Below are positions 1 through 55,666 of a stretch of 55,666 bases of DNA, piece by piece. The stretch is from Fibrobacter sp. (GTDB lineage Bacteria > Fibrobacterota > Fibrobacteria > Fibrobacterales > Fibrobacteraceae): positions 1 through 55,666 of the forward strand of contig JAGDBD010000051.1 of the NCBI GenBank assembly GCA_017959225.1, read 5' to 3'. The notes beneath the pieces are model-generated. The model was given only the letters and a program-made list of their open reading frames with translations. It was not told the DNA's origin and ran no database searches. Every line of letters starts with the position of its first letter. Position 1 is the stretch's first letter. The translations under genes were made by a program, and so were the position numbers.

Positions 1-71
1 ATTTCATCCGCATTCACCACTGCCCAACCAATCGAATTCGTCCCCAACTCGAGCCCCAAAATCTTCTTCAT
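1..71 (-). CDS. cas9: Cas9 endonuclease, N-terminal fragment (cut by window edge)
   Basis: The first 23 codons read leftward from an ATG at 71. They encode MKKILGLELG followed by TNSIGWAVV, which is the RuvC-I segment that opens Cas9 proteins. Cas9 is the RNA-guided DNA nuclease of type II CRISPR systems. The identification is supported by the tracrRNA that starts about 215 bases away on the opposite strand. A good Shine-Dalgarno (AGGAG) lies about 7 nt before the ATG, and a -10-like TATATT on the minus strand at 105-110 could be its promoter. The position equivalent to the catalytic Asp (D10 of the S. pyogenes enzyme) is Glu (GAG, residue 8). HNH, PAM-interacting domain, cas1/cas2 and subtype cannot be seen; type II-C is a guess from the tracrRNA style. 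Confidence 0.88.
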   Translation of the reverse strand, partial: MKKILGLELGTNSIGWAVVNADE

Positions 72-104
72 TTAAGCACTCCTATATAAATTTTCCTATT
101 CAAA

Positions 105-110
105 AATATA
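105..110 (-). promoter_or_regulatory. Probable -10 box for cas9
   Basis: The minus strand reads TATATT here, about 33 nt before the cas9 ATG, leaving room for a short leader with the AGGAG ribosome site. No convincing -35 box is present 17 nt upstream, so the promoter is weak, activated, or wrongly placed. A second AT-rich option (TATATA at 83-88) lies too close to the ribosome site to be likely. Confidence 0.4.
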
Positions 111-217
111 TCATTCAAAGGCAGAAAATGCGAAAATTTCACTATTTTCGGCAAATTCTATTGATATTTTAGCATTTCCAATAGGGCAAATTCTTATAAA
201 AATAAATTCGCAAGATG

Positions 218-240
218 ACAAATTTTGTCACAAAATTTGT
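218..240. repeat. Perfect inverted repeat upstream of the tracrRNA promoter
   Basis: ACAAATTTTG (218-227) and CAAAATTTGT (231-240) are perfect 10-bp arms around a 3-nt centre. The right arm ends 10 nt before the -35 box of the tracrRNA promoter, in the cas9-tracrRNA intergenic region. It could be a protein-binding operator or the terminator of a short transcript. Nothing in the sequence decides between these. Confidence 0.55.
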
Positions 241-250
241 AATTTTAGTA

Positions 251-279
251 TTGACTCTCGTCTCAATTCAAACTATATT
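251..279 (+). promoter_or_regulatory. sigma70-type promoter of the tracrRNA
   Basis: TTGACT (251-256) and TATATT (274-279) are separated by exactly 17 nt, a near-consensus vegetative promoter. Transcription should start at about 285-287, which is the 5' end of the anti-repeat. This is the best-matching promoter seen in the window and suggests strong constitutive expression. Confidence 0.85.
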
Positions 280-285
280 AGGAGT

Positions 286-371
286 ACAAATCTGAAAGCA
301 ATTCACAATAAGGATTATTCCGTTGTGAAAACATTTAGAGCGGCGCGCAAGCGTCGCTCTCTTTTATTTTT
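286..371 (+). ncRNA. tracrRNA of a type II CRISPR-Cas system
   Basis: This is a trans-activating RNA of about 85 nt. Its 5' part, from about 286 to 309, contains GAAAGCAATTCACAAT. That is complementary to repeats beginning (A/G)TTGTGAATTGCTTTC, the usual start of Bacteroidota-type type II repeats. AAGGATTATTCCG follows (310-322), like the nexus AAGGCTAGTCCG of the S. pyogenes tracrRNA; its G312-A314 pairs with T319-C321. The 3' end is a 10-bp hairpin (337-346 with 351-360, GCAA loop, one G-U pair) followed by a T-rich run (361-371), a typical terminator. Promoter, anti-repeat, nexus and terminator are all present. It is transcribed away from cas9. The predicted CRISPR array is not in the window. 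Confidence 0.9.
337..371 (+). terminator. Rho-independent terminator of the tracrRNA
   Basis: AGAGCGGCGC and GCGTCGCTCT form a 10-bp stem with a GCAA tetraloop, followed by CTTTTATTTTT. In tracrRNAs such a terminal hairpin usually also contacts Cas9. Confidence 0.88.
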
Positions 372-394
372 CCCCACCGCAACAGCGTCTTCGT

Positions 395-1327
395 CTATTC
401 CCGATTCCGCAAAATGTTTGCAAGGATCGCACCAGAAATATTGTGCCAAACAGAGAAAATCGCACCCGGCACTGTCGCTAGAGCAAGGCTCGGGAACGCT
501 GTATTTGCAAGTGACGTTGCAAGGCCTGAATTCTGCATGCCAATTTCCACCGTCAACGCCTTCGTTTTCGGCAAATCCATTTTCAAAATTTTTCCAAGTC
601 CAAATCCACAGGCATAGCCTAAAAGATTATGCAAAATCACCACCACAAAAACAATCGCTCCCGTGGTCAAAATCTTTTCCGCATTATGAGAAACGACTGT
701 TGAAACAATCAAGCAAATGGCCACTACCGAAACTACCGGCAAAATATCTATCGCCTTCGCCACAGACTTTCCGGCAAATTTATTCACCACAAAACCCAGC
801 GCAATCGGTAAAATCACCACTTGCAAAATGGAAAGGCACATCGAAAGTACGTCTACCTGAACCGAAGTGCGGAGAAGCAAATAGGTAATCGCTGGAGTCA
901 CAAGGGGCGACAAAATCGTGTTCACACTGGTCATTCCCACCGAAAGGGCCACGTTTCCACGGCTCATGTATGTAATCACGTTGCTCGATGTTCCACCTGG
1001 GCATGTTCCCACAAGGATCACACCGGCCAAAAGCCCCGCTTCAAGCCAAAAAATCTTCCCCAATGCAAAAGCCAAAATCGGCATCACCGTAAATTGCGCA
1101 AAGCAACCGATCAAAACATCTTTCGGATGCGTAAAGACGATTTTAAAATCGTCCAGTTTCATAGTGAGCCCCATTCCGAACATCACTACCATCAAAAGAT
1201 AGTTAACAGCCTTTAGCGAAATCCACAAGCCGCTCGGCGGCAAAAACAATGCTAGCGCCGCCACGGCCAAAACTATCACCGCCATCCAGCGGCTAAAAAA
1301 TTGGGCAATCGATTTCATGCCCAACAA
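395..1327 (-). CDS. Bile acid:sodium symporter (BASS/SBF) family transporter
   Basis: A very hydrophobic protein of about 310 residues with roughly nine or ten membrane segments. It carries the family's glycine-rich pieces, such as GLTMKLDDF near residue 53, GTCPGGTSSN near 107 and TVEIGMQNSGLA near 260. Family members import bile acids, pantoate, pyruvate or other organic anions with sodium; the substrate here cannot be told. The longest frame starts at a TTG (1327), and an ATG at 1318 gives 307 residues. A TATATT lies 7 nt before that ATG, so either start is possible. It lies 9-18 nt downstream of the lipoprotein gene on the same strand and may share its transcript. Confidence 0.85.
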   Translation of the reverse strand: MLGMKSIAQFFSRWMAVIVLAVAALALFLPPSGLWISLKAVNYLLMVVMFGMGLTMKLDDFKIVFTHPKDVLIGCFAQFTVMPILAFALGKIFWLEAGLLAGVILVGTCPGGTSSNVITYMSRGNVALSVGMTSVNTILSPLVTPAITYLLLRTSVQVDVLSMCLSILQVVILPIALGFVVNKFAGKSVAKAIDILPVVSVVAICLIVSTVVSHNAEKILTTGAIVFVVVILHNLLGYACGFGLGKILKMDLPKTKALTVEIGMQNSGLATSLANTAFPSLALATVPGAIFSVWHNISGAILANILRNRE

Positions 1328-1336
1328 TATAACAAC

Positions 1337-2302
1337 CTACGGATACATGTAACCGGTTTCTGCGCCGCGAACCGGATATACCAACACGCCGCCCGCTTCG
1401 TCTACCACAACGGCAATTCCCGAAAGGTAATTCGCCCAGCGACGCGATGCGAAGAACTGCAAATCGATCGCTCTATTCGAAGCGTAAATAATCAAAGGCG
1501 CCACCAGAACGTCGTGAGTGACAAGGACGCTGACACGGCTCCAGTTCGAAATATTTGCCACAATATTTTCGGATACAAATTGATTGCCACGTTCAAAAAG
1601 ATCGTAGAAGTAAGTCGAATAGGCCAGCTGCAAATTTGCATTGACCGTCGGATTTGCAACGGTATCATTATAAGCCCATCTCGAAATAAACGTCCAGCTG
1701 CCGCCATGGGAACTTGTGTAAGAATCAAAAGAATCTGACGGAACTGCTATAAAGTAATTGCCGTCTAAGATTTCATCCAAAGTGTCTACGGTTGCAACTT
1801 CGCCACGGCCTTCTGCAATATAGCTCGCTGTTGCGCGGGTACGCACAAAGTCCGTGGAGCCGTAATGGAACGCTTCTTCACTCACAAGCTTCGATCCCAA
1901 AGCCAAAGCCTGTGCCACGCCGTTTTCCGTTAAATTGGAAAGCTGTCCAAGGCTGTCTTCGCGTTCTGCATGGCGAATTACAAATGCGATTTTACTTGTG
2001 GCCGGTGCAGCACTGTAAATATCGGCAATGTCGTAAAAGCCGTCTTCGTCCGGTACAACGGCCAGCGGAGTTGCCGTGGACGTTGAAGATTCTACCGATG
2101 CGCTTGAAATTTCTACAGATGCACAGGATGCGATTTCTTCCGCAGCACTCGAAATAGGATCATTGGAATCACTGGAAATCGTTTCAACAGTTTCGCTAGA
2201 AGTAATATCCGGAGTATCCGAAGCGGATGTGGAAGATTCGTTACAACCTACAAAAAAGGCTGCCAGAGAAAATGCAGAAAGGGCGATAAGGGCTTTACGC
2301 AT
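1337..2302 (-). CDS. Histidine-phosphatase-superfamily lipoprotein
   Basis: 321 residues. A lipoprotein signal peptide ends in FFVGC (Cys20), then a Ser/Thr/Glu-rich low-complexity linker runs to about residue 85. A histidine phosphatase (phosphoglycerate-mutase-like) domain follows. It shows the catalytic RH dyad in VIRHAERED (Arg110-His111) and the second catalytic His in LVTHDV near residue 265. It should be anchored in the envelope and hydrolyse phosphate esters, but the substrate is unknown. The motif is RHA rather than the commoner RHG. A Shine-Dalgarno (GAGGAT) precedes the ATG. Confidence 0.8.
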   Translation of the reverse strand: MRKALIALSAFSLAAFFVGCNESSTSASDTPDITSSETVETISSDSNDPISSAAEEIASCASVEISSASVESSTSTATPLAVVPDEDGFYDIADIYSAAPATSKIAFVIRHAEREDSLGQLSNLTENGVAQALALGSKLVSEEAFHYGSTDFVRTRATASYIAEGRGEVATVDTLDEILDGNYFIAVPSDSFDSYTSSHGGSWTFISRWAYNDTVANPTVNANLQLAYSTYFYDLFERGNQFVSENIVANISNWSRVSVLVTHDVLVAPLIIYASNRAIDLQFFASRRWANYLSGIAVVVDEAGGVLVYPVRGAETGYMYP

Positions 2303-2391
2303 AAAATCCTCAAATATGAAAATTATTGCGTATAAACTAGATTTTTCCCTTTCTTTCTAAAACCAAATTTATGGTTACACGACTTTTTCAA

Positions 2392-3381
2392 TTAAAATTT
2401 GCGATTTAACGTCAAAATGACAGCGGTCAAACCCCATTCCGTGCCGGTCCGCTCTTGCGAAAGTTCCGTTCCGGTTTCAAAATGGTAATGCTTGTATCTG
2501 CGATCTCGTGAAAAATTTGCCATGAGCATTCCGCCCCACTTATTTCCGAGCTTATAAGAAAGCATGGGGGTGAGTGTCACCGTTTTAAATGTGGGGTCGT
2601 AGGGTTTATACACGGGATCAAAATCCGATTCGTGCAAAAAGCCACTGACATTTGCCGCAAACATCGCCATGGGGAACTTTTCAAAAGGCAGCAGATACAT
2701 TAAAGTTCCGCCGTAACGGTAATGGTATCCGTTCACAAAATTTCCGTTGCCCGCTTTCCAAACTTCCCCATCTTCTGCACCTGTATATGCAGAATACATC
2801 AATTCCGCCGTGGGCCGTAAAAGGAATCTTGTCCAGTCAGATTTGGGAAGCACAAGCATCAACGGGAGAGTCATTCCCCCATGATATTTGACTCCATAAG
2901 AAAATTCCGTCAAAAACAGATCTTGCGAAAATTTTTGTTTTTCAGGATCGTACACTCCCATGAACGTGGCCCAAGTTCCATAATTGATCGACGATCCTGC
3001 GTTTCCTTCGATTCCGATTTCAAGTAAGCGCAACAGGGCAAGGGTCGCATCAGCGCGGATCCCGACTCCGAAAATAGTCAGTCCCAGTTCGCTAAACCCT
3101 TTTACCGTAGCAAAGCGTCCCAGATCTTTTTCCATTTTCAGGCTAGAATTCCACCCGAAAGGCGTTGCGAACGCGAAAAAAGGCCAATCGTGCAAAGATT
3201 CCGAATTGCGAAGCGACCGATGGGGTAAAATCATTCCTATAAAGAGCAAGGAATGTTCCGTTTTCACGCGGAACGAAGTATCCGGAACGGAAACTTCCCC
3301 GTTCGCAGGCGAATTCGCAAAAGCGATAGAGGCAAAAAGCACGCAGATCGCCAAAATTTTAACCAAACCGCAAGACCGCAT
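2392..3381 (-). CDS. Predicted outer-membrane beta-barrel protein, unknown function
   Basis: 329 residues with a signal peptide ending near IAFA. The remainder has many short amphipathic strands rich in Tyr, Phe, Gly and Arg, and the last residue is Phe (TLNRKF), the usual end of outer-membrane barrels. I do not recognise a family. The start is supported by a GAGGGA ribosome site upstream of the ATG. It is divergent from the U32 gene. Confidence 0.65.
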   Translation of the reverse strand: MRSCGLVKILAICVLFASIAFANSPANGEVSVPDTSFRVKTEHSLLFIGMILPHRSLRNSESLHDWPFFAFATPFGWNSSLKMEKDLGRFATVKGFSELGLTIFGVGIRADATLALLRLLEIGIEGNAGSSINYGTWATFMGVYDPEKQKFSQDLFLTEFSYGVKYHGGMTLPLMLVLPKSDWTRFLLRPTAELMYSAYTGAEDGEVWKAGNGNFVNGYHYRYGGTLMYLLPFEKFPMAMFAANVSGFLHESDFDPVYKPYDPTFKTVTLTPMLSYKLGNKWGGMLMANFSRDRRYKHYHFETGTELSQERTGTEWGLTAVILTLNRKF

Positions 3382-3481
3382 AAAATTTTTCCCTCAGTCA
3401 CCAAAGATTCTTTAAATCTAAAAATCTTGGGAATCAAAAAGTCTCCCATTTACTTCAAGTGGCAAGACGAAGAACATTTTC

Positions 3482-3487
3482 TACATT
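3482..3487 (+). promoter_or_regulatory. -10 box 8 nt before the U32 gene (possible leaderless start)
   Basis: TACATT lies 8 nt before the ATG at 3496. GTGGCA, a 4/6 match to TTGACA, sits 17 nt further upstream (3459-3464). A transcript starting 6-7 nt after this box would have almost no leader, and no Shine-Dalgarno is visible before the ATG. Confidence 0.4.
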
Positions 3488-3495
3488 ATAGGCCG

Positions 3496-5955
3496 ATGGA
3501 CGCCTCCCAAAAATTCGAATTAATGCTCCCCGTGGGCAACAAGGACATGTTTTACGCCGCCGTGGAAAACGGGGCAAACGCCGTTTATTTTGGAGTTCCC
3601 CACTGGAACGCCCGAGGAAGGTCCCTGGATTTTTCTTTTGAAGATGTCCGGGAAATGATCCGTTATGCGAGAATCCGCAACGTGCGCACATTTCTCGCCA
3701 TGAACATCCTTGTTTTTGAAGACGAAATCGATTCCCTGCCCGAATTCATTGAAAACATTGCAGCCCTTGAACCGGACGCGATGATCATTCAAGACGTGGG
3801 CTTGATGCGGCTTTTTAAAACCATCGCGCCGGGAGTCGAAATTCACGCTTCAACGCAAATGACTATCGCTTCGGCGGAAGGCGTGGAAATGGCGGAACGC
3901 TTGGGCTGTACAAGGGCCGTTCTCGCCAGGGAAATGTCCCTTGCAGACATTCAGAATGTCAAAAACAGGACTCCTCTTGAACTTGAAGTTTTTGTGCACG
4001 GCGCTCTTTGCGTTTCGTTTAGCGGGCAATGCCTCACAAGCGAAAATATCGGTGGGCGTTCTGCAAACCGTGGGCAGTGTGCCCAGAGCTGTCGTCTTCC
4101 GTACAAGATGCTCGTCGATGGCAAGCCTTTTGATTTGCACGGCAAACGCTACCTGTTCAGCCCACGGGACCTTTCCGCAATCGATGAACTTGAAGAATTG
4201 AAGCGGATCGGTGTCAAATCTTTTAAAGTAGAAGGCCGTTTAAAAAGTCCGGAATACGTGGCTGCGGTAGCCATCGCATTCCGCGAAAAACTGGACAAAG
4301 GTTTTGTGAGCGAAAAGAACCATGAGCCTTTGGAAGTGCTCTTTTCGAGAGGCTTGCACAGCGGTTGGCTCCGCGGCGTAAACCAGCAGGCCCTTGTGAA
4401 CGGAGCTTTTTCGAACCATCACGGAATGCTTCTTGGAAAAGTTCTCAAGGTAGACCGCAAAAGCGTTGTGGTCGAAGGACGTCACCCGTTAGAAGCCGGC
4501 GACGGAATCCTTTTCGAAGATCCGGGCGAAGAAAATTCCGCAGGCAGCCGCCTTTTTAACCATAAATTTTTAGGGAACAAAACTCTTCTCGAATTCGGAA
4601 ACATTTTTGATTTTCGCCGGGTACACCCGGGCATGAGCGCTTTCAGGAACGATTCCCCTGCACTCGAAAAGCGTTTGCGCAAAACCTTCGCTGAGCGGGA
4701 AAATGAAATCAAATTCCCCATTCGAATGCGGCTTTTTGCAAACTTCGGAGAACCGCTGTCTCTTGAAATCCAGGACTTGGAAAGTCACACCGTCTGCGTT
4801 CAATCCGAAAAGAGCCTTGAACAGGCCAAAACTCCGCGGGACAATTCGGAACGCATTAAAAAGGAACTTTCCGCTCTTACCGGCAGCGCCTACAGCGCAA
4901 AAGACATTCGCCTAGAAATTCCAAACGATGCTTTCGTCGTCGATAAAGAAATTCGAAACTTGCGCAAAGCGGCTGTGGAAGCTCTCGACAGTATCCGTTT
5001 TAACAGCCATCCCTCCGAAGCTTCGGCGGAAAGCGGCAAGGCTTTGATCGCGCATGCCCGCACCGCTTTCAAAAATGCAACCGAAAAGCCGGTACAGATC
5101 ACCGTTCTCGTACGAAATCCCAAGCAGCTAGAAAATCTTCAGGGCTTAGAAATCGACCGTGTGATTTTGGACCTGGACTGGGGCGTCGATTACAAAAAGC
5201 CCATGGAAAAGGTTCGCGAGCTCGGATATCAAGTCGGCTTCGCCACGATCCGAGTTTTAAAGGAAGGCGAAACAAAGAATTTGAAAAAGCTTGCGGATCT
5301 CAAACCGGACTTTATTCTGGTACGAAATCCGGGAGCGTTAATTTATCTGCAAAATTCAGGCATTCCGTTAGAAGGCGATTACAGTTTGAACGTTTCAAAC
5401 GTTCTTTCCGCGGAATGGTTCCTTTCTCAAGGGCTTTCTTCGCTGCACCCGTCGTTAGACCTGAACGCTGCAGGGACTGAAAAACTTTTGGAAAACTTTG
5501 GCGGATCTCATTTTGAAGTTTCGGTATTTGAACATTTGCCGGCGTTTTACATGGAACATTGCCTGTACGCCGCAAACCTGACCGATGCAGAACGATTCCC
5601 CTACTGCAAACAGATCTGCTCCAAGCATCATATCGACATTCTCGATCACAAGGGAGCTTTGCATTCCCTGGTTCCTGACGCAGAATGCCGTAACACGCTT
5701 TACTTAGAACGTCCCCAGTCCGCATTGAACCTTGTGCCCACATTCCAAAAACTTGGCGTGACCAAGTTCCGTTTGGAAATGCTCGAAGAAAGCCCAAGCG
5801 AAGTCGCCGACAAAACTCGCCTTTACGCCCAAGCCATCCGGGGCAAGCTTTCTTTAGCGACTGCGGCAAAACTGATCGGCGCAGAAGAAAAATACGGGGT
5901 GTCCCAGGGCCAACTTTTCCATACCGAAGTTTGGAAAGACCGTAAAAAAGTTTGA
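3496..5955 (+). CDS. Peptidase U32 family protein (collagenase-like / RlhA-like)
   Basis: 819 residues from the ATG at 3496. The open frame extends upstream to 3253, but that part is antisense to the neighbouring gene and looks non-coding. The start MDASQKFELMLPVGNKDMFYAAVENGANAVYFG matches the usual N-terminus of U32 proteins, shown here only to fix the start. NRGQC..SCR near residues 191-201 and a later Cys-rich stretch near residues 705-715 (CKQICSKHH) fit the cysteine-bearing U32 class with a middle DUF3656-like region. Members such as E. coli RlhA act in 23S rRNA C2501 hydroxylation, and others are called collagenase-like proteases. The exact role here is unassigned. Confidence 0.85.
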   Translation: MDASQKFELMLPVGNKDMFYAAVENGANAVYFGVPHWNARGRSLDFSFEDVREMIRYARIRNVRTFLAMNILVFEDEIDSLPEFIENIAALEPDAMIIQDVGLMRLFKTIAPGVEIHASTQMTIASAEGVEMAERLGCTRAVLAREMSLADIQNVKNRTPLELEVFVHGALCVSFSGQCLTSENIGGRSANRGQCAQSCRLPYKMLVDGKPFDLHGKRYLFSPRDLSAIDELEELKRIGVKSFKVEGRLKSPEYVAAVAIAFREKLDKGFVSEKNHEPLEVLFSRGLHSGWLRGVNQQALVNGAFSNHHGMLLGKVLKVDRKSVVVEGRHPLEAGDGILFEDPGEENSAGSRLFNHKFLGNKTLLEFGNIFDFRRVHPGMSAFRNDSPALEKRLRKTFAERENEIKFPIRMRLFANFGEPLSLEIQDLESHTVCVQSEKSLEQAKTPRDNSERIKKELSALTGSAYSAKDIRLEIPNDAFVVDKEIRNLRKAAVEALDSIRFNSHPSEASAESGKALIAHARTAFKNATEKPVQITVLVRNPKQLENLQGLEIDRVILDLDWGVDYKKPMEKVRELGYQVGFATIRVLKEGETKNLKKLADLKPDFILVRNPGALIYLQNSGIPLEGDYSLNVSNVLSAEWFLSQGLSSLHPSLDLNAAGTEKLLENFGGSHFEVSVFEHLPAFYMEHCLYAANLTDAERFPYCKQICSKHHIDILDHKGALHSLVPDAECRNTLYLERPQSALNLVPTFQKLGVTKFRLEMLEESPSEVADKTRLYAQAIRGKLSLATAAKLIGAEEKYGVSQGQLFHTEVWKDRKKV

Positions 5956-6034
5956 AAATTTCGTCAAAAACGCCAATTTTTAAACTTTTTTCAGTTAATT
6001 TGTTATTAAATGACGGATTTTTCAAATTTCTTTC

Positions 6035-6040
6035 TATATT
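6035..6040 (+). promoter_or_regulatory. -10 box of the rpsP operon
   Basis: TATATT followed by TG, 30 nt before the rpsP ATG. The best -35 candidate is ATGACG at 6010-6015 with a long 19-nt spacer. The same TATATTTG occurs at mraZ and yicC. It also fits the Bacteroidota -7 consensus TAnnTTTG. Confidence 0.6.
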
Positions 6041-6070
6041 TGGTCTCGAACTCAACAAGAGGTACTTTTA

Positions 6071-6484
6071 ATGGCAACAGTTATCCGTCTCGCCCGTTTT
6101 GGCAAGCGTCACAACTCCGTCTATCGTGCAGTCGTCATCGACAACCGTAAGGCTCGTAACGATAGCTTCATCGAACAGGTCGGCTTCTATGATCCGAACC
6201 ACAAGCAGCCGGTGATCACTTTCGAACAGGAAAAGGTTCTCAAGTGGCTCAAGACTGGCGCTCAGCCGTCTGACACCGTCGCTTCTCTCCTCAAGAAGGT
6301 CGGCATCATGGATCTCTTCCACGAACTCAAGGCTGGCCGTTCCATCGAAGGCAAGAACGCAACTCCGCGTGCTGCTAAGGAAAAGAAGGCAAAGCTCGGT
6401 CCTAAGGCTAAGGCTCGTCTCGAAGCAGAAAAGGCTGCCAAGGAAGCCCCGGCTGAAGCTCCGGCTGCAGACGCTCAGGCTTAA
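6071..6484 (+). CDS. rpsP: 30S ribosomal protein bS16
   Basis: 137 residues. The N-terminal 80 or so are a standard bS16 (MATVIRLARFGKRHNSVYR, DSFIEQVGFYDP). An Ala/Lys/Glu-rich tail of about 50 residues follows, longer than the usual 80-90-residue protein, as in some FCB-group bacteria. AGAGGT precedes the ATG. It is the first gene of rpsP-rimM-trmD-rplS and is followed by a terminator-like hairpin. Confidence 0.97.
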   Translation: MATVIRLARFGKRHNSVYRAVVIDNRKARNDSFIEQVGFYDPNHKQPVITFEQEKVLKWLKTGAQPSDTVASLLKKVGIMDLFHELKAGRSIEGKNATPRAAKEKKAKLGPKAKARLEAEKAAKEAPAEAPAADAQA

Positions 6485-6502
6485 TTTCAAGCTTAGTTAT
6501 GC

Positions 6503-6541
6503 AAAACCCTGTGCCGCCTAAAATGCACGGGGTTTTCTTTT
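6503..6541 (+). terminator. Terminator or attenuator between rpsP and rimM
   Basis: AAAACCCTGTGC (6503-6514) pairs with GCACGGGGTTTT (6525-6536) through 12 bp with one G-T wobble and a 10-nt loop, followed by CTTTT. rimM begins only 7 nt later with no other promoter in view. Partial termination would give more S16 mRNA than rimM-trmD mRNA. Confidence 0.75.
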
Positions 6542-6547
6542 GAAGAC

Positions 6548-7087
6548 ATGGAAAACGCAAACGTACAAGATCAGGTCGTCGTCGGCCATTTGATGAGAAC
6601 CCACGGTTTCAAGGGTGAAATCAAGTGTGCGCCTCAAACCCACGATTTGAACCGTTGTAAAAAATTCACGACGGTGTACGCGCTTGTGGCGAATTCGACC
6701 ATTCCTTTGGAAGTCGAAAGCGCCCGCGTTGCAAACGATATCTGGATTCTCAAGTTCAAAGGCTACGACTCTTCGGAAGCTGTGCAGAGCTTGGTAAATG
6801 CAGATATCAGCGTTCCCATGGCAGAACGGATTCCCGCACCCGAAGGCAAATACTACTTCTCGGACCTCGAAGGATTCTCCGTTATCGGGGACTCCGGATC
6901 GGTTATCGGGAGCGTCCTTTCGGTGGAGCAGCTTCCTAGCGTAAACGCATTCCGTTTTACGTACAAAGGAAGCGAGATCCTCGCCCCGTGGATCAAGGAA
7001 TGCGTAGGGGAAATAAACAGCGAAAAACGCACGGTCCAAATTTCGGAAGCGTTTCTCGCCAAGCTTTTCGACATGAGGATCGGATGA
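6548..7087 (+). CDS. rimM: 16S rRNA processing protein RimM
   Basis: 179 residues. The N-terminal RimM barrel begins VVVGHLMRTHGFKGEIK. The PRC-barrel-like C-terminal half contains YYFSDLEGFSV and ends in a typical beta-rich stretch (EILAPWIKECVGEI). RimM binds S19 and aids 30S maturation. The TGA overlaps the ATG of trmD (ATGA), showing tight translational coupling. Confidence 0.95.
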   Translation: MENANVQDQVVVGHLMRTHGFKGEIKCAPQTHDLNRCKKFTTVYALVANSTIPLEVESARVANDIWILKFKGYDSSEAVQSLVNADISVPMAERIPAPEGKYYFSDLEGFSVIGDSGSVIGSVLSVEQLPSVNAFRFTYKGSEILAPWIKECVGEINSEKRTVQISEAFLAKLFDMRIG

Positions 7088-7791
7088 TGAAAATCGAATG
7101 CATCACCATCTTCCCCGAAATGTTCGCCCCTCTTGAACATTCCATCGTCGGCAGAGCCCAAAAGAACGAACTCTTCTCGTTCAACACCATCTTCCTCCGT
7201 GACTTCGCCGTGAACGATTACGGACAGGTGGACGATTCGCCTTACGGAGGCGAACCAGGCATGGTGCTCCGACCGGAACCCTTGGCCCGCGCCATCAAAA
7301 GCACGCACGTCAAGGAAGACGGAGGCAAGGTCATCTATCTCACGGCGGACGGAGTTCCTTTAACCCACAAGATCGTATCGGACCTTTCCAAAGAAAGCCA
7401 TCTGGTACTCGTCTGCGGGCATTACAAGGGTATCGACGAACGCATCCGTGAAGATTACGTGGACATGGAAATTTCCATTGGCGACTTTGTCGTAAGCGGT
7501 GGAGAACTTCCGGCCATGCTTTTGACCGATGCAGTGGTCAGACTCCTCCCGGGAGCTCTCGGTCACAAGGAATCCGGAGAAACAGACTCTTTTGCTCAGG
7601 GACCTCTCGGCTGGCCCGTCTATACCAGACCAGAGGTTTTTGAAGGAAAATCCGTCCCTGAGGTGCTCCTTTCGGGGCATCATAAGCGAATTTCCGAGTG
7701 GAGAAGGGCAGAATCTTTAAAAAGAACTAAAGAAAGACGTCCGGACATCTACGAAAAATTGCAAATAGATACTAAATTTGGCACACAATAA
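7084..7791 (+). CDS. trmD: tRNA (guanine-37-N1)-methyltransferase
   Basis: 235 residues from the first of two adjacent ATGs (7084 and 7087). The longer frame from 6988 overlaps rimM and is not used. The SPOUT-fold signatures are present: GGEPGMVLRPEP, YLTADGVPLTHK, LVCGHYKGIDERI and the knot motif VVSGGELPAMLLTDA. It makes m1G37 in tRNAs reading CNN/GGG codons and prevents +1 frameshifts. The order rimM-trmD-rplS is conserved widely. Confidence 0.97.
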   Translation: MMKIECITIFPEMFAPLEHSIVGRAQKNELFSFNTIFLRDFAVNDYGQVDDSPYGGEPGMVLRPEPLARAIKSTHVKEDGGKVIYLTADGVPLTHKIVSDLSKESHLVLVCGHYKGIDERIREDYVDMEISIGDFVVSGGELPAMLLTDAVVRLLPGALGHKESGETDSFAQGPLGWPVYTRPEVFEGKSVPEVLLSGHHKRISEWRRAESLKRTKERRPDIYEKLQIDTKFGTQ

Positions 7792-7806
7792 CAGAGGTCA
7801 CAGAAT

Positions 7807-8157
7807 ATGTCCCTTAACATCGAAGCAATTCAGAACGAAAACAAGAAAACGGATCTTCCGGAAATTCGCACCGGCGACACCATCACGGTGAACGTGAAGG
7901 TTCTCGAAGGCAGCAAGGAACGTATCCAGCCGTTCAAGGGTGTTGTCATTCAGCAGAAGAAGAACACGGGTCTCGGCGCAACCGTTACCGTTCGCAAGAC
8001 CACCGATGGCGTTTCCATCGAACGTATCTTCCCGCTCCACAGCCCGCGTATCGCTTCTTTCGAAGTGAACCGTGCTGGTAAGGTCCGCAAGGCTCGTATC
8101 TTCTATATGCGCAACCTCCAGGGTAAGGCTGCTCGTATCGAAAAGCGCGAAGGTTAA
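7807..8157 (+). CDS. rplS: 50S ribosomal protein bL19
   Basis: 116 residues, the usual length. GDTITVNVKVLEGSKERIQPFKGVVI and the ending SPRIASFEVNRAGKVRKARIFYMR are standard bL19 features. An AGAGGT ribosome site 8 nt before the ATG is stronger than that of rimM or trmD, which fits the higher need for ribosomal protein. Confidence 0.97.
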   Translation: MSLNIEAIQNENKKTDLPEIRTGDTITVNVKVLEGSKERIQPFKGVVIQQKKNTGLGATVTVRKTTDGVSIERIFPLHSPRIASFEVNRAGKVRKARIFYMRNLQGKAARIEKREG

Positions 8158-8175
8158 TTTAACCGGCGGTTCCCG

Positions 8176-9096
8176 TTGACTTCGGGCACTCCCGTGACAA
8201 GCGACCCAAATTTCCCGTTTGAGCGTATTTCCGTTCAAGCGGGTTTGCTTGTTTTAAAAAAAGGTGAAAAAACTTCGGAAATGTACTACGTCGAACAGGG
8301 CGAACTCGAAGCCTTCGACGACAATCAGATCCTGAAGTTTATTCCCCAAGGATCCTTGGTGGGCGTTACGTCTGTGATGGACGGAACGCCTTTTGCCTAT
8401 CATATCCGTGCCGGTCGCGATTCGGTTTTGGTTAAAATCGATCAGAAAGGACTGGGGGAAATTCTAAAAAAGACTCCCCCGTGGATGCTCTCGGCCATCA
8501 ATTCTCTTGCCAAGGAATCTTCCCATTTAAAACAGTCGGTTTCTAAGCCGATCTACCACAACACCCTTGAAAGCTTTGCCAAGTTTCTCGCCTTACGTGC
8601 AGAAAACAAGCCGTTAGATACAGCGCAGACCATCAAAGAATACATGTGGCAAACCCGTTCCGGAAAAGACGAAACGGCGAACGCTCTCAAGGAACTGATC
8701 CGTCGCCGCTTTGTGGTTCTAAAGCCAGACGTAAGCGGCAAGCCCAACGCCCAAATGCACTTGGTAAAACCCAAGCTGTTCCATATTCTGGTGGACTTTT
8801 TGCGTGCAGAGCGCCACGGGATCACTTACCCCCCATTTGGGCTTTCCCAAAGGGAACGTTCCTGCCTTGAATTTTTGGGCCTTGAAGATTCCCTTTTTAC
8901 CCGTTCCCGCGAAGAATGGTTAAAATATCTGCAAACGGCAACGCCTCTAGCCGATATCATTATCATGATCCGGTTTGTGGAACTTGGCATATTCTCCGAA
9001 GTCGGAGATTCAAAAAAACTTTTTTTGGAAACGGAAACTCTCGACCGTTACCTTTGCGCAATCCACGAAGAACGTAACATTCGGGGGCTCTCATGA
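8176..9096 (+). CDS. Cyclic-nucleotide-binding-like regulatory protein, first of a tandem pair
   Basis: 306 residues from a TTG at 8176 (GGCGG 6 nt upstream); a GTG at 8194 is an alternative and there is no ATG near. Residues about 15-100 resemble the Crp-type beta-roll (VLKKGEKTSEMYYVEQGELEAFDD, LVGVTSVMDGTPFAYHIRA). The remaining 200 residues are mostly helical and I cannot assign a DNA-binding domain with confidence, although TRSGKDETANALKELIRRRF could be part of a winged helix. It starts 18 nt after rplS and overlaps the next gene by 4 nt, so the pair is probably co-translated. Ligand and output are unknown. Confidence 0.7.
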   Translation: MTSGTPVTSDPNFPFERISVQAGLLVLKKGEKTSEMYYVEQGELEAFDDNQILKFIPQGSLVGVTSVMDGTPFAYHIRAGRDSVLVKIDQKGLGEILKKTPPWMLSAINSLAKESSHLKQSVSKPIYHNTLESFAKFLALRAENKPLDTAQTIKEYMWQTRSGKDETANALKELIRRRFVVLKPDVSGKPNAQMHLVKPKLFHILVDFLRAERHGITYPPFGLSQRERSCLEFLGLEDSLFTRSREEWLKYLQTATPLADIIIMIRFVELGIFSEVGDSKKLFLETETLDRYLCAIHEERNIRGLS

Positions 9097-10049
9097 AAAA
9101 GCTCCTTGCACGCGACGTTCTGTTTAAAGAAGGCGAAATTAACGGCAAGCTTTTTGTGATTCGCAAAGGCGAGCTTATGATCCAAAAAAAGGAAGGTTCC
9201 AAAGTTCGAAACGAAGGGACCATCGGGCCACGTTCCGTTGTCGGAATCGGATCCCTTTTAAACGGTGAAGCTCATCCGTACACGCTCCGCGCCATGGAAA
9301 CCGTGGAAGTGGAAGAAATTTCCCAGGAAGAATTCCAAGCAGCCAGTCAAAATCTACCGGTCTGGTTTCCAAAGCTTCTGGGCATTTTACACAGCCGTGC
9401 CAAGCATTTAGAAAAGAACAAGGCAAGGCTCGATAAAATCCACGCTCTGCCGTCTCTTCTTTTCCTTTGCGCCCGCTACATTCGCCATTTTAAAAAAGAC
9501 ACTTTTAACTTGGAACCCATGCTCGACGACTTGCGGGTTCTTAACGGTCTTGCATACAACGATTCTTTTGAACTTCTACGCGGCCTTTGCGGTTTGGGCA
9601 TTGCCGAACTGATTCCCGGCGAACACGTACAAATTCACTTTTACCGCAAAAATTTACCCGCGCTGCTTTACCGCACCCTCTTTACGCGTATGGCCGGGAA
9701 AAAGCTTCCCCAGTCCCTGCTTTCGGCAAACGATCAGACGATTCTTACCGCGTTCGTTTCGGCGGCCAAAACCAAAGGCGTTTCGAAGCAAGACGGAACA
9801 TTCATTTCGGTCAAAGATTTTACAGCCGTTTACAAGCGTCTTTTTCCTATGCTCAAGCTTACACGCCGAGCCTTGGAAAATTTAACCCGCTGCCATTTTC
9901 TCTATTCGAATCCGCCATTTCACACTGTGGATTTCGACAAAATCGAACAGTTCTATGCAAACCTTGAAACCGTCAAGGATCTTGTGGAGCTGAACCGCGT
10001 ATATCCGCTTCTCGACAAGCAGTTGCTAGAAGCCATGAAACGTTCCTAG
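9093..10049 (+). CDS. Cyclic-nucleotide-binding-like regulatory protein, second of a tandem pair
   Basis: 318 residues. The N-terminal 85 or so repeat the beta-roll pattern of the gene before (VLFKEGEINGKLFVIRKGELMIQ, VVGIGSLLNGEAHPYTLRAMETVEVEEIS). A long helical part of similar size to its neighbour follows. The two look like diverged duplicates (inference from pattern and length, not an alignment). The ATGA overlap argues for equal expression and perhaps a heterodimer. There is no clear helix-turn-helix. Confidence 0.7.
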   Translation: MKKLLARDVLFKEGEINGKLFVIRKGELMIQKKEGSKVRNEGTIGPRSVVGIGSLLNGEAHPYTLRAMETVEVEEISQEEFQAASQNLPVWFPKLLGILHSRAKHLEKNKARLDKIHALPSLLFLCARYIRHFKKDTFNLEPMLDDLRVLNGLAYNDSFELLRGLCGLGIAELIPGEHVQIHFYRKNLPALLYRTLFTRMAGKKLPQSLLSANDQTILTAFVSAAKTKGVSKQDGTFISVKDFTAVYKRLFPMLKLTRRALENLTRCHFLYSNPPFHTVDFDKIEQFYANLETVKDLVELNRVYPLLDKQLLEAMKRS

Positions 10050-10110
10050 CCTTTTTTGCCCTTTCAGAATTTTCTAAATTGGGAGCAACCATTTTCATCA
10101 AAGGAATGTT

Positions 10111-10473
10111 ATGAAATACTCCGCTCTCCTCGCTCTCGTCTTTGCAGCATCCGCTTTTGCCCAGGAAGCAGGCGCAGAACAGCAACAGGGATCCATGTTC
10201 ATGGGTCTTCTCCCGTTCATTCTCATGTTCGTCGTGATGTACTTGTTTTTCATCATGCCGAAGCAGAAAGAAATGAAGAAGCTCGATGCAATGCGCAAGG
10301 CTTTGAAGAAGGGCGATAAGGTTCTGACCGCTGCAGGTATCATCGGTACCGTGGCAAATATCGAAGGCACGACCGTTTCCATTAAGACCGGCAACGGCAC
10401 CATTCTCGACTTTGAACAGGCCGCCATCGCCCGCGTTTTGAGCGCTGAAGAAAAGCCTGCAGAAAAGAAGTAA
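10111..10473 (+). CDS. yajC: Preprotein translocase subunit YajC
   Basis: 120 residues. A signal-peptide-like segment (MKYSALLALVFAASAFA) precedes the normal YajC membrane helix (LLPFILMFVVMYLFFIMP) and the conserved KKGDKVLTAAGIIGTV region. YajC binds SecDF and modulates the Sec translocon. Most YajC proteins lack a cleavable leader, so this N-terminal addition is unusual. AAAGGAA precedes the ATG. It is followed 4 nt later by def. Confidence 0.92.
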   Translation: MKYSALLALVFAASAFAQEAGAEQQQGSMFMGLLPFILMFVVMYLFFIMPKQKEMKKLDAMRKALKKGDKVLTAAGIIGTVANIEGTTVSIKTGNGTILDFEQAAIARVLSAEEKPAEKK

Positions 10474-10477
10474 TCCG

Positions 10478-11026
10478 ATGGCTGTTTTAGATATCACGAT
10501 TTACGGAAATCCTGTCCTGCGCAACAAGTGCAAGAAAGTGGAGCAGGTAACGCCTGAGCTTTTGACTCTCGCCCGCGACATGCTCGACACAATGTACGAC
10601 GCCGGTGGCGTCGGCCTTGCCGCTCCGCAGGTCGGAAAAGACATTCGCCTGGTCGTAATCGACCCGGCCCGTCCGGACGAAAACGAGGAACCGGCTCCGC
10701 GCATTATCTTCAACCCGGAATGGGGTCCTGAACCGGACTCGGAAGACGTGCCCTACGATGAAGGTTGCCTTTCCGTTCCCGACGTTTTCTGCAACGTGTA
10801 CCGTCCTGGCAAAATCTGGATCAAGTACATGAACGAAAACGGTGAAACCGTCGAAGAGCATAACATCGAAGGCCTCCTTTGCCGTTGCTTCCAGCACGAA
10901 ACGGATCACTTGGACGGCAAACTTTTCGTGGACGTGATTTCCACCGCGGACCGTGAACTGAACCGTTCCAAACTCCGTGACATGGTCAAAAAACAAAAGC
11001 AAAAGTCTGGAGCTAAAAAAAGATGA
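10478..11026 (+). CDS. def: Peptide deformylase
   Basis: 182 residues with all three catalytic motifs: GVGLAAPQVG near 43-52, EGCLSVP near 95 and QHETDHLDG (HExxH form HETDH) near 137. It removes the formyl group from nascent proteins using Fe2+ or Zn2+. It overlaps the SpoIID-domain gene by 4 nt. Confidence 0.96.
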   Translation: MAVLDITIYGNPVLRNKCKKVEQVTPELLTLARDMLDTMYDAGGVGLAAPQVGKDIRLVVIDPARPDENEEPAPRIIFNPEWGPEPDSEDVPYDEGCLSVPDVFCNVYRPGKIWIKYMNENGETVEEHNIEGLLCRCFQHETDHLDGKLFVDVISTADRELNRSKLRDMVKKQKQKSGAKKR

Positions 11027-12468
11027 AGCGTTTTCCGCTGTTGTTCCTCGCAGCCGGTCTCGTCAGCTGTGCACCTCTGCCGCCTCTCGTGACCGATCCG
11101 CCTGAAGAAGTTCAGACAGCGGAATCCTCTTCCAGTTCTTTTGCAGAAAAGTCTTCGGACGTTTCCGCCCAAGCGGATTCCGCAGCGGCAAAGCCATTTG
11201 TGGCGATCGCTCCGGAAAGCGTCCAAGACTCTCTTTCCGATTCAACTGCAACCGAAGCTTTTGCCCCCATCGTTCCCTCAGCGGATTCTTCTACAGGCAA
11301 AGGAACTTCGTCTGCGGTCATTTTAAGCGAGCTTCCCATTTTACAGCTCCCGACAAATTTGATTCGGGACTTCCGGGTCGGCATTTTGGTGAACGTTTCC
11401 AAAGCGGAAATTTCCGGAAAAAATTACACCGTTTCTAAGCACGGAGACGCATCTTTCAGCAGTTCCGGATCCGGGCCTTTTAACGTAACGGTCAGCGGGC
11501 CACAGGTCTTGGCGAATTCTGAAAAGTCCGATTCGCTGTGGATTTTCCCAGCGGAAGGGGGGCGCATTTCGGTAGACAAAAAAGAGTACCGTGGAAAAAT
11601 CCTTGCCGTTAGCAACGGAAAGAAGCTTACCGTTATCAATGTTCTCCCAGTGGAAGATTATTTGAAGGGAGTCGTTCCCCATGAAATCGGAAAGCTTGAC
11701 GAATCCATGGTCGAAGCCCTTAAAGTCCAAGCGGTAGCCGCTAGAACTTACGCATACCACCATTTCAATTCCCGCGCATCTTTAGGCTTTGACGTTTACG
11801 CAACGGTACAAGATCAGGTTTACAACGGAAGCGCTGGGGAATCCCCCCTTCCGAGTGCAGCCATCGATTCCACTGCAGGCGTCGTTCTCACGTACAACGA
11901 CAATTTTATTGAAGCCTATTACCATTCCACTTGCGGCGGTTACACGGAAGGCGTCGAAGTTTGGGGACTTGCTCCGGTTCCTTATTTGCGCAGTCAAAAC
12001 GACATGATCGCTCCGGATTCCGCATGGTGCAATTCCAGTTCTTACAACGCATGGAAAAAGGTTTACAGCGAAAAAGAACTGGTTTCCATGTTCCAAAAAA
12101 ATTTCAAAGAAGCCCGCGCCGAAGGAAAATCTAGCTTCAGCGGAATTCAACAGATTGAAGTCAAATCAAAATTCCCCAGCGGACGCATTAACGAACTCGA
12201 AGTGTTGACGAATAAAGGTGTCTTTACCGTTAAAGGCGACAAGATCCGTTGGCTCTTCAAAGAAGGTTCCAAGATTCTCCCGTCCGCCAAATTCAGCATC
12301 GAAAAGAACGGCAAAGTCTGGGTCATTGACGGTTCTGGATTTGGACATGGAATCGGTATGTGCCAAATGGGCGCTCGCGCCCGCGCCAAAGCAGGGCAGA
12401 ACTTTAAGGAAATCCTCGAAGCCTATTACCCCGGTGCAAAACTCCAATGCGTTTCCAGCGGAAAGTAG
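11023..12468 (+). CDS. SpoIID/LytB-domain lipoprotein
   Basis: 481 residues. A lipoprotein leader ends LVSC (Cys16), then about 85 residues of Ser/Ala/Pro-rich linker. A SpoIID domain follows from about 200, with VLPVEDYLKGVVPHEIGK, LKVQAVAARTYAYHH, YHSTCGG, and GSGFGHGIGMCQMGA near the C-terminus. SpoIID proteins are lytic transglycosylases that cut peptidoglycan glycan strands lacking stem peptides. In a non-sporulating diderm it probably acts in cell-wall turnover or division. It overlaps def and the next gene, so it is part of this operon. Confidence 0.88.
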   Translation: MKRFPLLFLAAGLVSCAPLPPLVTDPPEEVQTAESSSSSFAEKSSDVSAQADSAAAKPFVAIAPESVQDSLSDSTATEAFAPIVPSADSSTGKGTSSAVILSELPILQLPTNLIRDFRVGILVNVSKAEISGKNYTVSKHGDASFSSSGSGPFNVTVSGPQVLANSEKSDSLWIFPAEGGRISVDKKEYRGKILAVSNGKKLTVINVLPVEDYLKGVVPHEIGKLDESMVEALKVQAVAARTYAYHHFNSRASLGFDVYATVQDQVYNGSAGESPLPSAAIDSTAGVVLTYNDNFIEAYYHSTCGGYTEGVEVWGLAPVPYLRSQNDMIAPDSAWCNSSSYNAWKKVYSEKELVSMFQKNFKEARAEGKSSFSGIQQIEVKSKFPSGRINELEVLTNKGVFTVKGDKIRWLFKEGSKILPSAKFSIEKNGKVWVIDGSGFGHGIGMCQMGARARAKAGQNFKEILEAYYPGAKLQCVSSGK

Positions 12469-13730
12469 CCGTTTTAAGTGAAGGTTGCGCCGCAAATTTC
12501 GGCGATGGCGAAGAAATCGGAGAACGTTTTGCCCGCGAAGGTTTTTCGGTACAATTCGAAATGCCTTCTGAAACACCAGATGCGATCGTTTTAAATGCGT
12601 GCACCGTAAAAGGCATTACCAGCGCCACTAAACTCGCCAAAAAAATCCGTTCCCAGTTTGCAAATGTCCCCGTATGGGTCACAGGCTGCGCAACGGATGA
12701 CCTTAAACGGGCCCTTTTAAAGCTTTTCCCCGACTTTTGCTTTGGCCCCAAAGACGCTCATAAAAACGAAGCCGCATTTCAAGAATTTACAAACAAATTA
12801 AGTTTCAAAAAATCCGAAGTTTTGGAAGTTCCTGATTTAACGAGTCACGCTGGCATCGGCATTGTGAACATTGAAGAAGGCTGTCTTGACAGTTGCACTT
12901 ATTGCTCCACGCATCTCGTCAAAGGGACTTTACGCAGTGCAACTCCCGAATCAATCCTTCGACGTGTACAACGCAAAGTGGAATCCGGAGCAAAAGAAAT
13001 TTTTTTGACCGGTCAAGATACCAGCTGCTACGGATTTGATATCAAAACCAATCTCGCCGAACTTTTGCAACAGGTGATTGTTCACGTTCCAGGCGATTAT
13101 AAAATTCGCTTAGGTATGGGAAACCCGAGGCATGCGCTGCGCTATTTGGACGCCCTTCTCGACACCTTCGAAGATGAACACTTGTACAAATTCGTACACA
13201 TTCCCGTACAAAGCGGCAGCGATAAAATTTTAAAAGCGATGAACCGCCGTCACACCCACAAGGAATATTTGCAAATCGCAGAAGCTTTTAAAACGCACTT
13301 TCCCCATATGACTTTGGGCACGGACATCATTGTCGCATTCCCAGGCGAAACCCGTGAAGATTTTGAAGAAAGCGTTAAACTGGTGAAAGAAACGCGACCG
13401 TCGATTTGCAACATCACACGGTTCGTTCCGCGCGAAGGCACACCTGCCTTCGCCTTGAAGAACGAAGTTCTGAAAGAGGAGCGCTACGCGCGCTCCGCGG
13501 AACTCTCCCAAATTTTTCAGCAGATCGCTTTGGAAAACAACCGTTCGTTTATCGGTAAAGAAGAACGCGTAACAGTCGAAAAGGCCGGGCAGCGGGCAGG
13601 AACGACCATCGCCCGAGACGAAGCGTACAGACCCGTTGCGCTGCAAGGAAATTACCCTGTCGGGGAATCTTTGTACGTACGGATTCGCGATGCAGAAACC
13701 TTCGCACTCATCGCTGAACCGATTCAATAA
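12447..13730 (+). CDS. Radical-SAM methylthiotransferase, MtaB/CDKAL1-like
   Basis: 427 residues; its start overlaps the preceding gene by 22 nt. The N-terminal UPF0004 domain has its three cysteines (SEGCAAN, NACTVKG, VTGCATD). The radical SAM cluster is CLDSCTYC (Cys146, 150, 153), and a TRAM-like domain covers the last 60 or so residues. The family adds a methylthio group to t6A37 (MtaB), i6A37 (MiaB) or S12 (RimO). GCLDSCTYC followed by LTGQDTSCYG resembles the e-MtaB/CDKAL1 branch known from archaea and eukaryotes more than standard MiaB. That assignment is by eye. Confidence 0.82.
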   Translation: MRFQRKVAVLSEGCAANFGDGEEIGERFAREGFSVQFEMPSETPDAIVLNACTVKGITSATKLAKKIRSQFANVPVWVTGCATDDLKRALLKLFPDFCFGPKDAHKNEAAFQEFTNKLSFKKSEVLEVPDLTSHAGIGIVNIEEGCLDSCTYCSTHLVKGTLRSATPESILRRVQRKVESGAKEIFLTGQDTSCYGFDIKTNLAELLQQVIVHVPGDYKIRLGMGNPRHALRYLDALLDTFEDEHLYKFVHIPVQSGSDKILKAMNRRHTHKEYLQIAEAFKTHFPHMTLGTDIIVAFPGETREDFEESVKLVKETRPSICNITRFVPREGTPAFALKNEVLKEERYARSAELSQIFQQIALENNRSFIGKEERVTVEKAGQRAGTTIARDEAYRPVALQGNYPVGESLYVRIRDAETFALIAEPIQ

Positions 13731-13750
13731 AATTCAAACCTTTTTAAACG

Positions 13751-13784
13751 AAAAAATCGCCAGCTTTCGCCAGCGATTTTTTTT
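13751..13784. terminator. Bidirectional terminator between the methylthiotransferase gene and argJ
   Basis: AAAAAATCGC (13751-13760) pairs with GCGATTTTTT (13773-13782) around a 12-nt loop, and the T run continues to 13784. The A run on the left serves as the U-tract for argJ, which ends convergently at 13800. Confidence 0.8.
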
Positions 13785-13799
13785 GTAACATTCAAAAGA

Positions 13800-15008
13800 T
13801 CAGGTCGTGTATTCCGCATTGATCTTTACATATTCATAACTCAAGTCGCAAGTATAAGCAGAAGCGCTTGCATCACCAATGTTCAACACGACGGTCACCG
13901 TGTATTCCTTCTGCTTCACGACTTCTTCCAACTTTTTCTGATCGCACTGGATCGGTCTACCGGCTTCGAGGACTTTCACGTCGCCAAAGTAAAGATCAGT
14001 CTGTTCTGCGATCATATTCACACCGCTCGATCCAGCGCTCGAAAGAATACGTCCCCAGTTGGGATCTTCACCGAACATGGCGCATTTTGCCAAATTGCTC
14101 GTGCCAATGAAACGCGCCATTTTCAAAGCTTCCGCATGGCTTTCTGCTTTTTCAATGCGGATTTCAATGAACTTTGTTGCGCCTTCGCCGTCGCGGGCAA
14201 TGGCCTTTGCCAGTTCCTTCATCACGGTCATCAAAGCGGCGCGGAATTCGCTCTTTTCGCTGATCGAAAGATCTTCGTACTTGATGCCCGAAACTCCATT
14301 CGCAAGGAGAATGCAGGTATCGTTTGTACTCGTATCGCCATCCACGGTAATCGCATTGAAAGAATCCGAAATATCGGCGCGGAATTCAGCAAAGAAATCC
14401 AAAGGAAGACCGAGGTCCGTGGTAATAAAAGCAAGCATCGTTGCCATGTTCGGATGAATCATGCCACTGCCCTTGCAGCAACCGCCAACCGTCACTTTAC
14501 CCTTGGCCGTTTCGACTTCCACAGCAAGGGACTTCTTGACGCGGTCCGTCGTGAGGATCGCTGTGCCGAATTCATCGGAAGCGCCTTCGTGCAAGCCGTC
14601 TACCAGATGCGGAATTGCCGCTTCCACTTTGTCCATCGGCATCAAATGTCCAATCACGCCGGTGCTGCAAACGAGCACGCTACGAGGTGCAAGGCCGAGT
14701 TTTTCTTCCACGAGAGTCGCTGTGCGTTCGCTGTCGGCAAGGCCCTGGGGACCCGTGCAAGCGTTTGCGTTTCCACTGTTGACAATGACTGCCGATGCAA
14801 AATGCGCATGTTCCAGAACCGACTTGTCATAAAGGACCGGTGCAGCTTTCACTTTGTTCGTTGTAAAAACGGCAAAGCAGCGCGCAGCCTTTTCGCTCTT
14901 AAGAAGAGCCATGTCCGGTTTACCGCTGGCTTTGATACCAGCCGTGTACGCAGAAGCGGTAAATCCTTTCGGAGAACATACACCGCCATCTTTCAGCATC
15001 GTCAACAT
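13800..15008 (-). CDS. argJ: Bifunctional ornithine acetyltransferase / N-acetylglutamate synthase
   Basis: 402 residues from the ATG at 15008, which has AAGGAAG upstream. The longer frame to 15113 runs into greA and is rejected. KGSGMIHPNMATMLAF carries the Thr at which ArgJ cleaves itself into alpha and beta chains, and VNSGNANACTG and EDPNWGRI are also family hallmarks. It recycles the acetyl group in arginine synthesis and, if bifunctional, also makes N-acetylglutamate. No other arginine genes are nearby. Confidence 0.95.
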   Translation of the reverse strand: MLTMLKDGGVCSPKGFTASAYTAGIKASGKPDMALLKSEKAARCFAVFTTNKVKAAPVLYDKSVLEHAHFASAVIVNSGNANACTGPQGLADSERTATLVEEKLGLAPRSVLVCSTGVIGHLMPMDKVEAAIPHLVDGLHEGASDEFGTAILTTDRVKKSLAVEVETAKGKVTVGGCCKGSGMIHPNMATMLAFITTDLGLPLDFFAEFRADISDSFNAITVDGDTSTNDTCILLANGVSGIKYEDLSISEKSEFRAALMTVMKELAKAIARDGEGATKFIEIRIEKAESHAEALKMARFIGTSNLAKCAMFGEDPNWGRILSSAGSSGVNMIAEQTDLYFGDVKVLEAGRPIQCDQKKLEEVVKQKEYTVTVVLNIGDASASAYTCDLSYEYVKINAEYTT

Positions 15009-15052
15009 ATATCTACTTCCTTTGCCCGTTTGTCGCAGGCTCTGAAAATTTA

Positions 15053-15058
15053 TAACTT
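15053..15058 (+). promoter_or_regulatory. -10 box close to the greA start (possible leaderless start)
   Basis: TAACTT lies 7 nt before the greA ATG, with TTGTCG (4/6 match) exactly 17 nt upstream at 15030-15035. There is no Shine-Dalgarno before greA. The whole argJ-greA divergent gap is 57 bp. Confidence 0.45.
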
Positions 15059-15065
15059 TCCGAGT

Positions 15066-15533
15066 ATGGATAATATACCTGTTACTCAAGAAACTTACGA
15101 CCAACTCAAACAAGAATTGGACAATTTAAAAAAAGTAGAACGCCCCAAGATCATCGATGAGATCGCCGAGGCGCGTGCACAGGGCGATTTAAGCGAAAAC
15201 TTCGCATACCATGCGGCCAAAGACCGCCAAGGTGAAATCGAATCCCGTATCAACTACTTGGAAGACCGCGTCGCACGCGCTGTCATCATTAAATACGACG
15301 CAAGCCAGGGCGGCGAAATCAAGTTCGGCGCAACGGTCAAGCTCCACAACAAGAAGACCAACCGCGACATCACTTACACGATCGTCTCTCCGGAAGGCGT
15401 GGACGCCATCAACGGCAAAATCAGTTTTACAAGTCCTATCGGCAAAGCCCTTCTCGGCAAAAAGAAAGGCGATAGCGTTGAAGTCGTGACCCCGAAAGGC
15501 AAGAACGTCTTCGAAGTTTTGGACGTCCTGTAA
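15066..15533 (+). CDS. greA: Transcription elongation factor GreA
   Basis: 155 residues. An N-terminal coiled coil (EARAQGDLSENFAYHAAKD with the acidic tip residues) and a C-terminal FKBP-like domain (FTSPIGKALLGKKKGD) are both intact. GreA makes RNA polymerase cleave backtracked transcripts. The start at 15066 matches the family's N-terminus; the upstream open frame is antisense to argJ. holA follows 2 nt after the stop. Confidence 0.95.
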   Translation: MDNIPVTQETYDQLKQELDNLKKVERPKIIDEIAEARAQGDLSENFAYHAAKDRQGEIESRINYLEDRVARAVIIKYDASQGGEIKFGATVKLHNKKTNRDITYTIVSPEGVDAINGKISFTSPIGKALLGKKKGDSVEVVTPKGKNVFEVLDVL

Positions 15534-15535
15534 AC

Positions 15536-16504
15536 ATGATTCTCGTCCTGATCGGTGACAGTGATTTTGAAAAGGAACGGCTCATTGGGCAGTTCCTTGA
15601 AAAAACATTGGGCGACCGCAAGGACGATCCTCTCGCCCGCAAAATCCTTTTTGCAAACGACACGAATCTGCCATCCGTAGCAGACGCAGTCATTGAAGCC
15701 TGCGATTCCTGTTCGCTGTTTGCCAGCGAACAGACCGTCGTCGTTCGCAAAGCGGAATCTTTAAAAGCGGACGACTCTGCCGCGTTAGAATCTTGGTTCA
15801 AAACAAAACCGAATGCGAACCTGCTTCTCGAATTCGAAAAGCTCCTGAAAACGAGCAAGCTTTACAAAGCCCTCCAAGAAATTGCAAGCTTTAAAGAATG
15901 CAAGTCCCCCCGCGATTACGAAATGACGCAGTGGATTACTTCCCACTGTGAAATCGATTTGGGACGTCGCATCGAACCTCTTGCCGCAGAATATGTTTCC
16001 AATGCACTGGGTACAGACCAGGCTTTGATCCATGCGGAATTGCGGAAAATTTTACTTCTCGATCCAGAAGGCAAAGTCATTTCGTACGATCAAGCAAAAC
16101 TGATGATCGCTCCCCAAAGGGAAATCGCCGCTTTCGAAATTCGCGAATCCTTTGGCGACCGCGACCCGGTCGCTTATACGAAAAAACTGCGGGAACTTTT
16201 AGACTCGGGCGTTGAAGGCGTGCAGATCGTTTCTGCCCTCGAAGCCTATGCCGTGCGGCTTTTGCACATCCGCACCATGCTCGGTCGCAAAATGGCTGTC
16301 AAAGACATTGCAGCGGCTCTTGGCGCAAATCCGTGGCTCTTTGAAAAAAAATTGAACGAGCCCCGCAAAGCGTTGAACTGGTCCCCCCAGCTTCTCTGCC
16401 GCGTCATTAAACGTTTAGGCGAACTCGACAGCGATATTAAAAACGGCATTTGCGACAGCCGAATGGGACTTGAGCTTTCCCTGGCAGCACTGGTCGTGCG
16501 CTAA
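15536..16504 (+). CDS. holA: DNA polymerase III delta subunit
   Basis: 322 residues, the usual size. The N-terminal AAA+-like fold begins MILVLIGDSDFEKERLI, with the family features FLEKTLGDRKDD and LLEFEKLLKTSKLYKAL. The C-terminal helical collar has LELSLAALVV at the end. Delta opens the beta clamp during loading. It forms a two-gene unit with greA. Confidence 0.88.
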   Translation: MILVLIGDSDFEKERLIGQFLEKTLGDRKDDPLARKILFANDTNLPSVADAVIEACDSCSLFASEQTVVVRKAESLKADDSAALESWFKTKPNANLLLEFEKLLKTSKLYKALQEIASFKECKSPRDYEMTQWITSHCEIDLGRRIEPLAAEYVSNALGTDQALIHAELRKILLLDPEGKVISYDQAKLMIAPQREIAAFEIRESFGDRDPVAYTKKLRELLDSGVEGVQIVSALEAYAVRLLHIRTMLGRKMAVKDIAAALGANPWLFEKKLNEPRKALNWSPQLLCRVIKRLGELDSDIKNGICDSRMGLELSLAALVVR

Positions 16505-16533
16505 AACAAATTAAATACACAGAATACGAAAAA

Positions 16534-16553
16534 TCCCGCACGCTTGTGCGGGA
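16534..16553 (+). terminator. Hairpin after holA
   Basis: TCCCGCAC and GTGCGGGA pair perfectly around GCTT. There is no T run on the plus strand, so termination would be Rho-assisted or the hairpin protects the 3' end. The rest of the gap to metX (16505-16759) is AT-rich, and I see no gene or riboswitch in it. Confidence 0.6.
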
Positions 16554-16765
16554 AAATGCTCCCATCCTCTGTAACCCTAACAACTCTGTAATTTTAATAT
16601 AATTTTTTCAACGAAATTGGTCAAAAATATTCGAAAATTTTGATAAAAATTTTTCCACCCCGTAAGTTTTCCTTAAAAACAGCTCAAAAAACGAATTCTT
16701 ATTTGTCTACTAATCTTTACCGGACATCTGTAAAAGGCTCTGCTTTTTCCTATATTAATATGCGT

Positions 16766-18535
16766 ATGAGCGAATGTTTGCATAAAGATAGCATTGGACC
16801 GGTTTCCTTCTTCGACAAAAAACTGACTCTCGGACGAGACGGTTTTGTTTTGGAAAGTGGAGAAACCCTTCCCGAAGTTTCGGTCCGCTATGAAACTTAC
16901 GGCACTCTCAATGCGGAAAAGTCCAATGTCATTTGGGTTTGTTCTCCGCTGACTGCCGATGCGCACGTCGCAGGCTGGTACAAGCCCGATGACAAACACG
17001 TCGGCTGGTGGGATTCTTTGATCGGCAGCGGCAAAGCTGTCGATACCAACAAATATTTCGTCGTCTGTTCCAATGTTCTCGGAGGCTGCAAAGGCACCAC
17101 AGGGCCAGCAAGCATCGATCCGCGTACCGGCAAACCTTACGGCTCCAAGTTCCCGACAATTACCATCGGCGACATGGTCCACGCTCAAAAACTTCTTGCC
17201 GACGAACTGGGCATTCGCCATTTCTATTGCGTTATCGGAGGCTCCATGGGCGGCTTCCAAGCGATGAAGTGGTCCATTTACTACCCGGAACTCATCGACC
17301 GCGTGATTTTGATCGCCACGTCGCCCGGATTTTCTGCACAAGCTCTCGGTTTTGAAATCGTCGGACGGGATGCGATTACACAAGATCCGAACTTTAACAA
17401 CGGCGATTATTACGACAAGCAGATTCCTGCCGCAGGCCTTGCTAATGCGCGAAAGCTCGCTCACATTACATACCTTTCTGCTAAAGGCATGGAAGCCCGC
17501 TTTACACGGAACGACATCCGCATTGAAAATCCAGAAAAATTCTATTCGGGATCTTCTCTTGAAACTTATCTGGATCATCAGGGTACAAAGTTCGTGGAAC
17601 GTTTTGATGCAAACAGCTATTTGCACATTGCCCATGCCACCGATACCTTTGACCTTGCAACGGAATACGGTTCTCTCGAAAACGCTTTCAAAAACGTTCA
17701 GTCTACATTCTTGAACGTGAACCTTTCCACCGACTGGCTGTTCCCCCCAGACCAGTCCCGTCAAATTACCGAAGCTCTTTTGAACGACGGCAAGGTCGTG
17801 ACAAGCCTTGAACTGGATACAAAGTTCGGCCACGATGGATTCCTGATCGAATGCGGTGCTCTTGGCATGGCCGTATCTCGATTCCTGGGCGGTCACCTGG
17901 GCGAAGTCCAGACGACCGGAACTCCGGCGTTCCACAGTCACAAGGACATTTCGATTATCGATTCGCTGATTCCTGCCGAAGCAAGGGTTTTGGACCTGGG
18001 TGCAGGCGACGGTCTGTTGATCGATTCCCTTTGGAACAAAAAGAAGGTCACGGGCATCGGTGTCGAAAAGAACTTTACGAACATTCTCGGCTGCATTGAA
18101 CGGGACGTCCCGGTGATCGAAAAGAAGTTGAACCTGAAAACCCTCACGTCTTTTGCCGACAACAGTTTCGACTATGCGGTATTCAACCGTACACTTCCGG
18201 AAGTGCGCAATCAAAGACTCATGCTCCGAGAAATCATGCGCATTGCAAAGCATGCGATCATCACATTCCCGAACTTCGGTTCCTGGGAAATGCGCTGGGC
18301 CCTTTGCTACCACGGACGTATGCCGAAGTCTCCGGAATTCCCATACGAATGGTACGAAACTCCTAACATTCACTGCTTTACCTACCGGGACTTTGTACGC
18401 CTCGTCGAAGCGGAACATTTGAAAATCGAAAAGATCATTTCTTTGAACGAACACGGTTTGAGCAAGATCCTGACGAAGCTTGGATTCGTCAACTTGGGCA
18501 CAGAACGCGTTGTGGCAATGGTCAAAAAGGCTTGA
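16766..18535 (+). CDS. metXW: Homoserine O-acetyltransferase fused to MetW methyltransferase-like domain
   Basis: 589 residues from the ATG at 16766; 16760 is an in-frame alternative, and the frame open from 16640 lacks family similarity. Residues 1-380 are MetX: an alpha/beta hydrolase with GGSMGG (nucleophile near Ser160) and LGGCKGTTGPAS. Residues from about 395 are MetW, an SAM-dependent-methyltransferase fold (VLDLGAGDG, DYAVFNRTLPEV, ITFPNFGSWEMR). MetX acetylates homoserine for methionine synthesis, and MetW is its usual partner encoded next door. Here one chain carries both with no stop or frame change. TATATT at 16751-16756 lies just before the start. Confidence 0.93.
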   Translation: MSECLHKDSIGPVSFFDKKLTLGRDGFVLESGETLPEVSVRYETYGTLNAEKSNVIWVCSPLTADAHVAGWYKPDDKHVGWWDSLIGSGKAVDTNKYFVVCSNVLGGCKGTTGPASIDPRTGKPYGSKFPTITIGDMVHAQKLLADELGIRHFYCVIGGSMGGFQAMKWSIYYPELIDRVILIATSPGFSAQALGFEIVGRDAITQDPNFNNGDYYDKQIPAAGLANARKLAHITYLSAKGMEARFTRNDIRIENPEKFYSGSSLETYLDHQGTKFVERFDANSYLHIAHATDTFDLATEYGSLENAFKNVQSTFLNVNLSTDWLFPPDQSRQITEALLNDGKVVTSLELDTKFGHDGFLIECGALGMAVSRFLGGHLGEVQTTGTPAFHSHKDISIIDSLIPAEARVLDLGAGDGLLIDSLWNKKKVTGIGVEKNFTNILGCIERDVPVIEKKLNLKTLTSFADNSFDYAVFNRTLPEVRNQRLMLREIMRIAKHAIITFPNFGSWEMRWALCYHGRMPKSPEFPYEWYETPNIHCFTYRDFVRLVEAEHLKIEKIISLNEHGLSKILTKLGFVNLGTERVVAMVKKA

Positions 18536-18541
18536 TTAAGA

Positions 18542-18547
18542 TATATT
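18542..18547 (+). promoter_or_regulatory. -10 box 6 nt before yicC (possible leaderless start)
   Basis: TATATT followed by TG, then CCAC and the ATG at 18554. TGGTCA, a 4/6 -35 match, lies 17 nt upstream at 18519-18524 inside the end of metXW. There is no Shine-Dalgarno, so the transcript would start within 1-3 nt of the ATG. Confidence 0.55.
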
Positions 18548-18553
18548 TGCCAC

Positions 18554-19432
18554 ATGGCAATTATATCGATGACCGGATACGGCAAGGATGAATTCAAACT
18601 GCACGGTACGCAGTGCACTGTGGAAGTGCGTTCCGTAAACAACCGCTTTCTTGAAATCTCCTGCCATCTCCCTAAAGCATTCTCTTATTTGGAATTCACC
18701 CTCAAGGAAGAAGTCAAAAAATTCCTTGCTCGCGGTTCCGTGAATTTGACAGTCACTTTCGGCGAAAGCGTTGAAGGCTCCGTGCCGACAGGATATTCGA
18801 CGGAAGCTGTAGAAGCTTACCTGAAAATCGCAAAGGACATCAAGTCCAAGTACAACCTGACCGGTGAACCGACCTTGGAACAGGTTCTTTCCCTTCCCAA
18901 CGTCCTCGTTTACGAAAGCGAAGAAAATCAAAAGGAAACAGAAGAACAGATCAAGGCGTCTCTCGACCGCGCTCTGCAATCTTTGGTTCAGATGCGTGAA
19001 AAGGAAGGCTTGAATCTGAAGAAAGATCTGGAAGCTCGCGTTCACGAAATGGATGCAATTCTTGACGAAGTCAAAGTTCTCGATCCGGAACGGATTGTGG
19101 AATGGAAGCAGAAGTTCGAAGACCGCTTGCAGAAGCTCGTCGGCGAAGCGGGACTCGACCCGGTCCGCGTCACGCAAGAAGCAAGCATCATCGCAGATCG
19201 CTTGGACATCAACGAAGAAATCACCCGCTTCAAGAGCCACAATAAGCTTTTCCTTGCCACCCTTGAACAAGGCGCAAACCAAGGTAAAAAGCTCACGTTC
19301 ATCCTGCAAGAAATGGGCCGTGAAGCAAACACCTTGGCCACCAAGTGCCAAAGCGCAAAAATCGCAGCACTTGCAATACGTCTTAAAGACAACGTGGAAA
19401 CCATCCGCGAACAAACGATGAACATCGAATAA
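18554..19432 (+). CDS. yicC: YicC-family endoribonuclease
   Basis: 292 residues, standard length. The N-terminus (SMTGYGKDEF, VEVRSVNNRFLEI) and C-terminus (FILQEMGREANTLATKCQ) are the two conserved YicC blocks. E. coli YicC degrades the small RNA RyhB with PNPase. It stands alone, followed by a strong terminator. Confidence 0.93.
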   Translation: MAIISMTGYGKDEFKLHGTQCTVEVRSVNNRFLEISCHLPKAFSYLEFTLKEEVKKFLARGSVNLTVTFGESVEGSVPTGYSTEAVEAYLKIAKDIKSKYNLTGEPTLEQVLSLPNVLVYESEENQKETEEQIKASLDRALQSLVQMREKEGLNLKKDLEARVHEMDAILDEVKVLDPERIVEWKQKFEDRLQKLVGEAGLDPVRVTQEASIIADRLDINEEITRFKSHNKLFLATLEQGANQGKKLTFILQEMGREANTLATKCQSAKIAALAIRLKDNVETIREQTMNIE

Positions 19433-19450
19433 ACTTTTTCGTTTAACATA

Positions 19451-19480
19451 AAAGCCCGTTCCTTGGAACGGGCTTTTTTT
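19451..19480. terminator. Bidirectional terminator between yicC and ftsZ
   Basis: AAAGCCCGTTC and GAACGGGCTTT form an 11-bp stem around CTTG, followed by a T run. The AAA on the left side allows use by the dcw transcript that ends at ftsZ (19547). Confidence 0.92.
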
Positions 19481-19546
19481 ATAAAAAAAGACTGACGCAG
19501 CAGGGATACCACGTCAGCCTTTGTTGTTGTGGAGTCTTTTTTAGAA

Positions 19547-21109
19547 CTAGAATTCGTCTTCCGAAATGCGATTATTGCCGAGGAAAGCAGGAACACCATA
19601 CAAGCTTTCTTCTGCAGAAATCGATTCTTCAGCGACCTTCGGAGTGGCGATGGTTGCAGCCGGGCGGACGATAGGCTTCTGCATCATGACCGTCTGGGCA
19701 TTGGCTGCTGCATAATCTTCTTCTACAGCAGCCTGACGAGCGTCAAAAGCGGAGCTGTGGAAAGAGCTCGAGAACTGCGGAGCGGTCTGACGGGCCGATT
19801 CCTGAACCGGAGCTTCTTCAATCGCCTGGATCACATGAGTGCGCTGAGTTTGGGAAGTCGGGAAAACGATGGTCTGCTGAGCGGCTTGTGCGGCAACCGG
19901 TTCTACGGCAGGTTGTGCCACCGGCTGAACCCTTTCGACTCGCTGGACAGGAGCCTGCACCGGAGCAGCCTTCGGAGCTTCCTGTTCACGGGCGAGGGAC
20001 ACGAAGTCCACCGTCGGACGTGCCATTGCCGGTTCCACATGGGGAACGCTCTGCTGCGGAGCTGCGGCCTGAACCGGAGCTGCCGGGGCAATCGTTTCTT
20101 CTTCGCTGTTCTTGTCAAAACCGGTTGCGATCACGGTAATGCTTACGCGGTCACCGAGTTCCGGAATCGTCACGTCACCGGCAACGATGTTCGGAACGTT
20201 TTCTTCGCCGATCTGTTCGTAAAGATATGTCAAAGCTTCGTCGTATTCGAACATGGAGAAGTTTTCGCCATGCGCCACGTTGATGAGAGCTCCCGATGCG
20301 CCGCTCACCTTCACATTGTCCAAAAGCGGGCAAGCGATGGCTTCCTGAGCAGCCTTCAAAGTACGGCCTTCACCCGAAGCAGTACCCGTACCCATCAAAG
20401 CGGAACCGCCGTTCTGCATGATCGTACGAGCATCGTTAAAGTCCACATTGATCGTTCCATGGATGAACATGATATCGCAAATGCTGCGGACAGCGTTGCC
20501 AAGAACTTCGTCTACCTTGAGGAATGCTTCCTTCATCGGCGTGTTCTTTTCGATCACATCCATAATGCGCTGGTTGTTGATCACAATGATGGAATCCACA
20601 GACTGGCGAAGGGCTGCAAGGCCTTTTTCCGCATTACGACGGCGAATCGGGCCTTCCCACTTGAACGGCATCGTCACCACGGCGACAGTCAAAATGCCGA
20701 GCTTGTGAGCGATTTCTGCAACAACCGGAGCAGCACCAGTACCCGTACCGCCACCCATACCGGCAGAAATGAAGACCATGTCGGCGCCTTCCAACTTGTG
20801 TTCCACCGTATCCTTGTCTTCCATCAAAGCCTGACGGCCGACTTCCGGCTTTGCACCAGCGCCAAGAGTCTTGGTCGTCTTCTGACCGATTGCAATCTTT
20901 TCGTCGGCAAGGTTATTGTCGAGAGCAAGAGCGTCCGTGTTGATCGCAATGAATTCAACATCCTTGATGTTCATGTTGACCATGCGGTTCACGGCGTTTC
21001 CGCCGGCTCCACCCACACCCACGATCTTGATCTTTGCTTTGTGATCTGCGTTGCTAGGCATGATATGTCTAGTTTCGGAATCAGCCATGTTGTTCAGTTG
21101 TTCGTTCAT
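19547..21109 (-). CDS. ftsZ: Cell division protein FtsZ
   Basis: 520 residues. The tubulin signature [12 protein letters not shown] is at 117-128, and NAVNRMV and NTDALAL lie upstream as expected. The GTPase core ends near residue 335. A Pro/Ala/Gln/Val-rich linker of about 170 residues follows, then a conserved tail (GVPAFL) that binds FtsA. The linker is much longer than in E. coli (383 residues in total). GGGAGAA precedes the ATG. It is the last gene of the dcw cluster. Confidence 0.97.
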
Positions 21110-21145
21110 TGTGTTCTCCCTGGTTTATTGTTTAAACTTTTTCCA

Positions 21146-22423
21146 TTAGATGTAGTTCTTGAGCATGCTCCAGATACGGCCCAGTTTGCTGCCCACGGAG
21201 CCGACGATTTTCGTCGTACGGGTTTCGCGGCGTTCCTTGGGCTGGTCGTTCAAAGCTGCGTAATACAAAAGTCCTACGCCTGTGGAATGGGTCGGCATGC
21301 AGACGATTTCGCTAAAGCCTTCATCGGGCTTCCGCGGAGCGCCTAAGCGGACCGGTGTTCTTTCAAAAATCTTTTCGGCGAGTTCCTGGGTTCCTTCCAA
21401 GAGCGAAGTTCCGCCGGTGATGACGATGCCTGCACCAAGGCTTCCGTCAAAGCCCTTGTTCTTCAAATCGTCGTGGACCTTCATCAGGATTTCATTCATG
21501 CGGCAGTAAATGATATAGGCCAAATGTTTACGGCTGCAATCTTTTCCCGGACGTCCACCGATTCCCGGAACGGTGAAGGTGACTTCGTCTAACAAATTGG
21601 AACGACGGCAAGTTCCGTACATTTTTTTGATTTCTTCGGCACGGTCCATCGGTGTCGTTAAACCGATCGCAATATCGCTGGTGATGGCGTTGCCCGCGAT
21701 GTCAAACGATACGGTGTAAACCACTTTGTCTTCCTTGAAAACGGCTACATCGGTAGAGGTCGCTCCGATGTCAATAATTGCCACTCCAAGTTCCTTTTCA
21801 TCATTTTCGAGTACGCAGCATGCGTCGGCAAGAGGTTCAAGCACAAGGCCTTTTACCGTGAGTTCAGCGCCTTCGACCGCCTTGCTGATGTTTCGAACGA
21901 TACCCTTCTGAGCGAGCACAAGCTGAACTTCCACGCTCAAGCTTGTACCTTCCATGCCCTGAGGATTCTTGATGCCTCCGCGTTCATCCAGAACGTAGTC
22001 TCCCGGCAAAACGTGGATAATATCCATGTCGGCAGGGCGCTGCACAAGCTGGCTCGCCTGTTCCACGACGCGCTTCATCGCTTCCTTTGTTACCACACCG
22101 TTGAATTCCCGAAGAGGAATCGAAGCCTGGCTTGCAACGGAACGAATGTTGCTTCCGGCAACACCGACATATACTTCCTTCACATCGACGCCGCTGGAAA
22201 GTTCAGCATCGCCTACAGCTTTTTTCAAAGCCTGAACAGTTGCTTCAAGCTCATTGGCATCGCCTTTCTTCAGCGGAGGGTTTCCAAAGCCCAGAATGCG
22301 AACCTTGTTGTTTTCTTCCAGCTGTCCAATAAAGACGCCAATTTTAGAACTACCGATATCGAGCCCAACAATGGTACGGGCAGGATCGATACCGCCGATG
22401 TTTTCCTCTTCTTTTGCCATCAT
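21146..22423 (-). CDS. ftsA: Cell division protein FtsA
   Basis: 425 residues of an actin-like ATPase: phosphate loop VGLDIGSSKIGVF, second loop VAIIDIGATSTDVAVF, adenosine motif GIVITGGTSLLEG. The amphipathic C-terminal helix (LGRIWSMLKNYI) would tether FtsZ filaments to the membrane. It overlaps ftsQ by 4 nt and starts with two ATGs. Confidence 0.96.
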   Translation of the reverse strand: MMAKEEENIGGIDPARTIVGLDIGSSKIGVFIGQLEENNKVRILGFGNPPLKKGDANELEATVQALKKAVGDAELSSGVDVKEVYVGVAGSNIRSVASQASIPLREFNGVVTKEAMKRVVEQASQLVQRPADMDIIHVLPGDYVLDERGGIKNPQGMEGTSLSVEVQLVLAQKGIVRNISKAVEGAELTVKGLVLEPLADACCVLENDEKELGVAIIDIGATSTDVAVFKEDKVVYTVSFDIAGNAITSDIAIGLTTPMDRAEEIKKMYGTCRRSNLLDEVTFTVPGIGGRPGKDCSRKHLAYIIYCRMNEILMKVHDDLKNKGFDGSLGAGIVITGGTSLLEGTQELAEKIFERTPVRLGAPRKPDEGFSEIVCMPTHSTGVGLLYYAALNDQPKERRETRTTKIVGSVGSKLGRIWSMLKNYI

Positions 22424-23229
22424 TTGACCTCTTTTGCAGATGGATATGCGTAAGCGAAACCTTCAAAACGCAAATCCAAAGACTTTACCGAACTCATATT
22501 CTGCGAAAGTCCATCGACCAACAAACGGTAATGGGCGAAGGATTTCTCAGAGACATTCTCTAGCGGGAACAAAACCTTAAAACGCACATTGCGGAAGATG
22601 ACTTCCATTGCATGTTTCTTTTCGTTCACCGCGACTTGCGAAACTTCTTTGTAAAGAGTTTCGTCCGCAGAACGCATCTTCTGAAGGAAAGCTGCGATCT
22701 GCTTGATTTCACGATTCCGTTCAATTGTCGCTACCGGCAGTTCAAGCCCTGCGGATGCGGCAATGGGAAGGATAAGTCCACGTCCCGAATAGGCTTTCCA
22801 CTGGCCTTTTTCGAGAGTTTCCATAATCGGAGTGGTTTCTTCCACATCAATCGTTACCTTCCAGAACATTCCCACATCTACTTTCGCATCTTGCAAAAGC
22901 GGAAGCGAGAGCAAACGGTTCCGAACACTGTCCGCTTGAATCGCCGACATCGGCATACCCGTTTCAAGACCCGCAGTCTGCAAAATTTCTTCCCAAGTCA
23001 GCATGCGGTTGCCGGTGATGTCGATCGTTTTAAGCGTGCGCAGTTCCGCCGGGTTGAATTTGCGGATCCAGAACCACCCTTGCCAAACAGCCACAGCGAG
23101 CACAGCCACAACCAGAAAGATCTTCCAACCTTTCTTCGAAAGCCAACGGCCGACCTTCGCAAGAGCCTGTTTACGCTTCTCGCGGCGATCGTTCATTCGC
23201 TTGATTTCGTTGTAACCGATACGCGCCAT
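22420..23229 (-). CDS. ftsQ: Cell division protein FtsQ/DivIB
   Basis: 269 residues. A short basic cytoplasmic part is followed by one membrane helix (IFLVVAVLAVAVWQGWFW, near 37-54). A POTRA domain (RTLKTIDITGNRMLTWEEIL) and an FtsQ-type beta domain complete it. It links early and late divisome proteins. It sits directly between murC and ftsA, without ddl or murB, which many bacteria place there. Confidence 0.9.
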   Translation of the reverse strand: MARIGYNEIKRMNDRREKRKQALAKVGRWLSKKGWKIFLVVAVLAVAVWQGWFWIRKFNPAELRTLKTIDITGNRMLTWEEILQTAGLETGMPMSAIQADSVRNRLLSLPLLQDAKVDVGMFWKVTIDVEETTPIMETLEKGQWKAYSGRGLILPIAASAGLELPVATIERNREIKQIAAFLQKMRSADETLYKEVSQVAVNEKKHAMEVIFRNVRFKVLFPLENVSEKSFAHYRLLVDGLSQNMSSVKSLDLRFEGFAYAYPSAKEVK

Positions 23230-24615
23230 TTACTTTTTCAAAGCCTCCAAGAAAGGACGTTCCGCTTTCCAGACATCGCCTGCACCCATAAAGAGCACAA
23301 GGTCACCCGGCTTTGCATCTTTTTTCAAAATTTCTAAGGCTTCTTCCTTTGTACCGACAAAGCGTGCATTCTGATGACCGCGAGCCACTGCGGTATCGGA
23401 AATCAGCTTTCCCGAAATTCCAGGAATCGGCTGTTCACGGGCCTTGTAAATTTCAAGGACCAAAAGTTCATCGCAATTGGCGAACACTTCGGCAAAAGCT
23501 TCGTACTGATCACGGGTACGCGTATAAAGATGCGGTTGGAAGACCACAATGACGCGCTTTTCCGGGAACGTATCCCGTGCGCCTTGAAGAGTCGCAGCCG
23601 TTTCCGTCGGATGGTGCGCATAATCGTCGTACACCATCACACCGTTTTCTTCGCCAATGAATTCAAAACGGCGCTTGACTCCTGTAAACTGAGCCAAGGC
23701 TTTGCGAACCACATCCAGCGGGATATGTTCTTCGTTCGAAAGTGCAATTGTGGACGTGGCGTTCAAAACGTTGTGTTTGCCAGGGATCTTCAGGGTGAAT
23801 TCGCCCAAAGATTCGTTGTTCTTAAACACTTCAAAATACGAGATGCCATTTTCGGAACGCACATTGTCGGCCCGGTACATCGCCTGACGGCTAAAGCCGT
23901 AAGTGACAACAGGCTTTGTAAAGCGAGTCAAAACGGACTGGATATTCGGATTGTCAATGCAAACGACCACCTGGCCGTAGAACGGCACCTTATTTGCAAA
24001 GGCGACAAAAGCGTCCTTGATGGCGTCAAGCGTTCCATAAGTATCCAAATGTTCGCGGTCAATATTTGTAATGATGGCAGAAGAAGGCATCATCGAAAGG
24101 AAGCTTCGGTCGAATTCATCGCTTTCCGCAATCAGGTAACGGCCACGGCCAACTTTGGCGCCGCTTCCCTTTCCCTTCACCACGCCGCCCACAATCACCG
24201 TGGGATCTTCGCCGGCAGCTTCCCAAATAGCGCCGAGCATGGAAGTCGTCGTCGTTTTACCGTGAGTTCCGCTTACCGCAAGCGTGTATTTTAAGCGCAT
24301 CAGTTCACCGAGCATTTCCGCACGGCGAATCACCGGAATGCGACGGGTTTTCGCTTCCACAATTTCCGGGTTGTCCATTTTCACAGCAGACGAATAAACG
24401 AGAAGATCCGCATTTTCCACGTTCTTCGCATCGTGAGTCGGGAAAATCTCAAGGCCCAGATCCTTCAGATACTGAATGGCAGGACCGTCACCGGTATCAC
24501 TTCCCGTAACCACGAATCCGTTTTCATGGAGCACTTCTGCAATGCCAGACATTCCGGCGCCGCCGATGCCCACAAAGTGAAGTCTTTTAACACGATTGCT
24601 CGGAATCAAATTCAT
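23230..24615 (-). CDS. murC: UDP-N-acetylmuramate--L-alanine ligase
   Basis: 461 residues from the ATG at 24615, 1 nt after murG. The open frame continues to 24675 but that overlaps murG. It has HFVGIGGAGMSGIAEVL (UDP-binding), SGTHGKTTTTSM (ATP loop), and DYAHHPTE in the C-terminal domain. It adds the first amino acid of the peptidoglycan stem. Confidence 0.96.
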   Translation of the reverse strand: MNLIPSNRVKRLHFVGIGGAGMSGIAEVLHENGFVVTGSDTGDGPAIQYLKDLGLEIFPTHDAKNVENADLLVYSSAVKMDNPEIVEAKTRRIPVIRRAEMLGELMRLKYTLAVSGTHGKTTTTSMLGAIWEAAGEDPTVIVGGVVKGKGSGAKVGRGRYLIAESDEFDRSFLSMMPSSAIITNIDREHLDTYGTLDAIKDAFVAFANKVPFYGQVVVCIDNPNIQSVLTRFTKPVVTYGFSRQAMYRADNVRSENGISYFEVFKNNESLGEFTLKIPGKHNVLNATSTIALSNEEHIPLDVVRKALAQFTGVKRRFEFIGEENGVMVYDDYAHHPTETAATLQGARDTFPEKRVIVVFQPHLYTRTRDQYEAFAEVFANCDELLVLEIYKAREQPIPGISGKLISDTAVARGHQNARFVGTKEEALEILKKDAKPGDLVLFMGAGDVWKAERPFLEALKK

Positions 24616-24616
24616 G

Positions 24617-25693
24617 TTAGCACTCCGCATCCAAAATGGTTTTTGCAATCTGGTCAGCGGCATCTGGCATGCCAATGGACTTTGCCGCTTGCGCCATGCG
24701 GTTCAGCTTTTCTTCATTCGAAAGCAGGTTCTGAACCTTGTTCCAAAGGTCGTTAGGATCACTGTCAAGTTCCACCAAAGCGGCTCCCGCTTTTTCCACA
24801 ACTCGGGCGTTGAATTCCTGATGGTTTGCCGTTGCAAAGGGGAACGGGAAAAGGATCGAAGGCTTTCCAAAGGCGAGGATTTCTGCCAAAGTCGAAGCTC
24901 CTGCACGGCTCACGATCAAATCGGCATGGCCCATATAAGCGTAAATATTGTCCAAAAAAGCGGTCACAGTCACGTTATCCGGAATGTGCGAAACCCGTTC
25001 CCGAATGCTTTCGACGTTCTTTGCACCGGCCTGCCAAACAACAGAAATATCCGTTCTGCCGGCGATGGCGGACAGAGATTCTTCCATTTTTACATTGATA
25101 CCGCGAGCGCCTTGAGAGCCTCCCACAATGAGAACGGACTTGGTGCCTTCGCGAAATTCCTTTGGACGGGGAAGATCTTCGAGTTTCGGCAGTTCACGGA
25201 CCGGGTTACCGAACACCTGAGTTTCGGTATGCGGAAAGAATTTTTGAGCATCTGCTGACGTTACAAAGATCTTTTTCGCATAACGGGATCCGACTTTATT
25301 TGCAACGCCTGCCACCGCATTCTGTTCCTGAATGTACACTGGAATTCCAGCACGACCGGCAGCCATCACAATCGGAAGCGAAACGTAGCCACCTGTAGCC
25401 ACAACCACATCCGGGTTGCGCTTTTTCAAAACCGTTTTCGCACTCTGCACGGCCTTAAAGAGATTGTACGGCAGCGAAAGATTCTGCATAAAAGATCCAC
25501 GGTGCAACGGAACCGCCGTGATTTCATCGAAATCAAAGCGCGGCTTCACCAATCGGGCTTCCATGGAATCCTTGCGCCCAGCAAACGAAATCTGTTCAAC
25601 ACCAAACTTTTTCAGGCTTTCCGCAATGGCAACCGCTGGGAAAACATGTCCACCGGTTCCGCCACATGCAAACAAGAATTTTTTCTGTTTCAT
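24617..25693 (-). CDS. murG: Undecaprenyl-PP-MurNAc-pentapeptide-GlcNAc transferase
   Basis: 358 residues. CGGTGGHVFPAVA is the lipid I loop and VVGGSQGARGIN and SRAGASTLAEIL are the nucleotide-binding segments. It makes lipid II on the inner membrane face. Its 3' and 5' ends are separated from murC and ftsW by 1 nt and a 4-nt overlap respectively. Confidence 0.96.
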   Translation of the reverse strand: MKQKKFLFACGGTGGHVFPAVAIAESLKKFGVEQISFAGRKDSMEARLVKPRFDFDEITAVPLHRGSFMQNLSLPYNLFKAVQSAKTVLKKRNPDVVVATGGYVSLPIVMAAGRAGIPVYIQEQNAVAGVANKVGSRYAKKIFVTSADAQKFFPHTETQVFGNPVRELPKLEDLPRPKEFREGTKSVLIVGGSQGARGINVKMEESLSAIAGRTDISVVWQAGAKNVESIRERVSHIPDNVTVTAFLDNIYAYMGHADLIVSRAGASTLAEILAFGKPSILFPFPFATANHQEFNARVVEKAGAALVELDSDPNDLWNKVQNLLSNEEKLNRMAQAAKSIGMPDAADQIAKTILDAEC

Positions 25694-26841
25694 ACAATCC
25701 TCACATCTTGAGCGCGACTTCTAGGTTCACGAATATCCTGCCCCGTCGTCGACCGAGAAATGTTTAACAAAATGCCAATCGATCCCATCGAAACGATCAA
25801 ATTCGTTCCACCGTAGCTAATGAACGGCATCGGCTGCCCAGTCGTCGGCATCAGACCCGTGCACACAAAAACGTGGAAAATCACGTTAAAAGCAAGCGAA
25901 GACGTTAAGCAAACGGCAAAGTATTTGGCAAAACGGGACTTCGCATTGCGAGCAATCATAAAACCGCGGTAGATGATAAATCCAAACAGAACAAGTACAA
26001 GGGTCGTTCCCAAAAAACCGAGTTCTTCACCGAGCAAGCTAAAAGCCACATCCTTATACGACTCCGGAAGGTAGCCGAGTTTTTGCGTTCCCTGACCGAT
26101 TCCCGTTCCAAACCATCCGCCATGTCCAAGGCTGATCAAAGCATTGTAAAGCTGATAACCGCCATCCTGAATATGTTCTTCCGGGTGAAGCCATGCCTGC
26201 AAACGCTTTAAGCGATACGACGCCGTAAGACCGACCACAAGAGCTATCACAGCCACCGGAATAAAGGATGCAAGCAAAATGCGAAGCTTTACACCCGCCG
26301 TAAAGAAAAGCACATAAGTTGTCGCCCCCACAAGCAGCGCCATGGAGAAGTTCGGCTGTAAAAGAATCAAACCGCAAACGATCACTAGCGTCACCATCGG
26401 CTGAACGTATCCGCGTTTGAAGTTTGTAATTTCATCTCCCAGTTCCGAAAGACGGCGGGACATGTAGGCAAACATCGCGATTTTCATCAGTTCCGAAGGC
26501 TGTAACGAAAATCCGCCAATGGAAAGCCAACGGGCTGCGCCTTTGGTCACAGCGCCGGTCACCACCACCGCCACAAGCGCCACAAGGCAAGCCAAAAAGA
26601 ACGGGTGAGAAAGTCTGTGGAAAATTTTATGGTCCACAAGAGTCGCTAAAGCAAGCCCGCCAAAGCCCAAACCAATCACGCGCAAATGTTTCAGAGCGTA
26701 GAAATAAGAAGGACGCCCCAGTTCCGTCGCATGGAAATTACTTCCACTGTAAATGACAAAAACTCCCAACGCAAGCAATGCAATCATTGCAAGCAGCAAG
26801 GATTTGTCAAATTTCATGATGGAACTCAAGCGGTTATTCAT
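25690..26841 (-). CDS. ftsW: Lipid II polymerase FtsW (SEDS family)
   Basis: 383 residues and about ten membrane helices. Signatures are GAARWLSIGGFSLQPSELMKIA in the large loop (core motif), GILLNISRS at the end, and PTTGQPMPFISYGGTN. It polymerises septal glycan with FtsI. It starts only 14 nt after murF, so mraY and murD, often located here, are absent. Confidence 0.95.
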   Translation of the reverse strand: MNNRLSSIMKFDKSLLLAMIALLALGVFVIYSGSNFHATELGRPSYFYALKHLRVIGLGFGGLALATLVDHKIFHRLSHPFFLACLVALVAVVVTGAVTKGAARWLSIGGFSLQPSELMKIAMFAYMSRRLSELGDEITNFKRGYVQPMVTLVIVCGLILLQPNFSMALLVGATTYVLFFTAGVKLRILLASFIPVAVIALVVGLTASYRLKRLQAWLHPEEHIQDGGYQLYNALISLGHGGWFGTGIGQGTQKLGYLPESYKDVAFSLLGEELGFLGTTLVLVLFGFIIYRGFMIARNAKSRFAKYFAVCLTSSLAFNVIFHVFVCTGLMPTTGQPMPFISYGGTNLIVSMGSIGILLNISRSTTGQDIREPRSRAQDVRIV

Positions 26842-26855
26842 TCTTCTAAACGCCC

Positions 26856-28253
26856 TTACTTGTTTGTCATTGCTGGTTCAAGGCGAAGGAGCTTATCCAC
26901 GACCTGTTCCATTTTCATGCCGCGGGATCCCTTCACCAAAAGAACGTCGCCAAAGTGCACGTTTTCCGAAAGGAATTCCATTGCATCTTCGACGGTATCA
27001 AAATGCACAGCCGAGTCTTTGTCCATGCCAAAGGCAAGAGCTCCCTGCTGCGTATTCTTGCTTAACTTTCCCACTGCCACCAGCATGTCGAACTTCATCT
27101 GCGGAACCAGTTCACCGATTTCACGGTGCAAGTCTTCCGCTTTACTGCCAAGTTCAAGCATGTCGCCAAGAATGGCGATTTTACGGCCCGCATTGGTAAT
27201 GGCTCCAATCGTTTGCAAAGCCATCCGCGTGGAAGACGGATTTGCATTGTAACAATCCGAAACCACTTTAATGCCCACGCCATTTCGAATTTCCATGCGC
27301 ATATTGGCAGCGTGGAACTTTTCAAGAGCATCGGCAATCACAGATTTCGACATGCGAAGGGATGTTGCGACAGCGATTGCGGCAAGAGCATTGTACACGT
27401 TGTGAATACCCGGAACGCTCAAATGGAATTCCGTGCGACCGATTTTAAAACTTGCACAGGCGTTCGCATCCCACTTCAAATCTTCCGGTTTAATCACACC
27501 GCGCTTAATGCCAAAAGTCAATACGCGGTAACTCTTGTTCGTGCGAAGCTTCGAAAGGCGCGGATCGTCTGCATTCACCACCAAAAGGCCATTCTTCTTT
27601 AAGCCATCGGTAATCGTCACCTTTTCTTTGAAAACATGATCCAAGTCCTGCAAGCGTTCCAAATGGCTTGCACCGATATTTGTAATCACGGCGATATCCG
27701 GTTCTACAGCCATCGAAAGCGGATGGATTTCACCCGGAGCGTTCGTGCCCATTTCCACAACGGCCACTTCATCGGAATGCTTCAAACGGAAAAGGGTTTT
27801 TGGCACACCGATCTGGTTGTTCAAATTTCCTTCCGTCGCCATGGTTTTGAACTGCGCAGAAAGAACTGCTTTGAGCATTTCTTTGGTAGTCGTCTTACCG
27901 TTCGAACCTGTCACAGCGATTTTCTTTACCTTGAAAAGGCGCTGATATCCCTTGGCAAGTTTCAGCAAAGCCTGATTCGAATCGTCTACCGGAACATAGA
28001 CGTCTGCCAAAGATTCTTCTGCACGACCTGCATCCATAACGCTCATCAAGGCTCCTTTTTTCATCACTTCAGGAATAAAACTATGCGCATCAAAACGAGC
28101 GCCTTTCAACGGCCAAAAGACCACACCCGGACCCGCTTCACGGCTATCCAGGCAAAGCTTCACTTTGCGCTTTGCAGCACGAGCAGACAGTCCCACCGGA
28201 CTGCTCTCGAGGATTTCGCAAAGTTCTGCGACTGTAATATCCAACTTCTGCAT
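26856..28253 (-). CDS. murF: UDP-MurNAc-tripeptide--D-alanyl-D-alanine ligase
   Basis: 465 residues. VTGSNGKTTTKEML is the ATP loop, AVVEMGTNAPGEI and DCYNANPSSTRMAL are family motifs. It completes the UDP-MurNAc pentapeptide. It overlaps the murE stop by 1 nt. Confidence 0.96.
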   Translation of the reverse strand: MQKLDITVAELCEILESSPVGLSARAAKRKVKLCLDSREAGPGVVFWPLKGARFDAHSFIPEVMKKGALMSVMDAGRAEESLADVYVPVDDSNQALLKLAKGYQRLFKVKKIAVTGSNGKTTTKEMLKAVLSAQFKTMATEGNLNNQIGVPKTLFRLKHSDEVAVVEMGTNAPGEIHPLSMAVEPDIAVITNIGASHLERLQDLDHVFKEKVTITDGLKKNGLLVVNADDPRLSKLRTNKSYRVLTFGIKRGVIKPEDLKWDANACASFKIGRTEFHLSVPGIHNVYNALAAIAVATSLRMSKSVIADALEKFHAANMRMEIRNGVGIKVVSDCYNANPSSTRMALQTIGAITNAGRKIAILGDMLELGSKAEDLHREIGELVPQMKFDMLVAVGKLSKNTQQGALAFGMDKDSAVHFDTVEDAMEFLSENVHFGDVLLVKGSRGMKMEQVVDKLLRLEPAMTNK

Positions 28254-29662
28254 TAGTTCATCTCCCGAAGGATGACTTCATGATCATCGAAATGATGTTT
28301 CGTTTTCCCGATGATCTGATAATTTTCATGACCTTTGCCGGCGACAACGAGAAAATCTCCCGATTGCATCGCCTTGCACGCTTCTCGAATCGCTTCTTCA
28401 CGAGAAACGATGACCTTAAAATGATCGGAATGCATTCCCTTCACAATATCTGCAATGATATCTTCCGGATTTTCTGTACGCGGATTATCCGACGTCACCC
28501 AAGCAAAGTCTGCTCCCTGTTCTGCAATGGCTCCCATAATAGGGCGTTTATTACGATCGCGGTCACCGCCGCAACCGAACACAACCGAAAGCTTCCCTTT
28601 GCAAAGGGAACGTGCCACGCGCAAAACCCGTTCAAGGGCATCCGGCGTATGGGCGTAATCCACAATGACGCGACGAGATCCGTCATTAAAAGTCATTTCA
28701 AAACGGCCCGGGACTTTCACCGTGGCAAGAGCTTTGCGAATGGAATTTTCAGAAACTCCCACCGCCTTTGCCCAGCTCATTACAAGCAGAACATTGTCCG
28801 CATTGAATTCCCCCACAAGACGCGTTTCAATGGGATTTTCTGAAATAGCGGGCACATTCAGCACAAGACCGTCTTCCGTACTCTGAACGGAATTCGGAAC
28901 CACATTCGCCCCAAAAGCACCCAACCGCGAAACAGCAATCTTATTTGCCGCGGAAACTTCACCATAAAGGCGTTTGCCATAAGCGTCATCCACGTTGATA
29001 ACGGCAACGCCATCCGCAGCCAAATACTTTGTGAACAAAAGCTTTTTCGCTTGGAAATAATCTTCCATGGTCTTGTGGTAATCCAAGTGATCTTCTGTCA
29101 AATTCGAAAAGAGAGCGCTCTTGTAAGCGATTCCCTGCACACGTCCCTGGTGAAGCGAATGGGAAGATGCTTCCATCACAAGATCCGTGCAACCTGCGTT
29201 CACGGCTTCCGCTGCAAAAGCGTAAAGTTCCAAAATGCCCGGTGTCGTCAAGTTCGAAGCGATCACCTTGTCGCCGATCTTTTTGCAAATCGTTCCCACA
29301 AGCGCCGTTTTACGGCCATCGCTCGAAAGCATCGCTTCCATTAAAAAGGCACTGGTCGTTTTACCGTTCGTACCGGTAATGGCATGGGTGCAAAGCTTCG
29401 AAAAAGGATCGCGGTAAAAAATCTTCGCCACCGAAGCACGTTCTTCTTTTACACTCGGCACAAGAATCCATTTGGAAGAAAGGTCCTTGGGAGCTTCCAC
29501 TTCACCGACAACAGCCACAGCGCCTTTCGAAAGAGCCGTACGGGCAAATTCTTCCGCCTGTTCACCAGGCATTGCAAAGAACAAATCGCCCGGATTCACT
29601 TTGCGAGAATCATCGCAAAGACCCTGAATTCCCAAATTCTTCAAAACGGTTTCAGACAACAT
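28253..29662 (-). CDS. murE: UDP-MurNAc-L-Ala-D-Glu--2,6-diaminopimelate ligase
   Basis: 469 residues. ITGTNGKTTSAFLME is the ATP loop. DYAHTPDALERVL and SDNPRTENPEDI are in the C-terminal half. The DNPR motif is the known mark of MurE enzymes that add meso-diaminopimelate rather than lysine, so the peptidoglycan is expected to be of the DAP type. Confidence 0.96.
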   Translation of the reverse strand: MLSETVLKNLGIQGLCDDSRKVNPGDLFFAMPGEQAEEFARTALSKGAVAVVGEVEAPKDLSSKWILVPSVKEERASVAKIFYRDPFSKLCTHAITGTNGKTTSAFLMEAMLSSDGRKTALVGTICKKIGDKVIASNLTTPGILELYAFAAEAVNAGCTDLVMEASSHSLHQGRVQGIAYKSALFSNLTEDHLDYHKTMEDYFQAKKLLFTKYLAADGVAVINVDDAYGKRLYGEVSAANKIAVSRLGAFGANVVPNSVQSTEDGLVLNVPAISENPIETRLVGEFNADNVLLVMSWAKAVGVSENSIRKALATVKVPGRFEMTFNDGSRRVIVDYAHTPDALERVLRVARSLCKGKLSVVFGCGGDRDRNKRPIMGAIAEQGADFAWVTSDNPRTENPEDIIADIVKGMHSDHFKVIVSREEAIREACKAMQSGDFLVVAGKGHENYQIIGKTKHHFDDHEVILREMN

Positions 29663-29668
29663 TTTGAC

Positions 29669-31540
29669 CTAACCTTTCTCGGAAAGAACGAGTTTGAACT
29701 TTTCGCCACGCTTGAGCGTTGCGTTCGGAGCCGGGAACTGCTTTTGAACTCGGCCCACGCCTTCATATTCCACAGTGCCGGGCAGTTCACCGATCTGTTC
29801 CAATGCATCACGCAAAGTCAGACCTTTCAAATCCGGCATCTTTTGTGCGCTCGGAGTTCCCAAACGGAGTTTCCGACCGCTATTTTCAAAATCATATTCC
29901 GTAGCCACCACCGTCGAACCTTCGCCATCAAAGGAGATTTCGCATTTGCGGTCGTCAGCCAAAAGCTTTGCATCTGCCCGGGAAAGGCCCACAAATTCCA
30001 CGTTGCAATTTGTAGACGGAGATACGCGGGCCAAATTGTACGGAACCGGAGATGTAGACGGCAAGTAGTAAATGCCTTCCATAATCTTTCGGAAGATCGG
30101 ACCAGAAGTCAAACCGCCTACGGTACGGGTTTTCGGATCGTCCACCAACACCATGCAAACGTATCGGGGATTTTCTGCCGGAGCAAGTCCAATAAAGGAA
30201 GCCACCTGCTTCGTGTGATCGTACCGACGAAGTTCCTGATTGTATTTTTCAGCGGTTCCGGTTTTACCGCCAAAAACGATTCCCGGAAGTTTCGAAGAAT
30301 TCACAAGCTTAGCCGTACCCGCTTCCACCACTTCGCGAAGCATGGAACGCACTCGAGCTGCCGTCTTTTCCGAAACCACACGGCGCACTTCTTCCGGCTT
30401 ATTCTTTTCAAGAACTTCCCCATCGCCTGAGCGCCATTCCCGAATAATCGTCGGCTGCATCAGTTTTCCACCGTTCGCAATTGCACAAAAAGCCATCACC
30501 ATCTGCAACGGAGTCACCAGAATTTCATGTCCGAAGCCCATGGTTTTTAACGTGCGACCACTCCATTCATGCGTCGGTTTCAGACGTCCACTTTCTTCGC
30601 CAGGAAGTTCCACAGAAGTTTTCGATCCAAAGCCAAAAGAACGCACATACCGATAGAAGCGCTTATCGCCTACTAAATCTGCGATCTTAGCGAACACAAT
30701 GTTCGAAGACATCGCCATGGCTGCCGTCATGTCCATGTCCCCGTGATCGTGAGTATCCCGAATCACATCTCCGTTGTCCAGAACCCACCGGCCCTTTTCA
30801 CCACTGAAGACGGTTTTCGGATCTACCGATTTCGTTTCGATCGCTGTCGCTGCCGTGACAAGTTTAAAGATGGAACCCGGTTCGAATGCAAGCGAAACAA
30901 TGTCGTTGCGCTTGGCACGAGTCGCTGCGCTCACCGGCGCATTCGGGTCAAAAGTCGGGTAGCTGGCCATGGCAAGGATTTCTCCCGTATACGGGTCGAT
31001 CACAATTGCGCTACCGCTTTCTGCGAGGAATGTTTCCACGCCATCTTTCAAAGCTTTTTCAACCACTTCCTGCATATTGCGGTCAATGGTCAACACAACA
31101 TCTTCACCCGGAATCGGATCGCGACCTTCCATTTTACGACCCGCCTGAATCTGGCGATCCACATTCAGCACTCGAGTCTGCCATCCGTCAGTTCCGCGGA
31201 ATCTTTCGTCGAACTGGACTTCCAAACCGTAAATACCCTGACCGTCCTTTCCAACCTGCCCCACGAGCTGCGAAGCGAGCACGCCCTGAGGGTAAATGCG
31301 CTTGGTTTCCAAACGGCCATCTTTATTTTTTTCCTGAATGCTCTGGGCCAAAACCAATCCATTGCGATCCAGAATACGGCCACGCGGAGCCTTGCGAATC
31401 ACACGGTCCCGAGCACGCAAATTGGCAATTTCACTGTACTTTTCCTCTTCCAAAATCTGGATCTGAAAAGTACGTGCCACAAGCAACGCCCAAAGAGCTG
31501 CAAAGAAAACGAAAAGCCAAGAAATGCGATCCAAATGCAT
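29669..31540 (-). CDS. ftsI: Division transpeptidase FtsI/PBP3 with PASTA C-terminus
   Basis: 623 residues. There is one N-terminal membrane helix (LFVFFAALWALLVA). Penicillin-binding motifs are SIFK (nucleophile Ser223), SSN (278-280) and KTG (426-428). The last 120 or so residues contain a PASTA repeat (MPDLKGLTLRDALEQI) and a second degenerate one before it. It cross-links septal peptidoglycan. PASTA-bearing division PBPs are typical of Gram-positives and also found in FCB-group bacteria. Confidence 0.94.
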   Translation of the reverse strand: MHLDRISWLFVFFAALWALLVARTFQIQILEEEKYSEIANLRARDRVIRKAPRGRILDRNGLVLAQSIQEKNKDGRLETKRIYPQGVLASQLVGQVGKDGQGIYGLEVQFDERFRGTDGWQTRVLNVDRQIQAGRKMEGRDPIPGEDVVLTIDRNMQEVVEKALKDGVETFLAESGSAIVIDPYTGEILAMASYPTFDPNAPVSAATRAKRNDIVSLAFEPGSIFKLVTAATAIETKSVDPKTVFSGEKGRWVLDNGDVIRDTHDHGDMDMTAAMAMSSNIVFAKIADLVGDKRFYRYVRSFGFGSKTSVELPGEESGRLKPTHEWSGRTLKTMGFGHEILVTPLQMVMAFCAIANGGKLMQPTIIREWRSGDGEVLEKNKPEEVRRVVSEKTAARVRSMLREVVEAGTAKLVNSSKLPGIVFGGKTGTAEKYNQELRRYDHTKQVASFIGLAPAENPRYVCMVLVDDPKTRTVGGLTSGPIFRKIMEGIYYLPSTSPVPYNLARVSPSTNCNVEFVGLSRADAKLLADDRKCEISFDGEGSTVVATEYDFENSGRKLRLGTPSAQKMPDLKGLTLRDALEQIGELPGTVEYEGVGRVQKQFPAPNATLKRGEKFKLVLSEKG

Positions 31541-31828
31541 CTACTTGCCCTCCGTCTGCTTTACTTTACACGGTACTTGGGCGTATTCAAGCCCCAGATT
31601 CCGGGCAATCGAAGAAATCCGATCGAGAGAAGCGAGTTCCCGATTTTCAAGTTCGCTCATCACGACTTCACCACGCAATGCCGAAACTTCCCGCACAAGA
31701 GAAGCCTTTTGCGTAGCCAAAACATCATAGCGGTTCTGAATCCACAGGTAGCCGCAAAGAGTCGCTCCCAGGTACACCACCAATAGAAACATCCACAAAA
31801 CCTTATGTGTCGCCCAAAGTTCTTTCAT
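31541..31828 (-). CDS. ftsL: FtsL-like cell division protein
   Basis: 95 residues from the ATG at 31828; the upstream frame is antisense or overlapping and is not used. There is one membrane helix (VLWMFLLVVYLGATLCGYLW) near 10-29, followed by a heptad-type coiled coil (residues 35-75). Size, topology and position between rsmH and ftsI identify it; sequence similarity alone would not, since FtsL is poorly conserved. It overlaps rsmH by 4 nt. Confidence 0.82.
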   Translation of the reverse strand: MKELWATHKVLWMFLLVVYLGATLCGYLWIQNRYDVLATQKASLVREVSALRGEVVMSELENRELASLDRISSIARNLGLEYAQVPCKVKQTEGK

Positions 31829-32760
31829 ACTTTTTCGTACACCCTCAGTTTTGCAGAACGCGCACGGGGATTCCGCGCAATTTCTTCCGCAGTCGGAAGG
31901 CCCGGCTTGCGAAGCACTTTTTTCAGTTTCTGATGATTTCCGCCACAGGTGCACACCGGAGACTGAGGCGGGCAAATGCAGGCCTTTTCAAATTCCCCAC
32001 AGACAAGCTTTACAGTGCGATCTTCTACCGAGTGGTAAGAAATCACCACCAGGCGGCCGCCTAATTTCAAAGCTTCCACCGCAGAACGCATGCTCACACG
32101 GATCTGTTCCATTTCCCCGTTGACTTCCATGCGGATCGCCTGGAAAATTCGGGCGAGAATGCTGTTCACATCCCGCATGCGGTCCGGATACGTTTTTTCC
32201 GTCGCCGTGCGCAAATGTTCCGGAAGAATCGGAGTTTTTAAATCGGCAATCACGTTCTGGATATTCGTACTTAATTTGTACGCACGGTCCAAATCCGCAT
32301 TTTCCTTAAAGGCCCGAGCCATTTCATCTAACGAATTTGTGCGCAACCATTCCTGTGCGCTGAAATCCGAACGGGAATCCATACGCAGGTCCACCGGATT
32401 CGAGCCTTGGAAAGTAAAGCCTCTGGCGTCATCATCAACCTGGTGACTGCTAATTCCCAAGTCATACAGCACGCCGTCCAGCGATGCCGGTTCGACCTCG
32501 TGTCCCAGTTCTGCAAACGGAACCGGGTGGAACGTCACCTGATCTTTAAAGCTTTCAAGACGCTTGGTCGCATAAGCGATAGCTTCCGGGTCCCGGTCAA
32601 AAGAATGCAAATGGCCTTCCGGGTCAAGGCGTTTTAAAATGCCTTCAGAGTGGCCTCCGCCACCCAAGGTGCAATCTGCATAAGTGCCCTTCGGATTCAA
32701 AATCAGGGCCTTCATGCATTCTTCAAAAAGGACTGGGGAATGGTATTCAGCGATTTTCAT
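31825..32760 (-). CDS. rsmH: 16S rRNA (cytosine-1402-N4)-methyltransferase
   Basis: 311 residues (MraW). HSPVLFEECMKAL, DCTLGGGGHSEGIL (SAM-binding), YDLGISSHQVDD, and the C-terminal ISYHSVEDRTVK are the family blocks. It overlaps the end of mraZ by 14 nt. Confidence 0.96.
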   Translation of the reverse strand: MKIAEYHSPVLFEECMKALILNPKGTYADCTLGGGGHSEGILKRLDPEGHLHSFDRDPEAIAYATKRLESFKDQVTFHPVPFAELGHEVEPASLDGVLYDLGISSHQVDDDARGFTFQGSNPVDLRMDSRSDFSAQEWLRTNSLDEMARAFKENADLDRAYKLSTNIQNVIADLKTPILPEHLRTATEKTYPDRMRDVNSILARIFQAIRMEVNGEMEQIRVSMRSAVEALKLGGRLVVISYHSVEDRTVKLVCGEFEKACICPPQSPVCTCGGNHQKLKKVLRKPGLPTAEEIARNPRARSAKLRVYEKV

Positions 32761-33229
32761 CTACATCCCCCGAAGGTTCGTCATCAAAGAACCCTGCATC
32801 AAACTCATTAAAGTCTTCTTCGGTATTGAAGCCAAACTTTTCGTTGTAGATGGAAGGATTCCAGAGTTCAGCCGACTTGCCGGAACGCGCCACATAAAGA
32901 ACTTCGCCATCCAATTTGGCGTATGCAATATCGTTCTTCGAAAGCAAAATACGGTTCTGGCCGTCCAAGGACACATAATGCGAATTTGCCTTGAACATGC
33001 GGTTGAAACGAACATTCTTCGAGGTTTGAGGCCGACTTTCAATCTTCGCAATGAACTTGCGGTATTCCTCTAGCGTAAAGAGGATAAGCGAATCGCGGCT
33101 ACCATAGGCCAAAATAAGCGACGATCCCTCTTCTTCAGAGAGCAGACGACGAAACTCCCGTGGGAAGGAAGTCCTTCCCTTTTCGTCGATCGCCGTTTTG
33201 GCGTTACCTATGAAAGCGTTAAATTCCAT
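32747..33229 (-). CDS. mraZ: Transcriptional regulator MraZ
   Basis: 160 residues with two AbrB-like MraZ domains (DEKGRTSFPREFRRLL and LDGQNRILLSKNDIAYA). MraZ is a ring-forming DNA-binding protein that represses its own dcw operon by binding GTGGG repeats. Such repeats are present just upstream (33239-33283). The acidic C-terminal tail (FNEFDAGFFDDEPSGDVDEN) overlaps rsmH. Confidence 0.95.
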   Translation of the reverse strand: MEFNAFIGNAKTAIDEKGRTSFPREFRRLLSEEEGSSLILAYGSRDSLILFTLEEYRKFIAKIESRPQTSKNVRFNRMFKANSHYVSLDGQNRILLSKNDIAYAKLDGEVLYVARSGKSAELWNPSIYNEKFGFNTEEDFNEFDAGFFDDEPSGDVDENR

Positions 33230-33238
33230 TAAAAGTGA

Positions 33239-33291
33239 CCCACTTTATTCCACAACAATACAAATATAGCCACTTTCTCCCACCTTATCAA
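33239..33291 (-). promoter_or_regulatory. dcw promoter with MraZ-type GTGGR operator repeats
   Basis: On the minus strand TTGATA (33286-33291) and TATATT (33263-33268, continuing TG) are separated by 17 nt, a near-consensus promoter. Two pairs of repeats flank the -10 box. GTGGG-N5-GTGGC (33279-33283 and 33269-33273) lies in the spacer. GTGGA-N5-GTGGG (33249-33253 and 33239-33243) lies just downstream. GTGGG boxes 10 nt apart are the known MraZ target, so MraZ would sit across the promoter and block it. Confidence 0.85.
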
Positions 33292-33357
33292 AAATCCGTT
33301 TAAGATTCCGAAGATTTTTTGACAGAAAATTTTAAGTTTTGCGTTTTTTGCAAATTT

Positions 33358-33372
33358 TTGTGCAGTGCACAA
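33358..33372. promoter_or_regulatory. 15-bp palindrome, probable operator upstream of the 33424 gene
   Basis: TTGTGCA and TGCACAA are perfect arms around one G, and a further GTGCAC follows at 33380-33385. The palindrome lies 22 nt before a -10-like TATCTT (33395-33400), where a -35 box would be expected but is not seen. The form fits a dimeric regulator acting on this promoter; the regulator is unknown. Confidence 0.55.
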
Positions 33373-33394
33373 GAAAAAAGTGCACACGCTTAAC

Positions 33395-33400
33395 TATCTT
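33395..33400 (+). promoter_or_regulatory. -10 box of the 33424 gene
   Basis: TATCTT followed by TCG, 23 nt before the ATG, leaving space for the AGAGGT ribosome site. No -35 box is present at the right distance, so an activator may be needed. Confidence 0.45.
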
Positions 33401-33423
33401 TCGCTCTAAACGAAGAGGTCTCC

Positions 33424-33879
33424 ATGGAAATCATCGGCATGCTGTATCTGTCCAATTTTAACCGTCTCGCTTCGCAGCTGAAATCCGAAAGGATTAAAAT
33501 CAAGAAGTACACCATGAACGGTTTTAAGCAGTACTTTTTTCAATTCAAACGGATGCAGATCGATTTTGAACTGGTGATGAAACCGTACAAAACCGTTGGG
33601 GATATCGGAGCGTTGATCATTCGCACCAAAGACGGCAAACCCCTCAAAGGTTTTACCGAAAACGATGCCGAAGATTTGATCCGCTACGTTTCTTCCACAT
33701 TCGATTCCGTCGCCACGCTCACCTTTACCGATGTGAACGAAAACGAACATGAATATGTTTTTGAAAAAGGCAAACGCATTTCTTTGACATCCCGCCTTTT
33801 TGACTTCGATAGAGAATCCGAAAAGAAGTACCTGGAAGAATTTTCAAAAGCCGCCTTCGACTGCTACGAGGCTCTCTAA
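33424..33879 (+). CDS. Conserved-looking protein of unknown function
   Basis: 151 residues, soluble, mixed alpha/beta, with charged residues throughout and no signal peptide or membrane segment. I do not recognise a family. AGAGGT precedes the ATG, and the gene ends 5 nt before the pyrophosphatase ATG, so the two are probably one transcript. A role connected with that enzyme is possible but unsupported. Confidence 0.75.
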   Translation: MEIIGMLYLSNFNRLASQLKSERIKIKKYTMNGFKQYFFQFKRMQIDFELVMKPYKTVGDIGALIIRTKDGKPLKGFTENDAEDLIRYVSSTFDSVATLTFTDVNENEHEYVFEKGKRISLTSRLFDFDRESEKKYLEEFSKAAFDCYEAL

Positions 33880-33884
33880 AGCTC

Positions 33885-34877
33885 ATGCCTAAAGAACTTT
33901 GCCACGGAATCTGTTACCGCGAAGCTTTAAAATCTTTGGACTGGGGAACGGAAACCGTTTACGCCATCGGCCACAAAGCTCCCGATACCGACACGGTTAC
34001 TTCCGCCATCGCTTACGCAACTCTCATGCAAAAGCTCGGCTTTTCTGTAGAAGCGCGCATCGCCGGCAAAGCGAACAACGAAACAAAATGCGCCGCAACC
34101 CTTTTCGGTTTTGATCTTCCTCCGATTTTAGAAGATGCAAGCGGTAAAACGTTAATTCTTGTAGATCACAGCGAAACCTGTCAAGCCGTGTCCGGTGCAA
34201 AAGACGCCCGCATTCTGCAAATTATCGATCACCATGGCCTTGGCGACATCATGGAATCCAAACGGATTTTTGCAAAGGTGTTTCCCGTCGGATCAACCTG
34301 TACCATTATTTACACCTGCTTTCAAGAATTCGACGTTGAAATTTCAAAGAGCGTCGCACGGGTGCTGCTCGCCGGCATTCTTTCCGGCACCAAGAATTTA
34401 AAGAAGAAAACGACCACGGAGCTCGACCGCGTCGTTTACAAAGCTCTCACCGAACAAATAAACCTTTCCGACAAAAATTTGGAAATGGTCTATTCCGAAA
34501 TGGAAAAAGCGGCAAAGAATTTTGACGGTATGACGGATGAAGAAATCTTTAATTCCGACGCCAAGGATTACGTCATCAACGGGCACAAATTCCGCTTGGG
34601 AAGTTTGCATTTTGACGACAAAAAATCCATTGACGATTTTCTCCACCGCATGCTCGCCGTGATGCCCAAAGTTTTGCAGGATTCTGCAAACGAAATGATT
34701 TTTTGCAACGTCAGCTGTCACAAGCACAGTTACATTCTGTACTTTAACGAACAGGCTCAAAAAATCGCGGAAGCCGCTTACGGAAAATCAAAAAAAGCGG
34801 GAATCATTTATGTAGACCATCGGTTAAACCGCAAAGTCGATATTATTCCCGCCTTTACACAGGCATTACTTTTGTAA
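33885..34877 (+). CDS. ppaC: Family II (DHH) manganese-dependent inorganic pyrophosphatase
   Basis: 330 residues. GHKAPDTDT (His30, Asp34, Asp36), LVDHSE (Asp94) and IDHHGLGDI (Asp115-His116-His117) are the metal-binding motifs of DHH pyrophosphatases. The C-terminal DHHA2 half ends in DHRLNRKVDI, a divergent form of the usual SRKKQ-like substrate loop. It hydrolyses pyrophosphate from biosynthesis. Its last 70 nt overlap the convergent esterase gene. Another DHH-family phosphoesterase activity cannot be excluded. Confidence 0.85.
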   Translation: MPKELCHGICYREALKSLDWGTETVYAIGHKAPDTDTVTSAIAYATLMQKLGFSVEARIAGKANNETKCAATLFGFDLPPILEDASGKTLILVDHSETCQAVSGAKDARILQIIDHHGLGDIMESKRIFAKVFPVGSTCTIIYTCFQEFDVEISKSVARVLLAGILSGTKNLKKKTTTELDRVVYKALTEQINLSDKNLEMVYSEMEKAAKNFDGMTDEEIFNSDAKDYVINGHKFRLGSLHFDDKKSIDDFLHRMLAVMPKVLQDSANEMIFCNVSCHKHSYILYFNEQAQKIAEAAYGKSKKAGIIYVDHRLNRKVDIIPAFTQALLL

Positions 34878-36229
34878 ACCAAAGCGGACCGGGCGTGCGC
34901 CCTGAACCTTAGCACGTAAACGCCTGCATCTAAAGAATTCAGGCTCACCGTTTCGCCAGCAGAAACTTTACCCGTAGGCGTTACCGCACGACCGCGTAAA
35001 TCGTACACACGGTACATCAAATCGGTTCCACGTAAAACGGTAAAGCTCAGGTTGTCATCGCCCATCTGTACCGCATTCTGAGCCGCTGCCAAGACCGTTC
35101 GCGTTTCAATCGATTCCGTTTTTTGAGTCAAGCCGTACAAGAAGTGGAAGACTCGATTCTGGACGCTATCCGTATAAGGTGCATCATCATAAAATTCATG
35201 AGCGACGCCTTCCACAAAATAAGTTTCATGTTCCACATTCTTGGCCGTCAAAAGCGAATCGATGACGTAGCTACCGTACAAAGTCGGAGCCTGTAAATCC
35301 AGCGTGTAAGAGGCGACGGTCGCTCCCATTTCCGACGGAATGATGTTCTGCAAAGTTCCTGGCAAATTGCTGAGAGGGCGTCCCGTTTTGAAAAGAACCG
35401 TTTCGTCTGCTGTACCGTGGATCAACAAAACCGGGCGTTCATTGTCGCCGACCATCTCCAAATTATGAATGGCGCCCCACAACGCAGCCACGCCGTTCGC
35501 CTTGGAATCCAATCCCTGTTCCCCGTAAAGGTCCAAAGTTCTCAGCAACGGTTCCGAATCGATATAATCCGGGAAATCCGCTTCCGTCGTCGAATAAATG
35601 TTTTCTAACGAAAGAATCGCTCCGGCGCTATTCCCCACCAGATAAATGCGATTCGGATTGATTCCCAGATCTTGTGCATGTGCACGCAAATAGCGCACCG
35701 CGGCTCGCACATCCTGAACGCCGCGGTAAACAGCTCTTGCAAAATGGGTACTGTCAATATGCAGCTGATAATCGCTACCGGTGAGCGTCACCCCCAGGCG
35801 GTAATCCATCGAAGCGGCCACGTAGCCACGGGCCGCCAAGGAATCACAATAGTTTACCGTATGCTGGGCAAAGTCCCCCTTGGATCCCGCCACCATCGCA
35901 CCGCCATGAACCACCAAAACCGCCGCGCGATCCGTTTTTGAATCCTTTTCCGGCATATAAATATCCATTTTCATGTCGGTCGGCGTTGTCGTCTGTTCAT
36001 CGGTATAGAAATAGGCGACTGTCGCGTCTTGATTCGTCATTTTATACGCAAACAGCGCCTTTGTAATGGCGTGATAAGAACTTAAAGCAGGAACATTCGA
36101 CGCATAGACAACGTCGTGCATCACGCCTACTGTAAATTGACGGTCCTGATAACGTTCTGCGGCAAAAGCGCTCGTTGCTAAACCACAAAAAAGTCCTGCA
36201 GCAAGAAATTTTCCCCAAATCGAATTCAT
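34808..36229 (-). CDS. Secreted alpha/beta-hydrolase esterase with T9SS-like C-terminal tail
   Basis: 473 residues. A signal peptide ends at about AFA (residue 23). An esterase domain (about 70-375) has oxyanion HGG (108-110), nucleophile GNSAG (Ser201), HGTADETV near 280 and the catalytic His in GVAHEF near 350. A beta-rich tail follows (VYDLRGRAV, SLDAGVYVLRF), like the sorting domains of proteins exported by type IX secretion. A role in removing acyl groups from plant polysaccharide would fit a fibre degrader, but the substrate is not shown. The frame runs about 20 residues past the usual end of such tails, into the 3' end of ppaC. GGAGG precedes the ATG. Confidence 0.82.
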   Translation of the reverse strand: MNSIWGKFLAAGLFCGLATSAFAAERYQDRQFTVGVMHDVVYASNVPALSSYHAITKALFAYKMTNQDATVAYFYTDEQTTTPTDMKMDIYMPEKDSKTDRAAVLVVHGGAMVAGSKGDFAQHTVNYCDSLAARGYVAASMDYRLGVTLTGSDYQLHIDSTHFARAVYRGVQDVRAAVRYLRAHAQDLGINPNRIYLVGNSAGAILSLENIYSTTEADFPDYIDSEPLLRTLDLYGEQGLDSKANGVAALWGAIHNLEMVGDNERPVLLIHGTADETVLFKTGRPLSNLPGTLQNIIPSEMGATVASYTLDLQAPTLYGSYVIDSLLTAKNVEHETYFVEGVAHEFYDDAPYTDSVQNRVFHFLYGLTQKTESIETRTVLAAAQNAVQMGDDNLSFTVLRGTDLMYRVYDLRGRAVTPTGKVSAGETVSLNSLDAGVYVLRFRAHARSALVYKSNACVKAGIISTLRFNRWST

Positions 36230-36271
36230 GATTCCTCCATATTGATCCTGTCAAATTCAATCGACTCGGAA

Positions 36272-36277
36272 AATATA
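36272..36277 (-). promoter_or_regulatory. -10 box of the esterase gene
   Basis: Minus strand TATATT followed by TTC, about 42 nt before the ATG at 36229, with a GGAGG ribosome site in between. The -35 region is poor (TCGATC at 17 nt). Confidence 0.45.
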
Positions 36278-36290
36278 GATAAGAAATCCT

Positions 36291-37442
36291 TTACGATCGA
36301 CTTCTGCGATCAAGATGTTCGTTGGATTCGTAATAACGTTTTTTATCTTCGTACATGCGCTTGTCGATAATTTCTAAAATATCGTCGACGCTGTTATTTC
36401 GCAAATTGAAGTACCCGCTCCCGATCGATACCGAGAGTCTATACTTCTTATAGCTGCGCTCGTTGTAAAGTTCCAAATTTTTGCGAATGCAGTTTTCGTA
36501 GCGTTCCGCAATTCCAGGCTGGTCCGAATTAATGAGCATCACAAATTCATCGCCCGCATAGCGGATCGGTGTTCCATACGCTCCCTTCGAATCTCGCAAA
36601 ATTTCCGCCATGGATACCAGAGCTTCATCTCCCCGGGAATGTCCATAAGTATCATTAATCCGCTTAAAATCATTCAAATCGAGCATCATCATGACAAAGC
36701 CACGCCGTTTGCTCATTTCCTCCACGATTTTATCCAAATAATAGCGGTTAAAAAGGCCCGTCAATTTATCGATAAAAATATTTTCATTCTGCAAAGCAAG
36801 AATCATCCCCGTCACTCCGACAGCAATGCCGACCCAAATCGTCGAAATTCCATACCAAGCATTCTGTACCGCCACGCACACAAACACGGGCAAAAAGAAC
36901 TGCATCACCGGAAAGAACTTAAGGCCACCATTCCGAAAGCGCACCCACAAATAATAAATGACGCTATCGACCATAAAAAGGGCTTCTATCACGTTATTGA
37001 TCCAGAAAAATTCTCCGCGGGAATAACGGTTCATGGCGTCCACATAAAAAAGGATCGGCACAAAGAAATTCGAAAACAGAATCAGCAATCCAAAACTCGA
37101 TACGACCGTAATCACCCACCATTGGACTCTCGGGATTCTACCGCCAATATGCTTTAAAATCATCATGAGCCATAACGGCCCAATAAATAAATTTCCTAAA
37201 AAAAGAATAAAATTCGCTGTATAGCTGATATTTCTAAAAGAATTTCCCGGAATGCCGTCCACCGTAAAGGTTACAGCATCCGCAATACACGACATAAAAA
37301 TCGTAAAGAGCATCCCCAGCAAAATCTTGTCTTCTTTTTGCTTTTTCTGCAATTTCCAGGATCCACCCAGAAACACGTTGATCATCAAAAAGATGCCCAA
37401 CAGATCCGCAATATAGATTTCTGCTAAATTGATCCCGTTCAT
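36291..37442 (-). CDS. Membrane-bound diguanylate cyclase (GGDEF domain)
   Basis: 383 residues. The first 210 or so form six to seven membrane helices. The GGDEF domain covers about 215-375, with DKLTGLFNRYYLDKI, MMMLDLNDFKRINDTYGHSRGDE and the active-site loop AGDEF (RYAGDEFVML). It should make cyclic di-GMP, with the membrane part as sensor. The loop has Ala in the first position, a common active variant. The intergenic region before it contains TATTAT (minus strand) as a possible -10. Confidence 0.9.
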   Translation of the reverse strand: MNGINLAEIYIADLLGIFLMINVFLGGSWKLQKKQKEDKILLGMLFTIFMSCIADAVTFTVDGIPGNSFRNISYTANFILFLGNLFIGPLWLMMILKHIGGRIPRVQWWVITVVSSFGLLILFSNFFVPILFYVDAMNRYSRGEFFWINNVIEALFMVDSVIYYLWVRFRNGGLKFFPVMQFFLPVFVCVAVQNAWYGISTIWVGIAVGVTGMILALQNENIFIDKLTGLFNRYYLDKIVEEMSKRRGFVMMMLDLNDFKRINDTYGHSRGDEALVSMAEILRDSKGAYGTPIRYAGDEFVMLINSDQPGIAERYENCIRKNLELYNERSYKKYRLSVSIGSGYFNLRNNSVDDILEIIDKRMYEDKKRYYESNEHLDRRSRS

Positions 37443-37521
37443 ACCCCTTAAACCGCTCTTTCCCCAGACTCTATCAACCTACTTAAAAAGGTATAATAAT
37501 TTTCGATAAGTAGTGTCAGTC

Positions 37522-37541
37522 TTTTTCCTATACAGGAAAAA
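37522..37541. repeat. Perfect hairpin after pgpA
   Basis: TTTTTCCT and AGGAAAAA form an 8-bp inverted repeat around ATAC, directly after the pgpA stop codon. It may be the terminator of the long minus-strand operon, although no separate T run follows. Confidence 0.45.
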
Positions 37542-38132
37542 TCAAAGGCCTAACAAACGAACGATTGCCAAAAGAATGATCCCAGAATACACTCCACCGA
37601 GCAAATCGTCCGCCATTACGCCCCAAGCCCCCGGAAATTTTTCGAATCGGTGAATTCCAAGAGGTTTTAAAATATCAAAAAATCGAAAGACGCCAAACGC
37701 CACCAACAAGAGCCATGGATTTTCAAGAATTGATTCCGACGAAACAAATGCAAGAGCCATAAAAACACCACACACTTCATCGATCACAATCCAACCCGGA
37801 TCTTCGGTGTTTGTATCGTGCATCGCTTTTTTCACAAATGGGATCGCTCCAAAAAAGACGATAAGCGCTGCAACCAAAAAGAATCCGTAAGCATCCATCG
37901 TCACGCCGTCAGCTGTCCAAGCTTCATAGCGAAGCGGCCACACCGCGGAGCTTAAAAGCGCAAGGGGATACGCAACGATAGCCGCAGCCAAGCTGCCATA
38001 AGTTCCAGGCATTTTCGGAAGCATGCCGGATCCGAAAAATGTGCAGATGAGAGCCGAAATTTTATCGGTTCCCCGCCATTCGTGGGGAACTTTCGGACGG
38101 TTGTATTTTGCGTGAAGCTCTTCGCGGTTCAT
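37542..38132 (-). CDS. pgpA: Phosphatidylglycerophosphatase A
   Basis: 196 residues with four or so membrane helices. MLPKMPGTYGSLAA, DPGWIVIDEVCG and PGAWGVMADDLLGGV are the conserved PgpA blocks with their acidic metal ligands. It makes phosphatidylglycerol by removing phosphate from PGP. It follows nadE by 6 nt. Confidence 0.94.
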   Translation of the reverse strand: MNREELHAKYNRPKVPHEWRGTDKISALICTFFGSGMLPKMPGTYGSLAAAIVAYPLALLSSAVWPLRYEAWTADGVTMDAYGFFLVAALIVFFGAIPFVKKAMHDTNTEDPGWIVIDEVCGVFMALAFVSSESILENPWLLLVAFGVFRFFDILKPLGIHRFEKFPGAWGVMADDLLGGVYSGIILLAIVRLLGL

Positions 38133-38138
38133 GGAAAA

Positions 38139-39962
38139 TCAACCGAGCTGAGATTCACGATAATCAAATCCAAATGCACGACGCGAAACGGAAAGGATCG
38201 GCGGCATCTGAATGCGCTTTGCCAAAGCGATTCCTTTGTAACGATTCCACCAGCGTTTCATATCGCTTAAAATTTCTTCTTTCGACTGGAACTTGCTGCG
38301 GAAAAAGTCTTCATCCACGCCGAGTTCCTTGCAATACGCAGAGACGCCCTTTTCGAGAAGCGCTTCCGAATCTGCAATGGAATTTCGCTGCCAACGTTCC
38401 ATCCAGAAAGCAAAAAGACGATCGTGGTACGGATAAATAATCGGGTCGCCTTTGCCTTCGTCTACATTCTGCGCATCGGAAAGTTCGGCACTTGCCGGAA
38501 TATCGATAGAAGCCTGAGGAATGATGATCTTTTCGGAATTGATTTCCCGTGCAAGTTCATAAACCTGAGTCTTCCAAAGATCCCCAATGGCGCACATCAC
38601 GCCCGAAGTATCTCCGTAGAGCGTGCAATAACCCACAGTCACTTCGCTTTTGTTACCGTTGCATGTAAAGCCCGCCCCGACAACGCTTGCAACCGTTGCA
38701 AGGAACGCCGCACTGCGCAAACGAGCCTGCAAATTTTCGTAATGGATGCCTTCCACAAGCATCTTCGTATCGTTACGAACAAATGAATCTTTGGCAAGGC
38801 TTGCCCGCAAAGCATCCGCCACGTCTTCAATGGGTGCGACCATGTATGGGCATCCGAGATTTTCGGCCAAATCTCTAGCGGCATTCCGCGTTGTATTCGA
38901 ATTGAAATGCGTAGGCATGTTCACAAGGAACACGTTTTCACTGCCGATCGCTTCCGAATAAAGGACAGCACTCACGGCGCTATCAATTCCGCCAGAGGCT
39001 CCGATAACGATTTTTTTAATTCCAAAGCGGGCGAGATTTTTGCGGATCATGTAAACAAGCGCCTGGTGAACTTCGGCAATGCCCGTTTTACGCGGAGCTT
39101 CTGCTTCATCCACCGAAACCTTGCCATTTTCAAAATTCACCAATGTGCCGTGTTCTTCAAAAATCGGAAGGGAAAAAACGCTCTTACCCGACGCATCGTA
39201 AACGCTAGAATCCCCTTCAAAGGCATAAATATTTTTTCCATTATTCTGCGTACCGACGGCGTTCACATAAAGCAGCGGAACGTTCGCGTTTTTCGCATGC
39301 GCACCAAAAACTCGGTCGCGGGCGCGGTCCTTTCCCTGCGTGTACGGCGAACAAGAAATGTTGATCAGCAGATCGCCTTCCGAAATCTTCTTTTGCAAAA
39401 TTTCAAACGGTTTGATTTTGTACAGCGAATCCCAGCCGTCTTCGCAAACCGTAATGCCGAGTTTTACCCCGTGAACTTCAAGGGGAGAAAGAATTTCCGA
39501 AACCGGAATTCCATTCGTCTGCGCCAGCTTTCTCAAGTCCGAAAAATAACGGGGCTCTTCAAATTCCCGGTAGCTGGGAAGCAATGTTTTCGGAAGGAAC
39601 TTCTTTTGAACTCCCTTGCAATCCACAAGAGTCTTGAACTCACCGTGAGAAGCGTAATACGCTGCATTGTAAAGCAGCGAACGGCCATTTTCACCGTTTT
39701 CCGTTTCTTTCGCCACACTTCCAAAAAGAATATCAATATCTTTCGAAAGAGCGCAAACCTTCTGGTTCATTTGTTCGCAACGTTCTACAAAGGAATTTTC
39801 TTCCCAGAGATCCGAAAGCAAATATCCCGGCACGCACATTTCCGGGAACACAACTAAATCAGCGCCGAAAGAAATTCCTTCGCCGATAAACTTTTGCATG
39901 GTGGAAAAGTTCTTTTCCGGGTTACCGGGAATCACTTCCATCTGCGCCAAATAAATTTTCAT
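38139..39962 (-). CDS. nadE: Glutamine-dependent NAD+ synthetase
   Basis: 607 residues. The N-terminal nitrilase-type glutaminase has its Glu-Lys-Cys triad visible as FPEMCVPGY (Glu41), KKFLPKTLLP and GITVCEDGW (Cys near 174). The C-terminal synthetase has the ATP loop IGASGGIDSA near 320 and STLYG-like TLYGDTSG. It converts deamido-NAD to NAD+. It starts 1 nt after pilT. Confidence 0.95.
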   Translation of the reverse strand: MKIYLAQMEVIPGNPEKNFSTMQKFIGEGISFGADLVVFPEMCVPGYLLSDLWEENSFVERCEQMNQKVCALSKDIDILFGSVAKETENGENGRSLLYNAAYYASHGEFKTLVDCKGVQKKFLPKTLLPSYREFEEPRYFSDLRKLAQTNGIPVSEILSPLEVHGVKLGITVCEDGWDSLYKIKPFEILQKKISEGDLLINISCSPYTQGKDRARDRVFGAHAKNANVPLLYVNAVGTQNNGKNIYAFEGDSSVYDASGKSVFSLPIFEEHGTLVNFENGKVSVDEAEAPRKTGIAEVHQALVYMIRKNLARFGIKKIVIGASGGIDSAVSAVLYSEAIGSENVFLVNMPTHFNSNTTRNAARDLAENLGCPYMVAPIEDVADALRASLAKDSFVRNDTKMLVEGIHYENLQARLRSAAFLATVASVVGAGFTCNGNKSEVTVGYCTLYGDTSGVMCAIGDLWKTQVYELAREINSEKIIIPQASIDIPASAELSDAQNVDEGKGDPIIYPYHDRLFAFWMERWQRNSIADSEALLEKGVSAYCKELGVDEDFFRSKFQSKEEILSDMKRWWNRYKGIALAKRIQMPPILSVSRRAFGFDYRESQLG

Positions 39963-39963
39963 A

Positions 39964-41064
39964 TTACATCCATCCGCGGTCAGACGTACCCGAAATACCG
40001 CGCACCTTCAAGTCAAAGTCATCCGGGTTTGTGGCAGCCGCAAGTGCTACTTCGTAAGTAATCTTGTTCTTCACGTAAAGATCGAGAAGCGCCTGGTCAA
40101 AGGTCTGGCTGTGATACTGCATATGGCCTTCGGCAATAGCGGTTTCGATCATGCCTGTTTTATTTTTATCGATCACATATTCGCGAATGGCAGCCGTGTT
40201 GACCATGATTTCCGCAGCCGGAACACGTCCCGTTCCATCGGCAGTCGGCAAAAGGCGAAGGCTAATAATCCCTGCCAAGCATTCGCCAAGAAGCAAGCGA
40301 ACTTCATCATGCTGATGAGGCGGATACATGGAAAGCACACGTGCAATCGTCTCTGTCGCATTCGTCGTATGGATCGTCGCAAAAACCATGTGGCCCGTAT
40401 CGGCTGCAGTCAAAGCGATCTGCATCGTTTCCAAATCACGAATTTCACCGACCAGAAGCACGTCCGGATCTTGGCGCAAAGCAGAGCGCAAAGCATTCGC
40501 ATAAGAATTCGTGTCCACACCGATTTCACGTTGAGAAACAATAGACTTGCGATCTCTGTGCAAATATTCGATAGGATCTTCCACCGTAATGATGTTATCG
40601 GCAACCGTATCGTTCAAATGATCGATCATGGATGCCAAGCATGTCGATTTACCGGAACCGGTCGTTCCCGTCACAAGGACAAGTCCACGCTTACGTTCGG
40701 CCAGTTCCAAAATCACCGGCGGTAGCTGAAGTTCTTCAAACTTTGGAATGGAAGCTTTGATATGACGAATCACCATGGCCGAAGTACCACGCTGGCGGAA
40801 AACGTTCACACGGAAACGGCCCATATCACGAGCGCCTACGGCAAAGTCGCATTCCTTGTTGTTTTCAAACCGCGTCATCTGATCGCGATTCATCATATCC
40901 ATCAAAAAATCGTCCATCGTCGCAGCATCAATGGGCGTATCCACAACCTTTACCAGTTCGCCATTGATACGGTAAATCGGAGGAACCCCGACGCGAATAT
41001 GCAAGTCGGAAGCCTTCTTCTGCGCCATCAAGCGCAAAAGCTGTTCAATTTTCAAAGCAGCCAT
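39964..41064 (-). CDS. pilT: Type IV pilus retraction ATPase PilT
   Basis: 366 residues. N-terminal PAS-like domain (ASDLHIRVGVPPIYRINGEL), Walker A GTTGSGKST, Asp-box ITVEDPIEY, and AIRDLET-like EIRDLETMQIALTAADTGH with His box FATIHTTNA. It depolymerises type IV pili. No pilus assembly genes are next to it. GGAG precedes the ATG. Confidence 0.94.
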   Translation of the reverse strand: MAALKIEQLLRLMAQKKASDLHIRVGVPPIYRINGELVKVVDTPIDAATMDDFLMDMMNRDQMTRFENNKECDFAVGARDMGRFRVNVFRQRGTSAMVIRHIKASIPKFEELQLPPVILELAERKRGLVLVTGTTGSGKSTCLASMIDHLNDTVADNIITVEDPIEYLHRDRKSIVSQREIGVDTNSYANALRSALRQDPDVLLVGEIRDLETMQIALTAADTGHMVFATIHTTNATETIARVLSMYPPHQHDEVRLLLGECLAGIISLRLLPTADGTGRVPAAEIMVNTAAIREYVIDKNKTGMIETAIAEGHMQYHSQTFDQALLDLYVKNKITYEVALAAATNPDDFDLKVRGISGTSDRGWM

Positions 41065-41086
41065 GCGGTACTCCGTTGTAACGGAA

Positions 41087-43012
41087 TTAATTCAAAGTTT
41101 TATCGTTGCGAATCTTTTCGATTTCTGCAAGGCGAGTCTTCAAGCTTGCATCATCCGGAGTCTTGCGCAACAAATCCTTGTAAATTTTGATCGCTTCGTC
41201 GTAAACGCCCTGGCCAAAATAAATTTCAGCCAGCGTACGCGTACTCGTCGTCGGATCTGCTAACAGCGCATCTTCGGATTCTTTACCGAAAATGTTCTCC
41301 ATTTTTTCATCGAGCTTCAAATCGTCCAACGAAAGATCCGAATCCGCGTCTTTACCAAACAAGCTGTCAAAGGAACTTTCCACCGAAGATTCCAAAGCAT
41401 CTTCCGTTTTTTCGGAAGCCTTCGGAAGTTCTACATCCGCAGACGAAGATTTTTCAAACAAGCCGCTTTCTTCTGCCTTCGGTTTCAGGTTCAAATTTTC
41501 TACCGGCAGATCATCCGAGTCGCCAAAAAGACTGTCGAAAGAATTTTCCACCGAGCTTTCGAGGCTTTCTTCCGCGGCAGGTTTTTCTTCCGCAACGGGA
41601 TTTTCTTCTGCTGCCGGAGCGTCTACGGCGGGAGCGGGCTTTTCGTTTTCTACCGGCAGATCGTCCGAGTCGCCAAAGAGGCTGTCGAAGGAATTTTCCA
41701 CCGAGCTTTCAAGGCTTTCTTCCGCGGCAGGTTTTTCTTCCGCAACGGGATTTTCTTCTGCTGCCGGAACGTCTACGGCGGGAGCAGGCTTTTCATTTTC
41801 TACCGGCAGATCGTCCGAGTCGCCAAAGAGGCTGTCAAAGGAACTTCCCACCGAGCTTTCGAGACTTTCTTCCGCAGCAGTTTTTTCTTCTGCCTTCGGC
41901 AGTTCCAGATCGGCCAGCGGAGATTTTTCAAACAAGCCGCTTTCGTCGAACGAAGGCAGTTCTTCCGCTTTATCTTCTGCCGGAGAACTTTCCACAGGAA
42001 TCGATTCCGCAGAAATCTGTTCGGTCAGAGGATTTTCAGCAAAAGGCTTTTCTTCTGTATTTTCTACAGCAGAAGCAGCCGGTTTTGTAGGAACGAATTC
42101 TTCCGGAAGTTCATCTTCACCAAAAATATCGTCAAAGGCATCGGACAAAGACTGTGCCTTTTCTTCTTGTACCGGAGCTTCTTCGGGCACTTCAACCACA
42201 GCCGGAGCCGCAGGTTCTTCCGTTTCCGCAGCGCCAAAAATACCGGAAAGCGCCGAAGAAATGTCCGAACCTTCAATTTCATCCGTCGGGAATTCATCCT
42301 TCGAAGTATCTGTGGGAGCAAATCCTGCAATTGCATCGTCCAAGCTATGTTCCAAATCGTCAAAGGAAACTTCGTTATCCTTTTCTTCATCGGCAGATAC
42401 AAGATTTGAAAGGTTCGAGAACGGATCATCTTCCGCAGGGATATTCTGTTCTGCAGAGGGTTCTTCAACAGGTGCCGGAGTGAATGTTTCCGGAGCTTTT
42501 TCAATCACAGAAGAACCATCCAAATCCAGAGGAGGCGCTTCCTTCAAAAGGTCTTCCAAGGACGGTTCCGCAGCGCTCAAAGCGGCAGCCGATGCAACGG
42601 AATCTTCTGCCGATGCAATGTCGATCTGCGGAGCATATTCTTCACGCCAGAACGGATCCAACGGATCCAAATCGTGCAACAACTGGTAATAGTAATTGCG
42701 GTTGCCGTCATCATGCTTTTCTGCATAGGCGTCGCCCAAACGACGCAAAGCGGTCAGGCAATACGGATTGCGCAACAACACAAATTCGCAAGCTTGAATC
42801 ACTCCATCCCAATCCTGTTTTTCAACCAGAATCTTCGAGAGGACCAGTTGACCTTCGATGCTTTCGGGGAAAGCTTGTAATCCGGTTTGAACGCACTGCA
42901 AAGCGCCGTCCAAATCACCGCTCGAACGCATCAAATCAGCGAGCCAAGCAAAAGCCATGGTCTGTTTCTTTTTGCCGATCGCCTTGCGAAGAGAATCCAC
43001 CGTCGTTGCCAT
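41087..43012 (-). CDS. TPR protein with long acidic repeat region
   Basis: 641 residues. The N-terminal 130 or so are TPR-like helices (LADLMRSSGDLDGALQCVQTGLQAFPE). A highly acidic, Glu/Pro/Ala/Ser-rich middle of about 420 residues contains tandem 50-residue repeats, and the last 70 residues are another TPR (LAEIYFGQGVYDEAIKIYKDLLRKTP). It lies 22 nt upstream of pilT, so a scaffold role in pilus or envelope machinery is possible. No signal peptide or membrane helix is seen. Confidence 0.8.
   Translation of the reverse strand: MATTVDSLRKAIGKKKQTMAFAWLADLMRSSGDLDGALQCVQTGLQAFPESIEGQLVLSKILVEKQDWDGVIQACEFVLLRNPYCLTALRRLGDAYAEKHDDGNRNYYYQLLHDLDPLDPFWREEYAPQIDIASAEDSVASAAALSAAEPSLEDLLKEAPPLDLDGSSVIEKAPETFTPAPVEEPSAEQNIPAEDDPFSNLSNLVSADEEKDNEVSFDDLEHSLDDAIAGFAPTDTSKDEFPTDEIEGSDISSALSGIFGAAETEEPAAPAVVEVPEEAPVQEEKAQSLSDAFDDIFGEDELPEEFVPTKPAASAVENTEEKPFAENPLTEQISAESIPVESSPAEDKAEELPSFDESGLFEKSPLADLELPKAEEKTAAEESLESSVGSSFDSLFGDSDDLPVENEKPAPAVDVPAAEENPVAEEKPAAEESLESSVENSFDSLFGDSDDLPVENEKPAPAVDAPAAEENPVAEEKPAAEESLESSVENSFDSLFGDSDDLPVENLNLKPKAEESGLFEKSSSADVELPKASEKTEDALESSVESSFDSLFGKDADSDLSLDDLKLDEKMENIFGKESEDALLADPTTSTRTLAEIYFGQGVYDEAIKIYKDLLRKTPDDASLKTRLAEIEKIRNDKTLN
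41501..41880 (-). repeat. 150-bp tandem repeat coding for 50 acidic residues
   Basis: Units start at 41501, 41651 and 41801, exactly 150 nt apart. The first two are nearly identical over their whole length and the third is partial. They encode Glu/Ser/Asp-rich blocks containing FDSLFGDSDDLPVEN. Near-identity at DNA level indicates recent duplication or gene conversion; copy number may vary between strains. Confidence 0.93.
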
Positions 43013-43033
43013 ATTTACCTCTAGACCAGAATC

Positions 43034-43276
43034 TTACAGTGCGATGGCTTCGTCCATCAAAAGAACCGGAATGCCATTTTTCACCGGATAAAGCTTTTTT
43101 CCATCCTTAGAAACAAGGGCTTCTTCCAAAATTTCGGAAACGACAGCGCCCCCGACGGATTTCACCGTGCCTTTTTCAATTTCCGCATTCACCTGCGCAA
43201 GAATTTCCGCGGAAGCTTCCACGAGGGGTTCGCGGGTATCTGGCGTGCACAAAAGAGAAAGCATTTCTGGATCCAT
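43034..43276 (-). CDS. Trm112-like (YcaR/UPF0434) small protein
   Basis: 80 residues. It starts LSLLCTPDTREPL and ends LYPVKNGIPVLLMDEAI, the pattern of Trm112-family proteins. Only one cysteine remains, so zinc is probably not bound; such cysteine-poor forms are known in the family. Family members activate methyltransferases in archaea and eukaryotes; the bacterial role is unclear. AAAGGTG precedes the ATG. Confidence 0.85.
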   Translation of the reverse strand: MDPEMLSLLCTPDTREPLVEASAEILAQVNAEIEKGTVKSVGGAVVSEILEEALVSKDGKKLYPVKNGIPVLLMDEAIAL

Positions 43277-43337
43277 AATTCACCTTTTTCGATTCAAATC
43301 AAAATAAAAATAATTTCTTTTTCCTTACGCAGAACGT

Positions 43338-44876
43338 CTAGTAAAAGTAATTCAGGTCCACAACTGCGTAATTGGAGTTATTTTCGGTTCCAATCAAAAG
43401 CTTGGGACGCACCCCCAGGGATTTCACCCAATCCTTGTCAAAAGCTTCGCAAAAACCGTTGGAATCCGAAAGAACGAGCAATTCTTTACAACCGGTGCGT
43501 TTGCAAATCGAAGGCAACTCCGAAAGATTTCCCAAAAGGAATTCACGATTTTCATCCGTGACGCGCTCCGGCAACGCCGACACGCATCCGAGCAAATTAA
43601 GCCCCGGTTTTAAATGATAACGGTCAAACCAACAGTCGATTTTATCGGTCGTTCCACCGAGCAAAATGGAGCGCTTGGCTTTTCCCGAAAAGATCTGGTA
43701 AAAATATTCCAGCCAAAAAAGCAAGCGCCGCCAAAACACACTGCAAAAGACAATTCCTATCGCCGGGAAGGCCACCGCAGCATCCGTTCCAAGCAAAAAG
43801 ACAGAACTCAAAACGCCGATAGTTCCAAAAGGAATCAAAAATTTAAAAAGCCGCAAGCCGTCCAATTTTGGAGAGACATAATCCCCCGCCAAAGCAAGAG
43901 GAAGCCATGTAAACAAGGCGAGCATTCCCACAGCTTCCCGCGACAGCGAATCCGATTGCGAATAGATCAGTGCGCAAAGGCCGACCATCGCCACATCCAC
44001 AAGCATTTTCCACCACTGCGGCACAAGACGAGAAAACACGCCGATCAATGCGGCAAAAAAGATTCCGAGCGCAATGATAAATGTCGGCATATGATAGTTG
44101 TGATGTTTTTGGGCAAAGATCAGCATTGCCATGTAAAAGTTCACAAAAGTACGCCAACGCCGAGTCTTACTGCTCTGCCCCTTAAAATGTAAAATGCTCG
44201 TTCCCGGGAAGTAGTAATTGTGGAATCCGAGTTTTTTTATGCGCAAGCAAATATCCAAATCTTCACCATACATGAAGTAGTCTTCATCAAAACCCTTCAG
44301 TTGGTTAAAGATTTCCCGTTTCACCCCAAGGAACGAACCGCTAACGGCATCCACTTCCGTTTCCGCATCCGGATCCAGATACGACATGTTATACGATGCA
44401 AATAGTTTGCTCTTGGGAAATAACGCCGAAAGACCGATGGTTTTACAAATGGCGGCAAAGGGCGAAGGAAATGATCTTCTACAGGCCCACTGTAATGTAC
44501 CGTCCCCATTCAAAATTTTACAGCCGACAGCACCAGCATCCGGCTTTGAAGCCATATAAGCAAGTGTGCTTTGGAACGTTCCTTTTGAAACAACCGTATC
44601 CGGGTTGATGAAAAAAATGATTTCTTTCGTCGCCTGTCGAGCGGCCAAATTGCAGCCTTTGCCAAAGCCCAAGTTCCGCGGACTATCGATCCAATGCACA
44701 TGGGGAAACGCTTTTTTCTGTTCTTCCAAAACTGGAATCGGAGAGCCGTTGTCCACCACAAAAATTTCGGAATCGATTCCTTTAAGCGCATCCGTTACGG
44801 ACGCAACGCACGCCGAAATATAGTCGCGAGAATTATAGGCAACAATGACAACTGAACAAGAAAGCGAAGAACTCAT
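43338..44876 (-). CDS. GT2 glycosyltransferase with membrane region and extra C-terminal domain
   Basis: 512 residues. Residues 1-235 are a GT-A glycosyltransferase of family 2, rhamnosyltransferase-like (SVVIVAYNSRDYI, FVVDNGSP, FINPDTVV, EDLDICLRIKKLG). About four to six membrane helices follow to about 400. The last 110 residues (SILLGGTTDKIDCW, GNLSELPSICKRTGCKELLVLSD) look like the Rossmann-type domain found in front of WbaP-type sugar transferases, here without a transferase. The sugar and acceptor are unknown; surface polysaccharide or protein glycan synthesis is likely. Confidence 0.85.
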   Translation of the reverse strand: MSSSLSCSVVIVAYNSRDYISACVASVTDALKGIDSEIFVVDNGSPIPVLEEQKKAFPHVHWIDSPRNLGFGKGCNLAARQATKEIIFFINPDTVVSKGTFQSTLAYMASKPDAGAVGCKILNGDGTLQWACRRSFPSPFAAICKTIGLSALFPKSKLFASYNMSYLDPDAETEVDAVSGSFLGVKREIFNQLKGFDEDYFMYGEDLDICLRIKKLGFHNYYFPGTSILHFKGQSSKTRRWRTFVNFYMAMLIFAQKHHNYHMPTFIIALGIFFAALIGVFSRLVPQWWKMLVDVAMVGLCALIYSQSDSLSREAVGMLALFTWLPLALAGDYVSPKLDGLRLFKFLIPFGTIGVLSSVFLLGTDAAVAFPAIGIVFCSVFWRRLLFWLEYFYQIFSGKAKRSILLGGTTDKIDCWFDRYHLKPGLNLLGCVSALPERVTDENREFLLGNLSELPSICKRTGCKELLVLSDSNGFCEAFDKDWVKSLGVRPKLLIGTENNSNYAVVDLNYFY

Positions 44877-44895
44877 CGGCCTCCCTCCCCTACAA

Positions 44896-45609
44896 TCAGG
44901 AACGCTTAAAACGCAATTTCAAAACAAGGAAAAACGCTTCGGAAATAATTCCGCCGCTCATCTTCGAAACGCCACGGACACGGTCCGTAAAGACGATGGG
45001 GATTTCCTTTACACGAAGTCCCTTTTTCCAAATTTTAAAAGTAGTTTCAATTTGGAAGCAATAGCCGTCGCTTTTCATGCCCGAAAGATCCAACGCTTCG
45101 AGAGCCGAGCGTCTAAAGCATTTAAAACCTCCCGTCGCATCTTTCACCGGAATGCCCGTTACAATGCGGGTATAAACATTGGCAAAGTAGCTGAGCAAAA
45201 GACGCTTCCAGTCCCAGTTCACAACACCGATTTTTTTACCGCTGTAGCGACTGCCGAGGACCAAGTCCGCATCTTCCGCCGCTTCAAGAAAACGGGGCAG
45301 GTCGTTCGGATTGTGACTAAAGTCCGCATCCATTTCGAAGACCCGTTCAAAGCCGTTTTCAAGGGCCCATTTGAATCCGGTCACATACGCCGTGCCAAGG
45401 CCCATCTTTTTTGGGCGACGGAGCAAATGGACTTTCGGATTTTCTTTGGAAAGATTTTCAACAATGTCACCCGTTCCATCGGGAGAACCATCGTCCACCA
45501 CCAGAACTTCCAAACAGGGATCCTGCTTTAAAACTTCCGGAATGATGAGCGTAATATTTTCTTTTTCGTTATACGTCGGGATGATGACGAGACTTTTTGG
45601 AAAACTCAT
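44896..45609 (-). CDS. GT2 glycosyltransferase, polyprenol-phosphate mannose synthase type
   Basis: 237 residues. LVIIPTYNEKENI, LVVDDGSPDGTGD and FEMDADFSHNP are the motifs of dolichol-phosphate mannose synthase-like enzymes; there is no membrane helix. It probably charges a polyprenyl phosphate with mannose or glucose. It overlaps the preceding GT gene by 4 nt. Confidence 0.88.
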   Translation of the reverse strand: MSFPKSLVIIPTYNEKENITLIIPEVLKQDPCLEVLVVDDGSPDGTGDIVENLSKENPKVHLLRRPKKMGLGTAYVTGFKWALENGFERVFEMDADFSHNPNDLPRFLEAAEDADLVLGSRYSGKKIGVVNWDWKRLLLSYFANVYTRIVTGIPVKDATGGFKCFRRSALEALDLSGMKSDGYCFQIETTFKIWKKGLRVKEIPIVFTDRVRGVSKMSGGIISEAFFLVLKLRFKRS

Positions 45610-46565
45610 ACTCGGCGATCCTCCTCCAGAACATCAATATTTCCGCGAACCGTTTCGGCAATCGGATAGAGCTGCTTTTTGTTGCGGCTGAAAAGTTCGG
45701 CCAAAAATCCGAGAGAAAACAGTTGAATTCCCATGAGAAGCGAGAAGCCTCCCACAACGATCAGCGGACGCAAATGGAGAGCTCCCGTCTGCAACCATTC
45801 CACGCCAAAGTACCCAAAGACCGCACCGCCAAACAGCAAAAAGAGCAGTCCAAAGAGTCCAAAGAAATGCAAAGGTTTTGTCGCAAACTTGTTCAAGAAC
45901 AGAAGCGTCAGCAAATCGAGAAATCCCGAAATCAAACGGGAAACGCCATACTTGGACGAACCATGCACACGGGCGCGATGTGCCACCGGCATTTCCGTTA
46001 CACGAGCGCCTTGCCACTTGGCCATCACCGGAATAAAACGGTGGAAGTCGCCGTATAGATTGATGAATCGAACCACCGATGCGCGGTAAAGTTTAATACC
46101 GCAGTTGAAATCGTGAAGGCGCTTGCCGCAGACCGCCGAAACCGTCAAATTGAAGAGCTTGGAAGGCCAAGTTTTATGCCACGGATCGTGACGGTGCACC
46201 TTCCAACCCGAAACGAGGTCAAAGCCTTCGTCCAGAATCTTCATCATCTTCGGGATTTCTCGGGGATCGTCCTGCAAATCGCCGTCAAGCGTTGCGATCA
46301 ATTCACCACGAGCCTTGGAAAATCCGAGAGAAAGAGCATCCGCCTTTCCACAGTTGAACTGGAAGCGGAACAGCCGTAAAAAATCATACTGCTTAGAAAG
46401 TTCCAGAAGGACTTCCCAAGAGCGGTCACGGCTACCGTCATCAATCACGATAACTTCGAAAGACTTCCCTGTCGGCGTAATCGCATCGACAATTTCTTTC
46501 ATCAACTCAGGAAGATTTTCTTCTTCTTCCTTGACCGGAATTACAAGACTCAAATCCATACACAT
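45606..46565 (-). CDS. GT2 glycosyltransferase with two C-terminal membrane helices (GtrB/ArnC-like)
   Basis: 319 residues. LSLVIPVKEEEENLPEL, VIDDGSRDRSW and LDGDLQDDP are the core; two long helices lie at about 225-290. Such enzymes attach a sugar to undecaprenyl phosphate and hand it to membrane glycosyltransferases. The first ATG (46565) lies close to AGGA; the in-frame ATG at 46559 has better ribosome-site spacing and may be the true start. The DUF2723 protein upstream is a natural user of its product. Confidence 0.87.
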   Translation of the reverse strand: MCMDLSLVIPVKEEEENLPELMKEIVDAITPTGKSFEVIVIDDGSRDRSWEVLLELSKQYDFLRLFRFQFNCGKADALSLGFSKARGELIATLDGDLQDDPREIPKMMKILDEGFDLVSGWKVHRHDPWHKTWPSKLFNLTVSAVCGKRLHDFNCGIKLYRASVVRFINLYGDFHRFIPVMAKWQGARVTEMPVAHRARVHGSSKYGVSRLISGFLDLLTLLFLNKFATKPLHFFGLFGLLFLLFGGAVFGYFGVEWLQTGALHLRPLIVVGGFSLLMGIQLFSLGFLAELFSRNKKQLYPIAETVRGNIDVLEEDRRV

Positions 46566-46580
46566 TTCCTAAAAGCCTGA

Positions 46581-49500
46581 TCAGTTCGAATCCGGGACAA
46601 CCGTCAGGTTTTCCCGCATGGTTTCCACGGAGCGGCGATTCATTTCCAAACGAGCGCGTCCCTGTTCATCATAAACCGGTACGTTTTCAAGGCCCTTGTC
46701 CAAGTATTCCATCGCACGCTTCTTGTCACGGACCACTTCGAGAACGTAAGCGGCAGCCCAATAGCAGCGCCATTCTTCCGGGAACTGGTAAATGCCCTTG
46801 TCGAGGAAGTGAAGTGCAAAATTCACCTTTTCATCGACAGTCTTTTTCTTCGAAACCGTCAACGGATTTCCATCGCGAAGAAGCGCTTCGACCTCTTCAC
46901 GAACTTCGAAAGCGATCTGCAAATAGAGGGAAGTATAGCTCGAAAGAAGACGGGTCGTTTCACCGTTGATATAAGCCGTACCGTCACCGAGTCCGCGATA
47001 TTTATAAACGCTGTCAACAAGGTAAGCAGTGCGTTCCATGTCAAAGTCTTTGTTCACAGCGCGGCGATCCGTGGTATCGCCTTGGACGAAGTTATAAACC
47101 ATGCCTTCCTGGACCAAGTACTTTTCAAGGCCCATAAAGTTCGATTGTCCAACCGTCGTCGAGAAGTGGAGCGGACGGTCGATGTTGTTCATCGCAAGGT
47201 CCATCACAAGCTTATACTGCGTAAGCATGATTCCTGCACGGGATCTTGCCTGCCAATCCTTGAAGGCGCTGTAAACCTGGTACATCACCAGGTACTGCTT
47301 CAACTTTGACGTATCCGCATCCGCTTTGAGAGCTCCGGTGGAATCCTTCATGGATTCGATACGAGCCTGCAAAGCCGGAATCACACGGTCCGCCTTGGCA
47401 AGCCAAGTCTGCACATAATGCTCCGGATTGCGTTCGTTCAAGTCTCCGATCGCCATGGATTTTTCAATCCCTTCGGCATCGTAGCTGAGCTTCAAAATCG
47501 GCTCCTGGACAAGCATCTGTTTAATGTACCAGTCCGTGTTACCGAGAGAAAGGTTCACCACGCGAACATCCTTGCGGATGCCTGCAACTTCCTGCGCAAA
47601 CCAGAGCGGGAACGTGTCGTTATCGCCGTTCGTAAAGAGAATCGCATTCGGACGGCAACTCATGAGAAGGTTATACGCATAATCCCACGGGACCCAAAGT
47701 CCAGAACGGTCATGTTCGTGATAATTGGAAACTCCCGGAATCACGGAGCAAATAAGCACAAATGCCACCGCAACCGGAACAGCAAAAGCAGCCGCATTCA
47801 AAGCGAGAATGTACACGAGGATACCGATACCGATACCGAAAATCAAGCTCATAAAGATGTACGCCGGCGTGTAGAAATAATCACGTTCGCGCACTTCGAT
47901 ATGAACCGCTTCCGGGAACGGAGCACGACGTCCGATCTTCGCATAAGCGGCTTCAATCTTCTTCCAGGTCAACCAAGTGTTCGAATTTTCCAAATCGTTT
48001 AGATTCTTTTCCGCATTCGAAATCGCCGAAGCGTCCGCATTACGGTAGCGGAGCGAGTTCAGCTTCAGCTTGGCATGTTCCACCTTTTGACGCATATCGA
48101 TCAGTTCGTTCGGATCCGGAACGCTCGGAATGCTAATACCCGCCTGGGCCAAATCCCGAACATTCGTTTCCATCGCAGACTTCCAATACTTGTAATCCCG
48201 CGAAGAATCCATGCGCATGCCGTCAGCAAAATTGATATAGAACAAAAGGCCAAGCGAGCAGATTCCGTAAAGCAGCGAAATATAGACGCCCAGTTTTTTG
48301 TTTCTGCGATAAGAGAAAACGCAAACCGCAACGATCGCTCCATTCAAGACCAAGAACCAAATCAGCTGCATCGGAACGTTATCGCCCATCACAGCCATCT
48401 GTGTCGGAATGTAGAAGCCAAAGCGTTTAATCGGCACATTTTCGGACGGATCAAAAGTATAAGTTCCGTTGCCAAAAGTCACGCCACCCACCTTAAAGGG
48501 CAAGTACTGCGCAATCTGATATCCACCGTAACCCATGTTCGGGAACGAAAGGAACTGGTGAGCCGTCTGCGCACGGCGATGGAAAGCGCGAGAAAGCATG
48601 CCTTCCGAGCCATATTGCTTACGGGCAAGGAAGTCGTTAAAGGCGCTCCAGTTTTCCGATTCAAAGAGTTTTCCCAGTTGCAGGTTTCCCTGTTCATCTT
48701 TAAAATTCAATTCCGGATCATTTTCATCGATCACCGGATTCAATTCGGAGCGGATCGGAATGTAAAGATGGGAGCTATATCCGAGCAAAGCCACCACAGC
48801 AAAAGCGAGTGCCAAGCGAATGCTCTTGTTGAGTTCCACAGAACCCGGACGTACCAATGCCAAAATGGCAAGCACAACCGCAGTCGCCAAGGAAATGGCA
48901 ATAAATCCAGACACATAATAAATCACCGAGCAAAGTAGAACGCCCGTCACCCAAATAGGAATGCGAGCGACAATCTTCTTCGGCTCCACAATCAAAAGCA
49001 AAACAAAAACAGCCGGAATCGTCAGAAGCGTATAAAGGTGCGCACCGACACCGAGGAATGCGATATAGCAGATAAAGACAAGAATGCGATTTCCCCAAGC
49101 GTCTTCCCGGTGGTCCACCCACTTAAGCGCAAGGTAAGAAATGAGCATCACAATAAACATGGCAAAGCCATAGACTTCCGCTTCGACAGCACTAAACCAG
49201 AAGGTATCGCTGAACGTCAAAAGGAGTCCTGCGCAAAGACCTGCAGAAGCAAGGGAAACTTTGCGAAGACCGGCAGAAACCTTATCCGCCAGTTTATCCG
49301 CAGAAAGGATCTTTGCCAAAAAATCCCAAGCGAAAAGCGAAGTGATGAAAACAGCCAAAGCCGAGCTCACCGCCGAGATATAGTTCAAACGCTTGGCGAT
49401 TTCTTCCACAAACGGAAGAATCACAATCATCACACGGGAAAGCAAAACAAAGAACGGCGTTCCAGGAGGGTGCGGAATGCCGAGTGTATTTGCACAGGCG

Positions 49501-49625
49501 ACAAATTCGCCACAGTCCCAGAAGCTCACCGTCGGAGCCATCGTCGAAACGTAAACGATCAGAGCGACGAGGAATGCCACCCCCGCAGTCAAAAACTTCA
49601 ACAAATTTTCAGAGATGTTCTTCAC
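46581..49625 (-). CDS. DUF2723 multi-pass membrane protein, protein O-mannosyltransferase-like
   Basis: 1014 residues from a GTG that overlaps the nusB stop by 1 nt. The N-terminal DUF2723 block has SFWDCGEFVACANTLGIPHPPGTP and about twelve membrane helices to residue 500. Another helix pair lies near 590-640, and about 360 residues of soluble C-terminus follow (NGDNDTFPLWFAQEVAGIRKDVRVVNLSL). The layout is that of GT-C glycosyltransferases using lipid-linked sugars. With three GT2 genes following it, a protein or surface glycosylation unit is likely. Confidence 0.83.
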   Translation of the reverse strand: MKNISENLLKFLTAGVAFLVALIVYVSTMAPTVSFWDCGEFVACANTLGIPHPPGTPFFVLLSRVMIVILPFVEEIAKRLNYISAVSSALAVFITSLFAWDFLAKILSADKLADKVSAGLRKVSLASAGLCAGLLLTFSDTFWFSAVEAEVYGFAMFIVMLISYLALKWVDHREDAWGNRILVFICYIAFLGVGAHLYTLLTIPAVFVLLLIVEPKKIVARIPIWVTGVLLCSVIYYVSGFIAISLATAVVLAILALVRPGSVELNKSIRLALAFAVVALLGYSSHLYIPIRSELNPVIDENDPELNFKDEQGNLQLGKLFESENWSAFNDFLARKQYGSEGMLSRAFHRRAQTAHQFLSFPNMGYGGYQIAQYLPFKVGGVTFGNGTYTFDPSENVPIKRFGFYIPTQMAVMGDNVPMQLIWFLVLNGAIVAVCVFSYRRNKKLGVYISLLYGICSLGLLFYINFADGMRMDSSRDYKYWKSAMETNVRDLAQAGISIPSVPDPNELIDMRQKVEHAKLKLNSLRYRNADASAISNAEKNLNDLENSNTWLTWKKIEAAYAKIGRRAPFPEAVHIEVRERDYFYTPAYIFMSLIFGIGIGILVYILALNAAAFAVPVAVAFVLICSVIPGVSNYHEHDRSGLWVPWDYAYNLLMSCRPNAILFTNGDNDTFPLWFAQEVAGIRKDVRVVNLSLGNTDWYIKQMLVQEPILKLSYDAEGIEKSMAIGDLNERNPEHYVQTWLAKADRVIPALQARIESMKDSTGALKADADTSKLKQYLVMYQVYSAFKDWQARSRAGIMLTQYKLVMDLAMNNIDRPLHFSTTVGQSNFMGLEKYLVQEGMVYNFVQGDTTDRRAVNKDFDMERTAYLVDSVYKYRGLGDGTAYINGETTRLLSSYTSLYLQIAFEVREEVEALLRDGNPLTVSKKKTVDEKVNFALHFLDKGIYQFPEEWRCYWAAAYVLEVVRDKKRAMEYLDKGLENVPVYDEQGRARLEMNRRSVETMRENLTVVPDSN

Positions 49626-50086
49626 TATTTTTCCTCCGAACGATCGCCCTTCGCGAGCATACCCTTGTCCCTAGCGTACTGGTTCAAAATTCCGTTGATA
49701 AAACGGGATGAAGATTCCGTGCTGAACTTGTTCGAAATCTGAACGGCTTCTTCCAAAACAACCTTCACCGGCACATCCGGTTCATACTGGAGTTCCGCCA
49801 GTGCCAAGCAAAGAATAATGCGGTCCAGAAGCGCCATGCGATCCAGATCCCAATCATGAGCCGTTGTCTTAATGATTTCTTCGAACTCGGCGCGGTGTTC
49901 CTGAACCAGGTCCACCAAAGACATTCCATAACGCTTCATTTCAGCGGGAAGTTCTTTCTTCGACGCTTCTTTGATACTAGCAAGAACGCCTTCGACACAG
50001 TCGCCTACCGAATGCATCGTAATTTCCATTGAATAGAGAAGTTCCATTGCAAACACACGTGCGGATCTTCTATTTATCGACTTCAT
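49625..50086 (-). CDS. nusB: Transcription antitermination factor NusB
   Basis: 153 residues, all helical: SARVFAMELLYSMEI at the start, MALLDRIILCLALAELQY and VVLEEAVQISNKFSTESSSRFINGILNQ near the end. It helps antitermination of rRNA operons. It overlaps ribH by 4 nt, the common ribH-nusB pairing. Confidence 0.95.
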   Translation of the reverse strand: MKSINRRSARVFAMELLYSMEITMHSVGDCVEGVLASIKEASKKELPAEMKRYGMSLVDLVQEHRAEFEEIIKTTAHDWDLDRMALLDRIILCLALAELQYEPDVPVKVVLEEAVQISNKFSTESSSRFINGILNQYARDKGMLAKGDRSEEK

Positions 50087-50559
50087 ACAAGTTCCTTGTA
50101 AAGATTCACCATTTCAACAGCACTTTCTGCGCAATCAGCACCCTTATTACCAGCCTTCAAACCGGAACGGGCCATCGCCTGATCCACATTGTCCGTAGTC
50201 AAAACACCAAAAATCACCGGGACCTGGCCGTTTGCAGCAAGAGCCGCCGTTCCGCTTGTCACCGCATTGACAACGCAGTCAAAGTGCGGAGTTTCACCAC
50301 GGATCACCGCTCCGAGCACGATTACCGCGTCAAAGCTCTTCGAATCCACAAAACGTTTTGCCACGCCCGTCAGTTCAAAAGCACCGGGCACATGCGCCAC
50401 GGAAATCGAATCCGATTCCACGCCCAAGGCTTCGAGTTTTGAAATAGCGCCAGACAAAAGACCGCCTGTCACCGGCGTATTGAAATCGGCGACCGCGATA
50501 GCGATGCGCATACCTTTGCCGTCAAGGCTTCTCTTGTAAGTTTTGACTTCTTTCGTCAT
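50083..50559 (-). CDS. ribH: 6,7-dimethyl-8-ribityllumazine synthase
   Basis: 158 residues. VADFNTPVTGGLLSGA, HVPGAFELTGVAKRF, VLGAVIRGETPHFD and GVLTTDNVDQA are the family motifs (catalytic His in RGETPHFD). It makes the riboflavin precursor lumazine. Confidence 0.96.
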   Translation of the reverse strand: MTKEVKTYKRSLDGKGMRIAIAVADFNTPVTGGLLSGAISKLEALGVESDSISVAHVPGAFELTGVAKRFVDSKSFDAVIVLGAVIRGETPHFDCVVNAVTSGTAALAANGQVPVIFGVLTTDNVDQAMARSGLKAGNKGADCAESAVEMVNLYKELV

Positions 50560-50570
50560 GGGATCGTTCC

Positions 50571-51776
50571 TTATTTATCCAAATTGTTCAAGATGTGACC
50601 CATCTTTTCTTTTTTCGTCTGCAAATAAAAGCGGTCTTCCGGGGTCGGAGGAATTTCAATCGGAACACGTTCGACGATTTCAAGGCCATAGCCGTCAATA
50701 CCCGTCACCTTAGCGGGATTGTTCGTCAAAAGGCGCATTTGTTTTACACCCAGATCCTTTAAAATCTGAGCGCCGATTCCATATTCCCGAAGATCCGGTT
50801 TAAACCCAAGGCGCTGGTTCGCTTCCACCGTGTCAAAGCCCTGTTCCTGAAGTTCATAAGCGCGAAGCTTATTGCAAAGTCCAATTCCACGGCCTTCCTG
50901 ATTGCGCATATAAAGGAACACGCCGCCGTGTTCACCGATAAAACGCATAGCGCTTTCAAGCTGGGCACCGCAGTCGCACCGACGAGATCCAAAAATGTCA
51001 CCCGTCAAACACTCGCTGTGAACGCGCACGTAAATCGGCTTCGAATAGTCCAAATCACCGGAGACCCAGGCAATATGTTCAGATCCGTCCGTTCTGCTGC
51101 GGTAACCATATGCGCGGAAATTGCCGAACTTGGTCGGCACATGGGGAGCGGCCACCCGTTCCACAAAAGATTCCGTACGAAGGCGGTAAGCGATCAAGTC
51201 GCGAATAGAAATAATCTTCAATCCAAACTTTTTGGCCACTTCCTGAAGCTGCGGCATACGAGCCATCGTACCGTCTTCGTTCATAATTTCGATCAGGGCC
51301 GCCGCTGGACGAAGGCCTGCAAGCTTAGCCAAGTCCACAGCCGCTTCCGTATGACCCGCACGGCGAAGAACGCCTTCTTCCTGTGCATAAAGCGGAGAAA
51401 TATGGCCCGGGCGTCCAAAATCGCTAGGCTTTGAATTCGGGTCCGCAAGGGCGAGAATTGTCGCTGCGCGATCATGCGCAGACACGCCCGTTGTACAGCC
51501 TTCGATTTTATCCACCATAATGGTGAACGGTGTTCCCAGCATGGAAGTATTTTCCGCGGTCTGACGGGAAAGTTCAAGTTCCTGGCAGCGGGATTTCGGA
51601 AGGGGGCAGCAAAGCACGCCACGGCCTTCGTGCAGCATAAAGTTCACCTTCTCCGGTGTAATCTTTTCAGCCGCAATAATGAAGTCGCCTTCGTTTTCGC
51701 GATCTTCGTCATCCACGACAACCAAAAACTTGCCATTTTTGAAATCTTCAATGGCTTCTTCAATCGTGTTAAGCAC
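50571..51776 (-). CDS. ribBA: Bifunctional GTP cyclohydrolase II / DHBP synthase
   Basis: 401 residues from a GTG start at 51776, overlapping ribE by 8 nt. RibB domain (1-200): [36 protein letters not shown]. RibA domain (205-390): [19 protein letters not shown] with the three zinc cysteines and [10 protein letters not shown]. It supplies both precursors of riboflavin. Confidence 0.96.
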
Positions 51777-52368
51777 GGTCTCTTTCCTCTAAATAGTTTT
51801 CAATGTACTTGCCGAGCATATCCACTTCCACGTTCACCACGGTCCCCACTTCCCAATTCCGCAGATTCGTACGGGAAAGGGTGTCCGGGATAATCGCCAC
51901 GCGAATGGACTTTTCATTTTTTTCAGCTACAGTCAAGCTGATTCCGTTCAAGGCTATCGAACCGCGACGGATCACATAGCGTCTTAAATTTTCCGGCAAT
52001 TCCAGTTCTACTTCTACACCGGCTTCCCGAGGAATCAGCGAAAGAACCTTCACCGTCGTATCCACATGCCCCATTACAAAGTGGCCGCCCATCAAAGAAT
52101 CCGCCCGGCAAGCAAGTTCAAGATTCACAAGCTTCCCCACCGACGCATTTTTGAACGATGTATTTTCCACCGTCTGGCGCATCAAACAGAAAGTCGCTTC
52201 ATCGGGAGTCCGTTCTTCAATCGAAAGGCAAACTCCATCATTTGCAACACTGTCGCCTAATTTGCAATTCTTAAAAAAGCCCGGAGAACGGAGCCGCATC
52301 GTGAGCGCATCGCCACGGGTCTCCAAAGAGATTATTTCACCGGTCGCTTGAATTATACCTGTAAACAT
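51769..52368 (-). CDS. ribE: Riboflavin synthase alpha subunit
   Basis: 199 residues from the ATG at 52368. The open frame continues to 52446, but MFTGIIQ is the canonical N-terminus. Two lumazine-binding repeats: residues 1-95 ([15 protein letters not shown]) and 97-190 ([14 protein letters not shown]). It converts lumazine to riboflavin. A -10-like TATTTT(TG) at 52377-52382 lies 8 nt before the ATG with no ribosome site and no good -35, so the start may be leaderless. No FMN riboswitch is visible upstream. Confidence 0.94.
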
Positions 52369-52446
52369 ACACCGCAAAAATAGAAAATCCAAATTTTGAC
52401 GACCGAGCATGCGCCTAGGAATAGCCCACAAAAGGCTTTTTCGCAT

Positions 52447-52477
52447 AAAAAAAGGCCTCGCTCAAAAGAGCGAGACC
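52447..52477 (-). terminator. Rho-independent terminator after the 52544 gene
   Basis: On the minus strand CTCGCTC and GAGCGAG pair around TTTT, with two more G-C pairs outside one mismatch, followed by a run of seven T. It ends the sigma54-controlled unit and separates it from ribE. Confidence 0.9.
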
Positions 52478-52543
52478 CTGGGTTTGGTTTGGGGTATTTT
52501 CAAAGTAACTATTTCAAAAAAACGAATCAAGCGAGAAACCCGC

Positions 52544-52861
52544 TCATTTTTCACATTCTTCTCCGAAATATTTGATCTGCTCCTTCGGTCGGAACTCGTC
52601 TTCCCGAATTTTCATCATTTTGTTTTCACGCATGCTTTCAAGGCGTCCTTCCAACCGTTCGGAACGCTGCATCTGATTCATTACCCGATGCTCCATGAGC
52701 GTAGAACGGGACTCCGAAGAAAGTGCCCGCACACGTTCCACAATATCATTTTCCGAAATAGAGCGATTGGCCAGTTTTGATTCCAAAGAAGATGTTTCTT
52801 CAACCGCAGAAGCAAACACTGCCGCACACACTACTAGGATATAAAGAAACATCTTTTTCAT
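52544..52861 (-). CDS. Small secreted protein, Arg/Glu-rich, unknown
   Basis: 105 residues. A signal peptide ends near FASA (residue 18-19), followed by a charged helical region (RVRALSSESRSTLMEHR, RSERLEGRLESMREN) and the end KYFGEECEK. No family is recognised. In length, leader, Ser-rich start and Arg/Glu helices it resembles the 54178 gene. A sigma54 promoter lies directly upstream and a terminator follows, so it can be transcribed alone. Confidence 0.75.
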   Translation of the reverse strand: MKKMFLYILVVCAAVFASAVEETSSLESKLANRSISENDIVERVRALSSESRSTLMEHRVMNQMQRSERLEGRLESMRENKMMKIREDEFRPKEQIKYFGEECEK

Positions 52862-52872
52862 ACCCTAGATAA

Positions 52873-52889
52873 CGCAAATTCCGTGCCAA
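52873..52889 (-). promoter_or_regulatory. sigma54 promoter of the 52544 gene
   Basis: Minus strand TTGGCACGGAATTTGCG is a full match to the -24/-12 consensus TGGCACG-N4-TTGC, with GG and GC separated by 10 nt. The ATG follows 12 nt after the GC, so the expected start point lies 1 nt before it. Confidence 0.88.
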
Positions 52890-52908
52890 ACTTTTTCAAG
52901 GATCCGAT

Positions 52909-54174
52909 TTAAAAGCGGAAAGTCGCTCCAAGCCTTATTTCACCGAGGATATATGCATTGGAATAAATTTCCGGATGGCCACTAGGCAGTCCTAAATATC
53001 GGCGAAAATAGGTTCCAACGGAAAGATAGGTTCCGAAATGTTTACCTTTCCAATTTCCCCGCAGGCGCATGGAACCTTGCAAAGATTGACGATTCCATGT
53101 AGAAAGTCGGGGACCGAACCGCCTTTCAGCGTTTTCTTCAAAATTTTCGTCGAATTCCCCGTCAAAATTTTCATCAAAATTATCTTCAAAAGTCATCCAT
53201 TCGTCTTCGTACGGATTATACGACCAATAGAGATTCCCCAAAAAATCCACGGAGAACGATGAATTGAATCGATAGCCTAGCTGCAAGCGCAATTCCGGAC
53301 CAATTTTAAAATTGTGCCCTTGGTAATAGCGTTCCTGCACCGAATCCGGTCCATATTCATTCATCCATTCATAACGCCAAAAATAGGCGCTAACCGAAGT
53401 ATCCCTTTCAAAACGACCCGAAACCGCTACATTTGTCCAAAATCCATACAGCGGACGGTATTCATAATAACCGCCGAGCTTTGCCCTAATCCGCAAATTG
53501 TCATTTAAGTAGCCAAAACCGCTGACCCCCGCCCTAAAATTTTCCGACAGGTAAAAATCCCTTTCCGCCGACAATGACCCCGAAAACACAGCTCCATCCC
53601 GTTCCGAAATATTCACATCGCCTCCAAGGCTCACTACAAAACGTTCGCTTTGGATCGTATATTCAAGGCTCGGTGTAAATGCCCAACGGCTCGTGTCGAA
53701 TACGGTACCGTCCTCCCGCATAAACACGTCCGAAGCAAAACAGAACAGCAAAAAATGGGAAATTTTATCCTGACGAATTTCATATTCCGCACCCACGTTC
53801 AAATACGCTTCGCCCGAATATTCGTTCGCACTTAAAGAATCCCCGAATTCATCGTATTTAATGCCCACAAGTTCCAAACGGGCCATCCAATTCAATTTGT
53901 TTTCGTTGGAATCCACTTCCGACAGCACTTCCGAAGTGGCATCCTTCATGCGCAAAACTTCGTAATAGGAATCCAGAATTTCTTGAATTTCGTCGTTATA
54001 ATTCCCTTGGTAAGAATTGGCTTCTTCCAAAAGGGCTACCGTCAAAACGATATCGCCTGCGCTTTCCGCATCCAGAGCCTTTTCAAAAAGAGAATCCTGG
54101 ACAGCATGCGCAAAAAGCCCGCTTGTCAAAAGCAGGATGCACCCCAAGAAGCAAAACCAACCCCTTTTATTCAT
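52909..54174 (-). CDS. Outer-membrane beta-barrel protein with N-terminal helical repeat
   Basis: 421 residues. A signal peptide ends near LFAHA (residue 24). A TPR-like helical stretch (SLFEKALDAESAGDIVLTVALLEEA) runs to about 85. About 300 residues of alternating Tyr/Phe/Arg-rich strands follow, ending in Phe (GATFRF). An acidic, Glu/Asp/Asn-rich loop sits at about 325-355. It starts 3 nt after the small gene upstream, so it is probably co-transcribed from the sigma54 promoter at 54628. Function unknown. Confidence 0.72.
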   Translation of the reverse strand: MNKRGWFCFLGCILLLTSGLFAHAVQDSLFEKALDAESAGDIVLTVALLEEANSYQGNYNDEIQEILDSYYEVLRMKDATSEVLSEVDSNENKLNWMARLELVGIKYDEFGDSLSANEYSGEAYLNVGAEYEIRQDKISHFLLFCFASDVFMREDGTVFDTSRWAFTPSLEYTIQSERFVVSLGGDVNISERDGAVFSGSLSAERDFYLSENFRAGVSGFGYLNDNLRIRAKLGGYYEYRPLYGFWTNVAVSGRFERDTSVSAYFWRYEWMNEYGPDSVQERYYQGHNFKIGPELRLQLGYRFNSSFSVDFLGNLYWSYNPYEDEWMTFEDNFDENFDGEFDENFEENAERRFGPRLSTWNRQSLQGSMRLRGNWKGKHFGTYLSVGTYFRRYLGLPSGHPEIYSNAYILGEIRLGATFRF

Positions 54175-54177
54175 CTA

Positions 54178-54615
54178 TCAGAAAATCGGATCGCCATACT
54201 CGGGAGGAGGTGGCATCGGCATGTCGCGCTCCGGGTCCATTCGACGGCGATCTTCCCGCATATTGCGTCTATCCGGATTGCCGTCAAAATTGCGAGGAGG
54301 CCGCATTTCATTTTTCGGGATATCGCCCCTTATTCGGGGTGGTTCACCCCGATTTTTCATAAGCTCTTCCCGCATGATCGCTTTCTCCTGAGAAGAACTT
54401 TCACGCAATTTGGAAAGGATTTTTTCGCGCGCAGCACGACGTTCCGCACGTTTTTGCTCCCAAGAGGCGTTTTTTACGTCAAAAGAGCCACGATCCGAGG
54501 ACACCGACTCTTCAACAGGGCTTGAAACCTGCGATTCGGGCATGGACTCGGCATACGCTGCACCCCCTAGCGCAGCGACGAGCAGAACGGATATGCAGAA
54601 ATTCTTCGTGTTCAT
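54178..54615 (-). CDS. Small secreted protein, Arg/Pro-rich, unknown
   Basis: 145 residues from the ATG at 54615; the longer frame to 54648 crosses the sigma54 promoter. A signal peptide ends near AAYA (about 22), followed by a Ser-rich segment, an Arg/Glu-rich helix (EQKRAERRAAREKILSKLRE) and a Pro/Arg/Asp/Met-rich tail (ERDMPMPPPPEYGDP). The basic, low-complexity tail suggests binding to an acidic partner. No family is recognised. Confidence 0.75.
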   Translation of the reverse strand: MNTKNFCISVLLVAALGGAAYAESMPESQVSSPVEESVSSDRGSFDVKNASWEQKRAERRAAREKILSKLRESSSQEKAIMREELMKNRGEPPRIRGDIPKNEMRPPRNFDGNPDRRNMREDRRRMDPERDMPMPPPPEYGDPIF

Positions 54616-54627
54616 ATCAATTATCTC

Positions 54628-54643
54628 GCAAAAACAATGCCAA
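54628..54643 (-). promoter_or_regulatory. sigma54 promoter of the 54178-52909 pair
   Basis: Minus strand TTGGCATTGTTTTTGC: GG and GC are separated by the required 10 nt, and TTGGCA and TTTGC are both consensus. The ATG follows exactly 12 nt after the GC, as at 52873. Confidence 0.85.
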
Positions 54644-54685
54644 TCCACACACCTAATCAGGCACTATTTTAAAAATATCAAAAAA

Positions 54686-55666
54686 TCAGTCGTCCGTTTT
54701 ATTTTTTCCAACCGTTTTTTTGTAATCCTCTTTCTTAATATCCAAGCGTTCCATGATTTCACGGAGCACCTTGCGGTCAATGCCTAAAATCGTCGCCGCC
54801 AGTGTCAAATTTCCGTTGGAATCGCGAAGTGCCGAATCGATTACCGCTCGGTCCGAAATTTCACGGGCTTCCTTCAAAGTCCTCGGAGATTCCTTGACCC
54901 GTTCACGGAGCACATCCAGTTCGAGATCCTTCGGCAGAATAATGCGACGGTCCGCCTGGGCTAGCGCCTTTTGAACTTTATTTTCCAGTTCTCGGACGTT
55001 TCCCGGCCAAGAATAAGCGAGGAGAGCCTTTTCCGCTGCACGGGAAAAATGGAACTTGCCAAGTCCATATTCCGCGGCGTAACGCTTTGCAAAATCTTCT
55101 GCCAACAGAAGCACATCCTGACCGCGATCGCGGAGAGGCGGAATATCCAAAGACATCACTTGGATACGGTAATAAAGATCTTCACGGAAACGGTGTTCCT
55201 TCATGGCTTCTTCAAGGTTCACATGCGTCGCCGAAATAATGCGCACATTCACCGGGATTTCACGGTTATCGCCTACACGTGTAATGTGATGTTCTTGAAG
55301 TACACGAAGAAGCTTCACCTGCATGTTCAGCGGAAGTTCACCAATTTCATCAAGGAATAGCGTACCGCCTTCCGCTTCTTCAAATACGCCTTTACGCGTA
55401 TCGATCGCTCCCGTAAAAGAACCCTTCACATGACCGAACAAAATGGATTCAATCAAATTTTCGGGAATCGCTCCGCAGTTGATGGCGACAAAAGGCTTGT
55501 CAAAACGGGGACTTTGGCTGTGCAGCCAGCGGGCAAGGACTTCTTTACCCGTTCCCGTTTCGCCACGGATAATCACAGGCGCGGGGAGCGCCACAAATTT
55601 TTCGGCTCTAGAAATGACATCCGCCATGGCCTGGGAAGCGTAAACAATGGAACCTTTGCGGGTTAC
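54686..55666 (-). CDS. sigma54-dependent transcriptional activator (5' end outside window)
   Basis: 326 residues are visible; the frame is open through the right edge, so the N-terminal sensory domain is not seen. The AAA+ domain has Walker A GETGTGKE, the sigma54-contacting loop GSFTGA (usually GAFTGA), Walker [13 protein letters not shown] and the C-terminal arginine-finger region [10 protein letters not shown] Fis-type helix-turn-helix ([21 protein letters not shown]) lies near the C-terminus. Such proteins bind upstream of -24/-12 promoters and open them. Two such promoters follow directly downstream. Confidence 0.93.

What the first reader, a model, noticed from the sequence alone, without database searches (positions are those of the whole stretch)
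1..71. Cas9 with Glu in place of the catalytic RuvC-I Asp
The RuvC-I motif reads GLELGTNSIGW, where nearly all known Cas9 proteins have GLD(I/L)GTNS. The Asp coordinates a catalytic metal ion in the RNase H fold. Glu could give a slow or nicking enzyme, or the gene could be decaying, or it could be a natural binding-only Cas9 used for regulation. Only the first 23 codons are visible.
Basis: partly seen in the sequence, partly recalled or inferred. Interest (0 to 1): 0.68.

Follow-up and report, generated by a model that had tools for sequence, protein, structure and literature searches.

The report
Truncated Cas9 start with odd glutamate
The contig breaks off 23 codons into an ordinary type II-C Cas9 gene that has one base change turning a catalytic aspartate into glutamate; all relatives checked have the aspartate, so this is probably a consensus error at the contig tip or a private mutation, and nothing shows a new kind of Cas9.

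Summary
Confirmed: window 71-3 (minus strand) reads MKKILGLELGTNSIGWAVVNADE, the start of a cas9, with GAG (Glu) at codon 8. The contig itself ends there, and no other piece of cas9, cas1, cas2 or a matching CRISPR repeat was found in the 130-contig draft. The rest of the gene cannot be read.

A congener (G003) has the intact orthologous locus: Cas9 of 1537 aa with GLD (codon GAT), then Cas1 and Cas2. The 23 codons match except this residue, which is one base (window position 48, 48 bases from the contig end). All 17 other motif matches in 168 genomes of the phylum have Asp. A degenerate Glu-version pattern found no Cas9 in 84,980 species genomes or in viral contigs. The closest solved relative is CbCas9, whose engineered dead form has this Asp changed to Ala.

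The window also holds what looks like the system's tracrRNA (about 286-367, +), so the visible end of the locus is not decaying.

Most likely this is an ordinary type II-C CRISPR-Cas9 cut by the assembly, with Glu either a consensus error or a private mutation. If the Glu is real, RuvC cleavage should be reduced while HNH is unaffected. A dedicated binding-only Cas9 has no positive support.

The parts
1..71 (-). 5' end of cas9 (23 full codons and 2 bases of codon 24), cut by the contig end; RuvC-I motif GLELGTNSIGW
   Evidence: orthologue L007:1760-6370 in G003
48..50 (-). codon 8, GAG (Glu); GAT in the congener G003, GAT or GAC in the other relatives; the difference from G003 is window base 48
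79..83 (-). Shine-Dalgarno-like AGGAG just upstream of the cas9 start codon
   Evidence: sequence
216..230 (.). dyad TGACA-N5-TGTCA between cas9 and tracrRNA, present in all nine loci that have this tracrRNA core; its minus-strand TTGTCA is followed after 17 nt by TATAAG, a possible cas9 promoter
   Evidence: for the dyad; the cas9 promoter reading is by eye
251..279 (+). promoter-like site TTGACT-17-TATATT upstream of the tracrRNA
286..367 (+). putative tracrRNA: anti-repeat AAATCTGAAAGCAATTCACAA then conserved core AAGGATTATTCCGTTGTGAAAACATTT; ends are approximate
337..360 (+). intrinsic terminator hairpin of the tracrRNA (10 pairs, then CTTTTATTTT)

Best explanation
This is the first 23 codons of an ordinary type II-C Cas9 gene of the CbCas9 branch, in a locus arranged as tracrRNA (divergent), cas9, cas1, cas2, CRISPR array, and cut off by the end of a draft contig. 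The Glu at codon 8 is a single third-position base change on an Asp background. It is either a consensus error close to the contig tip or a private recent mutation of this strain. Shown: the Glu codon in the assembly, Asp in every relative checked, a tracrRNA-like element and an intact gene start beside it. Inferred: that the rest of the gene resembles the congener's. If the Glu is real, the longer side chain would disturb the RuvC metal site, so non-target-strand cutting would be slow or lost, while the HNH domain could still cut the target strand.
For: The contig starts at window base 1 and the assembly holds no further cas9 sequence. The congeneric orthologue is intact with GLD. All 17 other phylum matches have GAY. 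The Glu-version pattern hits in 84,980 species genomes are not Cas9. In viral contigs the Asp version finds 13 loci, most of them clear Cas9 starts, and the Glu version finds one non-Cas9. Only four bases differ from G003 over the 71 nt, and the Glu change is the only amino-acid difference in the 23 full codons. The tracrRNA core is identical in the six aligned loci.
Against: No reads are available, so an error cannot be told from a real mutation. Position 48 lies beside another difference (position 45), which fits real divergence as well as error. Pattern scans miss Cas9 proteins with other motif spellings, and the genome-contig scan had no Asp-version control in the same collection.
Confidence: 0.8

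Rival explanations
1. The Glu is real and fixed, giving a natural RuvC-impaired Cas9 (slow double-strand cutter or HNH-only nickase) that still gives some immunity.
For: The gene start, 22 of 23 residues and the tracrRNA are intact, so the locus does not look abandoned at its visible end.
Against: No second case of Glu at this site in the phylum survey, the 84,980 species genomes or the viral contigs under the pattern used; only one base near a contig tip supports it.
Confidence: 0.1
2. The cas9 is decaying and Glu is one of several disabling changes.
For: Neither the rest of cas9 nor cas1, cas2 or a matching repeat was found in the assembly.
Against: The missing parts are explained by the contig end and an incomplete draft (91.5% complete, 130 contigs). 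The visible codons show no frameshift or stop, and the tracrRNA with its promoter-like site and terminator is conserved.
Confidence: 0.06
3. A natural binding-only Cas9 used for gene regulation.
For: None beyond the substitution itself; nuclease-dead regulators are known in the related TnpB group (own knowledge).
Against: That would also need a lost HNH function, which cannot be seen here. The congener has a normal-looking Cas9 with adaptation genes. Asp to Glu is the mildest possible change at this site.
Confidence: 0.03

Closest known systems
Cas9 of the congener G003 (L007:1760-6370), type II-C locus
   Same: 22 of 23 residues, same neighbouring transporter gene, same divergent tracrRNA and core
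   Different: Asp (GAT) at codon 8 instead of Glu (GAG); complete gene with cas1 and cas2
CbCas9 (PDB 8iyq and related entries), a type II-C Cas9 that works with PcrIIC1 (PMC13153721)
   Same: Closest solved relative of the G003 orthologue; aligned over most of its length, including the LGTNSIGW motif
   Different: The deposited dead form carries an engineered Ala at this Asp and at the HNH His. No gene was seen between cas2 and the array in G030, so no PcrIIC1 there; other positions were not searched.
SpCas9 D10A nickase
   Same: Same catalytic position, RuvC-I Asp (own knowledge). D10G was significantly depleted in a deep mutational scan selecting for cutting (PMC5715146)
   Different: Engineered Ala, not natural Glu. 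I found no measured D10E value in the papers searched.

Membership tests
Type II-C CRISPR-Cas9 (CbCas9 branch) | Cas9 with RuvC-I, HNH and RuvC-III | tested here: inconclusive
   Only the RuvC-I segment lies in the window. The G003 orthologue matches TIGR01865 Cas9, HNH_4 and RuvC_III.
Type II-C CRISPR-Cas9 (CbCas9 branch) | Catalytic Asp in RuvC-I (needed for an active enzyme, not for family descent) | tested here: not met
   GAG (Glu) at codon 8 in this assembly; Asp in all relatives checked. Whether the base is correct could not be tested.
Type II-C CRISPR-Cas9 (CbCas9 branch) | tracrRNA with anti-repeat matching the CRISPR repeat | tested here: met
   Window 286-367 contains AAATCTGAAAGCAATTCACAA, the same stretch as in the 48-nt repeat of G030 and G095, plus a conserved core and terminator. 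The repeat of this genome itself is not in the assembly.
Type II-C CRISPR-Cas9 (CbCas9 branch) | cas1 and cas2 downstream, no csn2 or cas4 | tested here: inconclusive
   Seen in G003 and G030: type II Cas1 and Cas2 directly after cas9, and in G030 the array follows. Not readable in this genome.
Nuclease-dead (binding-only) Cas9 | Loss of both RuvC and HNH catalytic residues | not testable with these tools
   The HNH part is not in the assembly.

The most novel reading that the evidence does not exclude
A natural type II-C Cas9 in which the RuvC-I Asp has been replaced by Glu and kept, giving a slow or nicking enzyme in a working CRISPR system.
Probability: 0.1. Interest if true: 0.55.

Novelty: new member of a known kind. 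Interest (0 to 1): 0.17.

Why it matters
If the Glu were real and kept by selection, it would be a natural test of whether a Cas9 with an impaired RuvC site still gives immunity. As it stands, the finding mainly shows that catalytic-residue oddities at a contig tip need checking against reads or a second assembly before being treated as biology.

Tried and rejected
The rest of cas9 was sought in the own genome with the RuvC_III family (uninformative, since its controls were silent too), the G003 Cas9 protein, the cas1-cas2 DNA and the repeat: nothing. A Glu-version motif scan found 7 genome and 1 viral stretches, none a Cas9. Paper searches for D10E in Cas9 or RNase H and for Fibrobacter Cas9 gave nothing relevant; Fibrobacter was only a guess at the host, which was not established. 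The idea that the gene really ends after 23 codons was rejected, since the break is the contig end. Rfam has no matching family at its gathering score for the tracrRNA region.

Full report
What is there. The minus strand of window 71-3 encodes MKKILGLELGTNSIGWAVVNADE. Window base 1 is base 1 of contig C41 of a 130-contig draft, 2.43 Mb and 91.5% complete, so the gene is cut by the assembly. The start is well formed: ATG preceded by AGGAG. Codon 8 is GAG.

Is it cas9, and is the Glu unusual? A species of the same genus (G003) has the orthologous region: the same transporter gene, then a cas9 of 1537 aa starting MKKILGLDLGTNSIGWAVVNADE, then cas1 and cas2. Over the 23 full codons three bases differ; the only amino-acid change is Glu for Asp (GAG versus GAT), the other two differences being silent. 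The other Cas9 starts of the family whose RuvC-I motif was read also have Asp. In 168 genomes of the phylum, a motif pattern that accepts Asp or Glu matched 18 times: 17 with GAT or GAC and one, this window, with GAG. A Glu-only pattern over 84,980 species genomes gave seven stretches and over viral contigs one, none with Cas9 context; the Asp-only pattern in viral contigs gave 13, most of them clear Cas9 starts. The limit of this test is that the pattern demands a particular motif spelling, and the Asp control was not run in the 84,980-genome collection.

What the residue is. The closest solved relative of the G003 protein is CbCas9; the deposited dead form reads LGLALGTNSIGW where G003 has LGLDLGTNSIGW, and IEAIIPQS where G003 has IEHIIPQS. 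The SpCas9 mutational scan reports RuvC and HNH as the least tolerant regions, and D10G depleted (PMC5715146); no D10E value was found there. The HNH motif is intact in all six relatives read in full.

The surroundings. On the plus strand, window 251-279 is a promoter-like site, about 286-336 carries AAATCTGAAAGCAATTCACAATAAGGATTATTCCGTTGTGAAAACATTT, and 337-360 is a terminator hairpin followed by T-rich sequence. Its first part is the same as the end of the 48-nt CRISPR repeat in G030 and G095, and the core is identical across six aligned loci. It folds far better than shuffled sequence (z = -5.1). This is what a tracrRNA transcribed away from cas9 would look like, with the array read on the strand opposite to cas9, as is usual in type II-C (own knowledge). 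No transcription was measured. The visible end of the locus therefore looks functional, not decaying.

Missing pieces. No other cas9 fragment, no cas1-cas2 and no repeat like that of the relatives was found in the own genome. With an incomplete draft this does not show loss.

Judgement. One base, 48 positions from a contig tip, separates this from an ordinary Cas9. A consensus error and a private mutation both fit, and reads are needed to choose. Given no second case in the surveys, a conserved Glu-type Cas9 clade is not supported. If the Glu is real, the expected effect is reduced or absent non-target-strand cutting with HNH unaffected (inference from the RNase H fold mechanism). A binding-only Cas9 would also require loss of HNH, for which nothing is visible.

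Noticed in passing
window 216-230: A dyad TGWCA-N5-TGWCA lies between cas9 and the tracrRNA in all nine loci that have this tracrRNA core (G000, G003, G030, G095, G044, G077, G098, G080, G067) and is absent in the three Cas9 loci examined without that core. It occurs once in the whole 55.7-kb window, against 0.3 expected in shuffles. On the minus strand its TTGTCA lies 17 nt before TATAAG, so it may be an operator overlapping the cas9 promoter.
   Followed up: partly
L005:1450-1559 (G001:C88 around 18060): A same-genus genome, 99% complete and with no cas9 found by the G003 protein, carries a tracrRNA-like element with a nearly full-length anti-repeat (GTTGTAAACGCTAAAGTAAAACTAGAAAATCTGAAAGCAATTCACAA) and the same core, next to unrelated genes: an orphan tracrRNA or a relic of a lost locus.
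   Followed up: partly
G030 L054:1987-6522 and G003 L007:1760-6370: The Cas9 of G030, a genome of another genus in the family, is 87% identical to that of G003 but only 73-74% identical to the Cas9 of three genomes of its own genus (G095, G044, G077) (genus labels), which suggests horizontal transfer of the CRISPR locus.
   Followed up: partly
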